DNA from: a virus
Virus record (IMG/VR): IMGVR_UViG_3300031653_000001
Coordinates: 1 to 64,000 of that record
Reading direction: 5' to 3' (one strand)
Length of the DNA: 64,000 nucleotides
Under the pieces are notes generated by a model. That model was not told the DNA's origin and made no database searches. It worked only from the letters and a program-made list of their open reading frames with translations. Made by a program: the position numbers and the translations under genes. This document shows, one piece after another, positions 1 to 64,000 of this stretch; positions within the stretch are counted from its first letter, which is position 1; each line of letters starts with the position of its first letter.

Positions 1-115
1 AGTTAACGATTCCTTTTTTTAAAAATTCACTCATTTCATAACTGAAACAAGTGAAAACTTCTCTAGCTACAAAATCACCTTTTATTTTTTGGTTTACAAC
101 ACTATTTCCATCCAT
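1..115 (-). CDS. Small phage protein, C-terminus beyond window
   Basis: An ATG at 115 is preceded by a good SD (GGAGGG, about 8 bases upstream on the minus strand) and opens a frame that runs off the left edge after 38 codons. The visible part begins MDGNSVVNQKIKG and includes REVFTCFSYEMSEFLKKG. I do not recognise the family. It is the first gene downstream of the extended -10 promoter at 138-166. The frame is real by its SD and promoter position, but the function is unknown. Confidence 0.6.
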   Translation of the reverse strand, partial: MDGNSVVNQKIKGDFVAREVFTCFSYEMSEFLKKGIVN

Positions 116-137
116 TTTTCAACCCTCCTTTGGTTTA

Positions 138-166
138 AGTATAACATATTTTTCCTAAAAAATCAA
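138..166 (-). promoter_or_regulatory. Extended -10 promoter, leftward
   Basis: Read on the minus strand: -35 TTGATT (166-161), 17-base spacer, then ATATGT and -10 TATACT (143-138). The TGn motif directly before the -10 makes it an extended -10 promoter. It lies within the 3' end of the gene at 163-489 and just upstream of the SD of the gene at 1-115, which it should drive. It belongs to a family of similar promoters in this window. Confidence 0.65.
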
Positions 167-489
167 CCCTTTGTATTATTTATTTTGTCAATTAAATGAT
201 TTACACTTTTGGCTGTAAATTTTCTTATTTTTTTTAAAGTGTAGCGGCTTCTAAAATTATCAACCTTTCCATTACAATTGATATGAAAAGATCTATATCT
301 ACTATTTTGCAATATTTTATTAGCCCAATCCTCTGGTTTATCCTCCGATATTGTAAGCATAATTGAAACCCTATCTTTGCCGCCCAAAGCAGAAACATAA
401 GCAGTTATATAAGGATATTTTAACTCTTCTTTTAGTTTTTTCGCAACCTCAAAAGATCCCTCATAGTCAAATAAACATTTACTTTCCAT
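163..489 (-). CDS. Hypothetical protein, 108 aa
   Basis: A 108-residue, lysine-rich soluble protein starting MESKCLFDYEGSFEVAKKL, with an SD-like GGAGGT just upstream of the ATG at 489. No recognisable domain and no membrane segment. It is part of a leftward run of small genes (1-2346) of the kind tailed phages carry in early regions. Function unknown. Confidence 0.6.
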   Translation of the reverse strand: MESKCLFDYEGSFEVAKKLKEELKYPYITAYVSALGGKDRVSIMLTISEDKPEDWANKILQNSRYRSFHINCNGKVDNFRSRYTLKKIRKFTAKSVNHLIDKINNTKG

Positions 490-506
490 AATACCTCCGC
501 TTAATT

Positions 507-698
507 TTATAGCCCTCTGCTTGATATAATCCTTTTATTTTTTACAATATGTATATTTCCTAATCCTTCAATTGAGCTAAAAAACCTCTTAATATATCCC
601 GTTGTATTCTCCCTTCTAAATAGAGACAATCTTTTATCCTTTTTTGGCAAATAGTAAATTATTTTAACATTATTCCTATCAATATAGCCTAACTTCAT
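507..698 (-). CDS. Hypothetical protein, 63 aa
   Basis: A 63-residue basic protein (MKLGYIDRNNVKIIYYLP at its start) with a strong SD (GGAGGTAGAGAG before the ATG at 698). No domain recognised. It lies in tandem with its leftward neighbours, 20 bases from the next gene, and is probably co-transcribed with them. Confidence 0.55.
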   Translation of the reverse strand: MKLGYIDRNNVKIIYYLPKKDKRLSLFRRENTTGYIKRFFSSIEGLGNIHIVKNKRIISSRGL

Positions 699-718
699 CT
701 CTCTACCTCCTATGGTTA

Positions 719-1081
719 TTAAGATAATTTTACCTTTGTCCGTTCTACTTTTTCAATATAATAGGTATATGTTACAGACCATAACTTTTTTTTGCCTTTT
801 TTCCAGAGTGCAATATCGTTTTTGGTTGCTTTGTAAGAATCGCTTGTCTCTAATAATCCAATATCAATTCTTCCCTTTTCATCGCAAGAATTAAGATATA
901 TGCAATCATCAGAAACGTCAAAAAAATCTTTTATTTTATCTATTACCTCTTTTACTGTTGCTCCTTTGAATGCAACATCTACTTCACACGCTCTCCCTGT
1001 ATTCGACAAGCAACCTTCTTTGTAAGAATCCTCCTCAAAGATTTTCAATCCTGCTTCTGTTTCGAATGTAGTTTTTTTCAT
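719..1081 (-). CDS. Hypothetical protein, 120 aa
   Basis: A 120-residue protein starting MKKTTFETEAGLKIFEEDS, with SD GGAGGTAGAGAG before the ATG at 1081. The same SD-spacer block precedes the gene at 507-698, so the two translation start regions are near-identical. The mix of charged residues and beta-prone segments suggests a small globular protein. No family recognised. Confidence 0.6.
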   Translation of the reverse strand: MKKTTFETEAGLKIFEEDSYKEGCLSNTGRACEVDVAFKGATVKEVIDKIKDFFDVSDDCIYLNSCDEKGRIDIGLLETSDSYKATKNDIALWKKGKKKLWSVTYTYYIEKVERTKVKLS

Positions 1082-1097
1082 CTCTCTACCTCCTTTT

Positions 1098-1295
1098 TTA
1101 TTTTTCGCCTATAAAAACCTTTCTACTTTCTCTAATTCTTTCCTGTATATTATCCCCACTTACTAAAGATAATCTCAAGCTAAGAGTGGAGCCGGTTAGT
1201 ATATCATTGAATAGTAATAAATCTTCTCCATAGGGATTTTTTTGTATTCCTATATATGTGCCACCGCTTTCTTTTAACAGTTTTCTATAATTCAT
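1098..1295 (-). CDS. Hypothetical protein, 65 aa
   Basis: A 65-residue protein starting MNYRKLLKESGGTYIGIQ. The upstream region is GA-rich (GGAAGGACTAATACTGAA) and gives a usable SD. No recognised domain. It lies in the leftward small-gene cluster between two other unknown genes. Confidence 0.5.
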   Translation of the reverse strand: MNYRKLLKESGGTYIGIQKNPYGEDLLLFNDILTGSTLSLRLSLVSGDNIQERIRESRKVFIGEK

Positions 1296-1328
1296 TTCAG
1301 TATTAGTCCTTCCCCGGACAATAAAAAT

Positions 1329-1526
1329 CTATTCTACTATAACTCCTCTTTCCATAGGGTTGTTGCGTAAGTCAAAAAGTAGATCTTTTTTATGTGTATA
1401 TCCAGCAACCATTAGTCCTGATAGATATTTTACTCTATTATTAGTCCCTCTCCAATAAGCTCTATGTATAGTCTTACCGTCGAAATCAATATCCCTTTTT
1501 ATCACAATATAGCTTGATATTCTCAC
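1329..1526 (-). CDS. Hypothetical protein, GTG start, 65 aa
   Basis: Starts at GTG 1526, supported by a strong SD (AAGGAGG, four bases before the GTG). The extended -10 promoter at 1546-1574 lies just upstream, so this is the first gene of its transcript. The product (RISSYIVIKRDIDFDGKT and on) is a small, probably beta-rich protein with no family I recognise. Confidence 0.55.
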   Translation of the reverse strand: MRISSYIVIKRDIDFDGKTIHRAYWRGTNNRVKYLSGLMVAGYTHKKDLLFDLRNNPMERGVIVE

Positions 1527-1545
1527 AATACCTCCTTTTTATCCT

Positions 1546-1574
1546 AATATACCATATTTTTTTAAAAATATCAA
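1546..1574 (-). promoter_or_regulatory. Extended -10 promoter, leftward
   Basis: Minus-strand -35 TTGATA (1574-1569), 17-base spacer, extended -10 TGG-TATATT (1551-1546). It sits directly before the SD and GTG of the gene at 1329-1526. The ATATGG stretch before the -10 matches the other leftward promoters at 138, 2356, 48844, 52366 and 59006. Confidence 0.6.
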
Positions 1575-1660
1575 TAGATTCTATATGAATTGCAAAGATC
1601 CAAATCCTATATATAAAGAGATTGAGCCAGAGGAACCTATTCACCTAAGCATTCCCGTTC

Positions 1661-1864
1661 CTAAAGGCCGCAGGCTCTTTTAAATTTATCAGCGTCAAAT
1701 AATTCATTATCCCGCCTAAAGGTATCCGCTAAACTGTCAACAGTATCGTAATATAAATTTCCTAGATGCTTCTCCACGTTATGATTATGCCTGAAATCTT
1801 TTGAATAAGGTTGCACTTCTTTTAGTGCTTTGGCAATTACAATGTAATGTTTTCTAGTAAACAT
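1661..1864 (-). CDS. Conserved small phage protein, 67 aa
   Basis: A 67-residue protein from ATG 1864, SD AAAGGAGGTGTAGAG. It begins MFTRKHYIVIAKALKEV and ends in a segment of the type ADTF..DN..FD..KF..ACGL. That end pattern is common in small uncharacterised phage and prophage proteins (family recall, not searched). Likely a small helical protein of unknown role. Confidence 0.65.
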   Translation of the reverse strand: MFTRKHYIVIAKALKEVQPYSKDFRHNHNVEKHLGNLYYDTVDSLADTFRRDNELFDADKFKRACGL

Positions 1865-1877
1865 CTCTACACCTCCT

Positions 1878-2015
1878 TTATTTAAGGTTGTTTATTGCCG
1901 AATTTAGACGGTTATTATGATTCTCAATCTTCGGTGCGACTCCTGCTAACATCGAACACACAACGAATGTGACCAGTAGCAAGCCAATAATTAGAATATA
2001 GATATATTTTATCAT
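1878..2015 (-). CDS. Small single-pass membrane protein, 45 aa
   Basis: The ATG at 2015 overlaps the stop of the upstream gene as ATGA, and SD GAGGTG lies five bases before it. The 45-residue product has one N-terminal hydrophobic segment (about residues 3-24, MIKYIYILIIGLLLVTFVV) and a polar tail. A cysteine follows the segment, but the context is not a convincing lipobox. It is the third gene of a coupled trio starting at 2346. Role unknown; an early membrane-acting phage peptide is plausible. Confidence 0.6.
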   Translation of the reverse strand: MIKYIYILIIGLLLVTFVVCSMLAGVAPKIENHNNRLNSAINNLK

Positions 2016-2179
2016 CTCACACCTCTATATTTTATATAGAAGGATCTGATTGTTTCATTGGTGATTTCGTCGAAATCTGAGAAAACGGAATAATTTTTTG
2101 AAACCTCATGATAAAAAAGTCGAAAATTCAATCTTTGCGCCTTCGCTTTTAAATCTTTGATCGTTTTGTTTTTATTCAT
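2012..2179 (-). CDS. Hypothetical protein, 55 aa, coupled
   Basis: The ATG at 2179 overlaps the upstream stop as ATGA, and this gene's own stop overlaps the next start in the same way. The 55-residue product starts MNKNKTIKDLKAKAQRLNF and is basic and probably helical. No family recognised. The double ATGA coupling is good evidence of real translation. Confidence 0.6.
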   Translation of the reverse strand: MNKNKTIKDLKAKAQRLNFRLFYHEVSKNYSVFSDFDEITNETIRSFYIKYRGVR

Positions 2180-2346
2180 CGTCTTGCCTCAATTTGAATA
2201 TGTTTCATTTGCCGCAATAACCGTGCATACATTTTAATATCGGATGTAACAACTCTTTTATGCTGGCCGATAAATATGTATTGGTAATTGAAACCCGTTA
2301 TCTTTGATCTTTCGATTTTAACTGTGATTATTTTATCATCTCTCAT
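2176..2346 (-). CDS. Hypothetical protein, 56 aa, near-leaderless
   Basis: First gene of the coupled trio leading left from the control region. The ATG at 2346 lies only about 10 bases downstream of the -10 of the consensus promoter at 2356-2384, so the predicted leader is about three bases with no SD. The product (MRDDKIITVKIERSKITGF at its start) is basic and unrecognised. The ATGA overlap with the next gene supports the frame. Confidence 0.55.
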   Translation of the reverse strand: MRDDKIITVKIERSKITGFNYQYIFIGQHKRVVTSDIKMYARLLRQMKHIQIEARR

Positions 2347-2355
2347 TGCAATTAT

Positions 2356-2384
2356 AGTATAACATATGGTTTTTGAAATGTCAA
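2356..2384 (-). promoter_or_regulatory. Consensus sigma-70 promoter, leftward
   Basis: Perfect -35 TTGACA (2384-2379), 17-base spacer, extended -10 TGT-TATACT (2361-2356) on the minus strand. Transcription should start near 2349, about three bases before the ATG at 2346. The block TATGTTATACTATAATT is shared with the rightward promoter at 2780-2809. Confidence 0.8.
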
Positions 2385-2431
2385 GGGCAAAACAAAAAAA
2401 AGATATCCTTTCTTGCCTTATATACCTATAT

Positions 2432-2453
2432 ATATAGGCAGATATGCCTATAT
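2432..2453. terminator. Hairpin, possible terminator
   Basis: ATATAGGCA (2432-2440), loop GATA, TGCCTATAT (2445-2453): a perfect 9-bp stem followed by TTTT on the plus strand. It overlaps a 14-bp palindrome (CCTATATATATAGG, 2425-2438). It could terminate weakly, insulate the two divergent promoters, or bind a regulator. Confidence 0.4.
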
Positions 2454-2644
2454 TTTTAGAAATTTAAGAAAAACGGAAATATATCAATGTAGCATTAGAT
2501 TTTTCTTGTTTTGCTTTGATTAACATAATATTTATTATAGGAAGTGATCAAACGCCATATGGGGCGGCCTTGACTAATGTATAATATAATATTGTTATAT
2601 CTATCGGTATCTATTATAATCTATCAATATGCATCATTGTCTTC

Positions 2645-2694
2645 TTACTCTTGACTTACTCTTGTCTATTCATTCTTACTCTTGTTTACTCTTG
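2645..2694 (+). repeat. Four TTACTCTTG direct repeats (iteron-like)
   Basis: Identical 9-mers at 2645-2653, 2656-2664, 2676-2684 and 2686-2694, starting 11, 20 and 10 bases apart, which is close to whole helical turns. They are followed by an AT-rich stretch (TTATAATATATCATAATAA). Such phased repeats next to an AT-rich tract are typical of initiator-binding iterons or cooperative operator sites. Confidence 0.65.
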
Positions 2695-2779
2695 TTATAA
2701 TATATCATAATAAAGAAGTATATGACCATTGAAAACGTTTTCATTTTATAGGCATGTGTTTAGACGCACACTAATCCTA

Positions 2780-2809
2780 TTGACGCCGCATAACCTTTTA
2801 TGTTATACT
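2780..2809 (+). promoter_or_regulatory. Strong extended -10 promoter, leaderless HNH gene
   Basis: -35 TTGACG (2780-2785), 18-base spacer, TGT before -10 TATACT (2804-2809). The ATG of the HNH gene (2816) is seven bases beyond the -10, at the expected transcription start, and no SD precedes it. The mRNA is therefore probably leaderless. Confidence 0.75.
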
Positions 2810-2815
2810 ATAATT

Positions 2816-3280
2816 ATGAAGAATTATTGTATTGATTGTGGAAAAGAAATTAGTTTACAAGCTAAAAGATGTTTATCTTGTTCTCGTAAAGGGAAAAAAA
2901 ATTATTTTTTTGGTAAGCACCTTTCAAAAGAGCATAAACAAAAAATAAAAGATAATCATGCAAATGTATTTGGTAAGAATAATCCCCGCTGGAAAGGGGG
3001 TATAGCAAAATTAGGGAGTGGTTATATTTTAATCAGATCACCTTTGCATCCTAATAGACGTAAAAACAATTATGTTGCTGAACATAGGTTGGTAGTAGAA
3101 TCCCAAATAGGAAGGTTTTTAACCCCAGAAGAGGTTGTTCACCACGAAAACAAAATAAAAGATGATAACAGACCTGAAAATCTAATGGGATTTATAAACA
3201 AAAGAGTCCACCGTAGATGGCACGGGAATCCAAACAGCGTAAAACCTAAAGAGATAATATTCGATGGCTCCCAAATATGA
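2816..3280 (+). CDS. HNH homing endonuclease with zinc ribbon and NUMOD-like region
   Basis: A 154-residue DNA endonuclease. An N-terminal CxxC...CxxC zinc ribbon (CIDCGKE...CLSC, residues 4-23) is followed by a NUMOD3-like segment (GKHLSKEHKQKIKDN), then an HNH nuclease core containing EHRLVVE and EEVVHHENKIKDDNRPENL. The upstream in-frame ATG at 2729 would lie inside the promoter, so 2816 is preferred. It looks like a free-standing homing endonuclease next to the control region. It may drive spread of neighbouring DNA, which is inference. There is no SD, and the promoter implies leaderless expression. Confidence 0.85.
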   Translation: MKNYCIDCGKEISLQAKRCLSCSRKGKKNYFFGKHLSKEHKQKIKDNHANVFGKNNPRWKGGIAKLGSGYILIRSPLHPNRRKNNYVAEHRLVVESQIGRFLTPEEVVHHENKIKDDNRPENLMGFINKRVHRRWHGNPNSVKPKEIIFDGSQI

Positions 3281-3362
3281 TTTGGTATTATTTTACATAA
3301 ATTGCTCTTATTCATTTTTTTAGTATTATTTTAATATATTACTAATAAATAATCTTTAGATG

Positions 3363-3475
3363 CGTCGCTACAATACTCTTAGAACGCCACAGGAGCCCTG
3401 TAGAGCGTAGTTTAGGGGGTAGTGTCGTGTTTGTGTCGTGTTTGTATGGCTTTAGGGCTAAAATGGCTTATAGTA
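3363..3475 (+). repeat. Dispersed element copy A
   Basis: Related to the minus-strand copies at 45421-45526 and 61316-61420. Shared blocks in order: CTACAATA (3368), AACGCCACAGGAGC (3383-3396), GCGTAGTTTAGGGG (3405-3418), then a GT-rich stretch and a GGCTAAAA-type end. TACAAT could be a -10. In this copy ACAGG-AGC-CCTGT forms a local hairpin enclosed by ACGC/GCGT. All three copies lie outside genes and upstream of a transcription unit. Confidence 0.65.
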
Positions 3476-3588
3476 TAGATTAACGATATAATATTACCTC
3501 TCTATAACTTCTATTGTTACTAACTAGACATACTATATAAGTATATTATCATGGACTAACAATATACTAATATAATAGAAATGTTATT

Positions 3589-3616
3589 AAAGAGCCCTTT
3601 TATATAAGGGCTCTTT
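3589..3616. terminator. Strong hairpin, likely bidirectional terminator
   Basis: AAAGAGCCCTT (3589-3599), six-base loop, AAGGGCTCTTT (3606-3616): an 11-bp perfect stem. Outside it GTTATTA and TAATAAC extend the dyad. The T run is short on both strands. It probably ends transcription from the HNH side or from element A. Confidence 0.6.
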
Positions 3617-3970
3617 ATATTAATAACATATTCTATATCTATATTCATATTCTATATATTCATATACAATATTAACTAATGATAATACGATTAATTAATA
3701 AATAATATAATCATTTTTTAGCATATATCTATACTTATAGTAACAAGTCTATAACCTATATTACCTATGGGGGTTTTTTATTCGCCGAAAAGTCTAAAAA
3801 TGGTTGTTTTTAGTGTTTTAGGGGGGTATTTTTGAAAAAAAATGGACGTGGTAAGTATTGATATGGTATAATAGAACCAAGAATAGGAAATGGATGAGAG
3901 ACAAGAGATGGATAATATATAATAAAATAAAATGGATATAGGAGTAAAAATATTATACTGTAGAAATAGC

Positions 3971-3999
3971 TTGACATCTTGTCACAAAAGATATATACT
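3971..3999 (+). promoter_or_regulatory. Perfect consensus promoter of AbiEi-like gene
   Basis: -35 TTGACA (3971-3976), 17-base spacer, -10 TATACT (3994-3999). It drives the gene at 4027, whose SD AGGAGAGG lies at 4011-4018. A perfect inverted repeat brackets the -10. Confidence 0.85.
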
Positions 4000-4010
4000 T
4001 TTTGTGACAA
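3979..4010. promoter_or_regulatory. Operator: perfect 11-bp inverted repeat
   Basis: TTGTCACAAAA (3979-3989) and TTTTGTGACAA (4000-4010) are exact reverse complements separated by 10 bases that include the -10. The half-site centres are 21 bp apart, two helical turns, as expected for a dimeric repressor. The encoded winged-helix protein at 4027 is the obvious candidate binder (inference). Confidence 0.75.
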
Positions 4011-4026
4011 AGGAGAGGTTGATAAT

Positions 4027-4299
4027 ATGTCGCAAAACATTGAGAATAAGATAGTTAGCAGGATTTATGGCAACAAGAGGGGTTGGGTGTTTACCCCAAA
4101 CCATTTTCTTGACTTAGGGAGTCGTACGGCTGTAGCTCAATCTCTGGTAAGGTTAGCAAAATCAGGGACTATACGTCGTCTGACTAGGGGATTGTACGAT
4201 TATCCCGCAAAGCATCCGGATTTTGGTGTCCTTCCACCTAATTATGATCGTATTGCACAAGTATTGATGGGGCGAGATAATGTGAAAATTCAAATTTAA
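4027..4299 (+). CDS. AbiEi/DUF6088-like winged-helix protein, C-terminally short
   Basis: A 90-residue protein from ATG 4027 (SD AGGAGAGG, eight bases upstream). It begins MSQNIENKIVSRIYGNKRGW and contains LGSRTAVAQSLVRLAKSGTI followed by RRLTRGLYDYPAKH. This is the N-terminal winged-helix DNA-binding region of AbiEi/DUF6088-type antitoxins of type IV toxin-antitoxin systems. Those proteins usually run to about 200 residues. Here the frame stops at GRDNVKIQI, just where the second domain would start. No AbiEii-type nucleotidyltransferase toxin follows. It is likely an orphan autoregulatory DNA-binding protein (inference from the dyad in its promoter) or a remnant. Confidence 0.75.
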   Translation: MSQNIENKIVSRIYGNKRGWVFTPNHFLDLGSRTAVAQSLVRLAKSGTIRRLTRGLYDYPAKHPDFGVLPPNYDRIAQVLMGRDNVKIQI

Positions 4300-4314
4300 T
4301 TTTAATTAAAGGAA

Positions 4315-4557
4315 ATGAGAAAAATTAAAAGAAAAACCAGAGTAACGAAGAAAGCCAAAAGAAAACAACAGGAGAATCATAAGAAGCGTTCTACTAAACT
4401 TGTTAGGTTAAAATGTTCTGTTATGAAACATAAACAATGTAAAAAAATGAAAGGGATTTGGTTCATTGATACAACCAAACCAGAAATTTATACAAAAGAA
4501 GTAAGAAAGAATTGGGTATGTTTACTCTGTCGAGATACAAATATAAAAAGGAGATAG
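4315..4557 (+). CDS. Small very basic zinc-binding-like protein, 80 aa
   Basis: An 80-residue lysine/arginine-rich protein (MRKIKRKTRVTKKAKRKQQ at its start). Four cysteines fall in two pairs: C-x(8)-C (CSVMKHKQC) and a C-terminal CLLC, which could bind one zinc. Its stop lies inside the spacer of the methyltransferase SD, so the two are translationally coupled. Probably nucleic-acid binding (inference from charge). Confidence 0.55.
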   Translation: MRKIKRKTRVTKKAKRKQQENHKKRSTKLVRLKCSVMKHKQCKKMKGIWFIDTTKPEIYTKEVRKNWVCLLCRDTNIKRR

Positions 4558-4559
4558 AA

Positions 4560-5084
4560 TTGAATAAAATAGATTTTACATATTTATTGCAACCACCACG
4601 CAAATATACTTTTGAAGCACCTAAAATAAAAGAATGGACTGAAAAATGGTGTAAAGGAAATGTATTAAATCTTTTCGCCGGAAAAACATTGTTAAATGTC
4701 GATGAAGTTAGAAACGATATAGATAAAAATGTTAGAGCTGATTATCATGTAAATGGATATGATTTGGTTTTAGAGTTTATAAAAAGAGACAGAAAATTTG
4801 ATACAGTTGTACTAGATCCTCCATTCTCAATTCGCAAGAGCCGAGAAAAATACGAAGGTCGATGGATAGGTAAATTAACAAAATTAAAAAATTTATTACC
4901 TAAAATTTTAACAAACAATAGCAGAGTTATTACTTGGGGGTATTCAACAGTAGGAATGTCAAAATCAAGAGGATTTAAAAAAATTGCTATATGTTTAGTA
5001 TGTCATTCGGGAGACCATAATGATTCTATAGGTTTAGTGGAGCAAAAAATAGAAGAGAGAACACTTTTTGATGTATTAAAATGA
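4560..5084 (+). CDS. DNA adenine methyltransferase-like protein
   Basis: A TTG start at 4560 is set by a strong SD (AAGGAG, 4548-4553, six-base spacing). The in-frame ATG at 4512 lies inside the previous gene and lacks an SD. The 174-residue product has a class I SAM fold signature: NLFAGKT (residues 37-43) as the SAM-binding loop and LDPPFS (85-90), the DPPY-type catalytic motif of N6-adenine methyltransferases. It is short, with little room for a target recognition domain. No restriction enzyme is adjacent. It probably protects phage DNA or modifies regulatory sites. Confidence 0.7.
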   Translation: MNKIDFTYLLQPPRKYTFEAPKIKEWTEKWCKGNVLNLFAGKTLLNVDEVRNDIDKNVRADYHVNGYDLVLEFIKRDRKFDTVVLDPPFSIRKSREKYEGRWIGKLTKLKNLLPKILTNNSRVITWGYSTVGMSKSRGFKKIAICLVCHSGDHNDSIGLVEQKIEERTLFDVLK

Positions 5085-5134
5085 TAACAAAAGAACAAAT
5101 AGTAAAATTACAAAAGGAGAAAAAATGAGGAAGA

Positions 5135-5266
5135 ATGTTATATAAAATAGCTTATTTCATAATGATTGTAAGTTTTTTGTATTTGGGTTTATCAGCATCG
5201 AGTATGAAGCAAAAACTGATAGGGATTGTTTTGGCAATAGCAAATGCTTTAATATTTTGGAAATGA
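5135..5266 (+). CDS. Small two-helix membrane protein, 43 aa
   Basis: ATG 5135 after GAGGAAG. The 43-residue product starts MLYKIAYFIMIVSFLYLGL, has a polar turn (SSMKQK), then a second hydrophobic stretch (LIGIVLAIANALIFW): a likely helical hairpin in the membrane. A 15-codon frame (5081-5128) overlaps the end of the methyltransferase as ATGA and precedes it. It may only be a coupling peptide. Function unknown. Confidence 0.5.
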   Translation: MLYKIAYFIMIVSFLYLGLSASSMKQKLIGIVLAIANALIFWK

Positions 5267-5321
5267 AATATCTTGGTTGGTTCTCTTGTGGAGTAGACCC
5301 CAAACCAAAGGAGGAGAAGAA

Positions 5322-5630
5322 ATGAAAGTTATAGCGATAATTGACAAAGAAGATTATGGTTCAAGTAAAGTTTTAGTGGAAACTACGAAAAGTGAGTTAG
5401 AGAATATTAGAGGCAACTGGATTTACAGTTCCAGACCCTACGGTAATAGCAAAGAGATAAAAGTGGGAAGTCTTATCAATGTTAGTAATATTTATGATAA
5501 TGCGAGAAAAATAATTGATTATTATGACAATTTTAAGAAGATAATTGAAGAATTTGGTAATAAAGCAAAGTTCTTAAAGAAAATTTTGGATGCAAGAGAT
5601 GGGACTTTAAAAAGGGGAGTAGATGATTAA
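5322..5630 (+). CDS. Hypothetical protein, 102 aa
   Basis: The start at 5322 is chosen for the strong SD (AAGGAGGAGAAGAA directly upstream); earlier in-frame starts lie before it. The product begins MKVIAIIDKEDYGSSKVLVE and ends in a lysine-rich, probably helical region. No family recognised. A 16-residue frame (5623-5673) bridges to the next gene by overlapping both ends. Confidence 0.6.
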   Translation: MKVIAIIDKEDYGSSKVLVETTKSELENIRGNWIYSSRPYGNSKEIKVGSLINVSNIYDNARKIIDYYDNFKKIIEEFGNKAKFLKKILDARDGTLKRGVDD

Positions 5631-5672
5631 TGATATAGATTTATCCAACCTACCGTTGGGAGAGGAGGAGTG

Positions 5673-5990
5673 ATGAAACCAAAGTCAATATTACCGAAAA
5701 AAGATAAACAAAGCATCAATCCAAATGATTGGGATACATATGAAGCAATGGCTGAAGGTTATAACCAAGCCATATCCGATTGTGAACAAGCCCTCAAGAA
5801 AGCAGTAGATGAGGCGTGTGATGAGAAGAGGTTAGCCAATATAATGATTATCCAAAAAAACAATAAATATGTTCAAGGAGATGAATACGAAAAACAACAA
5901 ATAGTAGGAGAGTATAAACAATTTATTTATGATTCAGTAAAAACTATTGCCCAACACATAAGAGGGTGTTTTTATAAGGAGGTATTATGA
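5673..5990 (+). CDS. Hypothetical protein, 105 aa
   Basis: AGGAGG (5663-5668) sits four bases before ATG 5673; GTG 5670 is a less likely start. The product (MKPKSILPKKDKQSINPND and on) is charged and helical, with EAMAEGYNQAISDCEQALKK as a probable coiled segment. Its stop overlaps the next gene's ATG. Unknown function. Confidence 0.6.
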   Translation: MKPKSILPKKDKQSINPNDWDTYEAMAEGYNQAISDCEQALKKAVDEACDEKRLANIMIIQKNNKYVQGDEYEKQQIVGEYKQFIYDSVKTIAQHIRGCFYKEVL

Positions 5991-6529
5991 AAAAATACAA
6001 ATTAACAAAAGAAAAGAGAACCATTCTCGGAAGAACAGCCTATCGGATTCAAGCACTACGTGATTTTTCCAACGTCAAAAAGGGAGATTTGGGGGGATTT
6101 GTAGAAAGCGAAGATAATTTAAGTCATGATGGCGACTGCTGGCTATACGGTGACGCCGCTAACATCGAGAACAGCAGAAGAGGAGAAAATGCCTGTGGAT
6201 ACGATTCTGTTATATCTTTTGGCAACTCTCGACAATCTGGCGACTCTTGGCAATCTGGCAACTCTCAGCAATTTGACAACTCTCAACAATCCGGTTACTC
6301 TCTGCAATGTGACAACTCTCGACAATCTGGCGACTCTCAGCAATTTGGTCACTCTCTGCAATCTGGCAACTCTTGGCAATCCGGTCACTCTTGGCAATTT
6401 GGCAACTCTCGGCAATGTGGCAACTCTCGGCAATCCGGTCACTCTCTGCAATTTGGTCACTCTCTGCAATCTGGCAACTCTCGACAATCCGGTTGCTCTC
6501 GACAATCTGGCAACGAAGAAAGTATTTAA
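5987..6529 (+). CDS. Tandem hexapeptide-repeat protein
   Basis: A 180-residue protein. The N-terminal part (residues 1-77) contains GRTAYRIQALRDF, VKKGDLGGFVESEDNLS and CWLYGDA, which match the conserved head of a phage protein family whose C-terminus is a left-handed beta-helix-like hexapeptide array. Residues 78 to the end are about 17 near-identical hexapeptides of type [SFC]-[GD]-x-S-x-Q (for example SGNSRQ). They are unusually rich in Ser, Gln, Gly and Asn and lack the usual aliphatic position, so the fold may have changed. It overlaps the previous stop as ATGA. Repeat number is likely to vary between relatives. Confidence 0.7.
   Translation: MKKYKLTKEKRTILGRTAYRIQALRDFSNVKKGDLGGFVESEDNLSHDGDCWLYGDAANIENSRRGENACGYDSVISFGNSRQSGDSWQSGNSQQFDNSQQSGYSLQCDNSRQSGDSQQFGHSLQSGNSWQSGHSWQFGNSRQCGNSRQSGHSLQFGHSLQSGNSRQSGCSRQSGNEESI
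6218..6523 (+). repeat. 18-bp tandem repeats, about 17 units
   Basis: Units of 18 bases with a consensus close to CAATCTGGCAACTCTCGG, varying mainly at a few positions. No stop codon occurs in the coding frame, in another plus-strand frame (giving LATLGN-type repeats) or in an antisense frame. This is why long shadow frames appear here. Confidence 0.85.
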
Positions 6530-6542
6530 AGAAGGAGGTATA

Positions 6543-6719
6543 ATGAGTTTTATAGAAAGATTATATGGTTTAGACAATGAGAGAAGTAAAAAGTATGAAT
6601 GTTCTTGTGTGGACTGTGGTCATAAAGAGAGTTATGATGATCATTGCAAAAATCATCGTTGTAGCAAGTGTGGAGGTCAGATGAGAAGGGTCTCACGACC
6701 AGGTAGTGGAAAGGAATAA
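6543..6719 (+). CDS. Zinc-ribbon protein, 58 aa
   Basis: SD GAAGGAGG directly before ATG 6543. The 58-residue product has two zinc knuckles, CVDCGH and CSKCGG, with additional Cys/His between them (HCKNHRC), then a basic tail. A single-zinc ribbon of this size usually binds nucleic acid or a protein partner. Role unknown. Confidence 0.65.
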   Translation: MSFIERLYGLDNERSKKYECSCVDCGHKESYDDHCKNHRCSKCGGQMRRVSRPGSGKE

Positions 6720-6720
6720 T

Positions 6721-6957
6721 ATGGATGATATGAAAAAAATCCGTCTTGAACAAGCTTATTTATATCATATCCTTTCTCCATTACTGCGATTACAAGGCAT
6801 ACAAGAAAGAGACAGAGAAGGTAGAGTAAAAGAGTTTGTAGATAAGGAGGTTATTGCCGATAAAATAATTGAAATAATCAACGAACATGGAGAAGTATCA
6901 ATAGAACAATTGGAGAGCGAAATGAAAAAAATGGAGGTTGATAAGAATGAAACTTGA
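6721..6957 (+). CDS. Hypothetical protein, 78 aa
   Basis: ATG 6721 with SD AAGGAA four bases upstream. An acidic/basic, wholly helical-looking product (MDDMKKIRLEQAYLYHILS at its start). The segment IIEIINEHGEVSIEQLESE is compatible with a small winged-helix. Overlaps the next gene's start. Unknown function. Confidence 0.55.
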   Translation: MDDMKKIRLEQAYLYHILSPLLRLQGIQERDREGRVKEFVDKEVIADKIIEIINEHGEVSIEQLESEMKKMEVDKNET

Positions 6958-7156
6958 TCTTAAACGTTCAGAGATTGCCCTGAAACGGATGAAGTATATA
7001 GTAGATAAACTATTAAAATTTTCCACAAAAAATCGGTTTTACAAAAAAGTGCTTATAGAAGCAACGCTTTTAGCGATACAGACAGAAGATAAAATTAGGT
7101 TTTTAAAAACAGAGCTTTTTAGGGAGGCACATTCAGAAACAGAAGGAGGAGAATAA
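6947..7156 (+). CDS. Hypothetical basic helical protein, 69 aa
   Basis: ATG 6947 is preferred over 6938 because GGAGG lies upstream at the right distance. The product (MKLDLKRSEIALKRMKYIV at its start) is lysine-rich and likely alpha-helical throughout. No family recognised. Confidence 0.5.
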   Translation: MKLDLKRSEIALKRMKYIVDKLLKFSTKNRFYKKVLIEATLLAIQTEDKIRFLKTELFREAHSETEGGE

Positions 7157-7157
7157 A

Positions 7158-7487
7158 ATGGAAAAAATAAAAATTGCAAAAATATATCATAATGATAAGA
7201 ATAAAGATGGGAAACCATATGTTAGTAAGGAGGGAAAATCTTATAGTGTTTGTAATATTTATACTGAGGATGGAAGGTGGGTTAGTGGTTTTGACAACCA
7301 AACAACTAAATCTTGGGCTGTAGGAGATACTGTTGAGGTAGATATTACTAAAAAAGGTGATTTTAACAATTTTAAACTACCAGCAAAAACAGTAGGTGGA
7401 GAAGAATTAAAAAAATTAGAAGATAGAATAGAAACATTAGAAATACAAATAGAAATGATATATAAAAGGATTGATGAAATAAGTTAA
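7158..7487 (+). CDS. OB-fold-like protein with C-terminal coiled coil
   Basis: SD AGAAGGAGGAG before ATG 7158. Residues 1-80 are beta-rich with an SSB-like pattern (SYSVCNIYTEDGRWVSGFD, then VGDTVEVDITKKGDFNNFKL). Residues 82-109 form a short coiled coil (LKKLEDRIETLEIQIEMIY). The layout suggests a small oligomeric single-stranded DNA-binding or OB-fold protein. The assignment rests on pattern only. Its stop codon overlaps the ATG of the GT9 gene (TAATG). Confidence 0.45.
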   Translation: MEKIKIAKIYHNDKNKDGKPYVSKEGKSYSVCNIYTEDGRWVSGFDNQTTKSWAVGDTVEVDITKKGDFNNFKLPAKTVGGEELKKLEDRIETLEIQIEMIYKRIDEIS

Positions 7488-8704
7488 TGCAACCAATAGA
7501 GCTTATTACAAAACGATTTTTGCTAAATGGCGAGATTTTACGATCTCGCTTTTTTTCTATACCAAAGAATCAAACAATTTTAGTTTTTGCAGATATTATT
7601 GATAACACATTATTCAAACAATTAATGTGTTTTTTATCACAAAAATTGAATGTTATTTTGCTGACATTAGAAAAATCATCTTTTCAGCACAAAAATCTTT
7701 TTACAATAACAGTCTCGCCTATATGGTATATTCATACTTTGTTTAAAGATCCATTGCATTTTCATTTTGTATATGCGTATGGTGTTTTGGCAAAAAGGTT
7801 AGCTGTTGCTTTTAGCCAATTTACATTATACAAGATAGAGATTGTTAAAAATATAAGTCATTTAAAGGATATAATATCAAAACAAGAAAATAAAATTCTA
7901 ATTCAAAATTTCGATGGTACAGGGGATTGTTTAATGATGTTACCAGTTTTAAAAAAATTGTATCAGCAAGGGTATAAGATTGATGTTGCTGGAGCCCCAG
8001 AAAGAAAAGGAGTTTTTGATAATTTGAGTTATATAAATTCTTTTTCATCTCAAAGAAAAGGAATAAATTTATCATATTATAAAAAGTTCCAAGATATTTC
8101 TGGAAAATATTGTGATTATAGTAGTTTAAAAAATCATAAGCATAGAATTGATATAATATCGGATTTACTAGATGCAGGAAAAGTAGAACACGATATTGAT
8201 ATTTTTCTTACTGAAAAAGAAATAGAGCAAGCAAGAAAAGTTACAAAAGATTTGCATAGGAGAAAACTTCTGGTTGCCTTTGAGAGCAATGAGCAAAATA
8301 GGAGTTACAGTTATGATATGGCTATAAAATTAATTTCGCAAATAAAAAATTTTGATTTAATTTTTGTGGGTAAAGCTCGCAAAGATTATCCTTGTAAAAA
8401 TTTAACAGGAAAAACCAAAAATATACGAGAAGTGTTTGCCTTTGTTTATGTGAGTGATGTGGTGCTAACAGTCGATACTTCTATATTGCATATAGCAAGA
8501 GCTTTTAATAAACCTACAGTTTTGTTACCTGGGGTAATAGACTATAATTGGCGCATTTATGAAAATGTTTTTGTAATAAAACCAAAAATTTTTTGTTATC
8601 CCTGCAATCGGCAAAAACCCGAAAAATCCCCATGTTCATTGAACAAATCCTGTCCTGATTTTATTCCGCAAGACAAAATTCTAAAAAAACTTTCCCAAAT
8701 CTGA
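7487..8704 (+). CDS. GT9-family (heptosyltransferase-like) glycosyltransferase
   Basis: A 405-residue GT-B glycosyltransferase. The second half carries the GT9 signature: NFDGTGDCLMMLPVLKKL (start of a Rossmann domain), FVGKAR, VYVSDVVLTVDTSILHIARA (the nucleotide-sugar binding D-T/S-x-x-x-H region) and a cysteine-rich end (CYPCNR...CSLNKSC). GT9 enzymes transfer heptose or related sugars in LPS assembly. The acceptor here is unknown. It is inserted between the OB-fold-like gene and the tail-tube-like gene and ends at the 32-bp repeat. It is separate from the main glycan block at 11.7-21.2 kb, but carries the same kind of cargo. Confidence 0.85.
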   Translation: MQPIELITKRFLLNGEILRSRFFSIPKNQTILVFADIIDNTLFKQLMCFLSQKLNVILLTLEKSSFQHKNLFTITVSPIWYIHTLFKDPLHFHFVYAYGVLAKRLAVAFSQFTLYKIEIVKNISHLKDIISKQENKILIQNFDGTGDCLMMLPVLKKLYQQGYKIDVAGAPERKGVFDNLSYINSFSSQRKGINLSYYKKFQDISGKYCDYSSLKNHKHRIDIISDLLDAGKVEHDIDIFLTEKEIEQARKVTKDLHRRKLLVAFESNEQNRSYSYDMAIKLISQIKNFDLIFVGKARKDYPCKNLTGKTKNIREVFAFVYVSDVVLTVDTSILHIARAFNKPTVLLPGVIDYNWRIYENVFVIKPKIFCYPCNRQKPEKSPCSLNKSCPDFIPQDKILKKLSQI

Positions 8705-8733
8705 AACATTTTTAAATCTCATTCGTCTTTAAT
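8702..8733 (+). repeat. 32-bp direct repeat, copy 1
   Basis: Identical over 32 bases to 21241-21272. The first three bases are the TGA stop of the GT9 gene. It continues ACATTTTTAAATCTCATTC and ends in GTCTTTAAT. Sequence before the TGA is unrelated in the two copies, and similarity fades right after base 32. No clear hairpin or promoter is visible. Confidence 0.9.
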
Positions 8734-8784
8734 GTTGGTAACTTATTTTAATGGGTCGAACTATAAATTGAGGAGGTATTAGAT

Positions 8785-9174
8785 ATGTCAGCAGACATTA
8801 AAGCGAATGTAGGAAAAATAATTGTAGGTACAAAAACCTTTGCATATTGTACTGGAATTGAAGTAAATAGTGATGATAATCCTATTAAGGTTTTCGCAGG
8901 AGATAGAAAATATCCAGTTTATGTTGGAGCTGGAAATTCAGAAATGACCATTACTATTGACGCCGCAGAATATAAAGCCGATGACGCTTATATTTTAGAA
9001 ACAATCAAGCAGAATCAAATTCCTGTAACTGCTGAGTTACAAACTGGAGAAAGAGGAGGCGGAATTGCGGCAACATCTTATGATAATTGTGTAGTTACTA
9101 ATTATACGGTAACTTCTGCAAATGGGGCTGAGGTTAAAGCGAGAATAATTTTATCAAGACAGGCGGCAAGTTAA
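8785..9174 (+). CDS. Tail-tube-like structural protein
   Basis: A 129-residue, beta-rich, lysine-poor protein with a strong SD (GAGGAGG). Features such as YCTGIEVNSDD, GNSEMTITIDAAEYKADD and a C-terminal VTSANGAEVKARIILSR strand resemble small phage tail-tube or decoration proteins. Its position just before the protease and capsid genes would also allow a head decoration role. Structural identity is likely; the exact part is uncertain. Confidence 0.5.
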   Translation: MSADIKANVGKIIVGTKTFAYCTGIEVNSDDNPIKVFAGDRKYPVYVGAGNSEMTITIDAAEYKADDAYILETIKQNQIPVTAELQTGERGGGIAATSYDNCVVTNYTVTSANGAEVKARIILSRQAAS

Positions 9175-9175
9175 T

Positions 9176-10648
9176 ATGTATAAAAAAACTTATATTATAA
9201 AACAGCCGAAAATTAAGGTTGATAAAGATTTATTGGAAATAGAACATGTTATTAGCTCAAAAAATTTAGATCGTTATGGAACCTATATAATCCCTAGTGG
9301 GGCTGAGTTAGAAAATTATTTAAGGAATCCAAAAGTTCTTTGGTATCACAATCATGATGAAGCGACAGAGAAAATTCCTATTGGTAAAGCAGTTAAATTA
9401 ACTGTTAATGAAGGTGATGTTATTGCAACTACAAGATTTAATCCCAATGACCCCTTTTCAGTAAAAATATTTAATGCTTATGCGGATGGGTTTTTATCAG
9501 CGTGGAGTATAGGGTTTACATCAAAAGATTTTATTCCTGTAACCGAGAAAAATAGAGAAGAACTTAACAAAAAATATAAACTTAATATTGATAAAAAAGA
9601 ATTGGAGAAAAACAATAAACGGTTTATGTGGGGGACGTTTGTTGTGTCAAAATGGGAATTGTTGGAATATTCTGCTGTACCAGTTGGAGCAAATCAGGAT
9701 GCTCTAGTAGCAACAGAGGAAGAGATGGAAGCAATGCTTACAAGAGGTTTAATTAACGATAAAAAAGACGCAAAAGAATTTTGTGATTTTGTTTCTTGCC
9801 AAAAATCTCTTTTTACTAAAGAGGATTTAGAAGAGAAAAAAGATCAAGAAGATGAGAAAGTATATAAGTATATATATACTTGTCCAGAATGTGGAGCAGA
9901 AAAAGAGAGTGATAATGAACTTTTGTTATGTGAAAAATGTAATATTTCTATGAGGGCTAAATGGACTACTAAATATAAAAATTCTTTGCCTGACAGCGCA
10001 TTTGCTGTTATAGAACCAGACTACAAGAGCGGCAAAACAAAAGATAAAAATGCCCGCCATTTGCCACATCACGATGGTAGTGGAGATTTGGGCAAAGCAG
10101 TTAGTAACGCAAATATAGATATGTCTCATTATAAAAATGCAAGAGCAAGAGCAAATCAAATAAAACCTATAACTGATAGTATTACTACAGAGAAATTAAG
10201 AGAAAAAGCAACTGCTCATTTAGAGAGACATCATAAACAATTATTAAAGGAGGGAAAAGTGAAAAAAAGCGCAGAAGAGTTAGAGAAAGAAAAAAAGGCC
10301 GAAGAGGAAAGAATAAAAGCAGAAAAGGCTGAGTCTAATAAAAATGATTTAACTGAGAGAATTGTAAAGATAGAAGAGTCTGTTAGTGCAGTATCTGTTG
10401 AGAATAAAAAGAATATCGAGGAAGCCTCAACAGTAACTCTTTCGTTATCAGAGAGATTGGATAAAATAGAAAAGGTTATGTCTGAGTCAAAAACAGCAGA
10501 GGAAGTAGTAGAATTGAAAAAGACTGTAGAGGATTTAAAAACAGCATTAGAATCTATTGCTAAACATTTATCAGTAGATAGTATTGAAGGTTTAAGAAAA
10601 CTAGAAGAGAATGGCGGGGAGTCATTTTTGGAAGGATTATATAAATAA
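9176..10648 (+). CDS. HK97-type prohead protease fused to zinc ribbon and scaffold-like coil
   Basis: A 490-residue protein. Residues 1-185 are an S78-family prohead protease: VISSKNLDRYGTYI at the start, LWYHNHD with the catalytic His (about 58-60), LSAWSIGF with the catalytic Ser (about 111), and LLEYSAVPVGANQDA at the end of the domain. Residues 236-255 form a CxxC...CxxC zinc ribbon. Residues 268-357 contain LPDSAFAVIEP...HLPHHD, a segment often embedded in phage head proteins. Residues 360-475 are a long charged coiled coil, as in scaffolds. It processes the head shell during assembly. A nested in-frame start at 10259 may give the scaffold alone. Confidence 0.85.
   Translation: MYKKTYIIKQPKIKVDKDLLEIEHVISSKNLDRYGTYIIPSGAELENYLRNPKVLWYHNHDEATEKIPIGKAVKLTVNEGDVIATTRFNPNDPFSVKIFNAYADGFLSAWSIGFTSKDFIPVTEKNREELNKKYKLNIDKKELEKNNKRFMWGTFVVSKWELLEYSAVPVGANQDALVATEEEMEAMLTRGLINDKKDAKEFCDFVSCQKSLFTKEDLEEKKDQEDEKVYKYIYTCPECGAEKESDNELLLCEKCNISMRAKWTTKYKNSLPDSAFAVIEPDYKSGKTKDKNARHLPHHDGSGDLGKAVSNANIDMSHYKNARARANQIKPITDSITTEKLREKATAHLERHHKQLLKEGKVKKSAEELEKEKKAEEERIKAEKAESNKNDLTERIVKIEESVSAVSVENKKNIEEASTVTLSLSERLDKIEKVMSESKTAEEVVELKKTVEDLKTALESIAKHLSVDSIEGLRKLEENGGESFLEGLYK
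10259..10648 (+). CDS. Candidate nested scaffold protein (in-frame internal start)
   Basis: Inside the protease gene, AAAGGAGG (10246-10253) is followed five bases later by GTG 10259 in the same frame. That SD is as good as any in the window. The product would be the 129 C-terminal residues (codons 362-490), almost all coiled coil (KKSAEELEKEKKAEEERIKA and on). This mirrors the lambda C/Nu3 arrangement, where the scaffold is made from an internal start of the protease gene. Inferred from sequence only. Confidence 0.6.
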   Translation: MKKSAEELEKEKKAEEERIKAEKAESNKNDLTERIVKIEESVSAVSVENKKNIEEASTVTLSLSERLDKIEKVMSESKTAEEVVELKKTVEDLKTALESIAKHLSVDSIEGLRKLEENGGESFLEGLYK

Positions 10649-10681
10649 TGTTTTCATAAATATTTAGGGGGTGTTTTTATT

Positions 10682-11617
10682 ATGGATTTTAAAGTCCCAG
10701 ACAATGGAGGTAGTTATCTACCAAAAGAAATAGCCAAGCAGGTTGTAGATTTAGCGGTTGAAAAAGCGTTAGTTCTAAAACTTATTAATGCTAATGGTGG
10801 AATGGTTGATGTATTGAATGAGAAATCAGTCCCTGTATCAGGAGCGGCTGATGATGATAAGATGTATTACATAGAAGCTACATCTGATGTAACTACTTTA
10901 ACTGAAAATAGTGTTACTTTAAAGAGTGTCTTAGTAGCTCCTAAAGAGTTAGGTGGATGGTTCTTTTTAAGTGATAAAGATATTCGGCGCTACAAAGCGT
11001 TGGGTTCATTAGAGGATTTTATAAAAGGAAAAATGTCTAAGTCATTAGGAAGAACACTACAAAAGGTTGCACTAGTTGGAGATACTACAGCTACTGGTAC
11101 AAGTGCTCTTCAGATAGCCAATGGTATTTATACCATAGCGGCTGATAGTTCACTTTGCTCTCTTAGTCCTGTTACTTTTACTACAGAGACTACACAGGGT
11201 ATTGTTAACGCAGTTATAGATGCAAAAGAGGATTTAGGGGCTTATGCTGAGAATAATGACAATTTGGTTATTTTAGCAGGGTCTACATTTTATTCTAACT
11301 CCAAGAAAAATGCATCTACATTGATTATTGGTTTTGATCTTAATGATTATCCTGTATTAGGTCTTAAAAGGATTCCTTTTATTGATGGAACTCCTGTAAT
11401 TCAGAGAACGGATATTTCTGCCAAGAACGCAGTTCTTTGTGATATTAGAGGGGCTAAAGTAGGTTATGAACAGGCTATTAAGATTGAGCCTGAAAGAAAA
11501 GCCGGAAAAAGAGGATATAACAACATAATCACTGTAAATGCTGATTTTGCTTGGGCATATCTGAACTCCAGCAATAAGAATGAAGGTCTTGTTCTTATAC
11601 AGGACAACGCAAGCTAA
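10682..11617 (+). CDS. Major capsid protein, HK97-like
   Basis: A 311-residue protein directly after the protease. It has typical HK97-fold features: an N-terminal GGSYLPKEIAKQVVDLA, then APKELGGWFFLSDKDIRR and a phage-capsid end (INVNADFAWAYLNSS-like). No delta domain is obvious, which fits a scaffold supplied by the protease C-terminus. The SD-like GGGGGTG precedes ATG 10682. A terminator hairpin follows (11640-11667), which would limit read-through into the sugar genes. Confidence 0.85.
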   Translation: MDFKVPDNGGSYLPKEIAKQVVDLAVEKALVLKLINANGGMVDVLNEKSVPVSGAADDDKMYYIEATSDVTTLTENSVTLKSVLVAPKELGGWFFLSDKDIRRYKALGSLEDFIKGKMSKSLGRTLQKVALVGDTTATGTSALQIANGIYTIAADSSLCSLSPVTFTTETTQGIVNAVIDAKEDLGAYAENNDNLVILAGSTFYSNSKKNASTLIIGFDLNDYPVLGLKRIPFIDGTPVIQRTDISAKNAVLCDIRGAKVGYEQAIKIEPERKAGKRGYNNIITVNADFAWAYLNSSNKNEGLVLIQDNAS

Positions 11618-11639
11618 TTTGAAAATAATTTATTTAATG

Positions 11640-11667
11640 GGGGCTGAACAATTTAACTTTCAGCCCC
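11640..11667 (+). terminator. Rho-independent terminator after capsid gene
   Basis: GGGGCTGAA (11640-11648), 10-base loop, TTCAGCCCC (11659-11667), then TTTCTCTT. A 9-bp GC-rich perfect stem with a pyrimidine tail, placed 22 bases after the capsid stop codon. Confidence 0.85.
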
Positions 11668-11694
11668 TTTCTCTTCAAAAAAATTGAAAAGTCA

Positions 11695-13704
11695 ATGTTG
11701 ATAAAATTAATAGCAGAAAACAAAATATATTCATACTCCCCATATTATAAAAAATTAATACCTCAAAAAAGTAAATATTCTTTTGCCCCAGAAGGGGATT
11801 TTTTAATTTTATTTTTTATGGAGCATGTTACCTCTAGAGATTCACAACCAAAAATAGTAGAAGAAGCAATAAAAAATAATATAGGAATTGTATATGTTTG
11901 TGATGAACTACCAAAAAATAATATTATATCACCAAACATTTTATATATAGAAACAGGATGGAAATGGTTTGTTCATTTATTGATACAAAATACTGTAGAT
12001 TTTCGTGGAGTATATGCCAACAAAAAAGCAGAATGGCTTAAAAAAAGATTTATAACAACAAATCCTTATAAAGTACCAGATATTAAAGATTTAGTAGATA
12101 TACAAAACACAGCAAAAATGCAAGAAAGAGCTAACAACCATATTTTAATAAATATAGATGGCGGGATAGGTGATAATCTACTTACGATACCGAGTATAAA
12201 AACATTGGTTCATAAAGGAAAAAAGATTTCTTTAATAACAAAATATCCAAAATTATTTAATAACTTAAACTATATAGGAAAAATCTATACACTAAAAGAG
12301 GAAATTAATATAGCAAACATAGATAAAATAATATATTTAGATTTTGGTTCATTTATGTCTAATTATACTAATGATATAAATAAACAAAATCGTATTTTTA
12401 CAATCGCCAATATTTGTGGATTATCACAAGATGAATTAGTGATAAAAAAACCAGAGATTATTTTATCAGATAAAGAAAAAAATATGTTTAATGAATACGA
12501 AGCATTTTTAGGTGTTACAGCAGATAGAAAATGGTCTGAACTACCACAAATTTTGGCACAAAAAATAATAGATAATAATCCTAAAATAAGATGGGTAACA
12601 TCATCTTTAAAAAAATTGGAATTAAAAAATATACAAATATATAATGATATTAATATAAGAGAATTATTTGCTTTAATGTATAAATGTAAATATTATGTGG
12701 GTGTAGATACATCTTTTTTACATATCGCAGGAGCAATGGATAAAAAGATTATTTTGTTTCCGAGTGTTATACCACCAGAATGGAGAATGTCAACATATAA
12801 AAATGTTAAACTTTTAGAGCCTAAAGTTCCTTGTTATTGTTGCGTAAACAAAAGCTTTGTAGTACCAGAAAAAAGACTATGCGAAAAAACCGGCAGATTA
12901 GAGTGTTTTTATAGTATTGATTATGATAAGGTTTTTGATGCCCAAAAAGAGACTCAGAGCGTTGTAGGGGATAGTGAGATGAAGATTGCGATAATTATAC
13001 CAACTGCGTGGAAGTCTCCTTGTTTGCACAATTTGTTAGAAGAGATATATAGTTCAATTAATAATGTAGATATTTTCTTAACAGCAAATATAGAAAAAGA
13101 GAAACTACAAACATATATTAATTCATCTGTTTCATATACTTTTATGAAACACAATTATGCTGAGTTTAATTATTCAGCCCTTATGAATTGGGTTATAAAA
13201 AAAATAAATCATAAAAAGTATGATTATATTTTATTGCTAAATGATGACATTGTGCCAAAAACAAAAAATTGGATTGACATCTATATAGATGAAATTAAAA
13301 AGACAAAAGCAAATATTTTGGGCGTGAAACTTTTATTTCCTGGAACAAATATTATTCAGCATTTTGGTGTAGTATTTCCTCCAAACTCAAATATAAATCC
13401 ATATCATTTTAAAGAACACCATATGGATGGTATTGAGTTTCAAGGAGTAAGAGAATTTAGGGCGGTTACATTTGCTTGTGCTATGCTGAAATCGTCTTTG
13501 TTTGATAAATATTGGTTTGACGAAAATCTAAAAGCGGAACTTCAAGATGTGGATTATTGTTTGCAAGCAAGAAAATGTTTTGTTACTTCAAATGTGGTGT
13601 TAGAACATTATGAATCTTATAGTAGGAAAAAAATGGGATATTCAGGTACACAACCTAACGACAGAGCATATTGGCAAATAAAATGGGGCAACAAAAAAAT
13701 ATGA
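11695..13704 (+). CDS. GT9-GT2 fusion glycosyltransferase
   Basis: A 669-residue bifunctional protein. The N-terminal half (to about 420) is GT9-like: INIDGGIGDNLLTIPSIKTL, then YKCKYYVGVDTSFLHIAGAM and a cysteine-rich stretch. From about 430 a second domain starts (MKIAIIIPTAWKSPCLHNLL) and is GT-A/GT2: YDYILLLNDDIVPKTKNW supplies the DxD-type metal site, and LQDVDYCLQARK the catalytic ED-like motif. An internal methionine opens the GT2 half, suggesting fusion of two once separate genes. It probably adds two successive sugars. First gene of the large glycan block, just after the capsid terminator. Confidence 0.85.
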   Translation: MLIKLIAENKIYSYSPYYKKLIPQKSKYSFAPEGDFLILFFMEHVTSRDSQPKIVEEAIKNNIGIVYVCDELPKNNIISPNILYIETGWKWFVHLLIQNTVDFRGVYANKKAEWLKKRFITTNPYKVPDIKDLVDIQNTAKMQERANNHILINIDGGIGDNLLTIPSIKTLVHKGKKISLITKYPKLFNNLNYIGKIYTLKEEINIANIDKIIYLDFGSFMSNYTNDINKQNRIFTIANICGLSQDELVIKKPEIILSDKEKNMFNEYEAFLGVTADRKWSELPQILAQKIIDNNPKIRWVTSSLKKLELKNIQIYNDINIRELFALMYKCKYYVGVDTSFLHIAGAMDKKIILFPSVIPPEWRMSTYKNVKLLEPKVPCYCCVNKSFVVPEKRLCEKTGRLECFYSIDYDKVFDAQKETQSVVGDSEMKIAIIIPTAWKSPCLHNLLEEIYSSINNVDIFLTANIEKEKLQTYINSSVSYTFMKHNYAEFNYSALMNWVIKKINHKKYDYILLLNDDIVPKTKNWIDIYIDEIKKTKANILGVKLLFPGTNIIQHFGVVFPPNSNINPYHFKEHHMDGIEFQGVREFRAVTFACAMLKSSLFDKYWFDENLKAELQDVDYCLQARKCFVTSNVVLEHYESYSRKKMGYSGTQPNDRAYWQIKWGNKKI

Positions 13705-14468
13705 GAAAAGGAATTATTTTAGCCGGAGGAAAAGCAACAAGACTATATCCTATTACAAAGGTAGTTAGTAAACAGTTGTTACCAGTGTATAACAAACCTA
13801 TGATTTATTATTCCTTATCAGTTTTAATACACGCAGGAATAAAAGATATATTATTAATATCCAATAAAGAACATATAAAACTATATAAAAAATTGTTTAG
13901 TAATACAAAATTAAAAATAAATATTTCTTTCGCAATTCAAAAATCTGCAGGTGGTATTCCACAGGCTTTTATTATCGGCAAAGAATTTATTGGTGACAAT
14001 AGTGTTTGTTTGATACTTGGTGATAATTTGTTTTTTGGTTATCAACTAATAAAAAAAATTAATAGAGCAAATAATATTAATAATAAGGCCACTGTATTTG
14101 TTTATTCTGTTAATAATCCTAATAGATATGGTGTGTTAAATGTAGATAAAAATAATAAACCAATTTCAATAGTAGAGAAACCAAAAAAACCAGAATCAAA
14201 ATGGGCTGTAACAGGGTTATATTTTTATCCAAAAGGTATTGTAAAGATAGCAGAAGGATTAAAACCTTCTAAACGTGGAGAGATAGAAATTACAGATATA
14301 AACCAATTATATTTAAAAAGAAATAAACTTAATGTTGAATTTTTAAATAATGGAATGGCTTGGTTTGATATGGGTACATTTGAATCTCTAATTAATGCTT
14401 CTTTATATGTAAAAACATTAGAAGATAGGCAAAATATTATAATAGGAGATTTATTATGCGAAAGATAG
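13701..14468 (+). CDS. rmlA: Glucose-1-phosphate thymidylyltransferase
   Basis: A 255-residue RmlA-type nucleotidyltransferase making dTDP-glucose from dTTP and glucose-1-phosphate. GIILAGGKATRLYPITKVVS (residues 4-23) is the nucleotide-binding signature, followed by KQLLPVYNKPMIYY. CLILGDNLFFG holds the metal-binding Asp, VEKPKKPESKWAVTGLYFY the sugar-binding Glu-Lys, and MAWFDMGTFESL the late motif. It is shorter than the usual ~290 residues, lacking the C-terminal extension. The start at 13701 gives an ATGA overlap with the GT fusion. Confidence 0.9.
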   Translation: MRKGIILAGGKATRLYPITKVVSKQLLPVYNKPMIYYSLSVLIHAGIKDILLISNKEHIKLYKKLFSNTKLKINISFAIQKSAGGIPQAFIIGKEFIGDNSVCLILGDNLFFGYQLIKKINRANNINNKATVFVYSVNNPNRYGVLNVDKNNKPISIVEKPKKPESKWAVTGLYFYPKGIVKIAEGLKPSKRGEIEITDINQLYLKRNKLNVEFLNNGMAWFDMGTFESLINASLYVKTLEDRQNIIIGDLLCER

Positions 14469-15277
14469 GAATTATTGGTTCTGGATATATTGGTAATAGA
14501 ATTTATAAAGAACTGGGAGCAGAGTTATTAAATGAGCATATATATACTTTGGGTGATTGTTATAAATTTTTAGACAAATATTCTATAATAATAAATACAG
14601 CTGGATATATAGGAAAAAACAATGTTGACGAATGTGAATTAAATAGACAAAAAACATTATCAAGTAATGTGTTTTTGCCAATAATTTTAGGCGAATATTG
14701 TTTACGTACAGGAAAAAAATTAATTCATATTGGTAGTGGATGTGTTTATTATTTTGACGAAATAAAACAATCTCCTATAACAGAAATAGATGAGCCAGAT
14801 TATTATAAATTATATTATAGTAGAACTAAAGTTTATGCAGAAAAGGTTTTAAAATATATTGCTAAAAAAGCAAATATTTTGATTTTGCGAATTAGAATAC
14901 CTTTGGATTATATTTCTCATCCTAAAAATATTTTGAATAAATTAATTAAATATAAGAGTGTTATAGACGCAAAAAATAGTGTAACATATATTCCTGATAT
15001 GATTTTAGCAATAAAACATTTAATTATTAATGACAAAAAAGGTATTTATAATTTGGTTAACAAAGGGGCATTGTATTATCCAGATTTGATGAATGAATAT
15101 AAAAAATATAATACAAATTTTGAATTTACTATAATGAGAACAGAGGATTTGTTATTGGATAGAACAAATTTATTAATGAACACAAAAAAGTTAGAAAAAA
15201 CTGGGTTTAAAATTAGAGAGATAAAAGATATTATTCCAGAATGTGTTAGAAAATATGTGTCAAATGAAGTGCTATAA
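14456..15277 (+). CDS. RmlD-like dTDP-4-keto-6-deoxyhexose reductase
   Basis: A 273-residue short-chain dehydrogenase/reductase. GIIGSGYIGNRIYKEL is the Rossmann motif. INTAGYIGKNNVDECE, then HIGSGCVYYF and YYSRTKVYAEKVL (the YxxxK catalytic pair) follow the RmlD order. It most likely reduces the 4-keto group of the RmlB product. SD AGGAG lies seven bases before its ATG, within the end of rmlA. No 3,5-epimerase (RmlC) is seen, so the sugar might be a D-configured deoxyhexose rather than L-rhamnose, or the host supplies RmlC. Confidence 0.75.
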   Translation: MRKIGIIGSGYIGNRIYKELGAELLNEHIYTLGDCYKFLDKYSIIINTAGYIGKNNVDECELNRQKTLSSNVFLPIILGEYCLRTGKKLIHIGSGCVYYFDEIKQSPITEIDEPDYYKLYYSRTKVYAEKVLKYIAKKANILILRIRIPLDYISHPKNILNKLIKYKSVIDAKNSVTYIPDMILAIKHLIINDKKGIYNLVNKGALYYPDLMNEYKKYNTNFEFTIMRTEDLLLDRTNLLMNTKKLEKTGFKIREIKDIIPECVRKYVSNEVL

Positions 15278-15590
15278 ATGTAAAAGAAATTTACCGAACA
15301 AAAAATATTCAACAGCAAAAGGATGTATTTGGTGTGATAACAACTATGGATATAAAAAGAGCAAAGATAAAACAAAACAAATTAAATTAAAACCAATATC
15401 TTTTATTTTTGATAAAGACCTTAATAAAATTGATATTCATCCTCTAAATATAACTTACTATACAATTACTGATAAAGTAATTAAAATATTTACTAACAAT
15501 AACATAACAATAGATATAAAGAGAGATAAAGTTTTTTATTGTCACTGGGAGCAGGACAAAAAAATACTGGAAAAATATTTTGAAAAATGA
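15264..15590 (+). CDS. Small zinc-binding protein in glycan operon, 108 aa
   Basis: Starts at ATG 15264 within the end of the reductase gene. The N-terminus MKCYKCKRNLPNKKY with CIWCDNNYG gives a CxxC...CxxC zinc knuckle. The rest (about 35-108) is beta-prone with no family I know. The ATGA overlap to the next methyltransferase suggests they act in one pathway. Its function cannot be assigned. Confidence 0.55.
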   Translation: MKCYKCKRNLPNKKYSTAKGCIWCDNNYGYKKSKDKTKQIKLKPISFIFDKDLNKIDIHPLNITYYTITDKVIKIFTNNNITIDIKRDKVFYCHWEQDKKILEKYFEK

Positions 15591-16219
15591 GATTTGATTA
15601 TAATTTGAGACAAAAAGCTTGGACAGAATATTATAATAGTTTAATTTGGGATAAAAATATAACTTGGATGGGGATACTAACCCAAAAACATCCATGTGAT
15701 TTATGGATATATCAAGAAATTATCTACAAAAAAAGACCAGATATAATAATAGAAACAGGAACATTAAATGGTGGATCTGCTTTATTTATGGCGAATATTT
15801 GCGATGTGCTCAACAATGGTATTGTTATGACTATTGATATAAATTCAAAACCAAGAAATATAGATAGTTTTCCAAATCATTCAAGGATAGAGTATATTGT
15901 TGGCTCTTCTACCAATGAAGAAATTTTTAGTAAGATGAAAAGATTTGTCTATAATAAAAATGTAATGGTTATATTAGACTCAAACCATTCTTATAACCAT
16001 GTATTTAGGGAGTTGGAGCTTTATTCTTCTTTGGTAACTTCTGGGCAATATTTGATTGTTGAAGATACAGATAGTGAATATTTTGGAGGAAATAGCAAAA
16101 GCGAAGCACTAAAGGCATTGACAGATTTTTTAGAAAATAACAATGATTTTATTGTAGATAGAAAAAGAGAAAAATTTATTATAACTCAAAACCCAAAAGG
16201 ATTTTTATTAAAGATATGA
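15587..16219 (+). CDS. CmcI-family sugar O-methyltransferase-like
   Basis: A 210-residue SAM-dependent methyltransferase of the cephalosporin-hydroxylase (CmcI/rhamnosyl O-methyltransferase) family. IIIETGTLNGGSALFMANIC is the SAM loop and MTIDINSK the acidic ribose-binding residue. MVILDSNHSYNHVFRELELY holds the metal-binding DSxHS pattern, with YLIVEDTDS further on. Members methylate hydroxyls of deoxysugars. It fits methyl-capping of the phage glycan. ATGA-coupled on both sides. Confidence 0.85.
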   Translation: MRFDYNLRQKAWTEYYNSLIWDKNITWMGILTQKHPCDLWIYQEIIYKKRPDIIIETGTLNGGSALFMANICDVLNNGIVMTIDINSKPRNIDSFPNHSRIEYIVGSSTNEEIFSKMKRFVYNKNVMVILDSNHSYNHVFRELELYSSLVTSGQYLIVEDTDSEYFGGNSKSEALKALTDFLENNNDFIVDRKREKFIITQNPKGFLLKI

Positions 16220-16500
16220 TATATTATGTGGATATAGATGGTACATTAACTGATAACCCTAAGAAACAATGGGGAAAACCAAGAATAAAAAATATTAATA
16301 AAGTTAAAAAAATAATAGACGATCCAAAAAATATAGTAGTTATATGGAGTTCAGGAGGATGGGGATATGCAATGCTTTTTTGTGTAAAATATGATTTGAA
16401 TCCAGATTTTATATTACCAAAACCAGATTATATCATTGATGATATACCTACTATTCGCAGTAAAGGAAGAATAACCTATTTGAACCCAGAACAGATATGA
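16216..16500 (+). CDS. Minimal HAD-type phosphatase
   Basis: A 94-residue HAD-superfamily hydrolase without a cap. MIYYVDIDGTLTDNP carries the nucleophile DxD. VVIWSSGGWGYA has the motif II Ser. LPKPDYIIDD gives the motif III Lys and the motif IV Asp pair. All core catalytic residues are present despite the small size. In this operon it may dephosphorylate a sugar phosphate, or serve phosphate release in the nucleotide-sugar pathway (inference). Confidence 0.75.
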   Translation: MIYYVDIDGTLTDNPKKQWGKPRIKNINKVKKIIDDPKNIVVIWSSGGWGYAMLFCVKYDLNPDFILPKPDYIIDDIPTIRSKGRITYLNPEQI

Positions 16501-17450
16501 AATATAAAAGATTTTTAGTTAGTGGAGGATTGGGTTTTATTGGTAGTGAGTTTGTTAGACAGTTATATTATTATGGGCAAAAACCAATAATACTTGATAG
16601 TTTTACTTATGTTGCTGATTATAAACGAGTTAAAGAAACAGGATTAAAGGTTTACAAAGAAGATATATGTAATACAACGAAAATAAAAAATATTGTAGAC
16701 AAGCAAGGAATAGATATTATTGTAAATTTTTCAGCAGAGTCTCATGTAGATAATAGTATTAAAAATCCAAAAGTATTTTTAGACTCAAATATCTATGGAG
16801 TATATTCTTTATTAGAAGTCGCAAAAAAAACTGGTGTACCCATAATACAAATATCTACAGATGAGGTTCTTGGTGATATTGAAATTGGTAGTTTTGATGA
16901 GAAAGCAAAGTTGAATCCTAAAAATCCATACTCTGCCAGTAAAGCAAGTGGTGAAAATTTAATTCAGAGTTATATAAATACCTATGGTACTCAAGTGATA
17001 ATAATTCGTCCTACAAACAATTATGGAATATGGCAATATCCTGAAAAATTAATACCTGTAGCATTAGCACATTTATTCAAAAACAAACCAATTCCTGTTT
17101 ATGGCGAAGGACAGCAAATAAGAAGTTGGTTGCATGTGTATGACTGTGTTAAAGGAATTTTGAAAATTATAGAAAAAGGGAATATGGGGGAAATATATCA
17201 TTTGGATAGCCGAGAGGAATATAAAAATATTGACATTGCAAGAATATTAAGTAAGATAGTTTGTAATAACAAAGATATGGTTAAGTTTGTTCCAGACAGA
17301 GCAGGACACGATTTTAGATATTCACTTTCAGCAGAAAAAACAAAGAAATTAGGATGGACACAAAAATGTTTTTTTAGAGAGAAAATACAATCAATTGTAA
17401 AGTGGTATTATGATAATAGAATATGGTTATTTTCAAAAATAAAAATATAA
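16497..17450 (+). CDS. rmlB: dTDP-glucose 4,6-dehydratase
   Basis: A 317-residue extended SDR enzyme converting dTDP-glucose to dTDP-4-keto-6-deoxyglucose. FLVSGGLGFIGSEFVRQLY is the NAD motif. NFSAESHVDNSIKNP and ISTDEVLGD (Thr-Asp-Glu active-site residues) follow, with NPYSASKASGENL as the YxxxK site and GEGQQIRSWLHVYDCVKGI late. All RmlB hallmarks are present. Together with rmlA and the reductase it completes most of a dTDP-deoxyhexose route. The start overlaps the HAD gene (ATGA). Confidence 0.9.
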   Translation: MKYKRFLVSGGLGFIGSEFVRQLYYYGQKPIILDSFTYVADYKRVKETGLKVYKEDICNTTKIKNIVDKQGIDIIVNFSAESHVDNSIKNPKVFLDSNIYGVYSLLEVAKKTGVPIIQISTDEVLGDIEIGSFDEKAKLNPKNPYSASKASGENLIQSYINTYGTQVIIIRPTNNYGIWQYPEKLIPVALAHLFKNKPIPVYGEGQQIRSWLHVYDCVKGILKIIEKGNMGEIYHLDSREEYKNIDIARILSKIVCNNKDMVKFVPDRAGHDFRYSLSAEKTKKLGWTQKCFFREKIQSIVKWYYDNRIWLFSKIKI

Positions 17451-17581
17451 TGTTTGTTTTGAGTGTTTTTATTATTTCTTTTTTTGTGATTTTTGTTTTT
17501 ATACCAATTACTATTGGGATTATAATGGGGGCTAAAACCAAAAAAGATTATATTAAATTATATAGGATATTATTTCTATGA
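17450..17581 (+). CDS. Small membrane protein in glycan operon, 43 aa
   Basis: The rmlB stop and this ATG overlap as TAATG, and its own stop overlaps the next ATG as ATGA, so translation is tightly coupled. One long hydrophobic segment (MFVLSVFIISFFVIFVFIPI, then TIGIIM) is followed by a basic tail (AKTKKDYIKLYR). Positive-inside rules place the tail in the cytoplasm. It may anchor glycosyltransferases at the membrane (inference). Confidence 0.65.
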   Translation: MFVLSVFIISFFVIFVFIPITIGIIMGAKTKKDYIKLYRILFL

Positions 17582-18315
17582 AAAAAATTTTAATAATTAC
17601 TCCAATTTACAGTTATAAAAAATATGTTATAAAAGAATTTTTTACTGTGGTAAATAACTTAAAAGTTAACAATACTTTTAAAGTAGATATGTTACTAATA
17701 GACAATACTGATGATATAGGGGAGTTTTCTATATTTTTGATAGATTTTTTGGATAAAATGAATTTTAAAGTTCCTTATAAATTAATAAGAATAGAATCTG
17801 ATTATCAAATGAACTCAAGAGAAAAAGTGGGATTTTCATTTGCTTTGGCGAGAAATTATTTTTTGGGTCATTGTTACGACAAAGCATTATTTTTAGAGGC
17901 TGATGTTATAGCACCCACAAATACAATATTATTATTAGACCAAGATAGCAAACCTATTGTTTCTGGGGTTGTAACAGCCCCGGGATTTGAAAAAGGTTGT
18001 GCAAAAACAGTAGATTTATGGGGGGCAGGAAAGGTAAGTCGCAGAGAACAATATACAGACCAAGAATATAAAAGGATGTGTAAAAAATATATTTTTCCTG
18101 TTGGCCAAGTTACTTTTGGTTGTTTAATGTTGGATAAGGATATACTTAGAAAAGTAGATATAGAATGGAATATAAATCATTTACAACATCCAGATATTTT
18201 CTTTTCTTATCGGTGTAGGTTATTAGGATTAAAGATTTGGTTAGACACTAGAGTAAAATGTGTACATAAATGGAAAGAATGGCGTAAAGAGAGAGGAGGA
18301 GTTATAAATCTATGA
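17578..18315 (+). CDS. GT-A-fold glycosyltransferase
   Basis: A 245-residue protein starting MKKILIITPIYSYKKYVIKE. Segments VDMLLIDNTDD, FALARNYFLGHCYDKALFLE with the acidic metal site (LEADVIAP), and a later HLQHPDIFFSYRCRLLGLKI (acceptor/catalytic region) fit a nucleotide-sugar-dependent GT-A enzyme distantly like GT2. Sugar and acceptor unknown. It overlaps neighbours on both sides by ATGA. Confidence 0.75.
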   Translation: MKKILIITPIYSYKKYVIKEFFTVVNNLKVNNTFKVDMLLIDNTDDIGEFSIFLIDFLDKMNFKVPYKLIRIESDYQMNSREKVGFSFALARNYFLGHCYDKALFLEADVIAPTNTILLLDQDSKPIVSGVVTAPGFEKGCAKTVDLWGAGKVSRREQYTDQEYKRMCKKYIFPVGQVTFGCLMLDKDILRKVDIEWNINHLQHPDIFFSYRCRLLGLKIWLDTRVKCVHKWKEWRKERGGVINL

Positions 18316-18806
18316 AGTTAAATTTAGGCTGTAGGCATCATAAAATAAAAGGGTTTGTGAATATAGATATAGACAAATCTGTAAATCCTGATATTGTTAT
18401 GGATATTACAAAATTTAATAGATTTAAAGATAACTCTATAGATGAGATATATGCTTCTCATGTGTTGGAACATATAAACAGTGAAGTACGGTTTGATACT
18501 TTAAAGAAATGGTATGAATCCTTAAAACTAGATGGTGTTTTGTGGATAATCATTCCTGATTGTGAAATTTTAAAAACAGCACCAAGCGAGATTTTTGTTT
18601 CTGATGGATATAGATGGGCTGGAAAGACAATAGAAGAACGTAGAGAAAATATTATAAAACATGCTGATGGTTTACACGCAATAAAAGTAGAAGAAATGAT
18701 GCTTGATGTTGGTTTTTCTTTTGTTTTGTCAAATCTATCCTTTTCAAAATGTCCATATATGGTTTCTAAATGGAAAGGACAATCATTAACCAAAGGAATA
18801 AAATGA
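18312..18806 (+). CDS. Class I SAM-dependent methyltransferase
   Basis: A 164-residue methyltransferase. KLNLGCRHHKIKGFVNIDID is the SAM-binding loop with the acidic ribose-binding end. IDEIYASHVLEHI is the motif common to small-molecule and sugar methyltransferases of the Methyltransf_11 type, and LKLDGVLWIIIPD the post-III strand. Likely modifies a glycan or its precursor. ATGA overlap with both neighbours. Confidence 0.8.
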   Translation: MKLNLGCRHHKIKGFVNIDIDKSVNPDIVMDITKFNRFKDNSIDEIYASHVLEHINSEVRFDTLKKWYESLKLDGVLWIIIPDCEILKTAPSEIFVSDGYRWAGKTIEERRENIIKHADGLHAIKVEEMMLDVGFSFVLSNLSFSKCPYMVSKWKGQSLTKGIK

Positions 18807-20653
18807 GGAAAAAAATATTATGTGTAGCGTCAAATTATAATGTTTCGGAGGATATTTATAGAGTCTTTGCCAAAATAGCAAAATCAATGCATGGCTTTGA
18901 CTTTTATTATATGGTTGGAGATAATGATATTTTGCCAAGAAGGAAAAATGTATCGGAAAATCCAGATATTGTAAAAGATATGGATTATCTTTTTGTTTGG
19001 AATGGATGTTTGGAAAATGGAATTGGGTATAAAACAGCAAAAAAGGCAGAACAATATTTTATACCAACATTTTATTTGGAGCGAGGTTTTTTGCCCCAGG
19101 AATATTCTAAAAAGGAATGGACTTTTTATGTAGACAAAAGAGGGGTTGAATGTAATTCATCGGTTGGTCTTTGGAAATTGAAATCACTCACTGATATAGA
19201 AGAAAATAAATTAAAGAAAGAGATTAAATCGTTAGGAATATATGATGATAAGAAAGAATATGTTTTATTGGCATTACAAATAAATGGTGATATTAGAATA
19301 ACACAACAATCTACAATTTTTAAGGATATGCAGGAGCTAATAGATTTTGTTTGTGATAATTTAAAAGACAAAAAAATTTTGGTAAGAAAACATCCATTGG
19401 ATAATAGAGGATATATATTGCCAAACAACGCAGTTTGGGATACTAATAAAAAGTTGGTAGACTCTATAGCAAAGGCAGAAAGTGTTATTACCATAAATAG
19501 CAGTTGCGGCCTATGGGCTTTGGCGGCGGAAAAACCTACAATAATTTTTGGTAGTTCATTGTATGAAAATATTACATATAAAGCGAATAAAAAGAATTTT
19601 TTAAATGTATATAAACAAGCAATAATGGAACCCAAACAAGGAATAAAATCATTTCTATATAAAATGTTGTTTGAGTTTCAGTATAATGAAAATAATATAG
19701 ACAATAAAAGATTACAGAAATATATAGAGAATCCAAAAGTTTCTGTTGTTATAACAAATTATAATCATAATGAATATTTAGAAGAAAGTATTAAATCGGT
19801 TTTCGCTCAAAAATATGAACCTTTAGAAATTATAGTTATAGACGATGGTTCTGATAAAGATATAACATCCATAGTTAGCAAATATCCACAGATAAAGCTT
19901 TACAAACGAGCGCACTATGGGCTGAATAACGTTAGAAATTTTGCCATTCTAAATATGACAGGCGATATTTTTATGTTGCATGATGCTGATGATGTTATGT
20001 TACCAGATAGAATTAAAACAAGTGTTTATTATCTTACAAAATATCCTGAAATAGATGCTGTTTATGGTAATTATATTGTTACAGATAAAGATTTGCGCAA
20101 CAAACACTTACACAGAAATGAAGAATATAATTTTAATGCTCAACTATTAACAAGAGCAAGCATAGTCCCAGCCGGTTGTATGGCTGTTAGAAAAGAAAGT
20201 TTTATAAAATCGGGAATTTTTGATGTAAATTTTGATTTTGTTTCAGATTTAGAATGGGCTGACAGAGCATATTTTAATGGATTGAAGTTTAAGTTTATTG
20301 ACAAATCATTCATATATTATCGGCGACATAAAACTTCTATAGGATATTTAAACAATACTGAACAGGAGAGACAAGAAAATATAATAATGAATAGAATTAT
20401 GGAACATAATAAAAAATTAGAAATAAGGAATAGGAAAAGACCAACATTAAAAGAGTACAAATATTCTAAAATTGAAAAAATTATATGTATTTTAACAGAG
20501 GTTTGGAAGAGTAGATTTGATTTACAGAAAGCATTTCCTAATTTTCCCAATGATTTAGGGTATAAATATCAAGGAAAAATGACTATATTGGAATGGGCTG
20601 AAAAACATGGGGTTAAAGAAGTACCAAAAATAAGAGACTATTATAAAAAATGA
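18803..20653 (+). CDS. Two-domain glycosyltransferase (GT-B-like plus GT2)
   Basis: A 616-residue protein, start at 18803 by ATGA overlap. The N-terminal part (to about 305) looks like a capsule/Kdo-type GT-B transferase: ILVRKHPLDNRGYILPNN and VITINSSCGLWALAAEKPTI match the HPxxNR-type and S/T-S-xxG...A..KP patterns. From about 313 follows a clear GT2 domain: VSVVITNYNHNEYLEESIKS, IIVIDDGSDKD, FMLHDADDVMLPDRI and FDFVSDLEWADRAY. It probably adds two residues. Second two-domain fusion of the cassette. Confidence 0.85.
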   Translation: MRKKILCVASNYNVSEDIYRVFAKIAKSMHGFDFYYMVGDNDILPRRKNVSENPDIVKDMDYLFVWNGCLENGIGYKTAKKAEQYFIPTFYLERGFLPQEYSKKEWTFYVDKRGVECNSSVGLWKLKSLTDIEENKLKKEIKSLGIYDDKKEYVLLALQINGDIRITQQSTIFKDMQELIDFVCDNLKDKKILVRKHPLDNRGYILPNNAVWDTNKKLVDSIAKAESVITINSSCGLWALAAEKPTIIFGSSLYENITYKANKKNFLNVYKQAIMEPKQGIKSFLYKMLFEFQYNENNIDNKRLQKYIENPKVSVVITNYNHNEYLEESIKSVFAQKYEPLEIIVIDDGSDKDITSIVSKYPQIKLYKRAHYGLNNVRNFAILNMTGDIFMLHDADDVMLPDRIKTSVYYLTKYPEIDAVYGNYIVTDKDLRNKHLHRNEEYNFNAQLLTRASIVPAGCMAVRKESFIKSGIFDVNFDFVSDLEWADRAYFNGLKFKFIDKSFIYYRRHKTSIGYLNNTEQERQENIIMNRIMEHNKKLEIRNRKRPTLKEYKYSKIEKIICILTEVWKSRFDLQKAFPNFPNDLGYKYQGKMTILEWAEKHGVKEVPKIRDYYKK

Positions 20654-21243
20654 GGCGTTTAGTAAAAGATTTTATTTCTATTTGTGTAAAGAATTTTCCT
20701 TTTGAAGAACCAATATATGAATTTGGTTCGCTACAGGTTAAAGGACAAGAGGGCTTTGCAGATTTAAGACCATATTTTCCCAATAAAGAATTTATAGGTA
20801 CTGATTTTAGGCAGGGTCTTGGAGTAGATAAAATAATGAATCTGCATAAATTACCTTTAAAAAAAGAAAGTATAGGTTCTGCGATATGTGTAGAAACCCT
20901 AGAGCATACAAAACATCCCTTTAAAGCTATGAGTGAGATTTATAGGGTTTTGAAACCTAATGGAATTTGTGTAATAACTTGTCCTTTTTCTTTTCCTTTA
21001 CATGATTATCCAAATGATTATTATAGGTTTACTCCAAGTGGATTTAAAATACTTTTATCAAACTTTAAATCGGTATATGTTGAACAGGCTGGGAGAGATA
21101 TAATACCTCATACTGTTGTGGGAGTAGCATATAAAGGAGAAATTGACTTTTTGGCAAATAAAAAATTTTTAGGCGAAATAGAAGAATGGAAGGAATTTTA
21201 TATTACAATGTATGGAAAAAATAGAAAAAGTGATCAAGATTGA
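20650..21243 (+). CDS. Class I SAM-dependent methyltransferase
   Basis: A 197-residue Methyltransf_11-like protein. PIYEFGSLQVKGQEGFADLR and FIGTDFRQGLGVD supply the SAM site. IGSAICVETLEHTKHPFKAM, EIYRVLKPNGICVITCPF and YYRFTPSGFKILL are standard late motifs. It is the last gene of the large glycan block. Its TGA stop forms the first three bases of the second 32-bp repeat. Likely caps the glycan. Confidence 0.85.
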   Translation: MRRLVKDFISICVKNFPFEEPIYEFGSLQVKGQEGFADLRPYFPNKEFIGTDFRQGLGVDKIMNLHKLPLKKESIGSAICVETLEHTKHPFKAMSEIYRVLKPNGICVITCPFSFPLHDYPNDYYRFTPSGFKILLSNFKSVYVEQAGRDIIPHTVVGVAYKGEIDFLANKKFLGEIEEWKEFYITMYGKNRKSDQD

Positions 21244-21272
21244 AACATTTTTAAATCTCATTCGTCTTTAAT
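21241..21272 (+). repeat. 32-bp direct repeat, copy 2
   Basis: Identical to 8702-8733 and likewise starting with the stop codon of the last cargo gene. It is followed 16 bases later by the GTG start of a small membrane protein. The two copies are 12.5 kb apart, in the same orientation. Confidence 0.9.
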
Positions 21273-21288
21273 ATTAGAAGGTGTAAAT

Positions 21289-21489
21289 GTGGTAAAAATT
21301 ATTTTGGAAACACTTGATTCTTGGGGATTTAATGGGGGTAGTATAACTTTAATTATCCTTTTATTACTTGGCTATGTTAAGATTATTACAAATCATTACA
21401 AGCATATTTTAAGGTCAATAAGTAATATAGATAAAAGATTAGATGATATAGATAAACGAACAGTAAGATTAGAGACTTTTCACGAATAA
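21289..21489 (+). CDS. Small membrane protein with coiled tail, holin-like layout
   Basis: GTG start at 21289 with SD AGAAGG. The 66-residue product has one hydrophobic segment (SITLIILLLLGYVKII, about residues 18-33). A heptad-like tail follows (SNIDKRLDDIDKRTVRLE). One TM plus coiled coil is seen in class III holins and XhlA-like proteins, but also in other membrane peptides. It lies between the glycan block and the connectors rather than beside an endolysin, so a lysis role is only a possibility. Confidence 0.5.
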   Translation: MVKIILETLDSWGFNGGSITLIILLLLGYVKIITNHYKHILRSISNIDKRLDDIDKRTVRLETFHE

Positions 21490-21534
21490 GTTTGATTTAA
21501 TTGACTAACATATTGAAACAGAGGGGGATATATT

Positions 21535-21957
21535 ATGAAAGCGTTTTTATTTAGTGGATATAATTTAGGGGATAAAGTTATTTTTGAAATGATTAAAAAA
21601 TCTTTGTCTATACCTACAGAATATATAGGTCAAGATGTGGATTTGAGTCAAATAAAACCAGTAAAAGAAAATCTGATAATAATAATTAATCACTCACTTT
21701 TTAAGGTAGATTTAGAGCTTTTAATTGGTTATATAAATAAGGATTTATCTACTCCACTTGTAGTGGTAAAAAAGACCAAAACATTTGGGGCTATTGGTTT
21801 TGGTGAATATAGAAGGGTAGATAAGATTTGGGCTAACAAAGTTTTTTTATTTGCTGGAATTATATATTTGCCCAAAGCATATTTTAGGAATAGAATGTCT
21901 GACATCTTTACAAATCTGGACAGAAACAAAAAGAAGGTAAGGAGTTATATATTATGA
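21535..21957 (+). CDS. Hypothetical protein, weakly nucleotidyltransferase-like
   Basis: A 140-residue protein (MKAFLFSGYNLGDKVIFEM at its start). The order of strands LIIIINHSLFKVDLELLIGY and VFLFAGIIYLPKAYF faintly recalls the middle of sugar-phosphate nucleotidyltransferases, but no G-x-G-T-R signature is present. It overlaps the connector gene by ATGA, so it could equally be a head accessory protein. Unassigned. Confidence 0.5.
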   Translation: MKAFLFSGYNLGDKVIFEMIKKSLSIPTEYIGQDVDLSQIKPVKENLIIIINHSLFKVDLELLIGYINKDLSTPLVVVKKTKTFGAIGFGEYRRVDKIWANKVFLFAGIIYLPKAYFRNRMSDIFTNLDRNKKKVRSYIL

Positions 21958-22541
21958 TACTTAAATCAGAGATAGCAACAATTCTAAATATTGAAAGCTC
22001 GGACATAGACGATTATGTTTATTCTTGGGCGAAGGACATATTTTATACAATTACGGGGTTTAAAGAGACAGAATCTCAAAAATGGCATAGGATATTTATT
22101 CAGGAGGACACTCATTTTATATTATTGCCAGATAGTGATATAAAAAGTATTGACACTATTAAAATGGATAACACCGCCTATGATTACACTAATTTTTCGG
22201 AATATACTTTGAACCCAGAAACAGGCTTTATATATTTTGAGACCAGCATTTCAGCAGATGTATTTCTTGAATTACAATATACAGCAAATGCTCATACTTA
22301 TACAGATATTGATGGTTATCTAATATCACTATTAGTTTACAAAGGTATATGTGTTTTTACCCCTAATAAAATTGGGTTGGTAAAAAGTGTAAAAATTGGA
22401 AGATATAGTAAGAGCTTTAGTGATATATTCAAGGGTGGAGGGGTTTCTTCTTTAATGACATATTTAGAGAATGAAATTAAGTCAGCAACAAATATTGTTA
22501 AGGGTAGCAAAGATGGATTATCCTTTGGTGTCGCTGGGTAA
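21954..22541 (+). CDS. Head-tail connector (gp6/gp15-like)
   Basis: A 195-residue protein whose helical N-terminus (LKSEIATILNIESSDIDDYV) and central beta region (FILLPDSDIKSIDTIK) match the head-tail adaptor family (HK97 gp6, SPP1 gp15). A late helical part contains DGYLISLLVYKGICVF. It sits under the portal in the neck. The order adaptor, stopper, gp10-like, terminator, chaperone, tape measure supports the call. Confidence 0.7.
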   Translation: MILKSEIATILNIESSDIDDYVYSWAKDIFYTITGFKETESQKWHRIFIQEDTHFILLPDSDIKSIDTIKMDNTAYDYTNFSEYTLNPETGFIYFETSISADVFLELQYTANAHTYTDIDGYLISLLVYKGICVFTPNKIGLVKSVKIGRYSKSFSDIFKGGGVSSLMTYLENEIKSATNIVKGSKDGLSFGVAG

Positions 22542-22550
22542 GGAGCAAAA

Positions 22551-22883
22551 ATGTCAGATAGTATATTTGAATCGCTTTTGACACACACAGTAGATATTAA
22601 GAGAAGGGTAAAAGGAGCCGTAAATTCATTAGGAGTTCCAGCAGAAACCTTTTCTACTTTGTATACCGATGTTGCTTGTTTGATACAAGATCAGCGTGGA
22701 ACTTACATTTTAGAGCGCGAAGGAGAAGAGGTTAGCGTGGACTCAATAGGGTTTTTTAAAATAACACAGGATATATTAGAGGATGATATTATAGTTTTCG
22801 GTGCTAAAGAATATGCAGTTTATTTCATTGAGGATGCGGGTGGCCAGGAAGATCATTACGAAGTGGGATTAAAAAAGATTTAA
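22551..22883 (+). CDS. Head closure / stopper protein
   Basis: A 110-residue protein with the hallmark pattern of SPP1 gp16-type head closure proteins: an N-terminal THTVDIKRRVKGAVNSLG, VACLIQDQRGTYILE in the middle, and FFKITQDILEDDIIVFGAKE followed by YAVYFIEDAGGQEDHYEVGL. Forms the ring that closes the head before tail joining. Confidence 0.8.
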   Translation: MSDSIFESLLTHTVDIKRRVKGAVNSLGVPAETFSTLYTDVACLIQDQRGTYILEREGEEVSVDSIGFFKITQDILEDDIIVFGAKEYAVYFIEDAGGQEDHYEVGLKKI

Positions 22884-22887
22884 AAAA

Positions 22888-23421
22888 ATGAATAAAAGTT
22901 TTAGGGTAGACACAACTATGGTTGATTTATATGCAAATCAGTTGCTGATGACTACAGATTTGGGGATTAAAAGATCTGTATACAATTATATTACAGCCCT
23001 TACATTATTTGCTTATAAAAGGGTTGCATATTTGTTAAGTTCAAGAGCAAAACATTCAACTGGCCATATAAAAGGTAGCATAAATATGAATTTGAAAAGT
23101 ACATCTGATTATATGGAGGGAAAAGTTACAGTAGGTAAAAACTATGAAGTTCCATATCAGAGGGCATTGGAATATGGAATTAAAATAAGAAAGACAATAG
23201 TGGGGAAACCTTTAATGGCTTTTAGAGCAAGTAAATGGCCAAAAGCTAAAACGGCTCCAAACTCTAAAGGCTACTATGTTTTTCATATGGTTAAGAGAGG
23301 TAGATTTAAAGGTCTCAGATATATTAGGGATTCTTATCATACAGTTAAATTGGTTGCAAAAAAATTATATAAAACACAAGCAATTCCAGAAATAAAAAGA
23401 GTTATAATGCCGAGAGGATAA
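22888..23421 (+). CDS. HK97 gp10-like neck/tail-completion protein
   Basis: A 177-residue basic protein. RAKHSTGHIKGSINMNLKS and VGKNYEVPYQRALEYGIKIR resemble the conserved core of the HK97-gp10 family (T..L..SI...VGT....A.Y.E.G), and FRASKWPKAK follows as the F..PA...-type segment. Located, as usual, between the stopper and the tail terminator. Confidence 0.7.
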   Translation: MNKSFRVDTTMVDLYANQLLMTTDLGIKRSVYNYITALTLFAYKRVAYLLSSRAKHSTGHIKGSINMNLKSTSDYMEGKVTVGKNYEVPYQRALEYGIKIRKTIVGKPLMAFRASKWPKAKTAPNSKGYYVFHMVKRGRFKGLRYIRDSYHTVKLVAKKLYKTQAIPEIKRVIMPRG

Positions 23422-23423
23422 GA

Positions 23424-23831
23424 ATGATAGTTTTAGCGGAAAGAATTATAGCATATTTAAAAACAGACGCAACATTGGTTGCTTTACTGTCGGATTCAAA
23501 CAGTATTTTTGCCATAGAAGCTCCAGTTGAAAAAAAGAAATATATTGTTGTAGATACTGGAATTGGTAAAGTTGATGCTAGCATACCATTAGCAGATGAT
23601 AGGATAAGTGTCATAGCCTGTGTAAAAAGATCGGTTGCTGATTCATTTTCTTTGTGTTTAAGCATTGCAAAAAGAATAGATGTCTTATTAAATAAAAAAG
23701 AACATTTATTGGCAACGGGAGAGTACAATATAATAAGTTTTTATAGAAATGGAGGTTCGGCGATAACATATGATGATAAATTAAAAGAATATTGGATGAG
23801 TTTAGACTATAACTATATGGTAACAGAGTAA
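23424..23831 (+). CDS. Tail terminator-like protein
   Basis: A 135-residue protein with alternating helices and strands (AERIIAYLKTDATLVALLSD, then KKYIVVDTGIG and late YWMSLDYNYMV). Size, pattern and position between the gp10-like gene and the chaperone fit a tail terminator of the gpU/DUF3168 kind. The family call rests mostly on synteny. Confidence 0.6.
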   Translation: MIVLAERIIAYLKTDATLVALLSDSNSIFAIEAPVEKKKYIVVDTGIGKVDASIPLADDRISVIACVKRSVADSFSLCLSIAKRIDVLLNKKEHLLATGEYNIISFYRNGGSAITYDDKLKEYWMSLDYNYMVTE

Positions 23832-23832
23832 T

Positions 23833-24189
23833 ATGGAAAATAAAGAAAAATTTTATTTAATTGATTTTTTCGCAAACGAGTATAAATGGAGTTTCGCCGA
23901 AGCAGTTAAATTTGTATTTGAGACCCCAAACGATATAGTAATGAACCTATACAAAACAGCATTAAAAAGGCAGAGGGATGATATACGCCTAAAAACAAAA
24001 TTAATTGCTTATGCTGTTGGGGCGGGCTTTTCAGGAAAAATGGAAATATTAGACGAGGTTTTTGGTATAAAGAAAAAAGTTTCAGAAGCAGAATATTTGA
24101 ATGGTGTAAGAACATTATGGGCTAAAATGGGTAGAGACCCAAAGAAATTAGAAGAAATGATAAAATCTGGGGAGATGATTAAATTCTAA
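23833..24189 (+). CDS. Tail assembly chaperone-like protein
   Basis: A 118-residue helical protein directly before the tape measure gene and overlapping it by TAATG. This is the standard position of tail assembly chaperones. No overlapping second frame for a frameshifted GT-type product is visible, so this phage may make only one form. Confidence 0.6.
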   Translation: MENKEKFYLIDFFANEYKWSFAEAVKFVFETPNDIVMNLYKTALKRQRDDIRLKTKLIAYAVGAGFSGKMEILDEVFGIKKKVSEAEYLNGVRTLWAKMGRDPKKLEEMIKSGEMIKF

Positions 24190-26489
24190 TGGCTGATTCA
24201 ACAAATCTATATATTAGAGTAATAGCACTTTTGCAGGGGATGGCCAAATTCAAAATGTTTGGGAGTCAGCTCAAACTTTTGAAATCTACCTTTAGGGCTG
24301 TTTTTAGAACAACAGCTGTTGTTGCGTTTTTTATGATTTTTAGATCGGCCTCGCAAGCAATTCATAATACTATAGAAAAAATAAAAAGTTTGGTATCAGA
24401 ATCAGCAAAACTACAATTTACAGCACAACAGACTGCGACAGTTATATCCTCTGGCGGCGCAAAAACAGCAGAATATTTTAAAGAAAGTATTGCAATGGCT
24501 CGCAAAATGTCCACAGAGACAATGTTTTCAGCCCAAAAAATTCAAGAAGGATTTTTTAGAGCGGCTATGGCTGGATTTGAAGCCAAAGAAGGTTTTGAAA
24601 TTGTTAACAAAACTTTAAAAATGGCGACTATAGCTGGGGTAGATTTTAGAGGTTCAATGTCTGGCGTTATTGGTGTTACAAGGGCATTTGAAGTCAGTAT
24701 GAAGGAGCTTCCCCATATGGCAGATGCAATGACTGTCGCATTTACAAAAGCAAATATGACTTTTACAGGTCTTATAACTGCAATGAAATATGTTGCTCCT
24801 GTATCAGTGGCGGCATTTGGATCAACATCAAAAACTTTTATAGATACTACATCGGCTTTGATGACTTTAAGTAATTCGGGGCTAGATATGAGTAGATCAG
24901 GTGTGTATTTACGAGGTACTATGTTAAAGTTAATGGGTGCAACCAGCAAAGTTACTTCAGCCTTTGCCAAGTATGGAATAAACTTATATGAAGGAGATGG
25001 TGAGGCAAAGAAATATATGGGTACGATGATTAAGGGTCAGAAAGTAATGTCGGAACTATATGATACTGTAACAAGATTAAAAGACGCACAATATGATTTA
25101 TTATTATCTGGTGAAAGTGGAACCGAAGAATATAAAAAAATAGTAAAAGAGTTAGACGAAGCACAGAAAAAATTAACAGAATATGGTTCTGGTGTAAAAT
25201 ATGTTCAAGAGCAATTTAGAACAGCAGGCGGAACTTTAAGACCATTATCAAGTATATTATCCGAAATACAAGCAAAGATACCAGGGGCGGCAAGTGTTCT
25301 TACTAAAATATTTGGTGTTAGGGGTGGTGCTGGTATTGCGACCCTGTTAACTAAATCAAAAGATTTTGAGAAAAATGTTAAACTTTTAAGTGAAGTTTGG
25401 AAAGAAAGTGAAAAAGGCAAAAGTATTTTGAAAGAAATTTTTGTTGATATATTAAAAACAGCACTAGTAAAATGGGAACAGATTAAAAACACTGTTTTTG
25501 CAATATTTAATGTTATTATAGAGTCTGGTTTAGAGGAAATGACACCTGTTTTAGATACTGTTTTGGATGGACTTAAAGATGTTTTAGAGGAAATAGAAAA
25601 TAATAAAGGTGTATTTGGAGAGATATTCAAAACAGTAATTGATGATTATCTTCCAGAAATAAAGAAGTTTTTTAAAACTGATTTGCCAAATTTAATAGAA
25701 AAAGTAAATGTTTTTGCTCCTGAATGGTCAACACCTTTATATAAATCTAGATTGAATAAAGAAACAGGTAAATGGGAGGCAACAAAAGTAGAAGAATTAA
25801 CAGCAGAAACTCCAGGAGGTAGACTTTTAAAATTAGGAGAGTCAATGGCCTCTTATTTTATTGCTAGTTTTATTTCTTTATTGAAAAATCATAAAAAAGA
25901 TTTTTTATTTATGGGGGGGGCTATTGCTACAGGATTAAAAATAATGTTAGAAGGAATGACAAAAACTTTTACAAATTTGGGAATCGCTATAGCAGATGGA
26001 ATGATACAAGAAATGTTAAGCAGAATACCAATAATAGGAAAACATTTTACAGCAAAAGGAACTGCCGAGTCAGAAGTAGAACGAATAGGAATGTTACAAC
26101 AAACTCTTATTGCTATAAACCCAGTTATCGGTAGCTTAATTGCGTCTAAATTTCAATCAGAAAAAGAAGCATGGAAGGAGAGAACAGAACTTTTAGGACA
26201 CCCAGGGGGTTTGAGGGGAGCATATAAAACTTCAGAAGTAGTTAAAAGAGAAACCGAGACAGTAGCAGAGAGGCTAGGTTTAGATTTGGACTCTAAAAAA
26301 TCAGGAGAAACATTAAAAAAAGCAAAATCAGCAGTAAAACGAGAATTTAGGATTATAGAGCTAATTAGTGATACATTAGAAAAGATTACTACTATGCAAG
26401 AAATGTTTGATGGTAGATTAAAAGAACTAGGTTTTATTGTAGGACAAATTCAGAGAAAAAATGATTATACAGGTGTTACGAAAGATTAA
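24189..26489 (+). CDS. Tail tape measure protein
   Basis: A 766-residue protein that sets tail length. Residues about 85-250 match the TP901-type tape measure domain: MARKMSTETMFSAQKIQEGF, ATIAGVDFRGSMSGVIGV, TKANMTFTGLITAMKYVAPV, LMTLSNSGLDMSRSGVYLRG. Helical rod segments and hydrophobic stretches follow (IASFISLLK, FMGGAIATGLKIMLEGM). The GGG GGG run encoding Gly-Gly at 25913-25920 is an 8-G tract. Confidence 0.9.
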   Translation: MADSTNLYIRVIALLQGMAKFKMFGSQLKLLKSTFRAVFRTTAVVAFFMIFRSASQAIHNTIEKIKSLVSESAKLQFTAQQTATVISSGGAKTAEYFKESIAMARKMSTETMFSAQKIQEGFFRAAMAGFEAKEGFEIVNKTLKMATIAGVDFRGSMSGVIGVTRAFEVSMKELPHMADAMTVAFTKANMTFTGLITAMKYVAPVSVAAFGSTSKTFIDTTSALMTLSNSGLDMSRSGVYLRGTMLKLMGATSKVTSAFAKYGINLYEGDGEAKKYMGTMIKGQKVMSELYDTVTRLKDAQYDLLLSGESGTEEYKKIVKELDEAQKKLTEYGSGVKYVQEQFRTAGGTLRPLSSILSEIQAKIPGAASVLTKIFGVRGGAGIATLLTKSKDFEKNVKLLSEVWKESEKGKSILKEIFVDILKTALVKWEQIKNTVFAIFNVIIESGLEEMTPVLDTVLDGLKDVLEEIENNKGVFGEIFKTVIDDYLPEIKKFFKTDLPNLIEKVNVFAPEWSTPLYKSRLNKETGKWEATKVEELTAETPGGRLLKLGESMASYFIASFISLLKNHKKDFLFMGGAIATGLKIMLEGMTKTFTNLGIAIADGMIQEMLSRIPIIGKHFTAKGTAESEVERIGMLQQTLIAINPVIGSLIASKFQSEKEAWKERTELLGHPGGLRGAYKTSEVVKRETETVAERLGLDLDSKKSGETLKKAKSAVKREFRIIELISDTLEKITTMQEMFDGRLKELGFIVGQIQRKNDYTGVTKD

Positions 26490-26494
26490 ATATT

Positions 26495-26875
26495 ATGGCA
26501 AACTTTAAGCGAGTAAAATTTACAGTAGATTCGGTAGATTACAATTTGGGCTATTATGAATGGATAACTGAATCATATAATGGCAATACCCAAACTCGCA
26601 TTGTGCCGAGAGCTAAAGGTGTTAAGTTATGGGACACTGAAGAATTGGGTGGTGGCGAATTAACTATTCGTGTGGATGTTTTTATTACATCTACATCACG
26701 TCTGAATTTGGAACAGCAAATAAATACTTTAATAACGAATATAGCGGGCAAAAAAGGAACTCTAACGATAGATGATACTTTAGTATTTACAGATTGTGCT
26801 ATGCAAAGCCTACAGCCATCTGGTGATGTGTTGAAGGATTCATATTTTACAATAATATTTATAAAGAGTATGTAA
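26495..26875 (+). CDS. Tail protein, distal-tail-like
   Basis: A 126-residue beta-rich protein after the tape measure: VKFTVDSVDYNLGYYEWITE, then GGGELTIRVDVFITSTS and LVFTDCAMQSLQPSGDVLKD. The last resembles the end pattern of small tail-tip proteins that fold like a tube domain. Position supports a tail-tip adaptor. Confidence 0.5.
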   Translation: MANFKRVKFTVDSVDYNLGYYEWITESYNGNTQTRIVPRAKGVKLWDTEELGGGELTIRVDVFITSTSRLNLEQQINTLITNIAGKKGTLTIDDTLVFTDCAMQSLQPSGDVLKDSYFTIIFIKSM

Positions 26876-26887
26876 TAGGAGATAAAA

Positions 26888-27178
26888 ATGTTAGTAATAA
26901 AGACAAACGAAAATGTTTCTTTTCCGATAACCAAAGGTAAATATGATGGTGCTTTGATTTATAATGATATAGAGATTTTTAAAGGTGAAATAAATGTTGC
27001 TATTCTTCACGTAGGCTCATTTAACCAACCTTTTAAACTCCAATTTTATAAGATTAATGATAAGTATTATTATCACGATGGTAGTGATAAATTGTTTAAT
27101 AGTGAAATGGAAGTAAATTCATTCATTGAGCAATCAATGACTATAATGAGGAACCAATTAATAAGGAGTAAATTATGA
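26888..27178 (+). CDS. Hypothetical tail-region protein, 96 aa
   Basis: A 96-residue beta-rich protein (MLVIKTNENVSFPITKGKY at its start) with SD AGGAG. Its stop overlaps the next start (ATGA). No family recognised. A minor tail or baseplate component is likely from position. Confidence 0.5.
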   Translation: MLVIKTNENVSFPITKGKYDGALIYNDIEIFKGEINVAILHVGSFNQPFKLQFYKINDKYYYHDGSDKLFNSEMEVNSFIEQSMTIMRNQLIRSKL

Positions 27179-27666
27179 GTGCTACGATTGTGGTCGTACA
27201 GCGAAGCGGAATAGGATATAGTGCGAGTGATGTAGCGAAAGCGTTGTTTTATTTTTTGCCAATAGATAGTAATGTCGAAGAACCAGCGGATAATCCTGTA
27301 GAGGCGCCAGCCGCTGGAACTGTGTATTCATATGAGCTTTGGTTGAAATTCAGGGTAGATGTAGCCCCATCAACTCAATGCAATGAGTTTAAGATTTGGA
27401 CTTCTGGTTCATTAACTCTGGGCAACAATATTACTATCAACACTACCGATATTTCGACATACACAGCCCCTGTAAATAGTAAGTCAAATAAAGGAACAAG
27501 GGCAGATGTAACAGATTATACATCGGAGAATAAACTTTCTATCGCAGGGACATTGGTAAATATTGGCGATGTAAGTAATTATATGGTTTTTCAATTAGAG
27601 TTAAGCTCATTGGCAGTGGCGGGGGACGAAAACTTTACTATATATTATCAATATACTGAAACTTAA
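27175..27666 (+). CDS. Virion structural protein, 163 aa
   Basis: A 163-residue low-lysine, Thr/Ser/Ala-rich beta protein. Features include VEEPADNPVEAPAAGTVYSY (linker-like) and FKIWTSGSLTLGNNITINTT. Composition is typical of tail-surface proteins. No catalytic motifs. Overlaps the previous gene by four bases. Confidence 0.5.
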   Translation: MSATIVVVQRSGIGYSASDVAKALFYFLPIDSNVEEPADNPVEAPAAGTVYSYELWLKFRVDVAPSTQCNEFKIWTSGSLTLGNNITINTTDISTYTAPVNSKSNKGTRADVTDYTSENKLSIAGTLVNIGDVSNYMVFQLELSSLAVAGDENFTIYYQYTET

Positions 27667-27686
27667 AATAATAGGAGGAAAGAGAA

Positions 27687-27956
27687 ATGAAGTATAAGTC
27701 AGGTTATGAGGAAAATGTTGATACAAGCGGAAAAGTGTTAGATTCAAGTGATTTTGGTTTTAATAGTTTTGATTATTTTAGTATTTTTACAGATAGTAAT
27801 ATTACATTAGAGATTTATCAAGGAGCTTATGGAAGCACTATTAGAATATCAGCAAATAATGGATTTAGCAGAGCAATTTATGGTACTAAATTAAGAATTA
27901 AAGCTGTTACAGGAACAGCTAATATTACATGGTATGTAGATAGTACAAAAGTTTAA
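27687..27956 (+). CDS. Small structural protein, 89 aa
   Basis: SD ATAGGAGGAAAG before ATG 27687. The product is a beta-rich, aromatic small protein (SSDFGFNSFDYFSIFTDSN) ending in NITWYVDSTKV. Probably a virion component by composition and place between tail genes. Confidence 0.45.
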   Translation: MKYKSGYEENVDTSGKVLDSSDFGFNSFDYFSIFTDSNITLEIYQGAYGSTIRISANNGFSRAIYGTKLRIKAVTGTANITWYVDSTKV

Positions 27957-27975
27957 AAATATAGGAGGAATAATA

Positions 27976-29313
27976 ATGGGTTTTTTTAGTGGATCTGTTA
28001 CATTAAATGGTATTCAATTAAAGGGATTTAAAGACACAACGGCTGACCTACCTTTAACTGGGAATACTCAAAATGATGTTTATATGGTCAGATCAGATGA
28101 CCATTGGTATACATGGAATAAAGCTGAATCATCTGGATTAATTACAGATTGGGTAGATATGGGGGGTGCAACTTCAATAGCTTGGAGTATCATAACAGAT
28201 AAACCTAGTTCTTCGGTAAGTGATATAGACAGTGCGGTTTCTTTAAAACATAATGGAAGTACACAAGATACTGCTATTGGTTTGAATACAACACATAGAG
28301 GAGTAGTAACAGGAAATCCACACAGCGTATCTAAAAGTAATGTGGGGTTAGGTAATGTAGATAATAAATCTGAAGCCACTATAATTACTAATGTTAAAGC
28401 AGACAGCGATGTTGCAGATGCTATTTCTAAGAAACATGCCCAAAATTCAGATACTCAACTTGGAACTATGGCAGCAAATATTAATATGAACTCTCATAAA
28501 CTTACAGGTCTATCAGTTCCATCTACTGATGGGGATTCTATTAGAGCAACTTCTAAAATAACTGAAGCTGCTTTGGAGTCTACTATAGATGATGTACACA
28601 CTCAAAATAGTGATACCCAATTAGATAGTGGTGTTTTAGAAGTAGATGCCTCAGACAACTTGGTACTAACCCAAAATAGTGTTGCGGTAATGACTTCTTT
28701 AAATGAAAGTGCAGTAGCTAATACACTTTATTTGAAAGAAGGTTTCGTAGGTCTGGGAACAAATGCTCCTGGTTGTGGATTGCACGTAGGAGCAGATGAT
28801 GTTGGAAGAATCACTACTGCTATAAATAGTATTGGAGATGCTTTTATTAGAAATGATTTACAGGTACAATCTAATCTTTGGCTTGGTGGAAGCGGTAGAC
28901 TTAATTTTTATGATACTACAAATTCTAAATATTATGCAAGTTTTGTTAAGGTGATTGATGAGGGATTTCATTTAGGAATAGGCACGGATGACGGTCGTGC
29001 AAATAGAAATTTTGTAATTGTAGACTATGATTATGTAGATAATGACTATGACCATTCAACTTTATCTGCTGACCCTACTTTGTTTATACACTCCGCTACA
29101 GCAGCAGCTACAGCTACTAATCAATGGATTTCTTTTACTCATGATAAAACAGACGGAGTAATAACAACTGGGAAAGGGACATTAAATTTAGGAAGTGCAG
29201 ATGGCAAAGTAAATTTTTCTACAGCAACAAGAGTAGCTTCAACAGTAACACATGATGGATATGTGGAATTGGAAATAGCGGGTTCAAGCTATAAGTTTAT
29301 GTTGGGTTCATAA
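27976..29313 (+). CDS. Tail fibre-like protein
   Basis: A 445-residue protein. GFKDTTADLPLTGNTQNDVY and VYMVRSDDHWYTWNK match the start of many fibre proteins. NPHSVSKSNVGLGNVDNKSE is the classic phage fibre repeat (H.V...VGLGNVDN). GTMAANINMNSHKLTGLSVP is another fibre motif, and a beta-rich C-terminus would form the receptor-binding tip. No intramolecular chaperone domain is obvious. Confidence 0.8.
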   Translation: MGFFSGSVTLNGIQLKGFKDTTADLPLTGNTQNDVYMVRSDDHWYTWNKAESSGLITDWVDMGGATSIAWSIITDKPSSSVSDIDSAVSLKHNGSTQDTAIGLNTTHRGVVTGNPHSVSKSNVGLGNVDNKSEATIITNVKADSDVADAISKKHAQNSDTQLGTMAANINMNSHKLTGLSVPSTDGDSIRATSKITEAALESTIDDVHTQNSDTQLDSGVLEVDASDNLVLTQNSVAVMTSLNESAVANTLYLKEGFVGLGTNAPGCGLHVGADDVGRITTAINSIGDAFIRNDLQVQSNLWLGGSGRLNFYDTTNSKYYASFVKVIDEGFHLGIGTDDGRANRNFVIVDYDYVDNDYDHSTLSADPTLFIHSATAAATATNQWISFTHDKTDGVITTGKGTLNLGSADGKVNFSTATRVASTVTHDGYVELEIAGSSYKFMLGS

Positions 29314-29335
29314 TATTGAAAAAAGGAGGATTCAG

Positions 29336-29815
29336 ATGGAAAAAGTTGAAAGAATTAAGTTGTTTGGTTTGTTAAATGCTATTGAGTCGGTTAAAACTAT
29401 TAAAGATGTTAAATTTGCTTATGCACTTGTAAAGAATAAGAAAAGAATTAAAGAGGAAATAGAATTATTAAAAGAAGCTACAAAAGTTTCAGATAAACTA
29501 CAAGAGTATGAGAAAAAAAGAATAATGCTATGTAAGCAATATTGTGAAAAAGATGATAATAAAAAACCAATTATAAAAAATAATAGTTATTGTGGTTTGG
29601 ACAATAACAAAAATTTTAACGAAGAAATAAAAAAATTAAGAGAGGAATACAAAGAAGAATTAGACAATAGAGAAAAACAGATAGAAGATTACAACAAGCT
29701 ATTAGAAGAAAAAGTAGAAATTGATTTTTACAAGATTTCTTTGAAAAATATTCCACAGGATATTTCTGCGGAACAATTAGAACCATTAATGATTTTAGTA
29801 AATGAAGAAAAATAA
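29336..29815 (+). CDS. Coiled-coil protein, 159 aa
   Basis: A 159-residue charged helical protein with a long coiled coil (KKLREEYKEELDNREKQIED) and a C-terminal ISLKNIPQDISAEQLEPLMI. This end pattern, seen in small phage tail-region proteins of unknown function, suggests a conserved family I cannot name. SD AAAGGAGG. Confidence 0.55.
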   Translation: MEKVERIKLFGLLNAIESVKTIKDVKFAYALVKNKKRIKEEIELLKEATKVSDKLQEYEKKRIMLCKQYCEKDDNKKPIIKNNSYCGLDNNKNFNEEIKKLREEYKEELDNREKQIEDYNKLLEEKVEIDFYKISLKNIPQDISAEQLEPLMILVNEEK

Positions 29816-30110
29816 AATATTATTACTACTATTTTTATGGTTGTTTACTGGTTGTACAATATCAAATTCTATTTTATTTGGCAGAACATTGAATGATTTT
29901 TGTCAACATAAATCTTGTTGTCAGCAAGCAATGTTATATGCAGAATATATAGAAGGGAAGGCAATGTCTAATGGAACACATTGCTTTGTAGTAAAGAACG
30001 AAAAACTTTATGATTCAACTTGTATGAAATATACAGGGTTTTCTATACATAGTTGGAGAGTACAAAAAGTGTATGGGAAGCCCATTAATTGGAAAGAGTT
30101 AAAGCGATGA
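29802..30110 (+). CDS. Putative phage lipoprotein
   Basis: A 102-residue protein with a lysine-rich start, hydrophobic stretch and lipobox-like end (MKKNKILLLLFLWLFTGC, Cys at 18). The mature part is Cys/His-rich (DFCQHKSCCQQAMLYAEYIE, GTHCFVV) and could be a small peptidase-like or metal-binding fold. Phage lipoproteins often block superinfection or adsorption. That role is inference here. It is embedded among tail genes. Confidence 0.6.
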   Translation: MKKNKILLLLFLWLFTGCTISNSILFGRTLNDFCQHKSCCQQAMLYAEYIEGKAMSNGTHCFVVKNEKLYDSTCMKYTGFSIHSWRVQKVYGKPINWKELKR

Positions 30111-30295
30111 TAAATAAAGTAGATTTGTTAGTGAAAATAGAAAAAGCAAAGGGAGAGATTACAGAGATTTTAACTTTATTAAAAGATAGTGAATACTATT
30201 ATTGGTATTATTCTTTTCGGACAGTAGTGAGAGAGTTAGATAAAAGAGTTAAAAAGTTTAATGAGGATTTGAAAAATGGCAAACAAAATCTATAA
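30107..30295 (+). CDS. Hypothetical helical protein, 62 aa
   Basis: Starts at ATG 30107 by ATGA overlap with the lipoprotein gene; an earlier TTG at 30089 is less likely. A helical charged product (VDLLVKIEKAKGEITEILTL), overlapping the next gene by 20 bases. Unknown. Confidence 0.5.
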   Translation: MINKVDLLVKIEKAKGEITEILTLLKDSEYYYWYYSFRTVVRELDKRVKKFNEDLKNGKQNL

Positions 30296-32339
30296 TTTTG
30301 ATACTCCAAGCGAATATTCCTATGATGATACTAAAATTGTTGTTGAGAATGGACTTGCTAAATTAAAAGAAAATTTAACTAATGTTTATGTAAGATACCA
30401 TTTGAATGAAGCAACAGGAGCAACGGTTTTAGATTCTTCTGGAAATGGAAGAAACGGAACCCCAGTAAATAATCCTTCTTCTGTTGCTGGAAAATTAAAT
30501 AATTGTTTATCTTTTAATGGAAGTAATCAAGTTATTAAAGCAACAACCGCCTTTCCATCTAATATTTATAGTGTTGAAATGTGGGTATACAAAAATAGTT
30601 CTGATTCTTCTTATATATTTGATGCAAGAACAAGTGAAAGTATAGGTATAGGATATTCATTTATATCAAACAACATAATTAATGTTTCATCAGGTATTGT
30701 TTATATTGATGGAATATTGGGAACAAATTTCTCTGCTGGTTCGTGGCATCATCTAGTAATTTCGGGCATTATATTAGAATCAACTGAAATAACAATTGGG
30801 TGTAGATATTCTATGAGACCACCTCCTCAAGATAGCTGGTTTAGTGGTAAAATAGATGAGATGATAATTTACAATAAAGTATTAACTCAAGAAGAAGTTT
30901 CTTATCGTTATAACGCTGGAATAGGACGAGAACATTTATATTATTATTCTGATAAACCAACAATAAAACCTACAACCTCTTGGACAATATCAGGTCTTTC
31001 ACAATTTACTGCTTTTGTAGAAACTTTAGGCGGGGGGAATCAGGGTAATTTAGCATATCAATTATCAGATGATGGGGGAGTAAATTGGAGATATTGGAAT
31101 GGAAGTACTTGGGCGGTTACATCTGACCAGTATAATGATGCTTTAACTGTTCACACAAATATTGGAAGTTTTCCAATAGGTAATGAAAAAATAATGTTTA
31201 GAGCGTTTCTGATAAGTGATGGGGAACAAAAAGTAGAATTAGATACTTTAGAATTTACAGCATTAGTAGGAGATCCCCCAGTTGTCTATGCAGGTGCGGA
31301 TAAATCCTGTTATGACCACGAAACTAAGAAACCTTTTTCAGATTGTGTTATAGAAGATCCAGATGGGGACATTGAACAAGCAAGTGCTTGGTATAATATT
31401 GAAGGAAGCGGTTGGATTAACATTCCTAAAGGGGATTATGGGACTCTGCAAGAAGCTATTAGGAATTGGCAATATACTTTTGATAATATTGCAGTCGTAA
31501 ACTGTCAGTTAAAGATTATAGACCAATCAAGTAAAGAAACAATAGATGATATGAATATGACTTGCAAAAAATACACAGTAACTTTTAACATTAAAGACAA
31601 AGATGGAAATCATTTAGCAAATTTTCAATTTTTACCTAATGATGGTTCAGATTGGCAAACTTTAAACTCCCCTTTTACTTGGGATTATAATTGGCAAGAA
31701 GCTGTATACAAGATTATTATAGATAAAGTAGGGTTTCAAACAGCAAAAGCGGATGTGGAAGTAAGTGTTCATACCGAAGATATAACAATGAATGTTTTAG
31801 GTGCTGTAAGTCCTGAAGAAATTGCTGATGCAGTATGGGATGAATTAAAAGCAGGACATACAATAGCTAATTCTTTTGGAGATACAAATCAAAAGAAGGT
31901 TCCCAGTGAAAATGTAGCGGATTATAAAGCAAGTGAATCAGATTTAAACGCTATTAAAGTGAATACTGATAAGATTCCTACAGTAGAAACAAATGTTGAT
32001 TTAATTAAGGCAAAAACAGATAATTTACCTGTTGACCCAACAAGCGAAACAAATGCTACTACAGATAAAAATTTAATTATAACCGAAATAAACGCAAATG
32101 AAATTAAATTAGATAATATTGATATTTTAATTAAACGAATTTTGGGACTAAATAAAGAAAATTATAAACTTTATGATACTATTTATGATGGTAATCAACA
32201 ATTGATAACTGGGAAGATAAAAATATATCCTACAGCAACAGATTTAGATAATGATACTAATGTTTTAGGAGCTTATCAAATAAATACAGAATACAATACT
32301 AATGCAACTTGTAAAACCTTTAAGGTGAAAAAAATATGA
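30276..32339 (+). CDS. LamG-domain tail protein
   Basis: A 687-residue structural protein. Residues about 35-215 are a LamG/concanavalin-A-like lectin domain: YVRYHLNEATGATVLDSSGN, SFNGSNQVIKA, YSVEMWVYKN, SWHHLVISG and KIDEMIIYNKVLTQEEV. Immunoglobulin-like beta regions follow, then helical repeats near 565-640. The lectin fold suggests binding of host or virion glycans. Confidence 0.75.
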   Translation: MANKIYNFDTPSEYSYDDTKIVVENGLAKLKENLTNVYVRYHLNEATGATVLDSSGNGRNGTPVNNPSSVAGKLNNCLSFNGSNQVIKATTAFPSNIYSVEMWVYKNSSDSSYIFDARTSESIGIGYSFISNNIINVSSGIVYIDGILGTNFSAGSWHHLVISGIILESTEITIGCRYSMRPPPQDSWFSGKIDEMIIYNKVLTQEEVSYRYNAGIGREHLYYYSDKPTIKPTTSWTISGLSQFTAFVETLGGGNQGNLAYQLSDDGGVNWRYWNGSTWAVTSDQYNDALTVHTNIGSFPIGNEKIMFRAFLISDGEQKVELDTLEFTALVGDPPVVYAGADKSCYDHETKKPFSDCVIEDPDGDIEQASAWYNIEGSGWINIPKGDYGTLQEAIRNWQYTFDNIAVVNCQLKIIDQSSKETIDDMNMTCKKYTVTFNIKDKDGNHLANFQFLPNDGSDWQTLNSPFTWDYNWQEAVYKIIIDKVGFQTAKADVEVSVHTEDITMNVLGAVSPEEIADAVWDELKAGHTIANSFGDTNQKKVPSENVADYKASESDLNAIKVNTDKIPTVETNVDLIKAKTDNLPVDPTSETNATTDKNLIITEINANEIKLDNIDILIKRILGLNKENYKLYDTIYDGNQQLITGKIKIYPTATDLDNDTNVLGAYQINTEYNTNATCKTFKVKKI

Positions 32340-32497
32340 TAACTTATGTTACAAGTGGATTAATAGGAGTAGGTACAGTTAATCCTATACAAACAGTGCA
32401 AGAAATAAATATAGATATGACAATAGAGCCGATTAATATCGGTATAATAATAGATGAGATTAATATAAAATTGGAATTAAATGAGGGGGGGGGGTAG
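32336..32497 (+). CDS. Small structural-region protein ending in poly-Gly, 53 aa
   Basis: Starts by ATGA overlap with the LamG gene. A 53-residue product (MITYVTSGLIGVGTVNPIQT at its start), rich in Ile and Glu, ends NEGGG encoded by the 10-G run. The overlap argues for translation. Role unknown. Confidence 0.5.
   Translation: MITYVTSGLIGVGTVNPIQTVQEINIDMTIEPINIGIIIDEINIKLELNEGGG
32485..32494 (+). repeat. Homopolymer of ten G
   Basis: Ten consecutive G residues in a very AT-rich genome, at the 3' end of the small gene at 32336 and seven bases upstream of the next ATG (32502). It may act as its SD and is prone to slippage, which would change the end of the first protein or the spacing. Confidence 0.8.
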
Positions 32498-32501
32498 AAT
32501 A

Positions 32502-32834
32502 ATGCTGACTATTAATAATCAAGTTAAAAATAAACTGACCTTAAAACAAAAGGAAGCAAAAACATTAATCTTTACTTATAATGTAGATATAACGGAGGCT
32601 ATTTTTAGTTTAGTAGTTTTAAATAGAACAGGGGAGCAAATAATAACAAAAATAGATGATGATTTCGATAAGTCAGATAAGATTAATAAAATAGTAAAAG
32701 TATGTTTAGATAGCAGTGATTTAGATGTAGCAAAGGGTACTTATGACCTTGCGCTTAGAACTGTATGGGACGATGTAAGTTCTGTAGATATTTCAGATAC
32801 TATAAGATTAACAATAGAAGAAAGTTTGTTTTAA
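32502..32834 (+). CDS. BppU N-terminal-like baseplate protein
   Basis: A 110-residue protein. MLTINNQVKNKLTLKQKEAK, then DITEAIFSLVVLNRTGEQII and YDLALRTVWDDVSSVDISD follow the pattern of baseplate upper protein (BppU) N-terminal domains that hook receptor-binding proteins to the baseplate. Start at 32502 rather than 32481, which lies in the previous gene. Confidence 0.6.
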   Translation: MLTINNQVKNKLTLKQKEAKTLIFTYNVDITEAIFSLVVLNRTGEQIITKIDDDFDKSDKINKIVKVCLDSSDLDVAKGTYDLALRTVWDDVSSVDISDTIRLTIEESLF

Positions 32835-32906
32835 TGATAAATAATTGGCGATCAAGTGTTTATAAATAAGGTAGGATTAAGCTGGGAGAATTAACAAGAG
32901 AATAGT

Positions 32907-33221
32907 ATGAAAATTAACAGAAATTATTTAGGCGCAGAAACAACAGATATAATAATACCATATGCTTTTAGAGATTCAGTAGCAGATTTATCGGCATTAT
33001 CGGCAATAACAAGTCCTTTAGATGGAGAAATTCGATATGTAATATCTGAATCTAAAAATTATCAATATGATAAAAGTGTAGGTACTTGGGACATTATTAA
33101 TTTATCTGAATCTTCTGTAGAAAATGCTGTTACATCAGAACAAGATGGTGATTGGAAAAAAGTTTTAAAAATTTATTATAATCCAACAACAGGAAATATA
33201 AAAATATTATATGAGGAATAA
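32907..33221 (+). CDS. Hypothetical virion-region protein, 104 aa
   Basis: A 104-residue protein starting MKINRNYLGAETTDIIIPYA. The segment DGEIRYVISESKNYQYDKSV, followed by GTWDIINLSE, resembles the generic fibre-tip motif in which a query parameter is read out (R.V...., ..W..I). Small fibre-associated protein. Confidence 0.45.
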   Translation: MKINRNYLGAETTDIIIPYAFRDSVADLSALSAITSPLDGEIRYVISESKNYQYDKSVGTWDIINLSESSVENAVTSEQDGDWKKVLKIYYNPTTGNIKILYEE

Positions 33222-33249
33222 AAAATCTAGATAAAGGAGGTATAATTTT

Positions 33250-33612
33250 ATGGCTATAGCAAGTGTAGTTTTTGATCCTACTGATGGAAGTGTAGCAGAA
33301 TCTAAAGCTGATAGTGCAGGAGTTGTCGCTAGTACTGCTGACTCTAAAGCTGATAGCGCAGGTGTTATTGGCTCAACAGCAGATAGCAAAGCGGTTGTAG
33401 GCGAATCTAAAGCTGATAGCGCTGGTGATGCGGCAAGCACAGCAGATAGCAAAGCTGTTGTAGCAGATGATGTTGCTGATACTGCTTCTACTAATGTTGC
33501 GAGTGCTATTGGCTCCGAACCAGAGGCTGGTGGTTTTAAAGTAACAGATATTGATAGAAATTCAGATGGCGAAATTGTTATTGAATATGATGATTCAGCC
33601 ATTGATTCATAA
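33250..33612 (+). CDS. Alanine-heptad stalk protein, 120 aa
   Basis: SD AAAGGAGG before ATG 33250. Residues about 17-80 are perfect heptads beginning with Ala or Gly: ADSKADS, AGVVAST, ADSKADS, AGVIGST, ADSKAVV, GESKADS and so on. Such alanine heptads form thin parallel coiled-coil stalks. The C-terminus (VTDIDRNSDGEIVIEYDDSA) is a small beta cap. Probably a trimeric fibre shaft or linker. Confidence 0.65.
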   Translation: MAIASVVFDPTDGSVAESKADSAGVVASTADSKADSAGVIGSTADSKAVVGESKADSAGDAASTADSKAVVADDVADTASTNVASAIGSEPEAGGFKVTDIDRNSDGEIVIEYDDSAIDS

Positions 33613-33625
33613 AAGTTGAGGGAAA

Positions 33626-34666
33626 ATGAAAGTTTTGCATTTTGCAAATTGGGGAATTAGAAAATCTGGTTTGTATGAATGTACAAAAGACCAGATAAAA
33701 TATGAGAGAAAAAATGGGTTGGATTCTCAACTTGCTCTTTATGAGGTTGAATATCCACCCAAGTCTCTCTTAGATGATGGATGGTTAAAACCTGTTTCTT
33801 GGGATTGGGCTAAAAACGCCGATTTATTTGTTATTCATCGTGGTTTACCATTAAAAGTTAAAAATAAATATCCAAACAAAAAAACTTTAATGATAATACA
33901 TGGAACGGCAGAATTTTTAATTCTTGAGGAAATTATTTCTAAAGCAAATAATAGCTCTTTTAATACACATATCAATTTAATAAATAGTTATGATAATAGT
34001 GTATCTGTTAATAAACAAGACTACGCAATTTATAAAATTTATGATAGAGATAATAAATTATCATTTATTCATGATGCTGTTGATATATCCAAATTTACAA
34101 TAAAAGGATATAAATATCCTTATAAATATCACCCACAAATTTTATATTGTGATAGTTTGAGAGTTAATAAAAACCCATCTTCTATTATTTGGGCGATGAG
34201 TGAAATACATAAAAAAATACCTGACGCTAGATTAACTATTTTGGGATTAGATTTAGAGAGTATTTTAACTTGGAGAAATTTGATACTTAGGTCTGCAAAA
34301 AGAAGATTAAAAGGATTATTAGAGAATATTCAATTATTAACTAATGATGTTAGACCATATATGAGAGGAGCGGATATATTATTTAATGGTAATATGAGTG
34401 GTATACCGAGCAGGGTTGAAATGGAAGCAATGGCTTGTGGATGCCAAATTATTAGTTATAATGGGGGTTTTACTAGATTTCATCCTAAACCATTTGATAT
34501 AAAATCTATTGCAAAAGAGGTAGTAAAATGTTGGGATTATATTAAAAATAATAAAGACCAAGTTAGGCAAGAAGCAAGAAATTTTGCTTTAAAATATTTT
34601 AATATGGAGAAACAAGTAAAAAAAAGTTATTTGCCACTGTATAAAAAAATTTTGGGAGAAAAATAA
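33626..34666 (+). CDS. GT4-like glycosyltransferase inside the tail genes
   Basis: A 346-residue GT-B enzyme. MKVLHFANWGIRKSGLYECT opens the acceptor domain. LSFIHDAVDISKF marks the domain junction, and IPDARLTILGLDLESIL is the second domain. SGIPSRVEMEAMACGCQIIS is the E-x7-E-type nucleotide-sugar motif of GT4/GT1 enzymes. It is lodged between the stalk gene and a fibre gene (overlap TAATG), so it may modify these fibres. No copy of the 32-bp repeat follows it. Confidence 0.85.
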   Translation: MKVLHFANWGIRKSGLYECTKDQIKYERKNGLDSQLALYEVEYPPKSLLDDGWLKPVSWDWAKNADLFVIHRGLPLKVKNKYPNKKTLMIIHGTAEFLILEEIISKANNSSFNTHINLINSYDNSVSVNKQDYAIYKIYDRDNKLSFIHDAVDISKFTIKGYKYPYKYHPQILYCDSLRVNKNPSSIIWAMSEIHKKIPDARLTILGLDLESILTWRNLILRSAKRRLKGLLENIQLLTNDVRPYMRGADILFNGNMSGIPSRVEMEAMACGCQIISYNGGFTRFHPKPFDIKSIAKEVVKCWDYIKNNKDQVRQEARNFALKYFNMEKQVKKSYLPLYKKILGEK

Positions 34667-36219
34667 TGGGAATAGCAACACAAAAAATTCCGCCTTTAGA
34701 TTCAGATGATGACCAGATTGTAGACAAAGCAGAAAATGTAGATGATGGTGTTGGTAATAATGTTTCAGCAAAAGAAATTCTTAACAATATTTACAATACT
34801 GTTTTATTAGCTTTTAAATTGGCGGTGTTAAACGCTTTAACAATTTTTAATATGGTAAATGGTATTATGGACGAATTTGAAGATGAAAGTGGTGTAGATA
34901 CAGTAACATCTACAAATGAAGATTATGATAGTGCTAACGATTTATACAGTCCAGAACAAATATCAACTACAGAATTAGACTATTTTGAATATGCCGATAA
35001 TGCGACAGCACAAGCGGCTTATGTGAGTAGTGATGGTAAATCTACTTTGATTTCTCAACTTGATTCAAATCTTTATGGCAAAATAGGAGATGATTCTGGT
35101 ACAGAGTGGCGATATGCACAAAGTTTTACATTATCATCAGGAATAATTATTGAAGGTGTGAGTATTGAGTTTAATGTTAATCAAGGCACCCCTGAAGGTA
35201 ATGTAACATTTCGTATTGAAACCGACAATGGTGGAGTTCCTTCTGGAACGTTGGCAAATGCAAACTTAACTAAAACATTTACTCCTGTTGCAAGTTCTTG
35301 GAATGATGTTATGTTTTCTTCGGGGGGTTTCTTGAGTTCTGGTCTTTATTGGATTGTCGCTGTTTGTGATAATCAAGACAATGAACATTGGTCTTGGAGC
35401 GCTGATAGCACAAGCCTAGCTTATGCAGGGGGTAATATGGCTCGCTCTACTGATGGCGGATCTTCTTGGAACGTTCCATTAGATTGGGATATGGCCTTTA
35501 AGGTTTATGCATCTAATTTACAGTGCTATTCTGAATCAACCATTAAAGAACAAGGGTCTTATTCTTTGAAAGCAATAGCAAAACAAACAGATAGTTTAAA
35601 TGATACTCTTACAAGGACAGTAAGTCCGACAATAGATTTAAGCGGCAAAAATACTATAAAATTAAAAGTAAGAGCAAGCAGGACGGGAAGTAATTTTAAA
35701 ATAGGGATTCACGATTCAGGGGGCACAACTACAGAGCATACGGTAAACATTGCAAGTGCTGATACTTGGCAAGAGGATAGCTGGGATATTTCGGGAGTAG
35801 CAGATGCGAATAAGGATGCTATAGACCAAATTAAAATAACAATCCTAAATGCTGATGTTGACAATACAATTTATTTGGACAATATTCGTGTGGATGGAGA
35901 AACCCAGAATATGACGTTAGTATCAAGCGCACAAGAAGCAGAAAACCAACCTGACAACTGTAGAATAATTATTTTTGAAGAAGATACAGATTCAGCAACT
36001 TTAAATACAGATTTAAAGGCTTATTGTAGCCGAGACTCAGGAGCTAACTGGGTTCAGGCAACATTATCGGATAAAGGAGACTATACTACAGGCAAACGAA
36101 TATTGGTAGGAGAATCTGATGTGAGCAACCAAGCAGCAGATAAAACAATGAAGTATAAAATAGAAACATTAAATAATAAAGACTTAAAGTTACATTGCGT
36201 TGCGATTTTGTGGGATTAA
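34666..36219 (+). CDS. Large fibre/adhesion protein with beta-sandwich domains
   Basis: A 517-residue, low-lysine protein. N-terminal helical attachment part (ILNNIYNTVLLAFKLAVLNA). Residues about 125-285 form a galactose-binding-like sandwich (WRYAQSFTLSSGIIIEGVSI, GLYWIVAVCDN, DWDMAFKVYAS). A second carbohydrate-binding-like domain follows (GSYSLKAIAKQTDSLNDTLT, LDNIRVDG). A C-terminal beta domain ends HCVAILWD. Likely a receptor-binding or adhesion fibre. Confidence 0.65.
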   Translation: MGIATQKIPPLDSDDDQIVDKAENVDDGVGNNVSAKEILNNIYNTVLLAFKLAVLNALTIFNMVNGIMDEFEDESGVDTVTSTNEDYDSANDLYSPEQISTTELDYFEYADNATAQAAYVSSDGKSTLISQLDSNLYGKIGDDSGTEWRYAQSFTLSSGIIIEGVSIEFNVNQGTPEGNVTFRIETDNGGVPSGTLANANLTKTFTPVASSWNDVMFSSGGFLSSGLYWIVAVCDNQDNEHWSWSADSTSLAYAGGNMARSTDGGSSWNVPLDWDMAFKVYASNLQCYSESTIKEQGSYSLKAIAKQTDSLNDTLTRTVSPTIDLSGKNTIKLKVRASRTGSNFKIGIHDSGGTTTEHTVNIASADTWQEDSWDISGVADANKDAIDQIKITILNADVDNTIYLDNIRVDGETQNMTLVSSAQEAENQPDNCRIIIFEEDTDSATLNTDLKAYCSRDSGANWVQATLSDKGDYTTGKRILVGESDVSNQAADKTMKYKIETLNNKDLKLHCVAILWD

Positions 36220-36239
36220 AAAATTAAGGAGTTTTGCGA

Positions 36240-36395
36240 ATGATAAAATTTTTAAAAACAATAGATGAAACAAAAAAAGACCCAAAAATAATTTTAAAAA
36301 GGTTGATTGTATTATTAAAACAAAAAAAATTAATTACAGATGAAGAAATTAGTTTTTTAAAAGGCGAAATAAATTTAGAAGAATTGAAAAAATAA
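36240..36395 (+). CDS. Small basic helical protein, 51 aa
   Basis: SD AAGGAG (36226-36231), eight bases before ATG 36240. A 51-residue lysine-rich helical product (IDETKKDPKIILKRLIVLLK), ending EISFLKGEINLEELKK. Three bases separate it from the next small gene. Probably a small assembly factor. No family known. Confidence 0.5.
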   Translation: MIKFLKTIDETKKDPKIILKRLIVLLKQKKLITDEEISFLKGEINLEELKK

Positions 36396-36398
36396 CTG

Positions 36399-36560
36399 AT
36401 GAAGAATAATAATATTATTGAGGAATTAGATTCTGTAATAAAGAAATTGGAAAGAAAAAAGAATAAGCCAAAATTATTAGTACGAATTATCAATGATTTA
36501 CAAATAGATGCTTATAATTTGGAAAAATATTTTGAGATTGAGAGGAACAAGAAAAAATGA
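36399..36560 (+). CDS. Small basic helical protein, 53 aa
   Basis: A 53-residue product (IIEELDSVIKKLERKKNKPK) whose stop overlaps the next ATG as ATGA. The tight spacing with both neighbours supports it. Like its neighbour it is highly charged and helical. Unknown role. Confidence 0.5.
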   Translation: MKNNNIIEELDSVIKKLERKKNKPKLLVRIINDLQIDAYNLEKYFEIERNKKK

Positions 36561-39019
36561 GTTATACTATTGATTTATGTACTGGTGGAACCGCTACAGC
36601 AAGTAGTACTTATAGTTCATATTATCCAAGCAAAGCATTTGACGATGATATAAATACTTTTTGGTCTAGCAACGGCATGCCTTGTTGGATAAAATATGAT
36701 TTTGGTTCAGGCAACGAAAAAATAATAAATAAATATACTTTACAGGTCATTTATGCGTGGGGCTCATCAGATTCACCACCAGAAGATTTCAAATTTCAGG
36801 GGTCGAATAATGATAGTGATTGGACTGATTTAGATATTGTTACAGGAGAGACTGGTTGGTCTGATGGTGAAATAAGAGAATTTACAAATTTTTCAGAAGG
36901 AGATAATGCAACAAGTTACAGGTACTATCGTATTTATATAAGCAAAACTCAAGGTAATTCTTCTTACTGTGCATTAAAAGAAATAGAGATGATGGCTTTT
37001 GGTCTAACAGTAGATACTACAGCAACAACAGATATAAGTCAAAGTTCTGCAATATTAAATGGTAATATAACAGATATAGGTAGCGAAAACGCTGATGAAC
37101 GAGGATTCGTTTATGATACAACATCTCATGGAGACCCAGGGGATGTAGCACCAGCAAGCTCTGATTATGCAAGTAATGTAAAAGAAACGGGAGATTACGG
37201 AACTGGAGTGTTTAATCTCTCTGCAACTGATTTAGATTCTGAGCAAACTTATTATGCTCGTGCATACGCCCATAATTCTGGGGGGTATTCTTATGGTGAT
37301 GAAGTTTCTTTTAATACTTTAGAACCATATTCGTTCGGTCTTGGGTGGTTGGTTAAAAAAATATATTCTTTTGGTTTCGAATGGTTAGTTAAAAAAATAC
37401 AAAGTAGTTCCTTTGGTTTTTCTTGGGTTGTATCTGGTTCACAAAGACGATATAATCTTTTAACATACCCATTATTTTTAAAAACGCCAACAGTTAGTAG
37501 TTTTACATTTTCGGCCTCTGTAACAGGAACATTAGATAGCTTGGCTGTTGATTTTAGCAATACTGGTAGTTCAGGGAGTACAATTATAAAAATATATTTA
37601 GCAGATATATTAGAATATACATATACTGTAACAGCTAATAATTTGGCGAAAAATGAAACTATCACTCTCAGTGATAACAATATCTCTCTGGGTGATAAGA
37701 TTAGGGTAGAAATAGAATCTGTAGCAACAGGAATAGGCACATTACATATTGCGGTTCAAGAAAAAACTTTTACAGAACGATTAAAAATAATAAAAAAATG
37801 CAATGTTTTTAATGATACTGAATATGAAGATGAGATATTTTATGGAGACGCAAGTGAGTGGAGGTTGTATATAAATCAGCCACTATATTCTATTGTAAAA
37901 GTGTATGCCAAATCAGGAACAGATATATTTTATCTCTCGGCTTTTTTAGACTATGGCGATATAAAAACTAATTATATATCTATTACACCAGATACTATTA
38001 CTAATTATGATGAGTTAATTATAACATCAGAAACAGTAATAGATAAAAAAATTAAAGAAATTGTTATACCTTTAAGGTTTTATGAAAAAAAAGTAGATTA
38101 TCCAGATTATGTCTATTCAAGTTTTACAATGGATGTTTATTTATCGGCGATAAAACTTTATTATAGCTGGGATAATATAACTTGGTATAGCACAGATATA
38201 GATAGAAGTAAAATAACAATATCTAATTTACCAACAACATCTGGGACATATACTTTTTATACTAGGTATTTTTATGATTTAGAAGGTAAGAAAGTTATAT
38301 CTGATACTAAAACTATAATCTATAATCCAGATCCTATAGATGTATATATAGACCAGAATATAGTAAATTATAGTGATTCTATACCACCAGCCAAAGTAGA
38401 AATATATGCAGATGATGTTTTAGAAAAACAGGTTGATATTCCCTGTACTATAAGTGGGTTTGGTAGTTATAGTTTTGACAGTTCTTCGCAAATTATAACA
38501 TTAGAAGCTGGTGATTTTTATGAAAAAGAAACTAAATATACTTTTGCACAACAAACATTTACTATAACCGACACTCCAACATTTGAAAGTCCATTGATAT
38601 ATTATGTGATAGGATTTAATACTACAACAAAATTATTGGAATTGAAGAAAATTACTTATGAGTCATTAGATTTAACATTTGAAGATTTGACAACAGCATT
38701 TTTTGTACCAATATGGCAATTTCAATTCAATGCTTATTTTTCTGGGGATGATTTTGTTACAGGAGGTATTTTTGAAATAATGGATGCTGAAAAAATATTT
38801 TATCCTGTAAAGTTACCAATAATATATGGAGAATCAAGCACAAAATATAGAGTATATGATGTATTGGGGCGATATAGAGATATAGAGTTTAATAACACAC
38901 CAACAAAAGATGATTATCTTTATTATTTGGTAGTAACAGATAGTGAAAGTAATGAATTAAAACAAGGTGAAATTACGCAAGAAACAACATTAACATTTAC
39001 TGTGGAGGAATTAGAATGA
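36557..39019 (+). CDS. F5/8 type C-domain tail protein
   Basis: An 820-residue structural protein. Residues 1-150 are a discoidin (F5/8 type C) carbohydrate-binding domain: GGTATASSTYSSYYPSKAFD, WIKYDFGSG, EDFKFQGSNNDSDWTDLDI and YRYYRIYISK. Residues about 155-255 are fibronectin-III-like (SAILNGNITDIGSENADERG, QTYYARAYAHNSGG). A long beta-rich baseplate-like region follows. Probably attaches near the tail tip and touches the host surface. Confidence 0.75.
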   Translation: MSYTIDLCTGGTATASSTYSSYYPSKAFDDDINTFWSSNGMPCWIKYDFGSGNEKIINKYTLQVIYAWGSSDSPPEDFKFQGSNNDSDWTDLDIVTGETGWSDGEIREFTNFSEGDNATSYRYYRIYISKTQGNSSYCALKEIEMMAFGLTVDTTATTDISQSSAILNGNITDIGSENADERGFVYDTTSHGDPGDVAPASSDYASNVKETGDYGTGVFNLSATDLDSEQTYYARAYAHNSGGYSYGDEVSFNTLEPYSFGLGWLVKKIYSFGFEWLVKKIQSSSFGFSWVVSGSQRRYNLLTYPLFLKTPTVSSFTFSASVTGTLDSLAVDFSNTGSSGSTIIKIYLADILEYTYTVTANNLAKNETITLSDNNISLGDKIRVEIESVATGIGTLHIAVQEKTFTERLKIIKKCNVFNDTEYEDEIFYGDASEWRLYINQPLYSIVKVYAKSGTDIFYLSAFLDYGDIKTNYISITPDTITNYDELIITSETVIDKKIKEIVIPLRFYEKKVDYPDYVYSSFTMDVYLSAIKLYYSWDNITWYSTDIDRSKITISNLPTTSGTYTFYTRYFYDLEGKKVISDTKTIIYNPDPIDVYIDQNIVNYSDSIPPAKVEIYADDVLEKQVDIPCTISGFGSYSFDSSSQIITLEAGDFYEKETKYTFAQQTFTITDTPTFESPLIYYVIGFNTTTKLLELKKITYESLDLTFEDLTTAFFVPIWQFQFNAYFSGDDFVTGGIFEIMDAEKIFYPVKLPIIYGESSTKYRVYDVLGRYRDIEFNNTPTKDDYLYYLVVTDSESNELKQGEITQETTLTFTVEELE

Positions 39020-41787
39020 GTGATATAATTGATGGTGGAGTATCAAAAGTTAATTGTAAATTTAGAGATGATGGAGTTATTGAGATAGATTTACCAATAG
39101 TAGGATCTAAAATTACAAAAAAAACAAGAATCGGAAACCCATCTGGAGCTAGTGTGACATTTGATGTTGGTACTCTAAGCCCTGAATTAACCAAAGGGTC
39201 AGAACATGGTAGAAACACAAACTCTAATGTTTCTATAACTGGTTTTAATGGAGGAGATGATATAAGAATATATCACTGTTTATATGAAGGATGGGGCGAT
39301 TATAGTCTTACTGGATGGGATAAACTACGTTGGTGGAGTACCTTTGGAGCATACGATGTTTTTGGTATTTTATCATATGACGCCGAAAATCATAAAGGAA
39401 GCGGGATTGTAATTGAAAGTTCAAACCCTGATAACCAACCATTTTTAGAAAACTCTCCAACAAAAAATATGATGACAGAACGAACAGACTCCATATTAAT
39501 AAACTGGACTGAAACATTAAAACCAATAACAGACCCAACAAGTCCTAATTATTTAGACTCAACCAAATATAGAATAAACGCATATGATGGGGCTGTAGAT
39601 CCAGTACTTTGGAAACTTATGGATAAAACAAAAAAGGAATCTATTATAGACAATAGTGTTGGTGATATTGTAGCCGATATAGAACACTCATACTTTGTTG
39701 GTGAGGATAATACAAATAGTTCTCTTTTGGATGGGAAAAAAATAGCCGGTTCTTATAGAGTTGATGGTGACGGGAACGCTATTATAAACAGCAATGATTC
39801 TTATACTATACTGGCAACCAAAGATGGACAGAATTGTTATTACGTTACTTTTCATCCATACATTAAACTATTTTTAACTGATTGGTCTGAAATTACTCTT
39901 ACCGATTGGAAAGAAGATCAGGTAGCCGCAGTAGGTACTGAAGATAACAATATAACAAATGACAATATTGATGATGCGGATAAAAAAGACGCAACCGATA
40001 ATGCGGAAAGCAACACAGTTACTACTACGATTGGTTCAATAGGAGGGATTCGCAGAACACATACTCATTACAACGATTATAAAACTTCTTTTGATGTAAC
40101 ATATTTATCGTCTGGTGATTATAATAATTTTGTTAGTGCGGGGGGTGGAATAATATCAGATAGTATTGTCCATGCCAATGATAAAGCATTGTTTATAACT
40201 TCTATAGATTTAAATATTTCTGGCAATACAATGACTGTTGTTCAATTAGAAAAATTCGATAATACATTAAAATTAACAGTAGGAGAAAAGATATTTGGAT
40301 ATATAATAAATAATGATGGAGATGTTCAGCCAGAATTTACTGGTTATGTTGTTAGTTTTACAAGAAGATTGGGAGCAAGAGGACAAGAAATAGTATATAA
40401 GTGTAAGGATTGGAAATATTATTTTAATCAATTATATACTCCAATGATATATAGAAAAAAAGACACTATAAGAAATATAGTAAATGATTTATTAATAAAA
40501 TCGGGAGTAACCAATTTTACTAATTCTTTACCAAATTTAACAGTTACAGTAGAATACCAAGCAGAATCTATAATGACAGTATTAGATTGGGCTTGTACTA
40601 TAGCTGGAGATTATTGGTTTTGGATTGATGTAAATGGCAAATTACATATAGACCAAATAGATGGGAGTGTTAATTCATTTAGAGTACCAAGCGTAGCAGA
40701 AGCAGTTGGCACAAATAAAGTTTTGAATTTTGATAGTCTTACAGATTTATCTAATAGTAGATCGAGGATAGTAGTTAGTGGAGGAAGTGGAAGCAAAATT
40801 TATGAACAAATGATTTCTACCAGATATAAAGCATCTACTCATTATAATAGTATCCAAGAAGCTATAGACGCAGGAGCAAGTGGAGAAATAGGAATTTTTA
40901 AGTCAGCCGGGGATGTTACAGAAACTAAAACTTATTTGGTTGATGATGGTAATTTTTCTGGTGGAGAATTTGGTACTTACCACCATAGCGGTGATAATTA
41001 TGTTTGGTATAAAGATGGGAAAGGAAAAGTTAAAGTTGGCGATGAGTATGTTGAAAAAGATAAATACTATCATAAAAGAACAGATTGGACACAACCAACT
41101 TACGATCACTATTATATTTATAGAAAGAAAAATGTAGAGTTCTATTCAGAAATGATAGCAGAGGGCAGACAAGCTTGGGCTGATCATTATTATTGTAGTC
41201 CTACAAGTCCTACAGGTCGTGGGAATTGGAAAGGGGAAGGAGGAGTAAGTATACAAAATGATACAATTAGAGGAGACTCTGTTGTATATGCCCATAGAGA
41301 CAGTTGTATAATGGATATGTATTTCGCAGAAAAGAGACAAGATGAAGATTTAACAGTATATATTGACACTGGCCAGGCAGGAGGGACATATTTATACAAA
41401 AATGCAAGTTTTAGATTTGTTAAAGGATTTGGAAGTATTGTTGACGATACTCCATTGATGAAAGCTATTGCGGCCAATCTAGCTAATTATTTTAAACCTG
41501 TTTATGGAGGTACATTAACATTAGCAGGACTAAGAACAGAATTAGAGTTGGGACAAAAAATTTCTTTAACAAATACTGATTTACCCGCCACAGAAGCGCA
41601 AAATTTAAAAATATTCGGTATAAGTTTTGATATAGCAACCAAAACAACACAAGTAAGATTATCCTCTCGTACAAATTCCACTGGGACTTCTATTGATCCA
41701 GAAATTATAAAGAATAATATGGATTATTATCGCAGAGCTCTGGCAGATAATAATAGTTTTATAATAAGGACTACACTAAAATATTAA
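39016..41787 (+). CDS. Baseplate hub-like / tail-associated protein
   Basis: A 923-residue protein. Residues about 415-620 resemble hub (gp27/Tal-type) proteins: SFTRRLGARGQEIVYKCKDW, KKDTIRNIVNDLLIKSG, LDWACTIAGDYWFWIDVNGK, then LHIDQIDGSVNSF and SRSRIVVSGG. The C-terminal part with LELGQKISLTNTDLPA matches the later hub domain. Large insertions rich in Tyr, Lys and His (about 640-800) are unusual. Upstream N-terminal beta domains may be adhesive. Confidence 0.65.
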   Translation: MSDIIDGGVSKVNCKFRDDGVIEIDLPIVGSKITKKTRIGNPSGASVTFDVGTLSPELTKGSEHGRNTNSNVSITGFNGGDDIRIYHCLYEGWGDYSLTGWDKLRWWSTFGAYDVFGILSYDAENHKGSGIVIESSNPDNQPFLENSPTKNMMTERTDSILINWTETLKPITDPTSPNYLDSTKYRINAYDGAVDPVLWKLMDKTKKESIIDNSVGDIVADIEHSYFVGEDNTNSSLLDGKKIAGSYRVDGDGNAIINSNDSYTILATKDGQNCYYVTFHPYIKLFLTDWSEITLTDWKEDQVAAVGTEDNNITNDNIDDADKKDATDNAESNTVTTTIGSIGGIRRTHTHYNDYKTSFDVTYLSSGDYNNFVSAGGGIISDSIVHANDKALFITSIDLNISGNTMTVVQLEKFDNTLKLTVGEKIFGYIINNDGDVQPEFTGYVVSFTRRLGARGQEIVYKCKDWKYYFNQLYTPMIYRKKDTIRNIVNDLLIKSGVTNFTNSLPNLTVTVEYQAESIMTVLDWACTIAGDYWFWIDVNGKLHIDQIDGSVNSFRVPSVAEAVGTNKVLNFDSLTDLSNSRSRIVVSGGSGSKIYEQMISTRYKASTHYNSIQEAIDAGASGEIGIFKSAGDVTETKTYLVDDGNFSGGEFGTYHHSGDNYVWYKDGKGKVKVGDEYVEKDKYYHKRTDWTQPTYDHYYIYRKKNVEFYSEMIAEGRQAWADHYYCSPTSPTGRGNWKGEGGVSIQNDTIRGDSVVYAHRDSCIMDMYFAEKRQDEDLTVYIDTGQAGGTYLYKNASFRFVKGFGSIVDDTPLMKAIAANLANYFKPVYGGTLTLAGLRTELELGQKISLTNTDLPATEAQNLKIFGISFDIATKTTQVRLSSRTNSTGTSIDPEIIKNNMDYYRRALADNNSFIIRTTLKY

Positions 41788-41791
41788 TATT

Positions 41792-44089
41792 ATGGCGAAA
41801 AAGAAAAAAACAAACAGTATAGACCTTAATAGCTTCTATAAAGATTTTTGGAAGCAAAAAACAAAATCTAAAAGCAATGATATTGTTTCTCCTACCAATT
41901 TTTTTAAGAATTGGACTCACGCCCCATTATTTCCCAAACAGATGATACCAGTTGACAAAACATTCACCAACGATTATAAATCACTATCAACAAATATTAA
42001 TGAACTTGTAATAGGATTTGGGAAGAGATGTTTGGATGGAAGCACGAAACTTAAAGATGAAGAAACAAACAGAGAATACACAATAAAAGAACTATCAGAA
42101 AAGAAAAAAGCAATATCAATAAAAAGTGTTAAAGTAATTGGTAGTAACCAAAAAGGATGGCCAAAAGGAAGGGTTGTTACACAGAAAACAGGAGTACCAT
42201 TTTATAAAGGAAAATCAAAAATATATAGGGTCAAAACAGAGTCAGGAAAAGAAATTTTAGTTGGGGGGCACCATAGATTTTTATCTAAAAGTGGATGGAA
42301 AGAAATAAAGGATTTAAAGGTTAAAGAAGAAATTATGGTATCTAAAGCACCCAATGAGTCATTATCAAAAGAACAAGAAAAACAAAGAAAAAATAAAATT
42401 AGCAAAAAGATGAAAATGTTAACATGGGATAAAATAACAGAAATAGAGTATGTTGGGGAAAATGATATTTATGATTTAGAAGTACCCGAAACAAATACAT
42501 ATATTGCGCAGGGATTCGTTAGTCATAATTCAGGCAAGGATTTTTTAATATCAAACCTATTGACATATATACTTTACTTTCTTTTGAAACAATCAGACCC
42601 AGCAGAATTTTTAGGTCTTAAATCAGGAGAACCAATTGATATTGTAAATGTTAGTTTTGATGAACCACAAGCAAAAACAGTATTCTTTAAGAGATTAAAG
42701 AATAGGATAAAAGGTTGTATAAACCCTGAAACCAAAAGAAATTTCTTTGAAGAACAGGGAATGGATTTAAATAGAGATATACAAAAAAACAGTATAATAT
42801 TCCCAAAGAATATAACAGCATACTCGCTTAATTCTGTAAAATTTAAAGCTGAGGGGAAAAATGTTGTGTTTGCTATTTTTGATGAAATAGCGCAGTTTAG
42901 ATTTGATAAAGCAGATGCAATACGTAGGCATATTAAGACAACAGCTAAAGCAACATGTCCTAAATTTTTCAAATTATTTTATATTAGTTTTTTAACTAAT
43001 GGCAATGATTATATGGCTAATTTATTAGAAAAGGCAGAAAAAGGAGAAATGCCAAAAACTTTTTATATGCGAGAATCAACATGGAATGTTAGGAGCCAGA
43101 GAGGTTGCCCAAAAGAACTAAAGCCATATATTGTTCATCGTAGTACATACCAAGACGAGTTTGACGAAGATCAGGAGAACTCAACATTAATGTTTGAATG
43201 TAAAGTACCAAAAACAAGAAAAAGTAGTTTCATAAAACGACCAGAAAAAATACTTCAATCAGTAGGTTATATCTTAGACCAAAATGGTGAGAAAATATTT
43301 CGTGAAGATCCAAGAATAGAAAATGAAAAAATAATAGTATATGATGATGAACTAAAAGATTTAGAGTTTGAATCTTGGTTTAGACCATTCTATACCTGGG
43401 AGATATGGCAATTAGAAAGACAATACGATATACAACCATCAGAAGAATTAGAAAACCAAATAATTAAACTAAAAGAACGCCAACAAACAGCAGAGTATTA
43501 TACTCATATTGATTTATCTAGAGGGGTTGTAGATAGCGCAGGGATTGGTTTAGGACACAGATATTATATAATGGACAGGATAAAAATATATATAGATTTG
43601 ATATTGGCTATAAGAGCAAGAAAAGAACAGGAAATAGATATGTCCAAAATATTAGATTTTATATTACTTAGATTGCACAAAGGAAAAAAATCTCTTGGTG
43701 GTCTTGGATTTAATATACAAAAGATAACATCAGATGGCTGGAATAGCTCTCTATTTTTAAATTTATGTGAACGTGAGAATATGGAAGCAGAATTGATAAG
43801 TTTGGAGCGCACAACAGCGCCATATAATACATTTAAAGATTTCATATATAAGCAGGGTATAAACTATTATCCATATCCTCCTCTATTAAGAGAAACAGAA
43901 GAGCTTATAATAACAGATAATGGTAAAATACAACACCCAAGATCAAGCAGACGTAGAATGAAAGAAGAAGGGCTATCAAAAGGTTCGAAGGATTGTTCAG
44001 ATTGTTGCTCTGGTCTGAGTTATTCTATGACTCAAGATAGTGAAGAGGGCGATATGGCGTGGACAAGCGATCATGAACAGGAGGAATAA
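41792..44089 (+). CDS. Terminase large subunit containing a mini-intein
   Basis: A 765-residue precursor of the DNA-packaging motor. The Walker A loop is split: VIGFGKR (to residue 79), then an intein (80-246), then SGKDFLISN. Splicing restores GFGKRSGKD and gives about 598 residues. Walker B is VVFAIFDEIAQF. The nuclease domain begins near YYTHIDLSRGVVDSAGIGLG, with the catalytic Asp in HIDLS. It ends the rightward late cluster. The small terminase and portal lie on the other strand, 3-4 kb further on. Confidence 0.9.
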   Translation: MAKKKKTNSIDLNSFYKDFWKQKTKSKSNDIVSPTNFFKNWTHAPLFPKQMIPVDKTFTNDYKSLSTNINELVIGFGKRCLDGSTKLKDEETNREYTIKELSEKKKAISIKSVKVIGSNQKGWPKGRVVTQKTGVPFYKGKSKIYRVKTESGKEILVGGHHRFLSKSGWKEIKDLKVKEEIMVSKAPNESLSKEQEKQRKNKISKKMKMLTWDKITEIEYVGENDIYDLEVPETNTYIAQGFVSHNSGKDFLISNLLTYILYFLLKQSDPAEFLGLKSGEPIDIVNVSFDEPQAKTVFFKRLKNRIKGCINPETKRNFFEEQGMDLNRDIQKNSIIFPKNITAYSLNSVKFKAEGKNVVFAIFDEIAQFRFDKADAIRRHIKTTAKATCPKFFKLFYISFLTNGNDYMANLLEKAEKGEMPKTFYMRESTWNVRSQRGCPKELKPYIVHRSTYQDEFDEDQENSTLMFECKVPKTRKSSFIKRPEKILQSVGYILDQNGEKIFREDPRIENEKIIVYDDELKDLEFESWFRPFYTWEIWQLERQYDIQPSEELENQIIKLKERQQTAEYYTHIDLSRGVVDSAGIGLGHRYYIMDRIKIYIDLILAIRARKEQEIDMSKILDFILLRLHKGKKSLGGLGFNIQKITSDGWNSSLFLNLCERENMEAELISLERTTAPYNTFKDFIYKQGINYYPYPPLLRETEELIITDNGKIQHPRSSRRRMKEEGLSKGSKDCSDCCSGLSYSMTQDSEEGDMAWTSDHEQEE
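42029..42529 (+). other. Mini-intein (HINT) in TerL Walker A
   Basis: A 167-residue intein. It begins with Cys (CLDGSTKL, block A), has block B as ILVGGHHRFL with the usual Thr replaced by Gly, block F as NDIYDLEVPETNTYIAQGF, and ends VSHN followed by Ser+1. There is no LAGLIDADG or HNH domain; only a short Lys/Glu-rich linker sits where an endonuclease would be. It should be able to self-splice. Confidence 0.9.
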
Positions 44090-44094
44090 CTATT

Positions 44095-44247
44095 ATGTTA
44101 AAAAAAATGATTAATTTTTTATTTTCTAAACTAATTGGAAAATTACCCGAAAAAGATAAAGAAAAGATTATGGAAGATTTTGGAAAGATATTGCGTGAGA
44201 TTGCGGTTTCTTCTGCCAAAGAAGCAATAAAGAAAAATATTAAGTAA
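44095..44247 (+). CDS. Small helical protein after TerL, 50 aa
   Basis: SD AGGAGG, then ATG 44095. A 50-residue amphipathic product (MLKKMINFLFSKLIGKLPEK at its start) with a hydrophobic N-terminal face and charged C-terminus. Last rightward gene, convergent with the DeoC gene five bases on. Unknown; a membrane-active peptide is possible. Confidence 0.5.
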   Translation: MLKKMINFLFSKLIGKLPEKDKEKIMEDFGKILREIAVSSAKEAIKKNIK

Positions 44248-44251
44248 TTTT

Positions 44252-44923
44252 TTACAACGAATTATATTTTGATATTCCTATACGCCCAACACCTAAATCT
44301 ATAAGCTTTTCTATTTGCTCCGCAGTATGAACACCACCGGATGCTTTAATATTACCACTCCAATATTTTTGAATTAGCTTAACATCTTCATATAGTGTTT
44401 CAGGATTATTTCGCTTAAACAAACCAGAGTCGGTTTTAATCCATTCTATATTGTTAAATTTTTTGGCAATATCAATAACATTATTGAATAATCTATCTTT
44501 ATTTGATAACGTTCCTGATTGTATTGCTAGATTTATATAGTTTGTCTCTATAATAAGTTTAACAGTTTTAAACTTTTTACTCCTTGCAAAATCATGTAAA
44601 ACAATATCCCATTTCTGTAATATATACATATCATATATATCTATAATTATATCAACTTCATCCGCTTCAATACACAAATCTAATGTTTCTTCTGATACTG
44701 TAGACAATCCTCCTTTTACAAACCAATTTGGGACAACGACTGTTTTTATTTTTGTATCTTTAAGTCTATTTTTAACAAAATTAACCCACCCTGGCTGAAC
44801 ACAAACCCCACAGGCTTGGTATTTGATTGCATCAACAACCAATTTTTTTATGTCTTTTCGGATAGCCCTAACATTAAGGTTTGTTAAGTCTAAATATTTG
44901 AAAAGTTTTTGGTTATTAGTCAT
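44252..44923 (-). CDS. deoC: Deoxyribose-phosphate aldolase
   Basis: A 223-residue class I aldolase cleaving deoxyribose-5-phosphate. ACGVCVQPGWVNFVKNRL matches the start of the DERA barrel. EADEVDIIIDIYDMY holds the catalytic-Asp strand. WIKTDSGLF supplies the Schiff-base Lys (163) and IKASGGVHTAEQ the second Lys (193). All key residues are present. The start at 44923 is chosen because AAGGAGG lies six bases upstream; the ATG at 44929 would abut the SD. It probably recycles deoxynucleosides from degraded host DNA or prevents their build-up. Confidence 0.85.
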   Translation of the reverse strand: MTNNQKLFKYLDLTNLNVRAIRKDIKKLVVDAIKYQACGVCVQPGWVNFVKNRLKDTKIKTVVVPNWFVKGGLSTVSEETLDLCIEADEVDIIIDIYDMYILQKWDIVLHDFARSKKFKTVKLIIETNYINLAIQSGTLSNKDRLFNNVIDIAKKFNNIEWIKTDSGLFKRNNPETLYEDVKLIQKYWSGNIKASGGVHTAEQIEKLIDLGVGRIGISKYNSL

Positions 44924-45071
44924 TACCATCCTCCTTAATCTCTTCTACAGATATTCGTTTAATAGTTTTAATATTATACAAATCATCAGCTATTTGACAA
45001 GCTTTGTCATAACATAAAGTTTTAATTTCTTTTTTGGAATTGTCTGTATAGATAATAATAACTTTATACAT
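44916..45071 (-). CDS. Hypothetical protein, 51 aa, upstream of deoC
   Basis: Starts at ATG 45071 and overlaps the deoC start by a few bases, carrying the deoC SD in its last codons. The product (MYKVIIIYTDNSKKEIKTLC at its start) has a beta-alpha look with a Cys-rich middle (CYDKACQIADDLYNIK). No SD is evident. Unknown. Confidence 0.5.
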   Translation of the reverse strand: MYKVIIIYTDNSKKEIKTLCYDKACQIADDLYNIKTIKRISVEEIKEDGND

Positions 45072-45074
45072 TTT

Positions 45075-45148
45075 TTATTCAGGTACTATTCCTATTAGTC
45101 TATTATTTTCAAAATCTATGTTTTTAAAAAATAATTTATTTTTTTCAT
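45075..45148 (-). pseudogene. Short frame split at a slippery heptamer
   Basis: ATG 45148 overlaps the stop of the upstream gene. The zero frame stops after MKKINYFLKT. In-phase T TTT TTA (45131-45125 on the minus strand) is a classic -1 slippery heptamer. A -1 shift there gives MKKINYFLKN, then IDFENNRLIGIVPE and a stop at 45075. It is either a programmed frameshift or a small gene broken by one base. Confidence 0.3.
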
Positions 45149-45348
45149 TTCAATCCTTTTTTGAACAACCTATAAATTTTGCATAATACCCAACTAATAA
45201 AATCTACTTTTATAATACTACTATCATTATTAAACATTGAATCAATTTCGGCAACTGTAAAATTAGTAGCATCTAAAGGTATTGTATATAATATTCGCCA
45301 ATGACTTGTTACAATATAATCTTTATTTTTATATACTTTTAGCTTCAT
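45145..45348 (-). CDS. Hypothetical protein, 67 aa
   Basis: ATG 45348 is preferred to the TTG at 45360. A 67-residue product starting MKLKVYKNKDYIVTSHWRI, with a basic end (RLFKKGLK). First gene of the deoC unit, preceded at once by a 20-bp palindrome and then by element copy B. Unknown function. Confidence 0.55.
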   Translation of the reverse strand: MKLKVYKNKDYIVTSHWRILYTIPLDATNFTVAEIDSMFNNDSSIIKVDFISWVLCKIYRLFKKGLK

Positions 45349-45359
45349 TATGTATACCA

Positions 45360-45379
45360 ATATACAAATATTTGTATAT
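45360..45379. promoter_or_regulatory. Perfect 20-bp palindrome, candidate operator
   Basis: ATATACAAATATTTGTATAT is its own reverse complement. It lies 12 bases upstream of the ATG at 45348, beside a TGG-TATACA extended -10-like sequence. The position and perfect symmetry suggest a repressor site controlling the deoC unit. AT-rich background makes chance palindromes commoner, so this is moderate. Confidence 0.5.
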
Positions 45380-45420
45380 ATATATACATTTATATGTATA
45401 AAATCTTGTTACTGTTAAAT

Positions 45421-45526
45421 GCTTAAAATGCCATTTTAAGCCGTTTTAAGCCCAAACAACGACCCTACCCCTAAACTACGCTCTATGGGGCTCCTGTGGC
45501 GTTTAAAGGGTATTGTAGCAACCTAT
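45421..45526 (-). repeat. Dispersed element copy B
   Basis: Minus-strand copy of the element at 3363-3475: CTACAATA at 45518-45511, an AAACGCCACAGGAGCCCC-like block, then GCGTAGTTTAGGGG at 45481-45468. Repeated GGCTTAAAA-type units follow. It lies in the gap between the portal unit and the deoC unit and points toward deoC. It is closer to copy A than to copy C. Confidence 0.7.
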
Positions 45527-45541
45527 TTTCATAAAATCTAA

Positions 45542-46009
45542 TCAATTTGAAGGTTCAACTTTCTTTTGAGTCGATTCTGCTCTAAGTAACGACTGCAAAG
45601 TGCTTGTGTTTTTTTCATTCATTACTTTATAATTTTGTATAATATTCCTTATTCTACGCAATTCTGTTGTAGATACCTCAGCTTCTTTTGAAGCAATTGA
45701 GACATTAAATGGTCTTTTGTTACCTTTAGTATCATATAATGGTTCTTTATCATATTTTTCTTTCAGTTTTGCCATACAAAGCAATTCTTTGTTTCGCTTT
45801 TCTGTCTCTATAATCCCTAATGCTGTTGTGAAAGAGCCAAATAAACCAGATACTACTGATAATGATTCTTTAATCAATTCGCCATTATCTATCTTATTGT
45901 GTTTTAACAGAGCATTATATTGCTCAGAAAGATTTATATCTTCTGTAAGCTCATCTAATGCCTGAGGTAAATCTGATCTAACAAATTTTTCAAAAATAAA
46001 AATGTTCAT
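45542..46009 (-). CDS. Hypothetical protein after portal, 155 aa
   Basis: A 155-residue protein starting MNIFIFEKFVRSDLPQALDE. A central VVSGLFGSFTTALGIIETEK segment looks like a glycine-rich helix, and ELRRIRNIIQNYKVMNEKNT is coiled. Its ATG overlaps the portal stop (ATGA). Probably a minor head or portal-associated protein by position. Confidence 0.5.
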   Translation of the reverse strand: MNIFIFEKFVRSDLPQALDELTEDINLSEQYNALLKHNKIDNGELIKESLSVVSGLFGSFTTALGIIETEKRNKELLCMAKLKEKYDKEPLYDTKGNKRPFNVSIASKEAEVSTTELRRIRNIIQNYKVMNEKNTSTLQSLLRAESTQKKVEPSN

Positions 46010-47217
46010 TTCTTTTTTGGTTTTTCTGTAGTATTTGTTTTTGATTCCATACCAAAAATATCCTTTCTAATCTCATCTACTGTAAATATTTCTTGGTCTT
46101 GTGTAGATAATGTTCTTGCTATTCTGGCTCTACTGTAATTCAGTTTTGTTGCAATCATAGGATGGGTTATTTCTAATTTAGTTGATAAAAATCCCTTTTT
46201 CACTAAAATCATGCTAAACAAATAACTTTCGTACTTTAAAATGGGTTCTACCACATTTTCAAGGAATCTACTGTATTGTTCTCTGGCATTTAAACTACCT
46301 ACGTTTTCTACTAAGTTAAGCATAAATGGGGGAACTTTAAATGCTGTTGCTATACAATTTCCAAACCACCTAAACATATTTATTGTTTCTGCACCTGTCC
46401 AATGAGGTAGTTCGTTTATGGCAACTTTTTTGTTTAACCCCGCTATAGCGGCACCATTCTCTAACTCTTTGTTCATCCACTTTAAAAAGGATTTAAAAAT
46501 CTTTTCGTTGGCTCTCTCTACACCTAACATAGATGGTAGCAATCCTCCTTTTTTAGACGTCAACATAACTCGTTTAACAAGTTCTATATCGCTACCGAGA
46601 TGATAATATAATGGATTCAAAGGACTGGAGGCTAAAGGAGAATCGCTATCTGCGTCTAATTGAAAATGCATCACTTGTTTATTAGTCAATTCGATTGTTT
46701 TTCCTTTGTCATCAGTTAGCAAAGAATCGGATAGTTTAGCTTTTCTAAACACATAGGTAACAGGTTCTTTGTCTGTTACGCCCAGGGTATATCCTGGGGC
46801 AACCCTAAGTTTACTGGGAACATTTTTATTATAGTCTATTAAACAACAGCCATTACCATATCTTAGCATATCCTTAATATATTTCCTGCGAATTAAAAAG
46901 AATGGTTCTACATCAGATGGATATTTTAAAAAAGCATTTATTTTGGCAATTTGTCCTCGCAAATATGTATTTGATTTAATCCCCTTTTCTAATTGAACAG
47001 TTAATGGATATTTTACTACTTCGTCAGCTATTGTGCTAACACAAGCATTTATCCAAAAATCATCCTTGATTAAATCTTTTATCTCACTAACAGTAAAAAC
47101 AGGAGATTTCTGAAGATAGACTGAATCACTATCACTAATCCCAACATAACTTTTTTCCTGATAATATTGCTCAGGTTTAATAATTCGTTCTTTCTTACTT
47201 ATTTTATTTTTTTTCAT
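46006..47217 (-). CDS. Portal protein, HK97 family
   Basis: A 403-residue portal subunit. It shows the family order: VSEIKDLIKDDFWINACVST (start), FLIRRKYIKDMLRYGNGCCL (stem region), VMHFQLDADSDSPLASSPLN (clip/wing), and GNCIATAFKVPPFMLNLVEN (crown-side signature), then LNAREQYSRFLENVVEPIL. Forms the head vertex ring through which DNA passes. Encoded opposite in strand to the capsid and large terminase genes, which is unusual. Confidence 0.85.
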   Translation of the reverse strand: MKKNKISKKERIIKPEQYYQEKSYVGISDSDSVYLQKSPVFTVSEIKDLIKDDFWINACVSTIADEVVKYPLTVQLEKGIKSNTYLRGQIAKINAFLKYPSDVEPFFLIRRKYIKDMLRYGNGCCLIDYNKNVPSKLRVAPGYTLGVTDKEPVTYVFRKAKLSDSLLTDDKGKTIELTNKQVMHFQLDADSDSPLASSPLNPLYYHLGSDIELVKRVMLTSKKGGLLPSMLGVERANEKIFKSFLKWMNKELENGAAIAGLNKKVAINELPHWTGAETINMFRWFGNCIATAFKVPPFMLNLVENVGSLNAREQYSRFLENVVEPILKYESYLFSMILVKKGFLSTKLEITHPMIATKLNYSRARIARTLSTQDQEIFTVDEIRKDIFGMESKTNTTEKPKKK

Positions 47218-47477
47218 ATTTGTTCCTCCTCATTTTTTATATTGTTTATAACCTCTCTTTTACATATATTAAAAAAATCATTTATATGATATATTTTAGA
47301 TTCCATATCTCGTTTAGAAATCTCCATAGTATCTGAATAAAGATATAAAAACTCTTTTATCGTGGCAGTTAAAATATTTTGAACCGCCAATTCGATATTG
47401 TCAATATTTTTATTGAGATATTCTCTTGTTAATTTTTTTAGTTTGATCTCAAAATTATTCATCTGCGACCTCAGCAT
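47214..47477 (-). CDS. Hypothetical protein, 87 aa
   Basis: An 87-residue helical protein (FEIKLKKLTREYLNKNIDNI). It overlaps the end of the terminase small gene upstream and the portal start downstream by ATGA. Probably a packaging-region accessory protein. No family recognised. Confidence 0.5.
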   Translation of the reverse strand: MLRSQMNNFEIKLKKLTREYLNKNIDNIELAVQNILTATIKEFLYLYSDTMEISKRDMESKIYHINDFFNICKREVINNIKNEEEQI

Positions 47478-48030
47478 CTATAATTGTTTCTCCAGTTCTT
47501 GTTTTTATGTCCAGATTCATCATTATTTGAATAGCCTCATTGCGATACTGTTCGGGAACAAAGTTATCAATAATAGATTTTGTTGCCTCTAATATTTTTT
47601 TCATATCGCCAAGAGAAATATTATTGTTAATAATAAGGTTCTTTGGGTTGAACGAATTAAGTATCTTAACTTCCTTTTCTGTTCTATCGACTATATTTTT
47701 CAAAACACGTAATTTCATACCAAATGAATTTTTTGGCGGGATCAACCCATTACTCTTTTCTTTTATTTCCTTAAACATTTCCCAATACTCATCTCTAACT
47801 CTATGTATTTCTTGTCTTAATGCTTCTACATTTGCCACATATTGCTCTGCTAATTTAGGGTGATTTAAAAGCATTTTACTTCTAAATGCAGTAATATGAT
47901 TCATATCTTTTTGTGCTGTTGTTTGAGCAATGTGTAGCTCTTTGGCTATCTGATATGATGTCATTCCCTTATCAACCAGTTTTGCTATAGTTTTCCTTCT
48001 CTTTCTTTGATCTTCTTTGGAAATATTCAT
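47455..48030 (-). CDS. Terminase small subunit-like protein
   Basis: A 191-residue protein. The N-terminus is a helix-turn-helix (KLVDKGMTSYQIAKELHIAQ, then TTAQKDMNHITAF), followed by a long helical region (RQEIHRVRDEYWEMFKEIKE) and a C-terminal helix with NFVPEQYRNEAIQIMMNLD. HTH plus coiled coil directly before portal fits a small terminase that recognises phage DNA. The large subunit is on the other strand. Confidence 0.65.
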   Translation of the reverse strand: MNISKEDQRKRRKTIAKLVDKGMTSYQIAKELHIAQTTAQKDMNHITAFRSKMLLNHPKLAEQYVANVEALRQEIHRVRDEYWEMFKEIKEKSNGLIPPKNSFGMKLRVLKNIVDRTEKEVKILNSFNPKNLIINNNISLGDMKKILEATKSIIDNFVPEQYRNEAIQIMMNLDIKTRTGETIIDAEVADE

Positions 48031-48326
48031 TATTTTATTAATCCTTCTATTTCTTTCCTTCCAACAACTTGATTCAAAAGAAGGAGAATACCACTTAAAG
48101 GAAATGTTTTTGCTATCTCATCTTTTGTTAATCCTTCGTTATATTCTTTCAAAATCATATAAGTAATGTCTACATAACATTCTTTTATTTTTTTAGTATC
48201 TCCCTTAGCTTTTTCTAAATTCGCCAACTGAGTATCAATTGCTTCTGTCTGATCTAAAGACAATGGATAAGCAACATACTTTTTGCCTCTGACCTCATAC
48301 TCGTATTTTTGGGTTAAATTTGTCAT
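48030..48326 (-). CDS. Hypothetical protein, 98 aa
   Basis: Start at 48326 because GGAGG sits eight bases before that ATG; the upstream ATG at 48341 forms part of the SD. The product (MTNLTQKYEYEVRGKKYVAY at its start) continues with helical segments (LSLDQTEAIDTQLANLEKAK). Its size and position recall a small tail or head accessory, but no family is clear. Confidence 0.5.
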   Translation of the reverse strand: MTNLTQKYEYEVRGKKYVAYPLSLDQTEAIDTQLANLEKAKGDTKKIKECYVDITYMILKEYNEGLTKDEIAKTFPLSGILLLLNQVVGRKEIEGLIK

Positions 48327-48619
48327 CTCTGTTTCCTCCATTTTTTTAATTGTTCTTTTAACATTTTTATATCATACCCCAATACTTCTATCTTAAAAAA
48401 GGCTATAAATTCACCTAGCCGAATCAAACTATAAGCCACATCCTCTCGGCGAAGTAATTTTAGTTTTTTTTTCATTTTCAAAAACCCACAGCCTTTTAAA
48501 TATAAACTCCATAATTTCCATAAATCTTTTGGCAAAAAAGCCTTCATTTTTTTTAGTATACTTTTTTGATTAGTAAGTATTTTCTTCCTTTCGTAGTCTA
48601 TTAATAGCTTTTCGTTCAT
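48323..48619 (-). CDS. Hypothetical basic protein, 98 aa
   Basis: A 98-residue, very basic helical protein (FLPKDLWKLWSLYLKGCGFL, then KKKLKLLRREDVAYSLIRLG). It overlaps the sigma-like gene upstream by about 50 bases in another frame and the next start downstream. Likely DNA-binding by charge. Unknown. Confidence 0.5.
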   Translation of the reverse strand: MNEKLLIDYERKKILTNQKSILKKMKAFLPKDLWKLWSLYLKGCGFLKMKKKLKLLRREDVAYSLIRLGEFIAFFKIEVLGYDIKMLKEQLKKWRKQR

Positions 48620-48830
48620 TGATTATTCTCCTTTGTTTATCAATTAAAAAATTTTTAAGTATTATGAACCACTCATTTAAAGAATGTTTCTGCTCTTTTT
48701 TTGACAAATATAATACAAACAAATCATTATATAGATCTCTTCTGTCCATATAAACACATTTGAACTTATAAGCATATATATTGGACAAATAAGATATTAT
48801 TTCTTCAATTTGTTTATTTATATTATTCAT
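48570..48830 (-). CDS. Small sigma factor region 2-like protein
   Basis: An 86-residue protein. RRDLYNDLFVLYLSKKEQKH, then LNEWFIILKNFLIDKQRRII and NERKAINRLRKEE, follow the order of sigma-70 region 2 in ECF-type factors (D..QE.F...., W.....N...D..R). There is no region 4, so it would be a minimal or anti-sigma-like decoy. First gene after the extended -10 promoter at 48844. It may steer host RNA polymerase to phage promoters (inference). Confidence 0.5.
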   Translation of the reverse strand: MNNINKQIEEIISYLSNIYAYKFKCVYMDRRDLYNDLFVLYLSKKEQKHSLNEWFIILKNFLIDKQRRIINERKAINRLRKEENTY

Positions 48831-48843
48831 ATCTTCTACTTTT

Positions 48844-48873
48844 ATTATAACATATTATACTGTGCGAATACAA
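48844..48873 (-). promoter_or_regulatory. Extended -10 promoter, leftward
   Basis: -10 TATAAT (48849-48844) preceded by TGT. The -35 TTGTAT is weak with an 18-base spacer. The ATATGTTATAAT block is identical to that at 59006. It leads into the sigma-like gene at 48830 with only a short leader. Confidence 0.6.
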
Positions 48874-48875
48874 CA

Positions 48876-49445
48876 TTATTTTTTGTTTTTTAAGGTTGCC
48901 AAGACCAATATTATTGCATCTGCTTGGTCATCTTGGGTTACTTTAAACCCCATTTTCTGTAACTGTTCTATAATCATTTTCTTTCTTTTGGCATAATTGC
49001 CATTTTTAAGTTTTTTTAGCCGATCAATCCCCTCTTTGTTCTTTTTTGTTGGTTTGAGACCATATTTCTTTTTTGCCTCTCTAATTTCTTTATTATAAGA
49101 TGGCAAAGTAGTATTAATGCCAGCTATTCGTCTGGCAGATGAGGCCATTATAATTTCTGTTGTAATATTCTTAAAGAAACACTCAACAATAACCCAACCT
49201 CTAAGTTCATTCAAAAGCTTCACTGTGGCAAAGTTATTCTTTATAAAAGTGTCCTCAATAATCACAATATTTGGTATTTGTTCATTGAGTAATTTTTTAA
49301 TTTTTTGCGCTTGGTATAACATAGCAGATATGCCTTTTGTTTTATTTGGTTTGGCGAAATTGCCAGATAGCCACTTCTTGGTTACAGTATTGAAAACCGC
49401 ATAACCTGTTGAACTTGTGCTAATATCTAGACCTAAAATTTTCAT
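48876..49445 (-). CDS. RuvC-like Holliday junction resolvase
   Basis: A 189-residue protein with the RNase H-fold order of RuvC: MKILGLDISTSSTGYAVF (catalytic Asp7), NIVIIEDTF (Glu64/Asp65), and a C-terminal TQDDQADAIILVLA (final Asp pair). The middle contains basic DNA-binding segments (REAKKKYGLKPTKKNKEG). It would cleave four-way junctions before packaging. It overlaps the nuclease gene by ATGA. Confidence 0.85.
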   Translation of the reverse strand: MKILGLDISTSSTGYAVFNTVTKKWLSGNFAKPNKTKGISAMLYQAQKIKKLLNEQIPNIVIIEDTFIKNNFATVKLLNELRGWVIVECFFKNITTEIIMASSARRIAGINTTLPSYNKEIREAKKKYGLKPTKKNKEGIDRLKKLKNGNYAKRKKMIIEQLQKMGFKVTQDDQADAIILVLATLKNKK

Positions 49446-50248
49446 TTCTTTTCCTTTTTGACCTTTAATTTGTAGCTTTTACCCACTAATACTTTTTCTG
49501 CATTGGGTATGCAATGTTTCCAATAGGGGCAATATAGGCAGTTCCAGGGATAAAAATCTTTTTTATCAGGTTCAAAAGCTCTTGGGGGCAAATCATCTTT
49601 TGTAGTGTTTATAATATTTCTAAAATTGTTAATTATATTTTTTACTATTTTGTCATCTCTTTTAACAATTTTTTCTTCTATCACGCTATTGTTTTTGTTT
49701 ATTGCCACAAAAACAGTTTGTTTTATGTCCAAAACCGACATATAGGTATTTGCTTGAGCAATATAACCATCATCTATAATCCCCTTTTCAAAGTTTTTAA
49801 AACCATAATCGCTCATTGATTTTACTTCTAATAGTGTTGTCCCGCTTTTATCTAATATAATACCATCTGGATGTCCTTTTATAATAGTATCATCAACCGA
49901 AAATTCAACAGTTAATTGCCTAAAACCTGTTGCGAATAATGGAACGCCGGCTAAACGAGCTAACTCAACTACAGTCAATTCTATTAAATCGCCGACCCAA
50001 AATATTATTTTGGCTCTACTATCAATTTCTTTTCCTGCCGGTTCATAGCCATGATACTTATATGCTTGTTGACGAGGGCATTTTCCAGCGCTGGAAAGTC
50101 TAAGTGTTTTTTCTGGTGATTTTTCGTTATCCTGCATAAACTGCCTTTGGAAACTATAACCCGAAAGTTTTTCAACTTCATATTTAATAGATTCGTTAAG
50201 AGTAAAATCCTTTGAACTTAGAAATTTATTAATTTTATCAACTATCAT
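49442..50248 (-). CDS. Cas4-like PD-(D/E)XK exonuclease with Fe-S cysteines
   Basis: A 268-residue nuclease. LSSAGKCPRQQAYKYHG carries one Cys near the N-terminus. KGHPDGIILDKSGTTLLEVK is the PD-(D/E)XK core (D and E-x-K). NCLYCPYWKHC near the end carries three more Cys. One N-terminal plus three C-terminal Cys is the Fe-S pattern of Cas4/AddB-type nucleases. Start at 50248 has SD AAAGGA; the upstream GTG/ATG at 50275 lacks one. Likely resects DNA ends for recombination with the neighbouring RecA-like protein. No CRISPR array or other cas gene is present. Confidence 0.8.
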   Translation of the reverse strand: MIVDKINKFLSSKDFTLNESIKYEVEKLSGYSFQRQFMQDNEKSPEKTLRLSSAGKCPRQQAYKYHGYEPAGKEIDSRAKIIFWVGDLIELTVVELARLAGVPLFATGFRQLTVEFSVDDTIIKGHPDGIILDKSGTTLLEVKSMSDYGFKNFEKGIIDDGYIAQANTYMSVLDIKQTVFVAINKNNSVIEEKIVKRDDKIVKNIINNFRNIINTTKDDLPPRAFEPDKKDFYPWNCLYCPYWKHCIPNAEKVLVGKSYKLKVKKEKK

Positions 50249-51098
50249 TTTTATCCTTTTGTTTAAACCCACCATTATAATAAAAGGGTATTTTTAATTC
50301 CGAACCTATTTTGGAACAACCCATTATTTTATGTTTTTCTACTTTTATTACACTTTGGAAACCAATTATTTCTTTGCCCTTTTTTGGAGCATTTGCTTTC
50401 ATACCTTTGCGCATATGTAATGTCATAGATGACCAATGCCGGATGCTATGCCCCCCGCTTAATCCTTCGTGAGTAAAAAAAGTCCCTATACCTTGTGTTC
50501 TTGTTTGACCAATAAAAAGAAAACCTATTTGAGCTTTGTAAACAAAACCAGCAGTTCTACGCAAAAATTTTCCCATTCGCCGAGCTAATAAAGCAACTTC
50601 GTCTTTATCCATTGGTTTTTCAACATGTTTTTTTGTTTCGTTCTCGCCAATACAAGATAATGCTTGTATAGAATCAAGAACTATATAATCTACAACTTTT
50701 GCCTTTGACAATTTTATAGTAATGTCCATTGCTTGTTCAGCATTTTCTGGACATATCAATATTAATTTATCTATATTTATTCCCATTATTTTTGCATATT
50801 TTGGGTCAAAAGAATGTTCTAAATCTAACAGAACACAAACTAATCCTTTAGTTTGTAGCATAGCAATCTGTGTATATGCAAGTGTTGATTTTCCTATTCC
50901 TTCCCCTCCGTAAATGATAGTAAAGTTACCACCAGATATACCTCCACCTATAAAATCATCAATCTCTTTTATCCCGAATGGTAATCTAGTTTTTACTGGT
51001 TCATCCTTCGCATAATAAACAGTATTTTTCCCATATGTTTTGTTTATATCCTGTAGAATATTTTTTAGTTTTGATTTAGTCATTATTTTTTTCTTCAT
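50238..51098 (-). CDS. RecA/RadA-like recombinase
   Basis: A 286-residue RecA-fold ATPase. GISGGNFTIIYGGEGIGKST contains Walker A (GGEGIGKST) and VVDYIVLDSIQAL Walker B. GFLFIGQTRTQGIG corresponds to the loop-1 neighbourhood and GLSGGHSIRHWSSMTLHMRK to the late core. It lacks the long RecA C-terminal domain and is nearer to phage UvsX/RadA-like proteins. Surrounded by Cas4-like, RuvC-like and Hjc-like nucleases, so it forms the recombination module. Confidence 0.85.
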   Translation of the reverse strand: MKKKIMTKSKLKNILQDINKTYGKNTVYYAKDEPVKTRLPFGIKEIDDFIGGGISGGNFTIIYGGEGIGKSTLAYTQIAMLQTKGLVCVLLDLEHSFDPKYAKIMGINIDKLILICPENAEQAMDITIKLSKAKVVDYIVLDSIQALSCIGENETKKHVEKPMDKDEVALLARRMGKFLRRTAGFVYKAQIGFLFIGQTRTQGIGTFFTHEGLSGGHSIRHWSSMTLHMRKGMKANAPKKGKEIIGFQSVIKVEKHKIMGCSKIGSELKIPFYYNGGFKQKDKNDS

Positions 51099-51426
51099 AA
51101 TTTTGAACCTTTTTTAATAATCTAAAAAAATCATCAGCGATTGTAATAACATATTTTTTGCCATTTTTGTTTTCATAAACCCAAAAAGGAGTCCTATCGC
51201 TATTTATAGGTATTTGGTTCAATAAATGCTCAATTACATTCATACCCAAAACTATATTTTTTTTATCTTTACTTTTACACTCCACAAAAAAACGTAAACA
51301 ATATATGTCTCCTATCTCTGTTTTATTACCAGATCCTCTTGTGGGGCGAACATTATTATACCCAGCCATTCTAAGTTTATAAGCGACCCATTCTTCAAGT
51401 TTATTTCCTTTTTCTTTTCTAGTCAT
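51076..51426 (-). CDS. Hjc-like PD-(D/E)XK endonuclease
   Basis: A 116-residue protein. KGNKLEEWVAYKLRMAGYNN carries the first Glu, EIGDIYCLRFFVECKSK gives D...ExK. Length and order match archaeal Hjc or phage VRR-type Holliday junction nucleases. With RuvC-like at 48876, the phage has two candidate resolvases. Confidence 0.7.
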   Translation of the reverse strand: MTRKEKGNKLEEWVAYKLRMAGYNNVRPTRGSGNKTEIGDIYCLRFFVECKSKDKKNIVLGMNVIEHLLNQIPINSDRTPFWVYENKNGKKYVITIADDFFRLLKKVQNYEEKNND

Positions 51427-51428
51427 TT

Positions 51429-51659
51429 TTAACTAACCTCAAATATTTTTGTTCTTGATAAATGCTTAATGATTGTTAACCCAATGATATATTTTAATTC
51501 TAGGGTTACTTCAAATCCACCGAATTTTCTTATATTTTTATTATACTCTATTAACAGTTTATTATAAGTATTCACATCCACTTCCAAACATCTCGGCATA
51601 TAGCCATTATTCATAAAAAAAATTCTTTGCAAATCAAAAATTTTAGGTATCATTTTCAT
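51429..51659 (-). CDS. Hypothetical protein, 76 aa
   Basis: A 76-residue product (MKMIPKIFDLQRIFFMNNGY at its start). VDVNTYNKLLIEYNKNI and a C-terminal FEVTLELKYIIGLTII suggest an alpha/beta small protein. It overlaps its upstream neighbour by 17 bases. No family recognised. Confidence 0.5.
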   Translation of the reverse strand: MKMIPKIFDLQRIFFMNNGYMPRCLEVDVNTYNKLLIEYNKNIRKFGGFEVTLELKYIIGLTIIKHLSRTKIFEVS

Positions 51660-51861
51660 TATTCAAATCCTCAAATAATTCATATAACTCATTTACTATC
51701 TTCAAACAATTTTTAATCATTTTATTAATTTTTTTATCATGCTCTCTTATTAAAATATTTAATCTATTATGATGTTCTTTACGTTCTTTAGCAATATCGG
51801 CAATCAAAAATTTGAATTGATGTATTGTCTTATCAAAAAGTTTTGTATCTTTTTCTTTCAT
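51643..51861 (-). CDS. Hypothetical helical protein, 72 aa
   Basis: A 72-residue, strongly charged, fully helical product (FKFLIADIAKERKEHHNRLN, then coiled coil ILIREHDKKINKMIKNCLKI). Lies between two unknown genes with minimal spacing. Function unknown. Confidence 0.5.
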   Translation of the reverse strand: MKEKDTKLFDKTIHQFKFLIADIAKERKEHHNRLNILIREHDKKINKMIKNCLKIVNELYELFEDLNNENDT

Positions 51862-51864
51862 TTG

Positions 51865-52341
51865 CTAATCCCATAAATTATCATAATATTTAACAAATAG
51901 TCGCATACCATCGTCTATAACTCTTTTTTCTTCTTTTGTATGTGTATATTCGCTCATCATTTTCAATTCAAAACAGTCTATTATTTTTTGTAAAATTTCT
52001 CTCCATTTTTCCATAGTCATTGTTTCTTCAGATGGGTATCCATGAGAATCTTTTTTTAATTGTTTTAATCCCCTAACAATAATTTTTGTTAGATAATAAT
52101 CAAACTCCCAAACATCTCTCTGAGCAATACCATACTTTACCCTTTGACAACCTGCTTTAATGTCGTATAAAAAGAAATCTATAAAAGTGATATAACCTCT
52201 TTTTATACTATAATATAAATTCCTTAATTTTAAAAGAATTGGATGATTTTTTGCAAATTCTCTTTTTTTCCTAATTAATTCTTTAAAGTATAGTGAACTC
52301 TCAGCCAGCTTGTTCTCTAATTTTTCTAATTCTTTGTCCAT
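51865..52341 (-). CDS. Conserved phage protein with RDVW-YYL signature, 158 aa
   Basis: A 158-residue protein. YGIAQRDVWEFDYYLTKIIV, RGLKQLKKDSHGYPSEETM and WREILQKIIDCFEL form a pattern I recall from many uncharacterised phage proteins (G.s.rDvW..d..la.iia..L..l......yP...t.e.W...L..i...f). The function is not known to me. First gene after the promoter at 52366. The predicted leader is about 18 bases without an SD. Confidence 0.65.
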   Translation of the reverse strand: MDKELEKLENKLAESSLYFKELIRKKREFAKNHPILLKLRNLYYSIKRGYITFIDFFLYDIKAGCQRVKYGIAQRDVWEFDYYLTKIIVRGLKQLKKDSHGYPSEETMTMEKWREILQKIIDCFELKMMSEYTHTKEEKRVIDDGMRLFVKYYDNLWD

Positions 52342-52365
52342 ATTATTAAGTCTCTATCTAACTAT

Positions 52366-52395
52366 ATTATACCATATTTTGCCTTGCAAAATCCA
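52366..52395 (-). promoter_or_regulatory. Extended -10 promoter, leftward
   Basis: -10 TATAAT (52371-52366) preceded by TGG. -35-like TGGATT, 18-base spacer. GTGGATTTTGCAAGG and AAAATATGGTATAAT match the promoter at 59006 at most positions over 36 bases. Drives the gene at 52341. Confidence 0.65.
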
Positions 52396-52410
52396 CAATT
52401 TGTTTTAAAA

Positions 52411-52557
52411 CTATTTAGAAAAATCATTTAGAAACCATAATGGATTTTCATCTATGGCCTTATTGCATTTGTCGCAATAGCCATTTTTTAAAACTGTTAC
52501 ATTCTTGCAATTTCTACATTCTCCAATGCTATATTTATCTTCGTTAGAATTTGACAC
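52411..52557 (-). CDS. Zinc-ribbon peptide, GTG start, 48 aa
   Basis: GTG 52557 with GGAG about nine bases upstream. The 48-residue product has CRNCKNVTVLKNGYCDKC: two CxxC pairs with a 10-residue spacer, a classic zinc ribbon, and a Trp/Phe C-terminus (ENPLWFLNDFSK). Small phage zinc ribbons often bind nucleic acids or polymerase. Lies between the phosphoesterase gene and the promoter of the next unit. Confidence 0.6.
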   Translation of the reverse strand: MSNSNEDKYSIGECRNCKNVTVLKNGYCDKCNKAIDENPLWFLNDFSK

Positions 52558-52568
52558 TTTTAATACTC

Positions 52569-53648
52569 CTATTTATTTCCATTATATTCTTTGCCATTAT
52601 ATATAAATTTGCCTTTAACTATCCTTTTCAAATCAACATCAAAAAATCCATCTTTATAGAAATATATCACTGCAAAACCATGAGACCATTTTGCCGGTTT
52701 ATTACCCATATATGATGGGTTGTGGTCACAAAGACTCCCCAATGAGTATCCTATAGTTGCTAACTCTTTAGCTGGAGAATTATCTGTTCTCAATCTTGGT
52801 GAGTGTAAATGGGCGTGTAGTACATTTGTTTTAAATTCAGCCAAATGTTTCTTCAAAAAATTTACTCCTGTATACATACCATGAGTTATTGATAATCTAC
52901 CAACTCTTTCGACATGATTAACATTATCATAAACTATATATCCTCTATTTTTTAAATGTAATTCTATTTTGGGGTCAAACAAACCCTCCAATTGGGGATA
53001 TTGTTCAATAAAATCATAATAAAATCTTTCATGATTTCCATACCAAAACCGTTTATCACATTTTTCTGGCAATCGTTTATCAAATTCATCTAATATACTA
53101 TTTCCTATAATATAATCTTTTTTAAGTCTTTTGCTTTCTAAAGTTTTTCTTTTATTTTTTCCCTGTAGCCAATGAGATATTGGTGCCATGTCCATAAAAT
53201 CTCCAACAATAAAAAATCCATCAAAACAAATATCATCTGATAGTTTCAAAACAGATTTTATAGCAATATTATTTTGCTCTGGAATATGGGTATCGCCAAT
53301 AGCCAGATAAGTTTTAAATACCTTTGTTTTCAGTCGTTTTTTTGGTTTTATATAACTCCATTGTATTTGTAATTTTCTTTTCATATCTGTTATATCTTGT
53401 TTATCCAGTTTTTCTACCTTAATTATTCTATTTCTATCAACCTTTATTCCTAAAGCAAATTCTAAATCTATAGGATTATCACAAAATAACTCTCTTCTTA
53501 GCTTAATCAACCCTTCTTTACGAAGTTTTCCTTCAAATTCTCTTATTGTTCTTGGTTTCTTATTATATACTTTACTAGCTTCAAGGATAGTCATTCCATT
53601 ATTATATTTTTCAATATAATCCTTTAAACCTTTTTTTGTTAGTATCAT
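52569..53648 (-). CDS. Metallophosphoesterase with N-terminal HTH
   Basis: A 359-residue protein. Residues about 1-50 include a helix-turn-helix (GMTILEASKVYNKKPRTIRE). From about 113 a calcineurin-like phosphoesterase: YLAIGDTHIPE (GDxH), GFFIVGDFMDM (GD), FWYGNHERF (GNHE), ITHGMY (H) and VLHAHLHSPR (H-x-H). All metal ligands are present. Phage members can act as nucleases or 2',3'-cyclic phosphodiesterases. The HTH suggests action on DNA or RNA. Confidence 0.8.
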   Translation of the reverse strand: MILTKKGLKDYIEKYNNGMTILEASKVYNKKPRTIREFEGKLRKEGLIKLRRELFCDNPIDLEFALGIKVDRNRIIKVEKLDKQDITDMKRKLQIQWSYIKPKKRLKTKVFKTYLAIGDTHIPEQNNIAIKSVLKLSDDICFDGFFIVGDFMDMAPISHWLQGKNKRKTLESKRLKKDYIIGNSILDEFDKRLPEKCDKRFWYGNHERFYYDFIEQYPQLEGLFDPKIELHLKNRGYIVYDNVNHVERVGRLSITHGMYTGVNFLKKHLAEFKTNVLHAHLHSPRLRTDNSPAKELATIGYSLGSLCDHNPSYMGNKPAKWSHGFAVIYFYKDGFFDVDLKRIVKGKFIYNGKEYNGNK

Positions 53649-53704
53649 TTTAATACTCCTTTTTTACGCAAATATTTATTTTTGTTATCCATTTTTTTAC
53701 TTTT

Positions 53705-54202
53705 CTAAATTAAGTCTACAAACAATAAATCTTTTGGCAAATTAAATTTATAAGTGAACCAAGCTGTAGCAAACCATGATCCGCTACCTTTACCACTTGG
53801 GGTTTCAAAGTTAATTCTTTTGTTTGGAATAATAATTTGTATTCCATATCTTCTATATAATATCCCCCTCCTCTTACCCTCTAAAGCGGTTATTGGCATT
53901 AAAAGGGCAAATGGTTTATTTATTTCGTAACACCTTGTTAAAAATTTATCTTTAATACTGTAAGGTGGATTAGTAATTATACAATCACACTCTTTATAAT
54001 TTGTCAAAAAATCAAATTCTTTGTCAGATCCTATAACTTTGAATCCTTCTTTCTTTAAAAAATTGTACAGATTTCCTTTACCCCATGCAGACTCCCATAT
54101 AGTCCAATCTTTTTTAATATAAGGTAATAAAATATTAATAGCTTCTTTAGGTGTTTGATAATTATCAGGGCGACCTGATGACTGTATTTTTAATTTTTTC
54201 AT
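53705..54202 (-). CDS. DNA adenine methyltransferase-like protein
   Basis: A 165-residue protein. DWTIWESAWGKGNLYNFLKK is the SAM loop region, KVIGSDKEFDFL follows, and IITNPPYSIKDKF (NPPYS, residues 78-82) is the N6-adenine motif. Small phage relatives are annotated as Dam-like or N-6 methyltransferases. Second such gene in the window (first at 4560). No partner endonuclease. Its ATG overlaps the upstream wHTH gene. Confidence 0.75.
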   Translation of the reverse strand: MKKLKIQSSGRPDNYQTPKEAINILLPYIKKDWTIWESAWGKGNLYNFLKKEGFKVIGSDKEFDFLTNYKECDCIITNPPYSIKDKFLTRCYEINKPFALLMPITALEGKRRGILYRRYGIQIIIPNKRINFETPSGKGSGSWFATAWFTYKFNLPKDLLFVDLI

Positions 54203-54453
54203 ATAGTCTTTTCTATACTATAAAACTTAATATATTTTACACTATATGGATTTCCAAAGCCTGATTTGTTCACTATAGTTTCTTTTTTCTTTTTGTCTTT
54301 CTTTATCATTTTTTTACCAAGCAATTTGCCCAAACAACCAACATACTTCTTTCCCAATTTTTCTTCTATTATTTTTATTGTAACATCTTCTTTAGATATT
54401 TTTATAAAATCATAAAGTTTCTGTTCATGTGGTGATAGTTCATTTATATTCAT
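54199..54453 (-). CDS. Winged-helix-like protein, 84 aa
   Basis: An 84-residue basic protein. LSPHEQKLYDFIKISKEDVT, then IKIIEEKLGKKYVGCLGKLL, gives an alpha-helical core with a beta-like end (NPYSVKYIKFYSIE). The arrangement fits a small winged helix. Probably DNA-binding. Overlaps the methyltransferase start by ATGA. Confidence 0.5.
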   Translation of the reverse strand: MNINELSPHEQKLYDFIKISKEDVTIKIIEEKLGKKYVGCLGKLLGKKMIKKDKKKKETIVNKSGFGNPYSVKYIKFYSIEKTI

Positions 54454-54462
54454 CTTAATCTC

Positions 54463-55179
54463 CTATTCAAAGTCTCGTCTTTTTATTTTGCCTAATATTC
54501 TCTTTTCTCTTGAAAGTTGTAGAGAATATTGTGGGCGCAAAATAAATCCTTCTAAAAACATATCATTTCCATTTTCTATGGCTACAACCGATTTAGGATA
54601 TTTTTTAAACAACAAATAGTGTGCTTCCTCAAAAGTAGGGAAATTTTCTAAAATACACAATGTAGGTACAAACTGTAAACCTAAAACCCTGCATAGAGTA
54701 TCCCTATCTTTAGGAGAAAGCCATGTGTTATTTACTTTAATGTCAAAAACTATAAATCTTCTTTCCCCTTTAGGAAGATAGTTGGTAGCCTGTATTTTAC
54801 TTCCAAAAGTCTCTCCCACTATTTTAATTGTAATATCTGGCTGTATTATTATAGAATCAGAATCATTAAGATATTTTATTTTATACCACTCTCTAATTTT
54901 GTCAAAATCAACAGTTTTTTGTATTGTTTCTTTTATATACATTATATCTTTATCTTTTATGTTATTTTTTCTACTATAAAAATTTATAAACTCTCCTCGT
55001 TCATTTTTAAGATAAGTAACTGATGAGTTACTTCCATCAATTTTTTCCTCAACTCTAATCTTTTTCATTAAAGATAATGCCTGAATTTCATATTGTTTAT
55101 TAATCAATGGAATAACAAATCGTTTTTCATTCCCCACATCTCTTTGAAAAATTGTATAAATTTTTGAATAATAACTCAT
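54463..55179 (-). CDS. RNA ligase, Rnl2-like
   Basis: A 238-residue nucleotidyltransferase. IRVEEKIDGSNSSV holds motif I with the adenylated Lys (EKIDGSN, Lys46). FINFYSRKN is motif Ia-like. IKIVGETFGSKI is motif III/IIIa. DMFLEGFILRPQYSL is motif IV (EGF.LRP). LGKIKRRDFE at the end is motif V. The short length matches the catalytic domain of T4 Rnl2-type RNA ligases. It repairs cleaved RNA, for example tRNA cut by host defences. No PNKP partner is adjacent, though the phosphoesterase at 52569 could serve. Confidence 0.85.
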   Translation of the reverse strand: MSYYSKIYTIFQRDVGNEKRFVIPLINKQYEIQALSLMKKIRVEEKIDGSNSSVTYLKNERGEFINFYSRKNNIKDKDIMYIKETIQKTVDFDKIREWYKIKYLNDSDSIIIQPDITIKIVGETFGSKIQATNYLPKGERRFIVFDIKVNNTWLSPKDRDTLCRVLGLQFVPTLCILENFPTFEEAHYLLFKKYPKSVVAIENGNDMFLEGFILRPQYSLQLSREKRILGKIKRRDFE

Positions 55180-55180
55180 T

Positions 55181-55543
55181 TTATTTTTTTCCTTTCTTTA
55201 TCTCTATGGTTGTTTTTTCTGATTCAATATCTAATAATTTTCTTAACTCTTCTAATTTTTCTTTGGTTACTCTTATAAAATCCCATTTTTTTCTAACTGT
55301 GGAATATTTATTGTAATCGGCAAAAGCAAATCTAATTTCTTCTATAGCATAGGGTGTGTTGGCTTCGTCTGCATAAACCTCAACTCGACCAATATATGTA
55401 TTATCCATTTGTTTTGGCCAAAATTCTTCTATAAAAGATAAAAAATATTTTCTACCAAAAGCTTCGTCAAAATTAGCGTTATACTTTTTTGAACTATAAA
55501 CTACACTAAATTTTTTATTTTCAAATTGTGGGTTTTTACTCAT
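55181..55543 (-). CDS. Hypothetical protein, 120 aa
   Basis: A 120-residue product (MSKNPQFENKKFSVVYSSKK at its start). FDEAFGRKYFLSFIEEFWPK and AIEEIRFAFADYNKYSTVRK are mixed alpha/beta, and the end is lysine-rich. Lies one base from the RNA ligase gene, so it may be functionally linked. No family recognised. Confidence 0.5.
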   Translation of the reverse strand: MSKNPQFENKKFSVVYSSKKYNANFDEAFGRKYFLSFIEEFWPKQMDNTYIGRVEVYADEANTPYAIEEIRFAFADYNKYSTVRKKWDFIRVTKEKLEELRKLLDIESEKTTIEIKKGKK

Positions 55544-55580
55544 TTTTGTAATTCCAAACTTTTTATTATTTTTTCTTTTT

Positions 55581-55721
55581 TTACTCGCCCTTTAGTTCTT
55601 TTTCTACTATTCTCTTAATAGCTTTCTTTTGGTCTATCCAACTTCTATCAAAATTTTTATCAAACCACTTATCAAACTTTTTCCAAATTTCATTCCAATT
55701 TAAAATTGATTTATTTTTCAT
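55581..55721 (-). CDS. Hypothetical basic protein, 46 aa
   Basis: The ATG at 55721 overlaps the upstream stop (ATGA), with AGGAGG ten bases before. A 46-residue product with Trp/Phe/Lys repeats (WNEIWKKFDKWFDKNFDRSW) ending KRIVEKELKGE. Strong start signals support it as a gene. Role unknown. Confidence 0.55.
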   Translation of the reverse strand: MKNKSILNWNEIWKKFDKWFDKNFDRSWIDQKKAIKRIVEKELKGE

Positions 55722-55999
55722 AATTCTATATCCTCCTGTAGTTCTTTAATGTTTTCTTTTAAATAATTAGTAACTTTTTTATAATTTTCGCCAATACTTT
55801 TATCGTCAAACCCTCTGTATCTACAGCGTGCAAAATAAACTTCTTTAATAGTTGTTATTTTATTATTCTTATCTTTGTTATAAACAAATACAATTGCTCT
55901 GCCAAAAAGATGTAACATTCTATTAATAAACCATAATAAACCCGAATCTCTCATCTCTTGCCAACTACGTTTTTCAATCCATTTAATTTCTTTTTTCAT
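55718..55999 (-). CDS. Conserved phage protein, 93 aa
   Basis: A 93-residue protein starting MKKEIKWIEKRSWQEMRDSG, continuing LLWFINRMLHLFGRAIVFVY and a segment with ARCRYRGFD. The core WQEMR.SGLLWFINR.LHLFG is one I recall from small phage and prophage proteins of unknown function. Coupled to both neighbours by ATGA. Confidence 0.6.
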   Translation of the reverse strand: MKKEIKWIEKRSWQEMRDSGLLWFINRMLHLFGRAIVFVYNKDKNNKITTIKEVYFARCRYRGFDDKSIGENYKKVTNYLKENIKELQEDIEL

Positions 56000-57066
56000 T
56001 CTAATACTCCTTTTAATCGTTTATTTAATAAAAATTCTTTTAATAATCTTATACCATAATTTAAATCTCTTTCGTTTACTACTTCTACCTCTGTGTGCAT
56101 ATTTCTTATCGGTGTAGCGACTATCAAAGCTCTTGTTGGCATATTGGTTACCATTGTCGCTATATAACCAATATTTCCAATACTCGCCTGATATTGAATT
56201 TTAATTTTATTCTTTTTGGCAATACAACTTATAAGTTGTAAACTTTTTTTATCAATATCTACCCCTCTATATAATACAATTCCTCTACCCAAGTCACAAC
56301 GCCCCACAGTTTCTTCTAAATTTTCTCCATAGTCTGTCCCAAAAGTAACATCACATTCAATAAATAAATCAGGCTTATATTTTCTTACTAATGGCCTTGC
56401 TTTCGTATTTGTTTCTTCTTGTGCTGAAAAGCTAAATATTAAATTAACCGGTGGTTTTTTTCTGCTTCTGACAATTTCTTTAATTGTTTGTAATAAAATA
56501 TAACAACCTGTTTTATCATCTAAACTAATACCACCATAAAATTGTCCTAATTTTTTACTGTTAGATAATTCATAAAACGCTGGCTTGTAAATTAACGGGT
56601 CTCCAATTTTAACTTTATTTAGAACTGTTTTTTTTCCTCTAATACCTATATCAAATTGAGCTTCGCTGATTTTTTCTATTTTTTCGTTATCAGAATCATC
56701 AATTAAATGTATAGGTTTTCTATTTACAACAGCATTTATAATACCATTGTTAGTAAGAATACTAAACCTTCTTGCTGTTACAATTTGACTTTCAACACCA
56801 CCTATAGTTTGAACACTAATAATTCCATTTTTATCAACATTTGTAACGATAAAACCTACAGTGTCGGCATGTGCGTCAATTATTATAGTTTTATCTGATA
56901 TTCCATCAATAGAAGCAATTACATTATTTTGAAAATCAATTTTAACCTTTGACTTGGGCAAAAATTTAAGTAACTCAACCTTAATAAATTCCGCTATCTT
57001 TTCTTCAAACCCCGAAGGGCTGGGAATTTTAATTAAATTGTCTAATAATTTTATTTGGTTTTTCAT
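55996..57066 (-). CDS. M42-family aminopeptidase
   Basis: A 356-residue dinuclear-metal aminopeptidase. IIIDAHADTVGFIV (His66, Asp68), GGISLDDKTGCYI (bridging Asp183), FSFSAQEETNTKARP (Glu217/Glu218), FIECDVTFGT (Asp239) and RNMHTEVEVV (last His) reproduce the full ligand set of M42 tetrahedral aminopeptidases. M42 enzymes trim peptides in archaea and bacteria and are rare in phages. Here the gene sits between nucleotide and DNA genes. It could free amino acids or trim a specific peptide (inference). Confidence 0.8.
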   Translation of the reverse strand: MKNQIKLLDNLIKIPSPSGFEEKIAEFIKVELLKFLPKSKVKIDFQNNVIASIDGISDKTIIIDAHADTVGFIVTNVDKNGIISVQTIGGVESQIVTARRFSILTNNGIINAVVNRKPIHLIDDSDNEKIEKISEAQFDIGIRGKKTVLNKVKIGDPLIYKPAFYELSNSKKLGQFYGGISLDDKTGCYILLQTIKEIVRSRKKPPVNLIFSFSAQEETNTKARPLVRKYKPDLFIECDVTFGTDYGENLEETVGRCDLGRGIVLYRGVDIDKKSLQLISCIAKKNKIKIQYQASIGNIGYIATMVTNMPTRALIVATPIRNMHTEVEVVNERDLNYGIRLLKEFLLNKRLKGVLE

Positions 57067-57075
57067 TCAATTTCT

Positions 57076-57690
57076 TTATAATACTATATCGGCGTACTTT
57101 TTTAATTTTAAAACTTCTTGGTATTCTTTTTGTACAACTTTTTTCCTAAATTTATCGATCTCATTTTCTTTGTTTCTTCTCTTCCTAAATTTTAAAGTTT
57201 GTTCTGGTGTTCCTGTCAAATGAATCGCATAATCACTCAAGCCAAACTTTTTTAAATAATTAGCATACAACCCCTCTACTATTAAATATTGTATACCTCT
57301 GCTATCTACTGTTTCCAGCATAAAAGAATTTGTATATTTATTTATTACCTGTAGTGATAACTTTTTTCCTTTTTTGAAATTTTTTATAGCTGTTTTTACC
57401 AAGATCCAATTTATTTCTTTTGTACCTATTGTTTTCAATCCTTTTGTTTTTCTCTCATCATTTCTAAAGTTAAAATGCAAGGAATAACAATCATCCAAAG
57501 AAATTCCCAAACTTAGAATATTATTTTTATAAAGAACCTCCTGAATACAAATTTCTAATTCTGACTTCTTTGTTCCAGATCCGCCCCCAATAGTTACAAC
57601 ACTTTTTGTGGGCAAAATAGTAATTTTGGACAAAAGTATCTTGGCTCTTTTTTTATCTTGGTTTGTAATAAAAACATAATCTCCAATCAT
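57076..57690 (-). CDS. Uridine kinase-like P-loop kinase
   Basis: A 204-residue kinase of the uridine kinase/phosphoribulokinase type. VVTIGGGSGTKKSELEICIQ is the P-loop, but reads GGSGTKKS where G-x4-GK[ST] is expected, with Lys in place of the usual Gly. SLDDCYSLHFNFRNDERKT matches the DD.Y.....R.. segment. IGTKEINWILVKTAIKNFKK fits the P..FDW.LL...L..L region, and YLIVEGLYANYL the later strand. HLTGTPEQTLKFRKRRNKE is the lid. Likely phosphorylates a nucleoside for salvage, though the altered P-loop may lower activity. Confidence 0.65.
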   Translation of the reverse strand: MIGDYVFITNQDKKRAKILLSKITILPTKSVVTIGGGSGTKKSELEICIQEVLYKNNILSLGISLDDCYSLHFNFRNDERKTKGLKTIGTKEINWILVKTAIKNFKKGKKLSLQVINKYTNSFMLETVDSRGIQYLIVEGLYANYLKKFGLSDYAIHLTGTPEQTLKFRKRRNKENEIDKFRKKVVQKEYQEVLKLKKYADIVL

Positions 57691-57902
57691 TGTTTTTGTC
57701 TTTTTATTAAAGTTAAATTATTAACATCAATTTCAACAATATCAATATCATTTGAACCTAGAGAAACCAAATCAAGCTTGACAAAATAAGTAATTTTTGT
57801 ACTATTTGAATAGATGTGCTTTTTTACCACAATTCCTGTAAATTCTTTGTAAAAGCCATCTTTAATTTTGACAACATCTAAAAAGAAAAACTCTTGTTTC
57901 AT
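57687..57902 (-). CDS. Small beta-barrel-like protein, 71 aa
   Basis: A 71-residue product. FFFLDVVKIKDGFYKEFTGI followed by VVKKHI and VSLGSNDIDIVEIDVNNL has the look of a small KOW/SH3-like barrel (V.I.DG.Y.G..G.V). Overlaps both neighbours by ATGA. Possibly RNA- or ribosome-binding; not certain. Confidence 0.45.
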   Translation of the reverse strand: MKQEFFFLDVVKIKDGFYKEFTGIVVKKHIYSNSTKITYFVKLDLVSLGSNDIDIVEIDVNNLTLIKRQKQ

Positions 57903-58078
57903 TCTATAATGCCCCCTTTATCATTTAATTTATATATCTCGTATTGCCCATTCTTGATATACTTATAAATATATCTTTGCCCGCAATAACGACAAGAAAA
58001 TTCAGTTTCTCCAAACGTAGTTATTGTAAAACTTCTACCACAATTAGCACAGACTACGTATAATTTTATTGAACTCAT
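57899..58078 (-). CDS. Zinc-ribbon protein, 59 aa
   Basis: ATG 58078 chosen over a TTG at 58111. The product has VVCANCGRSFTITTFGETEF followed by CRYCGQR: a 59-residue zinc ribbon with two CxxC pairs. The end is polar (NGQYEIYKLNDKGG). Third zinc ribbon in the window. Confidence 0.6.
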   Translation of the reverse strand: MSSIKLYVVCANCGRSFTITTFGETEFSCRYCGQRYIYKYIKNGQYEIYKLNDKGGIIE

Positions 58079-58142
58079 CTTATTTATTCTCTGTAATCTA
58101 TCTACAACCAAAACACATGAGTTTTATACATTATAGTTTCTA

Positions 58143-58979
58143 TCATTTAACATCCTTTAAAAAATTTTTAATGGCTTTCAAACTTACAGTGGCTGTTTCT
58201 ATTATCATTCCTTTTTTATTCTTATCAATAAATGGATAATTCCAAAATGGAAAATCAATGACAGAAACAACTCCAACTAATTCGCCATTTCTATTTATGA
58301 GAGAGCCACCACTATTGCCAAAATACGCCTTTACAGAAACAATATATTTGCTATGTAAATCTTCCTCAAATTTACCATAAGTAATTATATCATCTAATAA
58401 ATGTGGGTTTCCGCAAATCCAAACCTCTTCTTTATATTTTGGTCGTTTTTTGGCAAGTTCTAGATATGGAATATCTATTTTTCTATTTATTATTTTTATT
58501 ATTGCCAAATCAACATCCCTATCTATTTTTAATATTTTTGTTTCTTTATGTTTTGTGTTATCATTAACACCAAAATCATTGACAATAACTGTTATTAAAT
58601 CTTTTTCGCTTTCAAATAAATGAGCACAGGTTAGAATATAACTTTCATTATTTATTTTGATGTGAGTTCCAGAACCAGTATGGCCTCTTGTTAAATTTGT
58701 AATTCTAACATTTGCTTGTGTAATTTTCTTAATATCCAAACCATTGTAATATTTTTCTATTTTTTCAATTCTTTTCTCAAAACTTTTTTGTGTTCTTATA
58801 CTTTGCTTTACTATATCAATTAATGTTTTTAAATACATTCTATTATTAGAGTTATATATTTCTATTATTGATTGTAGACTAGCAATTGTATTTGATGTTA
58901 TTTTGTTTGCAGTAACATTCAAAGAAACTAATACCCCGATAAGTACTACAAAAAAAGTCCTTGAAATTTTATCAGACAT
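58143..58979 (-). CDS. Membrane-anchored trypsin-like serine protease
   Basis: A 278-residue protein. One N-terminal hydrophobic segment (residues 8-24, TFFVVLIGVLVSLNVTA) serves as anchor or signal, then a helical region. From about 85 comes a chymotrypsin-fold protease of the DegP/S1 type: YILTCAHLFE (His120), RDVDLAIIKI (Asp157), YFGNSGGSLINRNGELVGVV (Ser223). No PDZ domain follows. SD AAAGGAG precedes the ATG, and an extended -10 promoter lies at 59006-59035. It would act outside the cytoplasm or at the membrane face. Possible targets are host envelope or defence proteins (inference). Confidence 0.8.
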   Translation of the reverse strand: MSDKISRTFFVVLIGVLVSLNVTANKITSNTIASLQSIIEIYNSNNRMYLKTLIDIVKQSIRTQKSFEKRIEKIEKYYNGLDIKKITQANVRITNLTRGHTGSGTHIKINNESYILTCAHLFESEKDLITVIVNDFGVNDNTKHKETKILKIDRDVDLAIIKIINRKIDIPYLELAKKRPKYKEEVWICGNPHLLDDIITYGKFEEDLHSKYIVSVKAYFGNSGGSLINRNGELVGVVSVIDFPFWNYPFIDKNKKGMIIETATVSLKAIKNFLKDVK

Positions 58980-59005
58980 TTTTACTCCTTTGTTTATCTA
59001 CTTCT

Positions 59006-59035
59006 ATTATAACATATTTTATCCTGCGAAATCCA
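59006..59035 (-). promoter_or_regulatory. Extended -10 promoter, leftward
   Basis: -10 TATAAT (59011-59006) preceded by TGT. -35-like TGGATT, 18-base spacer. GTGGATTTCGCAGG and AAAATATGTTATAAT match the 52366 promoter. Drives the protease gene at 58979. Confidence 0.7.
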
Positions 59036-59037
59036 CT

Positions 59038-59226
59038 TTAAATAGCTGTATTTGGACATATATTCACATTATTCTTTGTCTTTTTATTCAGAGCATGTAA
59101 TAAATTCAATACTATTGTTTTGCGACAATACAGGCTTCTTAAATGTTCTTGTCTTGCTACTACAGACTCCACATATTCTTTTTCACCAATTTTAAATTTT
59201 AACTCAATGGTTAACATTTCGTCCAT
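59038..59226 (-). CDS. Hypothetical protein, 62 aa
   Basis: ATG 59226 is selected because AGGAGA lies six bases upstream; the earlier in-frame start at 59265 is inside the polymerase gene. The product starts MDEMLTIELKFKIGEKEYVE and ends NICPNTAI. Small alpha/beta protein with no family I know. Confidence 0.5.
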   Translation of the reverse strand: MDEMLTIELKFKIGEKEYVESVVARQEHLRSLYCRKTIVLNLLHALNKKTKNNVNICPNTAI

Positions 59227-59242
59227 AATTATTCTCCTATGT

Positions 59243-60277
59243 TTAAAATAGGGTTTTTTGTTCACTCCAACCCATTACATCAAATATTTTTTTGGCGGTA
59301 TTATCAATATTGTTTTTAGTCATTTTATTCCAGTCAATTTTATCTCTATCAATCAAATGTTTTTTATCAATTGCAATTACACCACCATTTTTTAGATACA
59401 CCCAATAAAATAACTCACCAAATCTTTTCTTTAGCTTGCTATTGTGTAAAGCTCTAACAAAAATGGGAAGTTTCTTTTTAAATTTTTTATCTCCTCTTAT
59501 TAGAAACTCTTTATATTCTACATCTTTTAATTTCGCTGGAACCCCAATATCTAACAATGGGGCTGTTAAAAATCGCTCCTTTTCGCTACCAACCCATTTT
59601 TTTGTTTCTGAATAATTTATATCTTTAAATATTTTTTCTTTAATTAAAGTTTCCTGAAATTCTGCTTTAAATTTTGAGCTTGCCGCTGATTTCATTTCAA
59701 GCCCACGAACCTTATAAGTACCATCCGCATATTGTCCAATATAATGACAATTATCAACGTTAAGCATTTTAACAAAAGATCTATCAGATTCAAAAATATT
59801 ATCTTCTATAATTTTGCCATATTTTTCTTTAGCCCATTGTTTTGCCAATTTATTAAATTCATCAACCAAGTCTTTTTCTGCTTGATATGCAATGCCATCT
59901 GTATCAATAAAAACAACCTTAAATTCAATATGAGATTCTATATAATGAAGCATATCTCTAACTAAAAAAGTTATAGTTTTTGGTATTTTAATGTTATATA
60001 AACGAAATGTTTTGAACGCCATCACACCGAAGAGAGAATTATATATTGATTTTATGGATTTATATCTCATTGAAAGAGAGGGGTTTGTTTTCTTTTGTTC
60101 TTTAATATTGGCTTTGATTTTACCTATCTTGATTACCAATTTAGTTACAATACCTTCTCTTTGAGCAAAAGAAACCCCATCTATTTCAACTCCTTTTTTA
60201 TCTACATTCTCTGGAGTTAAGAAAAATAGATCAATCATTGTTGGGTATGCCGATACAATATCTGCAATATAAATCAT
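59243..60277 (-). CDS. Family B DNA polymerase, C-terminal half (palm, thumb)
   Basis: A 344-residue protein. It starts MIYIADIVSAYPTMI, so motif A (Asp6, ADIVSAYPTM) is at its N-terminus. RYKSIKSIYNSLFGVMAF is motif B (K...NSxxG) and VVFIDTDGIAY motif C (DTD, Asp125/Asp127). MLNVDNCHYIGQYADGTYKV, then RGLEMKSAASSKF, follow the later palm. It contains every polymerase catalytic motif but no exonuclease. The start overlaps the stop of the upstream half as ATGA (60274-60277). Confidence 0.85.
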   Translation of the reverse strand: MIYIADIVSAYPTMIDLFFLTPENVDKKGVEIDGVSFAQREGIVTKLVIKIGKIKANIKEQKKTNPSLSMRYKSIKSIYNSLFGVMAFKTFRLYNIKIPKTITFLVRDMLHYIESHIEFKVVFIDTDGIAYQAEKDLVDEFNKLAKQWAKEKYGKIIEDNIFESDRSFVKMLNVDNCHYIGQYADGTYKVRGLEMKSAASSKFKAEFQETLIKEKIFKDINYSETKKWVGSEKERFLTAPLLDIGVPAKLKDVEYKEFLIRGDKKFKKKLPIFVRALHNSKLKKRFGELFYWVYLKNGGVIAIDKKHLIDRDKIDWNKMTKNNIDNTAKKIFDVMGWSEQKTLF

Positions 60278-61308
60278 TTGTAATATCCTGGGTTACTGGT
60301 GCGATATGCACCTTTAAATGTTTCTTTTATTTCTTTACCCCTGTTTGGTAAAACTATTCTATCTTCTTTGGCTTGCCGTAATAGCATAATATCCATCATT
60401 CTACTATTATATAAAGTATTTCCCCAATCACATCTAACAAACCTTCTAATATCATCATAAAAATCTAACAAATGATGTTTTTGCTCAATTTTCGCCAAAT
60501 CTTCAATATCTTCAATATTGTGTAATTTTAAATCCTCATTCACAATACTAAAATCCTCTATAGGATGTTTTTTGCCAGTGCCAAATTCGTATTCTAAAAT
60601 ATAATCCAATTTATATGATTTGCGACCATGTGGAAATATCTTTTTATACATTTCCATATAATCCAAAATTGATACCCCCGAAGGAACAAACAATTTATTC
60701 TGAAAATAAACTGAATTTATTGGACTAATAAAAGAAGAAAAATAACTTCTAAAATATTCGTTCCAGCGATTACATAAATATTCCCAATCAAAATTAATAT
60801 TCCAGCCCACAATTAAATCAAAATCCTCTCGCTTTAGGTATAATGCTAAATTTAACAGTAATTCTTTTTCGTTTTTATAATTGGGCAAGAAAAAATTTAT
60901 TTTATTCTTGTCAAAAGAATTATAGACTGTAACACAACTTACAGGATATTTAGCCTCTCCGGGCTTAGGAAAATCTTTTGCTTTAACTTCTATGTCCAAA
61001 AATGAATATTTGAACTCTGTTTTTTCTATAGAGTTTATTTTGTCAATAAAATATCGATTCCTATACAAAATATCTGATTCCCAACTATTTTTACTCTTTT
61101 GCTTTTTAATAATATTTGGCTCACTAACAAATACCTGTCTAAATGTTTTATTGCCATAAATACCTTTTAATGTTCCATTATCTGAAGTTTCATAATAGTA
61201 AGGTAAAAAGTTATTGTCAATAGTATAGAATTTTTTGCGATTTTCTCGCTGAAATAAATATATTGTATGTGCTTTGTTTGCTAAATTTACAAGTTTCATT
61301 TTCCCCAA
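60274..61308 (-). CDS. Family B DNA polymerase, N-terminal half (exonuclease)
   Basis: A 344-residue protein with the PolB N-terminal and 3'-5' exonuclease domains: YSFLDIEVKA (Exo I, Asp105/Glu107), LIVGWNINFDWEYL (Exo II, Asp174), and HNIEDIEDLAKIE (Exo III region, with His in place of the usual Tyr). It stops at FKGAYRTSNPGYYK, precisely where an intact PolB would run into motif A. The two halves together (688 residues) match a normal small family B enzyme. No intein sequence is visible at the break. Confidence 0.8.
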   Translation of the reverse strand: MGKMKLVNLANKAHTIYLFQRENRKKFYTIDNNFLPYYYETSDNGTLKGIYGNKTFRQVFVSEPNIIKKQKSKNSWESDILYRNRYFIDKINSIEKTEFKYSFLDIEVKAKDFPKPGEAKYPVSCVTVYNSFDKNKINFFLPNYKNEKELLLNLALYLKREDFDLIVGWNINFDWEYLCNRWNEYFRSYFSSFISPINSVYFQNKLFVPSGVSILDYMEMYKKIFPHGRKSYKLDYILEYEFGTGKKHPIEDFSIVNEDLKLHNIEDIEDLAKIEQKHHLLDFYDDIRRFVRCDWGNTLYNSRMMDIMLLRQAKEDRIVLPNRGKEIKETFKGAYRTSNPGYYK

Positions 61309-61315
61309 AAATCAA

Positions 61316-61420
61316 ATTTAAGCCTATTTTAGCCTCATTAGCTAAAATACCACATCTACCCCCTAAACTATGCCCAAATCAGCTCGTATGGCGTTTAAAT
61401 GATATTGTAGAGACCTATCT
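61316..61420 (-). repeat. Dispersed element copy C
   Basis: Minus-strand copy: CTACAATA (61410-61403), a TTTAAACGCCATACGAGC block, then GCATAGTTTAGGGGGTAG and GGCTAAAATAGGCTTAAA. It lies just upstream of the polymerase gene (start 61308) and overlaps the stop of the small gene at 61415. It is the most diverged of the three copies. Confidence 0.65.
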
Positions 61421-61534
61421 AAATATTTTTCTCTTATTCCCTGATATATAATATATTAATGTGAGTAATAACGATATTCCTGTTGCTATTATTACTACTA
61501 TTATTAACAAAAAATTTTTTATTTTTTTGAACAT
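61415..61534 (-). CDS. Small membrane protein, 39 aa
   Basis: ATG 61534 lies just after the stop of the upstream gene. The 39-residue product (FKKIKNFLLIIVVIIATGIS, then LLLTLIYYIS) is one long hydrophobic helix with a basic end (GNKRKIFR). No SD is evident, so expression would rely on coupling. Its final codon merges into element copy C. Confidence 0.5.
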   Translation of the reverse strand: MFKKIKNFLLIIVVIIATGISLLLTLIYYISGNKRKIFR

Positions 61535-61535
61535 T

Positions 61536-61781
61536 TTAAATTTCATTTTCCATAGCAATTTGATATTTTTCCAAAAGAATTTCTTTTGATTCTTTTAATA
61601 TATTACCTGCTTTGGTTACAAAATCATCATAAGATTTTAGATTAGTTTTTATATACAAATAAACTATTAGGCTTGTAGTAGAGTCGATCAGAGAGTCTAA
61701 TGTCTCTCCTGCTCGGCGTGAATCACTACACCCCGAAGCGACCAAATTCATTAATTTATTATCAAATTCTTCTCTGCTCAT
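61536..61781 (-). CDS. Hypothetical protein, 81 aa
   Basis: An 81-residue product starting MSREEFDNKLMNLVASGCSD and continuing SLIDSTTSLIVYLYIKTNLK, helical. Good SD (AAGGGGGG before ATG 61781). Between the nucleotide-metabolism gene and a small membrane protein. No family recognised. Confidence 0.5.
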   Translation of the reverse strand: MSREEFDNKLMNLVASGCSDSRRAGETLDSLIDSTTSLIVYLYIKTNLKSYDDFVTKAGNILKESKEILLEKYQIAMENEI

Positions 61782-61792
61782 AAAAACCCCCC

Positions 61793-62158
61793 TTAATATT
61801 TTTTTCTTGTTTTATATTTTATTTTTAACAATTCATGAGCATAACCTTGAGCATTAAAAAATATTGCGCAAAGTAGCTCTATTTTAGTAAGTTTATGACC
61901 ATCATCTATATCAAATTTTTCATAACCTCTATGTAAAAGCCACAAATCTAAAACATGTCGTAATAAAGATTTCATATATGTGGCAAAACTCATTCCTTTT
62001 TGCCAATTATCCGAATCTCGTTTTTTTCCGTCTGCTTGGAATTGATGTTTAAGCATATACTCGCCAAATGCTTCAATAAATAGAGGGTTTATATACCCTT
62101 CATAATCTGGTTTATTTGTATCATCGTTCCTAGTCGCCCCCGATTTAAATGTCCTCAT
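61793..62158 (-). CDS. dATP/dGTP diphosphohydrolase N-terminal domain-like protein
   Basis: A 121-residue protein. GATRNDDTNKPDYEGYINPL, FGEYMLKHQFQADGKKRDSD, NWQKGMSFATYMKSLLRHVL and an end of type LCAIFFNAQGYAHELLK match the small phage family related to the MazZ-type dNTP diphosphohydrolase N-terminal domain (family recall). Helical, with His and Asp/Glu residues that could bind metal. Some relatives take part in 2-aminoadenine (Z) DNA synthesis. No PurZ or DatZ gene is seen here, so only a nucleotide-handling role is suggested. Confidence 0.65.
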   Translation of the reverse strand: MRTFKSGATRNDDTNKPDYEGYINPLFIEAFGEYMLKHQFQADGKKRDSDNWQKGMSFATYMKSLLRHVLDLWLLHRGYEKFDIDDGHKLTKIELLCAIFFNAQGYAHELLKIKYKTRKKY

Positions 62159-62169
62159 TCTTCCCCCTT

Positions 62170-62637
62170 TTAGATTTTGTAAGTTTTTCTTAATATATTT
62201 TTTAATTGGTTTGGTGTTTTTATTCTTGCGTAAGGATTTTTAACATCCCTATTATAGAGATAATCAATTAAAATAATACTACTATAATCATCAAACTTTG
62301 GATAATCTTCAATCACAAAAACGCTGTTGCGTATATAATTAATCTTTTCTTTAAATGTAGAGGTATAAATAACCTTAAAATTTTTAAAGTGTGTGTTTAG
62401 CCAAATATCTGTATATTTTCTCCAAAACATTAATTGACAAGATAAAAATGTTATATCAGGAATATTGTCTCTGATAGTAGTGTAATATTTTGTAACTGGA
62501 GCAATAGATAGTAATTCAGGATTCTTTTTTATAATTCCAAAAATAGGATTACCATCATCCCATGTTTTTGTAGTACCTGGAACATAGTACATTAAATCCC
62601 GCACTACCTCATCTATATCTACCAATAAATTATACAT
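62170..62637 (-). CDS. HAD-type 5'-deoxyribonucleotidase-like protein
   Basis: A 155-residue protein. YNLLVDIDEVVRDLMYYVPG carries the nucleophile DxD near the N-terminus. ITFLSCQLMFWRKYTDIWLN corresponds to the motif II region. VIYTSTFKEKINYIRNSVFV has the motif III Lys, and VIEDYPKFDD the last acidic pair. The order resembles 5'(3')-deoxyribonucleotidases. ATG 62637 is preferred over an in-frame GTG at 62646. Confidence 0.6.
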   Translation of the reverse strand: MYNLLVDIDEVVRDLMYYVPGTTKTWDDGNPIFGIIKKNPELLSIAPVTKYYTTIRDNIPDITFLSCQLMFWRKYTDIWLNTHFKNFKVIYTSTFKEKINYIRNSVFVIEDYPKFDDYSSIILIDYLYNRDVKNPYARIKTPNQLKNILRKTYKI

Positions 62638-62652
62638 TTTCAACACCCATTA

Positions 62653-63267
62653 TTATATTTTGTATTTTTCTTTTATGTGTTTAATACAATCATATATTTT
62701 ATAAAATGTTATTATTTCCCCTTTATTGGAAATTTGGTTGCCAAATAATAAAGATGAGTTACATTCTGTTTTAGTGGTATCTGGTAAAATCAAATATATT
62801 GGTATTCTGAATAAAAAAGCAATTACAATTTCAAATATTGTTCCTACTGTTTTTATATCTTTAGATATATAAACAATTATAAAATCTGATCTAACTACAG
62901 CTTCAAAATCACCCCAGGATTGTATTTCTTCTCTATAATTTCCATCTATATATTTCCTCATTCTTAAATTTTGAAGAACTTGAATTAAATCTGAATTTTG
63001 TTGAATCTCTCCTAACCAAATTTTCCACATCTCTATAAAAAACAAATCCCAATGTCCTGCTCGTTTTAAATTAGTTATGTATTCTACTGGCTCAATGGAT
63101 GATTTTCCTATTTTATATGATTCTTGCAAAACTGGATTATAAATTAATAAATCTTGCGAATTTAATTTTTCAGTTATTTCTGTACGCCAATCTTTCATTT
63201 CACTTTTAGAAGCCGATTCTATTGCACCTGCTAAATAACTTGTATATTTTACTCTTTTTCTATTCAT
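62653..63267 (-). CDS. Nucleoside 2-deoxyribosyltransferase-like protein
   Basis: A 204-residue protein. TSYLAGAIESASKSEMKDWR is the N-terminal signature (aGaI....). Later WGDFEAVVRSDFIIVYISKD and IKTVGTIFEIVIAFLFRIPI form the D..I.V......GT.fEi..A pattern of the NDT superfamily with the catalytic-Glu position. Likely exchanges or cleaves nucleoside bases in nucleotide salvage. Confidence 0.65.
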   Translation of the reverse strand: MNRKRVKYTSYLAGAIESASKSEMKDWRTEITEKLNSQDLLIYNPVLQESYKIGKSSIEPVEYITNLKRAGHWDLFFIEMWKIWLGEIQQNSDLIQVLQNLRMRKYIDGNYREEIQSWGDFEAVVRSDFIIVYISKDIKTVGTIFEIVIAFLFRIPIYLILPDTTKTECNSSLLFGNQISNKGEIITFYKIYDCIKHIKEKYKI

Positions 63268-63287
63268 TAAATATCCCAGTTAAATTT

Positions 63288-64000
63288 TTATTTTTTAAAC
63301 CAATTGCTTATAAATGCGATTTTTTCAGGAATCCCCCAGAAAATATCTCTTAAAATAAGTTTTATAACAACCATTTTTTGGCTATTGCCTTTATTCAAAT
63401 AAACTTTAAAAAGATAATGAAGAAAAGGAACTACAGAAATTTTTTCTATTTGTTCATATAAATCTTTCGGCTTTAAATAATCTATCTTCTTTACTAGCTC
63501 AAAAAAATTCAACTCTGAACCTATTGCCTCTTCAATACTAACACCAGAAACTATTTTAGAAATAGTAGATACCATTTTTCTTATATCTGGATAAAAAGAT
63601 TTTATTAATTGTGCTACATCTATTTCTGTTATATCTAATCCTTCTTTTTTTGCGATTGACAAGATTTTTTCTTCAATTTGTTCTTTTGGAGGATGTGAAA
63701 AATCTAACTCAACACATCTACTTCTAATTGGTTTTATTATTTTATTTTTGTTATTAGTAGTAAGAATATAATAGGCGTTTTTTAAAAATTTTCCCTCCAT
63801 TAAATCTTTTAATGCTTTTTGTGATGTTGATGTTAGCTGTTCTGCTTCTGACAACAACACTACCTTCTTATTGCCATTAAAACTATATGTTCTTATAAAA
63901 GGCTCTATGCTATCTCTTACAATATCTATACCCCTTTGAGACGAGGCGTTTAAACTCAAAGATTCGTGTTCTAATGTATTTGTAATTATATAGCTTAATG
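63288..64000 (-). CDS. RFC-like clamp loader subunit, N-terminus beyond window
   Basis: At least 237 residues, entering from the right edge. The visible frame begins around TNTLEHESLSLNASSQRGID, the ..LNAS..RGID.VR segment after Walker A in RFC small subunits. Next come VVLLSEAEQLTSTSQKALKD (Walker B with E in place of D, plus sensor region), YILTTNNKNKIIKPIRSRCV (sensor 1 and the SRC arginine finger), and a helical C-terminal domain. The clamp loader works with the family B polymerase nearby. Confidence 0.8.
   Translation of the reverse strand, partial: LSYIITNTLEHESLSLNASSQRGIDIVRDSIEPFIRTYSFNGNKKVVLLSEAEQLTSTSQKALKDLMEGKFLKNAYYILTTNNKNKIIKPIRSRCVELDFSHPPKEQIEEKILSIAKKEGLDITEIDVAQLIKSFYPDIRKMVSTISKIVSGVSIEEAIGSELNFFELVKKIDYLKPKDLYEQIEKISVVPFLHYLFKVYLNKGNSQKMVVIKLILRDIFWGIPEKIAFISNWFKK

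Follow-up and report, generated by a model that had tools for sequence, protein, structure and literature searches.

The DNA analysed here comes from an uncultivated bacterial virus (IMG/VR record IMGVR_UViG_3300031653_000001, 68,680 bases), of which positions 1-64,000 form the window. On the minus strand, to which all features of the locus given below belong, two ORFs together make up one family B DNA polymerase (PolB). The exonuclease half (60274-61299, 341 aa) has an ATG start and a TGA stop. The catalytic half, with palm, fingers and thumb (59243-60277, 344 aa), starts at an ATG that lies inside a shared ATGA at 60274-60277. This stop/start overlap, read from the sequence, is the break point: the exonuclease ORF ends ...GAYRTSNPGYYK-TGA and the catalytic ORF begins ATG-MIYIADIVSAYPTM. 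Both ORFs, both terminal sequences and the overlap had been reported in a preliminary description and were confirmed on re-reading of the sequence, except that the exonuclease ORF, there given a TTG start at 61308, actually starts at the ATG at 61299, the same place at which its relatives begin (MKLLN/MRLQN).

The exonuclease half matches Pfam PF03104 (E = 3.2e-11), the catalytic half matches PF00136 (DNA_pol_B, E = 2.8e-9), and PHROG 262 (phage DNA polymerase) matches both, with E = 4.5e-46 for the exonuclease half. The two ORFs are in different frames, and thus the family B polymerase is not encoded here as a single polypeptide, a departure shared with the known split PolBs. Both have a coding-like composition and are open over their 341 + 344 codons; the other frames of the same strand hold 22-51 stops each. 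When the 68,680-base record was searched with the family B profile, PF00136 gave one match only, the split gene. Upstream on the same strand are a clamp-loader ATPase gene and a gene that, from reading the sequence by eye, resembles a DnaN-type sliding clamp. Just past the window (64158-66268 of the full record, G000), by-eye annotation placed a cytosine-methyltransferase-like gene between these two, also on this strand and with a 4-nt overlap into the clamp-like one.

Exo I (Asp102-Ile-Glu104, 60988-60996) is found in an LDIEV that starts at residue 101 and is invariant in relatives, and Exo II (Asn167 to Asp171, NINFD, 60787-60801) was located from the sequence and the relatives. The probable Exo III region is an NIED containing Asp264 (60508-60519), where relatives have NIND, NIGD or NRND; the Tyr of the YxxxD motif is His, Lys or Arg in this PolB clade. 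The assignment of Asp264 is tentative. The acidic exonuclease residues Asp102/Glu104, Asp171 and, with that qualification, Asp264 are present. A YxGG/A-like motif (Phe328-Lys-Gly-Ala, 60307-60318), identified by alignment to KOD polymerase and the relatives, stays on the exonuclease half. The catalytic half contains motif A (Asp6-Ile-Val-Ser-Ala-Tyr-Pro, 60242-60262), motif B (KSIYNSLFG, 60026-60052) and motif C (Asp125-Thr-Asp127, 59897-59905), all read from the sequence, and the catalytic-half residues Asp6, Tyr11, Lys76, Asn80, Asp125 and Asp127 are present. The break therefore falls five residues ahead of the motif A Asp (Met1 to Asp6), as originally described. By-eye alignment to KOD sets Lys55 and Lys59 of a fingers helix (60101-60115) opposite the Arg/Lys that contact the dNTP; the two lysines occupy these positions only in a gapless KOD reading, MAFFT placing a gap there and making one of them Ile.

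The claim that each half has intact motifs can thus be upheld for the catalytic residues, but not for some of the positions around them. The invariant Lys two residues ahead of the motif A Asp is Ile4 in the window protein, the Pro of the fingers G-x-x-P is substituted in one alignment and missing in another, and Lys55/Lys59 are alignment-dependent as described above. Otherwise invariant columns are kept at 48 of 69 positions in the catalytic half, a count that includes one or two alignment-dependent losses, and at 49 of 56 in the exonuclease half, whereas intact relatives retain at least 0.91 and 0.88. The lower retention in the catalytic half is a sign of faster evolution, before or after the split. 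The two halves do not differ in their overall identity to the relatives (ratio 0.96-1.07).

Two IMG/VR searches with the catalytic half yielded 23 contigs with an intact homologue (17 clusters at 90% identity). In 23/23 of these, tblastn and frame reading showed a single open frame running through both the exonuclease and the catalytic part. Identity to the window over the best-aligned segments is 30-41%, with 33-41% for the exonuclease half against the N-terminal half of the intact relatives and 30-39% for the catalytic half against their C-terminal half. Reading the two window ORFs as one chain, solely for alignment, gave a gapless junction against most relatives (YK/MIYIAD versus YK/GLYKLD, the slash marking the break), with no residues lost or gained. 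As the junction aligns gaplessly to a clade of intact proteins, the observation is not due to chance. None of the 23 relatives has Met at the first residue of the catalytic half, which is consistent with a gained start codon. Uninterrupted relatives had been proposed as evidence against the split, and every relative found was indeed uninterrupted; being only 30-41% identical, they show that the split is lineage-specific and do not disprove it. Together with the gapless junction, they show that the split is derived, and on the sequences compared it has so far been seen once among what was searched.

The window's own clade (L004, L005, L024 and others) has the same domain order, but its polymerases are encoded in one unbroken ORF of ~690-960 aa, or of ~1,090-1,110 aa where an intein is present. 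Inteins were observed in the PolB of L013, L030, L042, L044 and L045, at four sites in all: in motif A in two of them, and otherwise in the region around exonuclease motif II, within motif C or beyond it. Excision of an intein was considered as the direct origin of the break and rejected, as the motif A inteins of L042 and L044 lie ~8 residues downstream of it and no scar is left. Intein splicing blocks are absent from the junction, which consists of the 4-nt overlap with no extra residues.

A pattern scan of IMG/VR for the same broken junction gave two matches (L022, L023), neither encoding a polymerase. Searches with the polymerase, RecA, clamp and clamp loader found no close PolB relative, no relatives were found in GTDB contigs, and the catalytic half had no tblastn match in the phage collection. 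A portal search identified the nearest syntenic relative, L048 (86% aa), the contig of which ends before the polymerase. The window genes are in frame against L048 over ~12 kb. L048 13479-16947 holds the counterpart of window gene 41792-44089, split over two frames; ~20 residues are covered in both frames, and the junction is not neat. A stretch of ~125 bases immediately ahead of the exonuclease ORF (61302-61425) matches L048 11699-11820 at 74%, a region that window 3368-3470 also matches, at 73%. These sequence matches perhaps represent a dispersed regulatory or promoter repeat.

To place the break in the folded protein, the intact relative L024 was modelled with AlphaFold (mean pLDDT 80); the best PDB matches of this model are RB69 gp43 and KOD polymerase. 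The break separates residue 352 from 353, midway along a palm strand (349-358, block pLDDT ~89) that ends in the motif A residue Asp358. The disordered linker between exonuclease and palm is elsewhere (residues 328-338, pLDDT <50), and the idea that the break is a relic of this linker boundary was rejected because it lies ~15 residues past the predicted flexible segment. The window catalytic half was modelled with a mean pLDDT of 70 and a poor thumb, and this model matches the palm/fingers of archaeal PolB structures (Foldseek E 1e-9). Judging from these models, a two-chain enzyme would need the strand to be completed between subunits, which is possible at a site that is not obviously favourable.

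Overlaps of 4 nt are the commonest spacing between neighbouring genes on the same strand, being found in 7 of the 33 other pairs. In experiments on bacteria and archaea, -4 nt overlaps couple translation, and they are over-represented where genes encode subunits of heteromeric complexes (PMC6728339, PMC10666635). The split polymerase has the -4 nt (ATGA) overlap of gene pairs coupled by termination-reinitiation. A Shine-Dalgarno-like AGGA element (60286-60289) is present 8 nt before the catalytic ATG; the duplex energy is -4.1 kcal/mol, compared with -4.3 for the exonuclease ORF, and the match is only moderate; 25% of all ATGs on this strand do equally well. When, as a null model, one-base indels were placed at random in the window genes and the relatives' PolB genes, the exact ATGA junction arose in 0.6-0.7% of cases, ~30-fold below the frequency of 4-nt overlaps on the strand.

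Two ways of reading the overlap were offered in the preliminary description. ATGA-coupled reinitiation is plausible and fits the junctions between other genes of this phage, whereas a programmed -1 frameshift at the ATGA, fusing the halves into one polypeptide, appears highly improbable. A single -1 step would be sufficient for such a fusion, and would rebuild the exact ancestral chain without an extra residue, but no X XXY YYZ slippery heptamer occurs in the final 30 exonuclease codons, and the last codon, AAA, re-paired one base back would land on CAA. Nor did folding of the local RNA (without pseudoknots) give a stimulatory structure at the junction any better than shuffles (z = -0.01). Recoding of the stop codon was rejected, as the exonuclease frame encodes nothing homologous past the TGA. 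Loss of function on one side only, with the exonuclease kept, the catalytic half in relaxed evolution and another polymerase replicating the virus, is in our view unlikely. The retention figures for invariant columns given above would agree with it, although the catalytic figure includes the alignment-dependent positions; against it, the catalytic residues are kept in an ORF of full length, the two halves are equally similar to the relatives, and the PF00136 search of the record found no second PolB.

A more serious rival is that the gene is continuous in most of the virus population, and that the contig departs from this at the junction, either through a consensus or assembly error of one base or as a recent variant without function. 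We consider this possible though on balance doubtful. All 23 intact contigs, from 17 clusters, read through, the two frames differ by one nucleotide with nothing lost or gained between the halves, and the frame break in another gene's homologue on L048 indicates that breaks do occur in such contigs. This rival is strong because the contig of that nearest relative ends before the polymerase. On the other hand, the window genes remain in frame against L048 over those ~12 kb, the junction is a short A run rather than a long homopolymer, and an exact ATGA is rare among random indels. Furthermore, a long-standing pseudogene would not remain open in DNA this AT-rich.

Functional split phage PolB enzymes are already known. 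In Aeromonas phages 44RR and 25, two cistrons make up gene 43, and for phage 25 the products co-purify and are active (PMC2988022). The T4-like phages with gp43A/gp43B (Aeromonas phages 44RR, Aes120 and 25, and Acinetobacter phage Lazarus) resemble the window in that PolB is encoded in two adjacent or nearby cistrons. In 44RR, however, the break is in the fingers between motifs A and B, so that 43A (498 aa) keeps motif A, and 43A of Lazarus and Aes120 is of about the same length. The window has the N- and C-terminal cistrons, but not a break between motifs A and B. Moreover, the halves in these phages are separated by an intercistronic insert or by other genes, whereas those in the window overlap by 4 nt with no insert. 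The archaeal split PolB3 genes (Methanobacteriales; Nanoarchaeum equitans) likewise represent a PolB in two genes derived from an unsplit ancestor, but they are cellular and tied to inteins (PMC4104785), whereas the window is phage DNA with no intein sequence at the junction.

The PolB of phage MIJ3 contains a split intein and a separate endonuclease, and protein splicing rejoins the halves (PMC6892783). Another viral PolB, at L059 1630-5237 (record G015, IMGVR_UViG_3300032007_000062), is broken at motif C: an upstream ORF ending in an apparent intein N part is followed by a 354-aa ORF, perhaps a homing endonuclease, and the last ORF begins with an intein C part (NTILVHNS) and continues with the rest of PolB. 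From its sequence, this locus is likely a fractured gene with a split intein. MIJ3 and the G015 locus share with the window a phage PolB in several ORFs, but differ from it in having intein halves with an endonuclease ORF between them, none of which are found in the window. The window pair, if functional, would work like the known split PolBs while differing from each in break site and insert features; what would be new here, if real, is the position of the break and the absence of an insert.

The chances that the locus encodes a naturally two-cistron polymerase made by termination-reinitiation seem to us about evenly balanced. This reading is favoured because both frames are open and retain their catalytic residues, no other PolB match was found in the record, and the ATGA spacing is the commonest on this strand and rare under random indels, and because a known split PolB, that of Aeromonas phage 25, has halves that co-purify and show activity. 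It is weakened by the finding of no relative with the same break, by the moderate Shine-Dalgarno match and by the lower retention in the catalytic half. It is further weakened because the interior of a palm beta strand is an unlikely boundary for well-evolved subunits.

If the gene is naturally two-cistron, an ancestral single gene would have undergone a one-nucleotide frame change and acquired an ATG five codons ahead of the motif A Asp. The ribosome would end the proofreading half at the TGA and step back one base onto the overlapping ATG, helped to restart by the AGGA element, so that the same mRNA directly yields the catalytic half. Side by side, the chains may then form one enzyme in which the split palm strand is completed, and this polymerase would act together with the clamp and clamp loader, whose genes lie just upstream. 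The fuller proposal, which we put forward tentatively and at somewhat short of even likelihood, is that of a two-subunit PolB with proofreading and synthesis on separate chains, broken inside the palm strand immediately before motif A, a site unseen in the split PolBs compared, with ATGA-coupled translation setting the ratio and assembly of the subunits.

If the split is not real, the locus is a useful reminder that an ATGA junction, however neat, can look like gene fission without being it. If it is real, it provides a natural and easily expressed separation of the exonuclease and polymerase modules of a replicative PolB, at a point where two chains have to make up a core palm strand jointly. 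The communication between proofreading and synthesis, and the survival of a replicative enzyme after gene fission, would then become directly testable.
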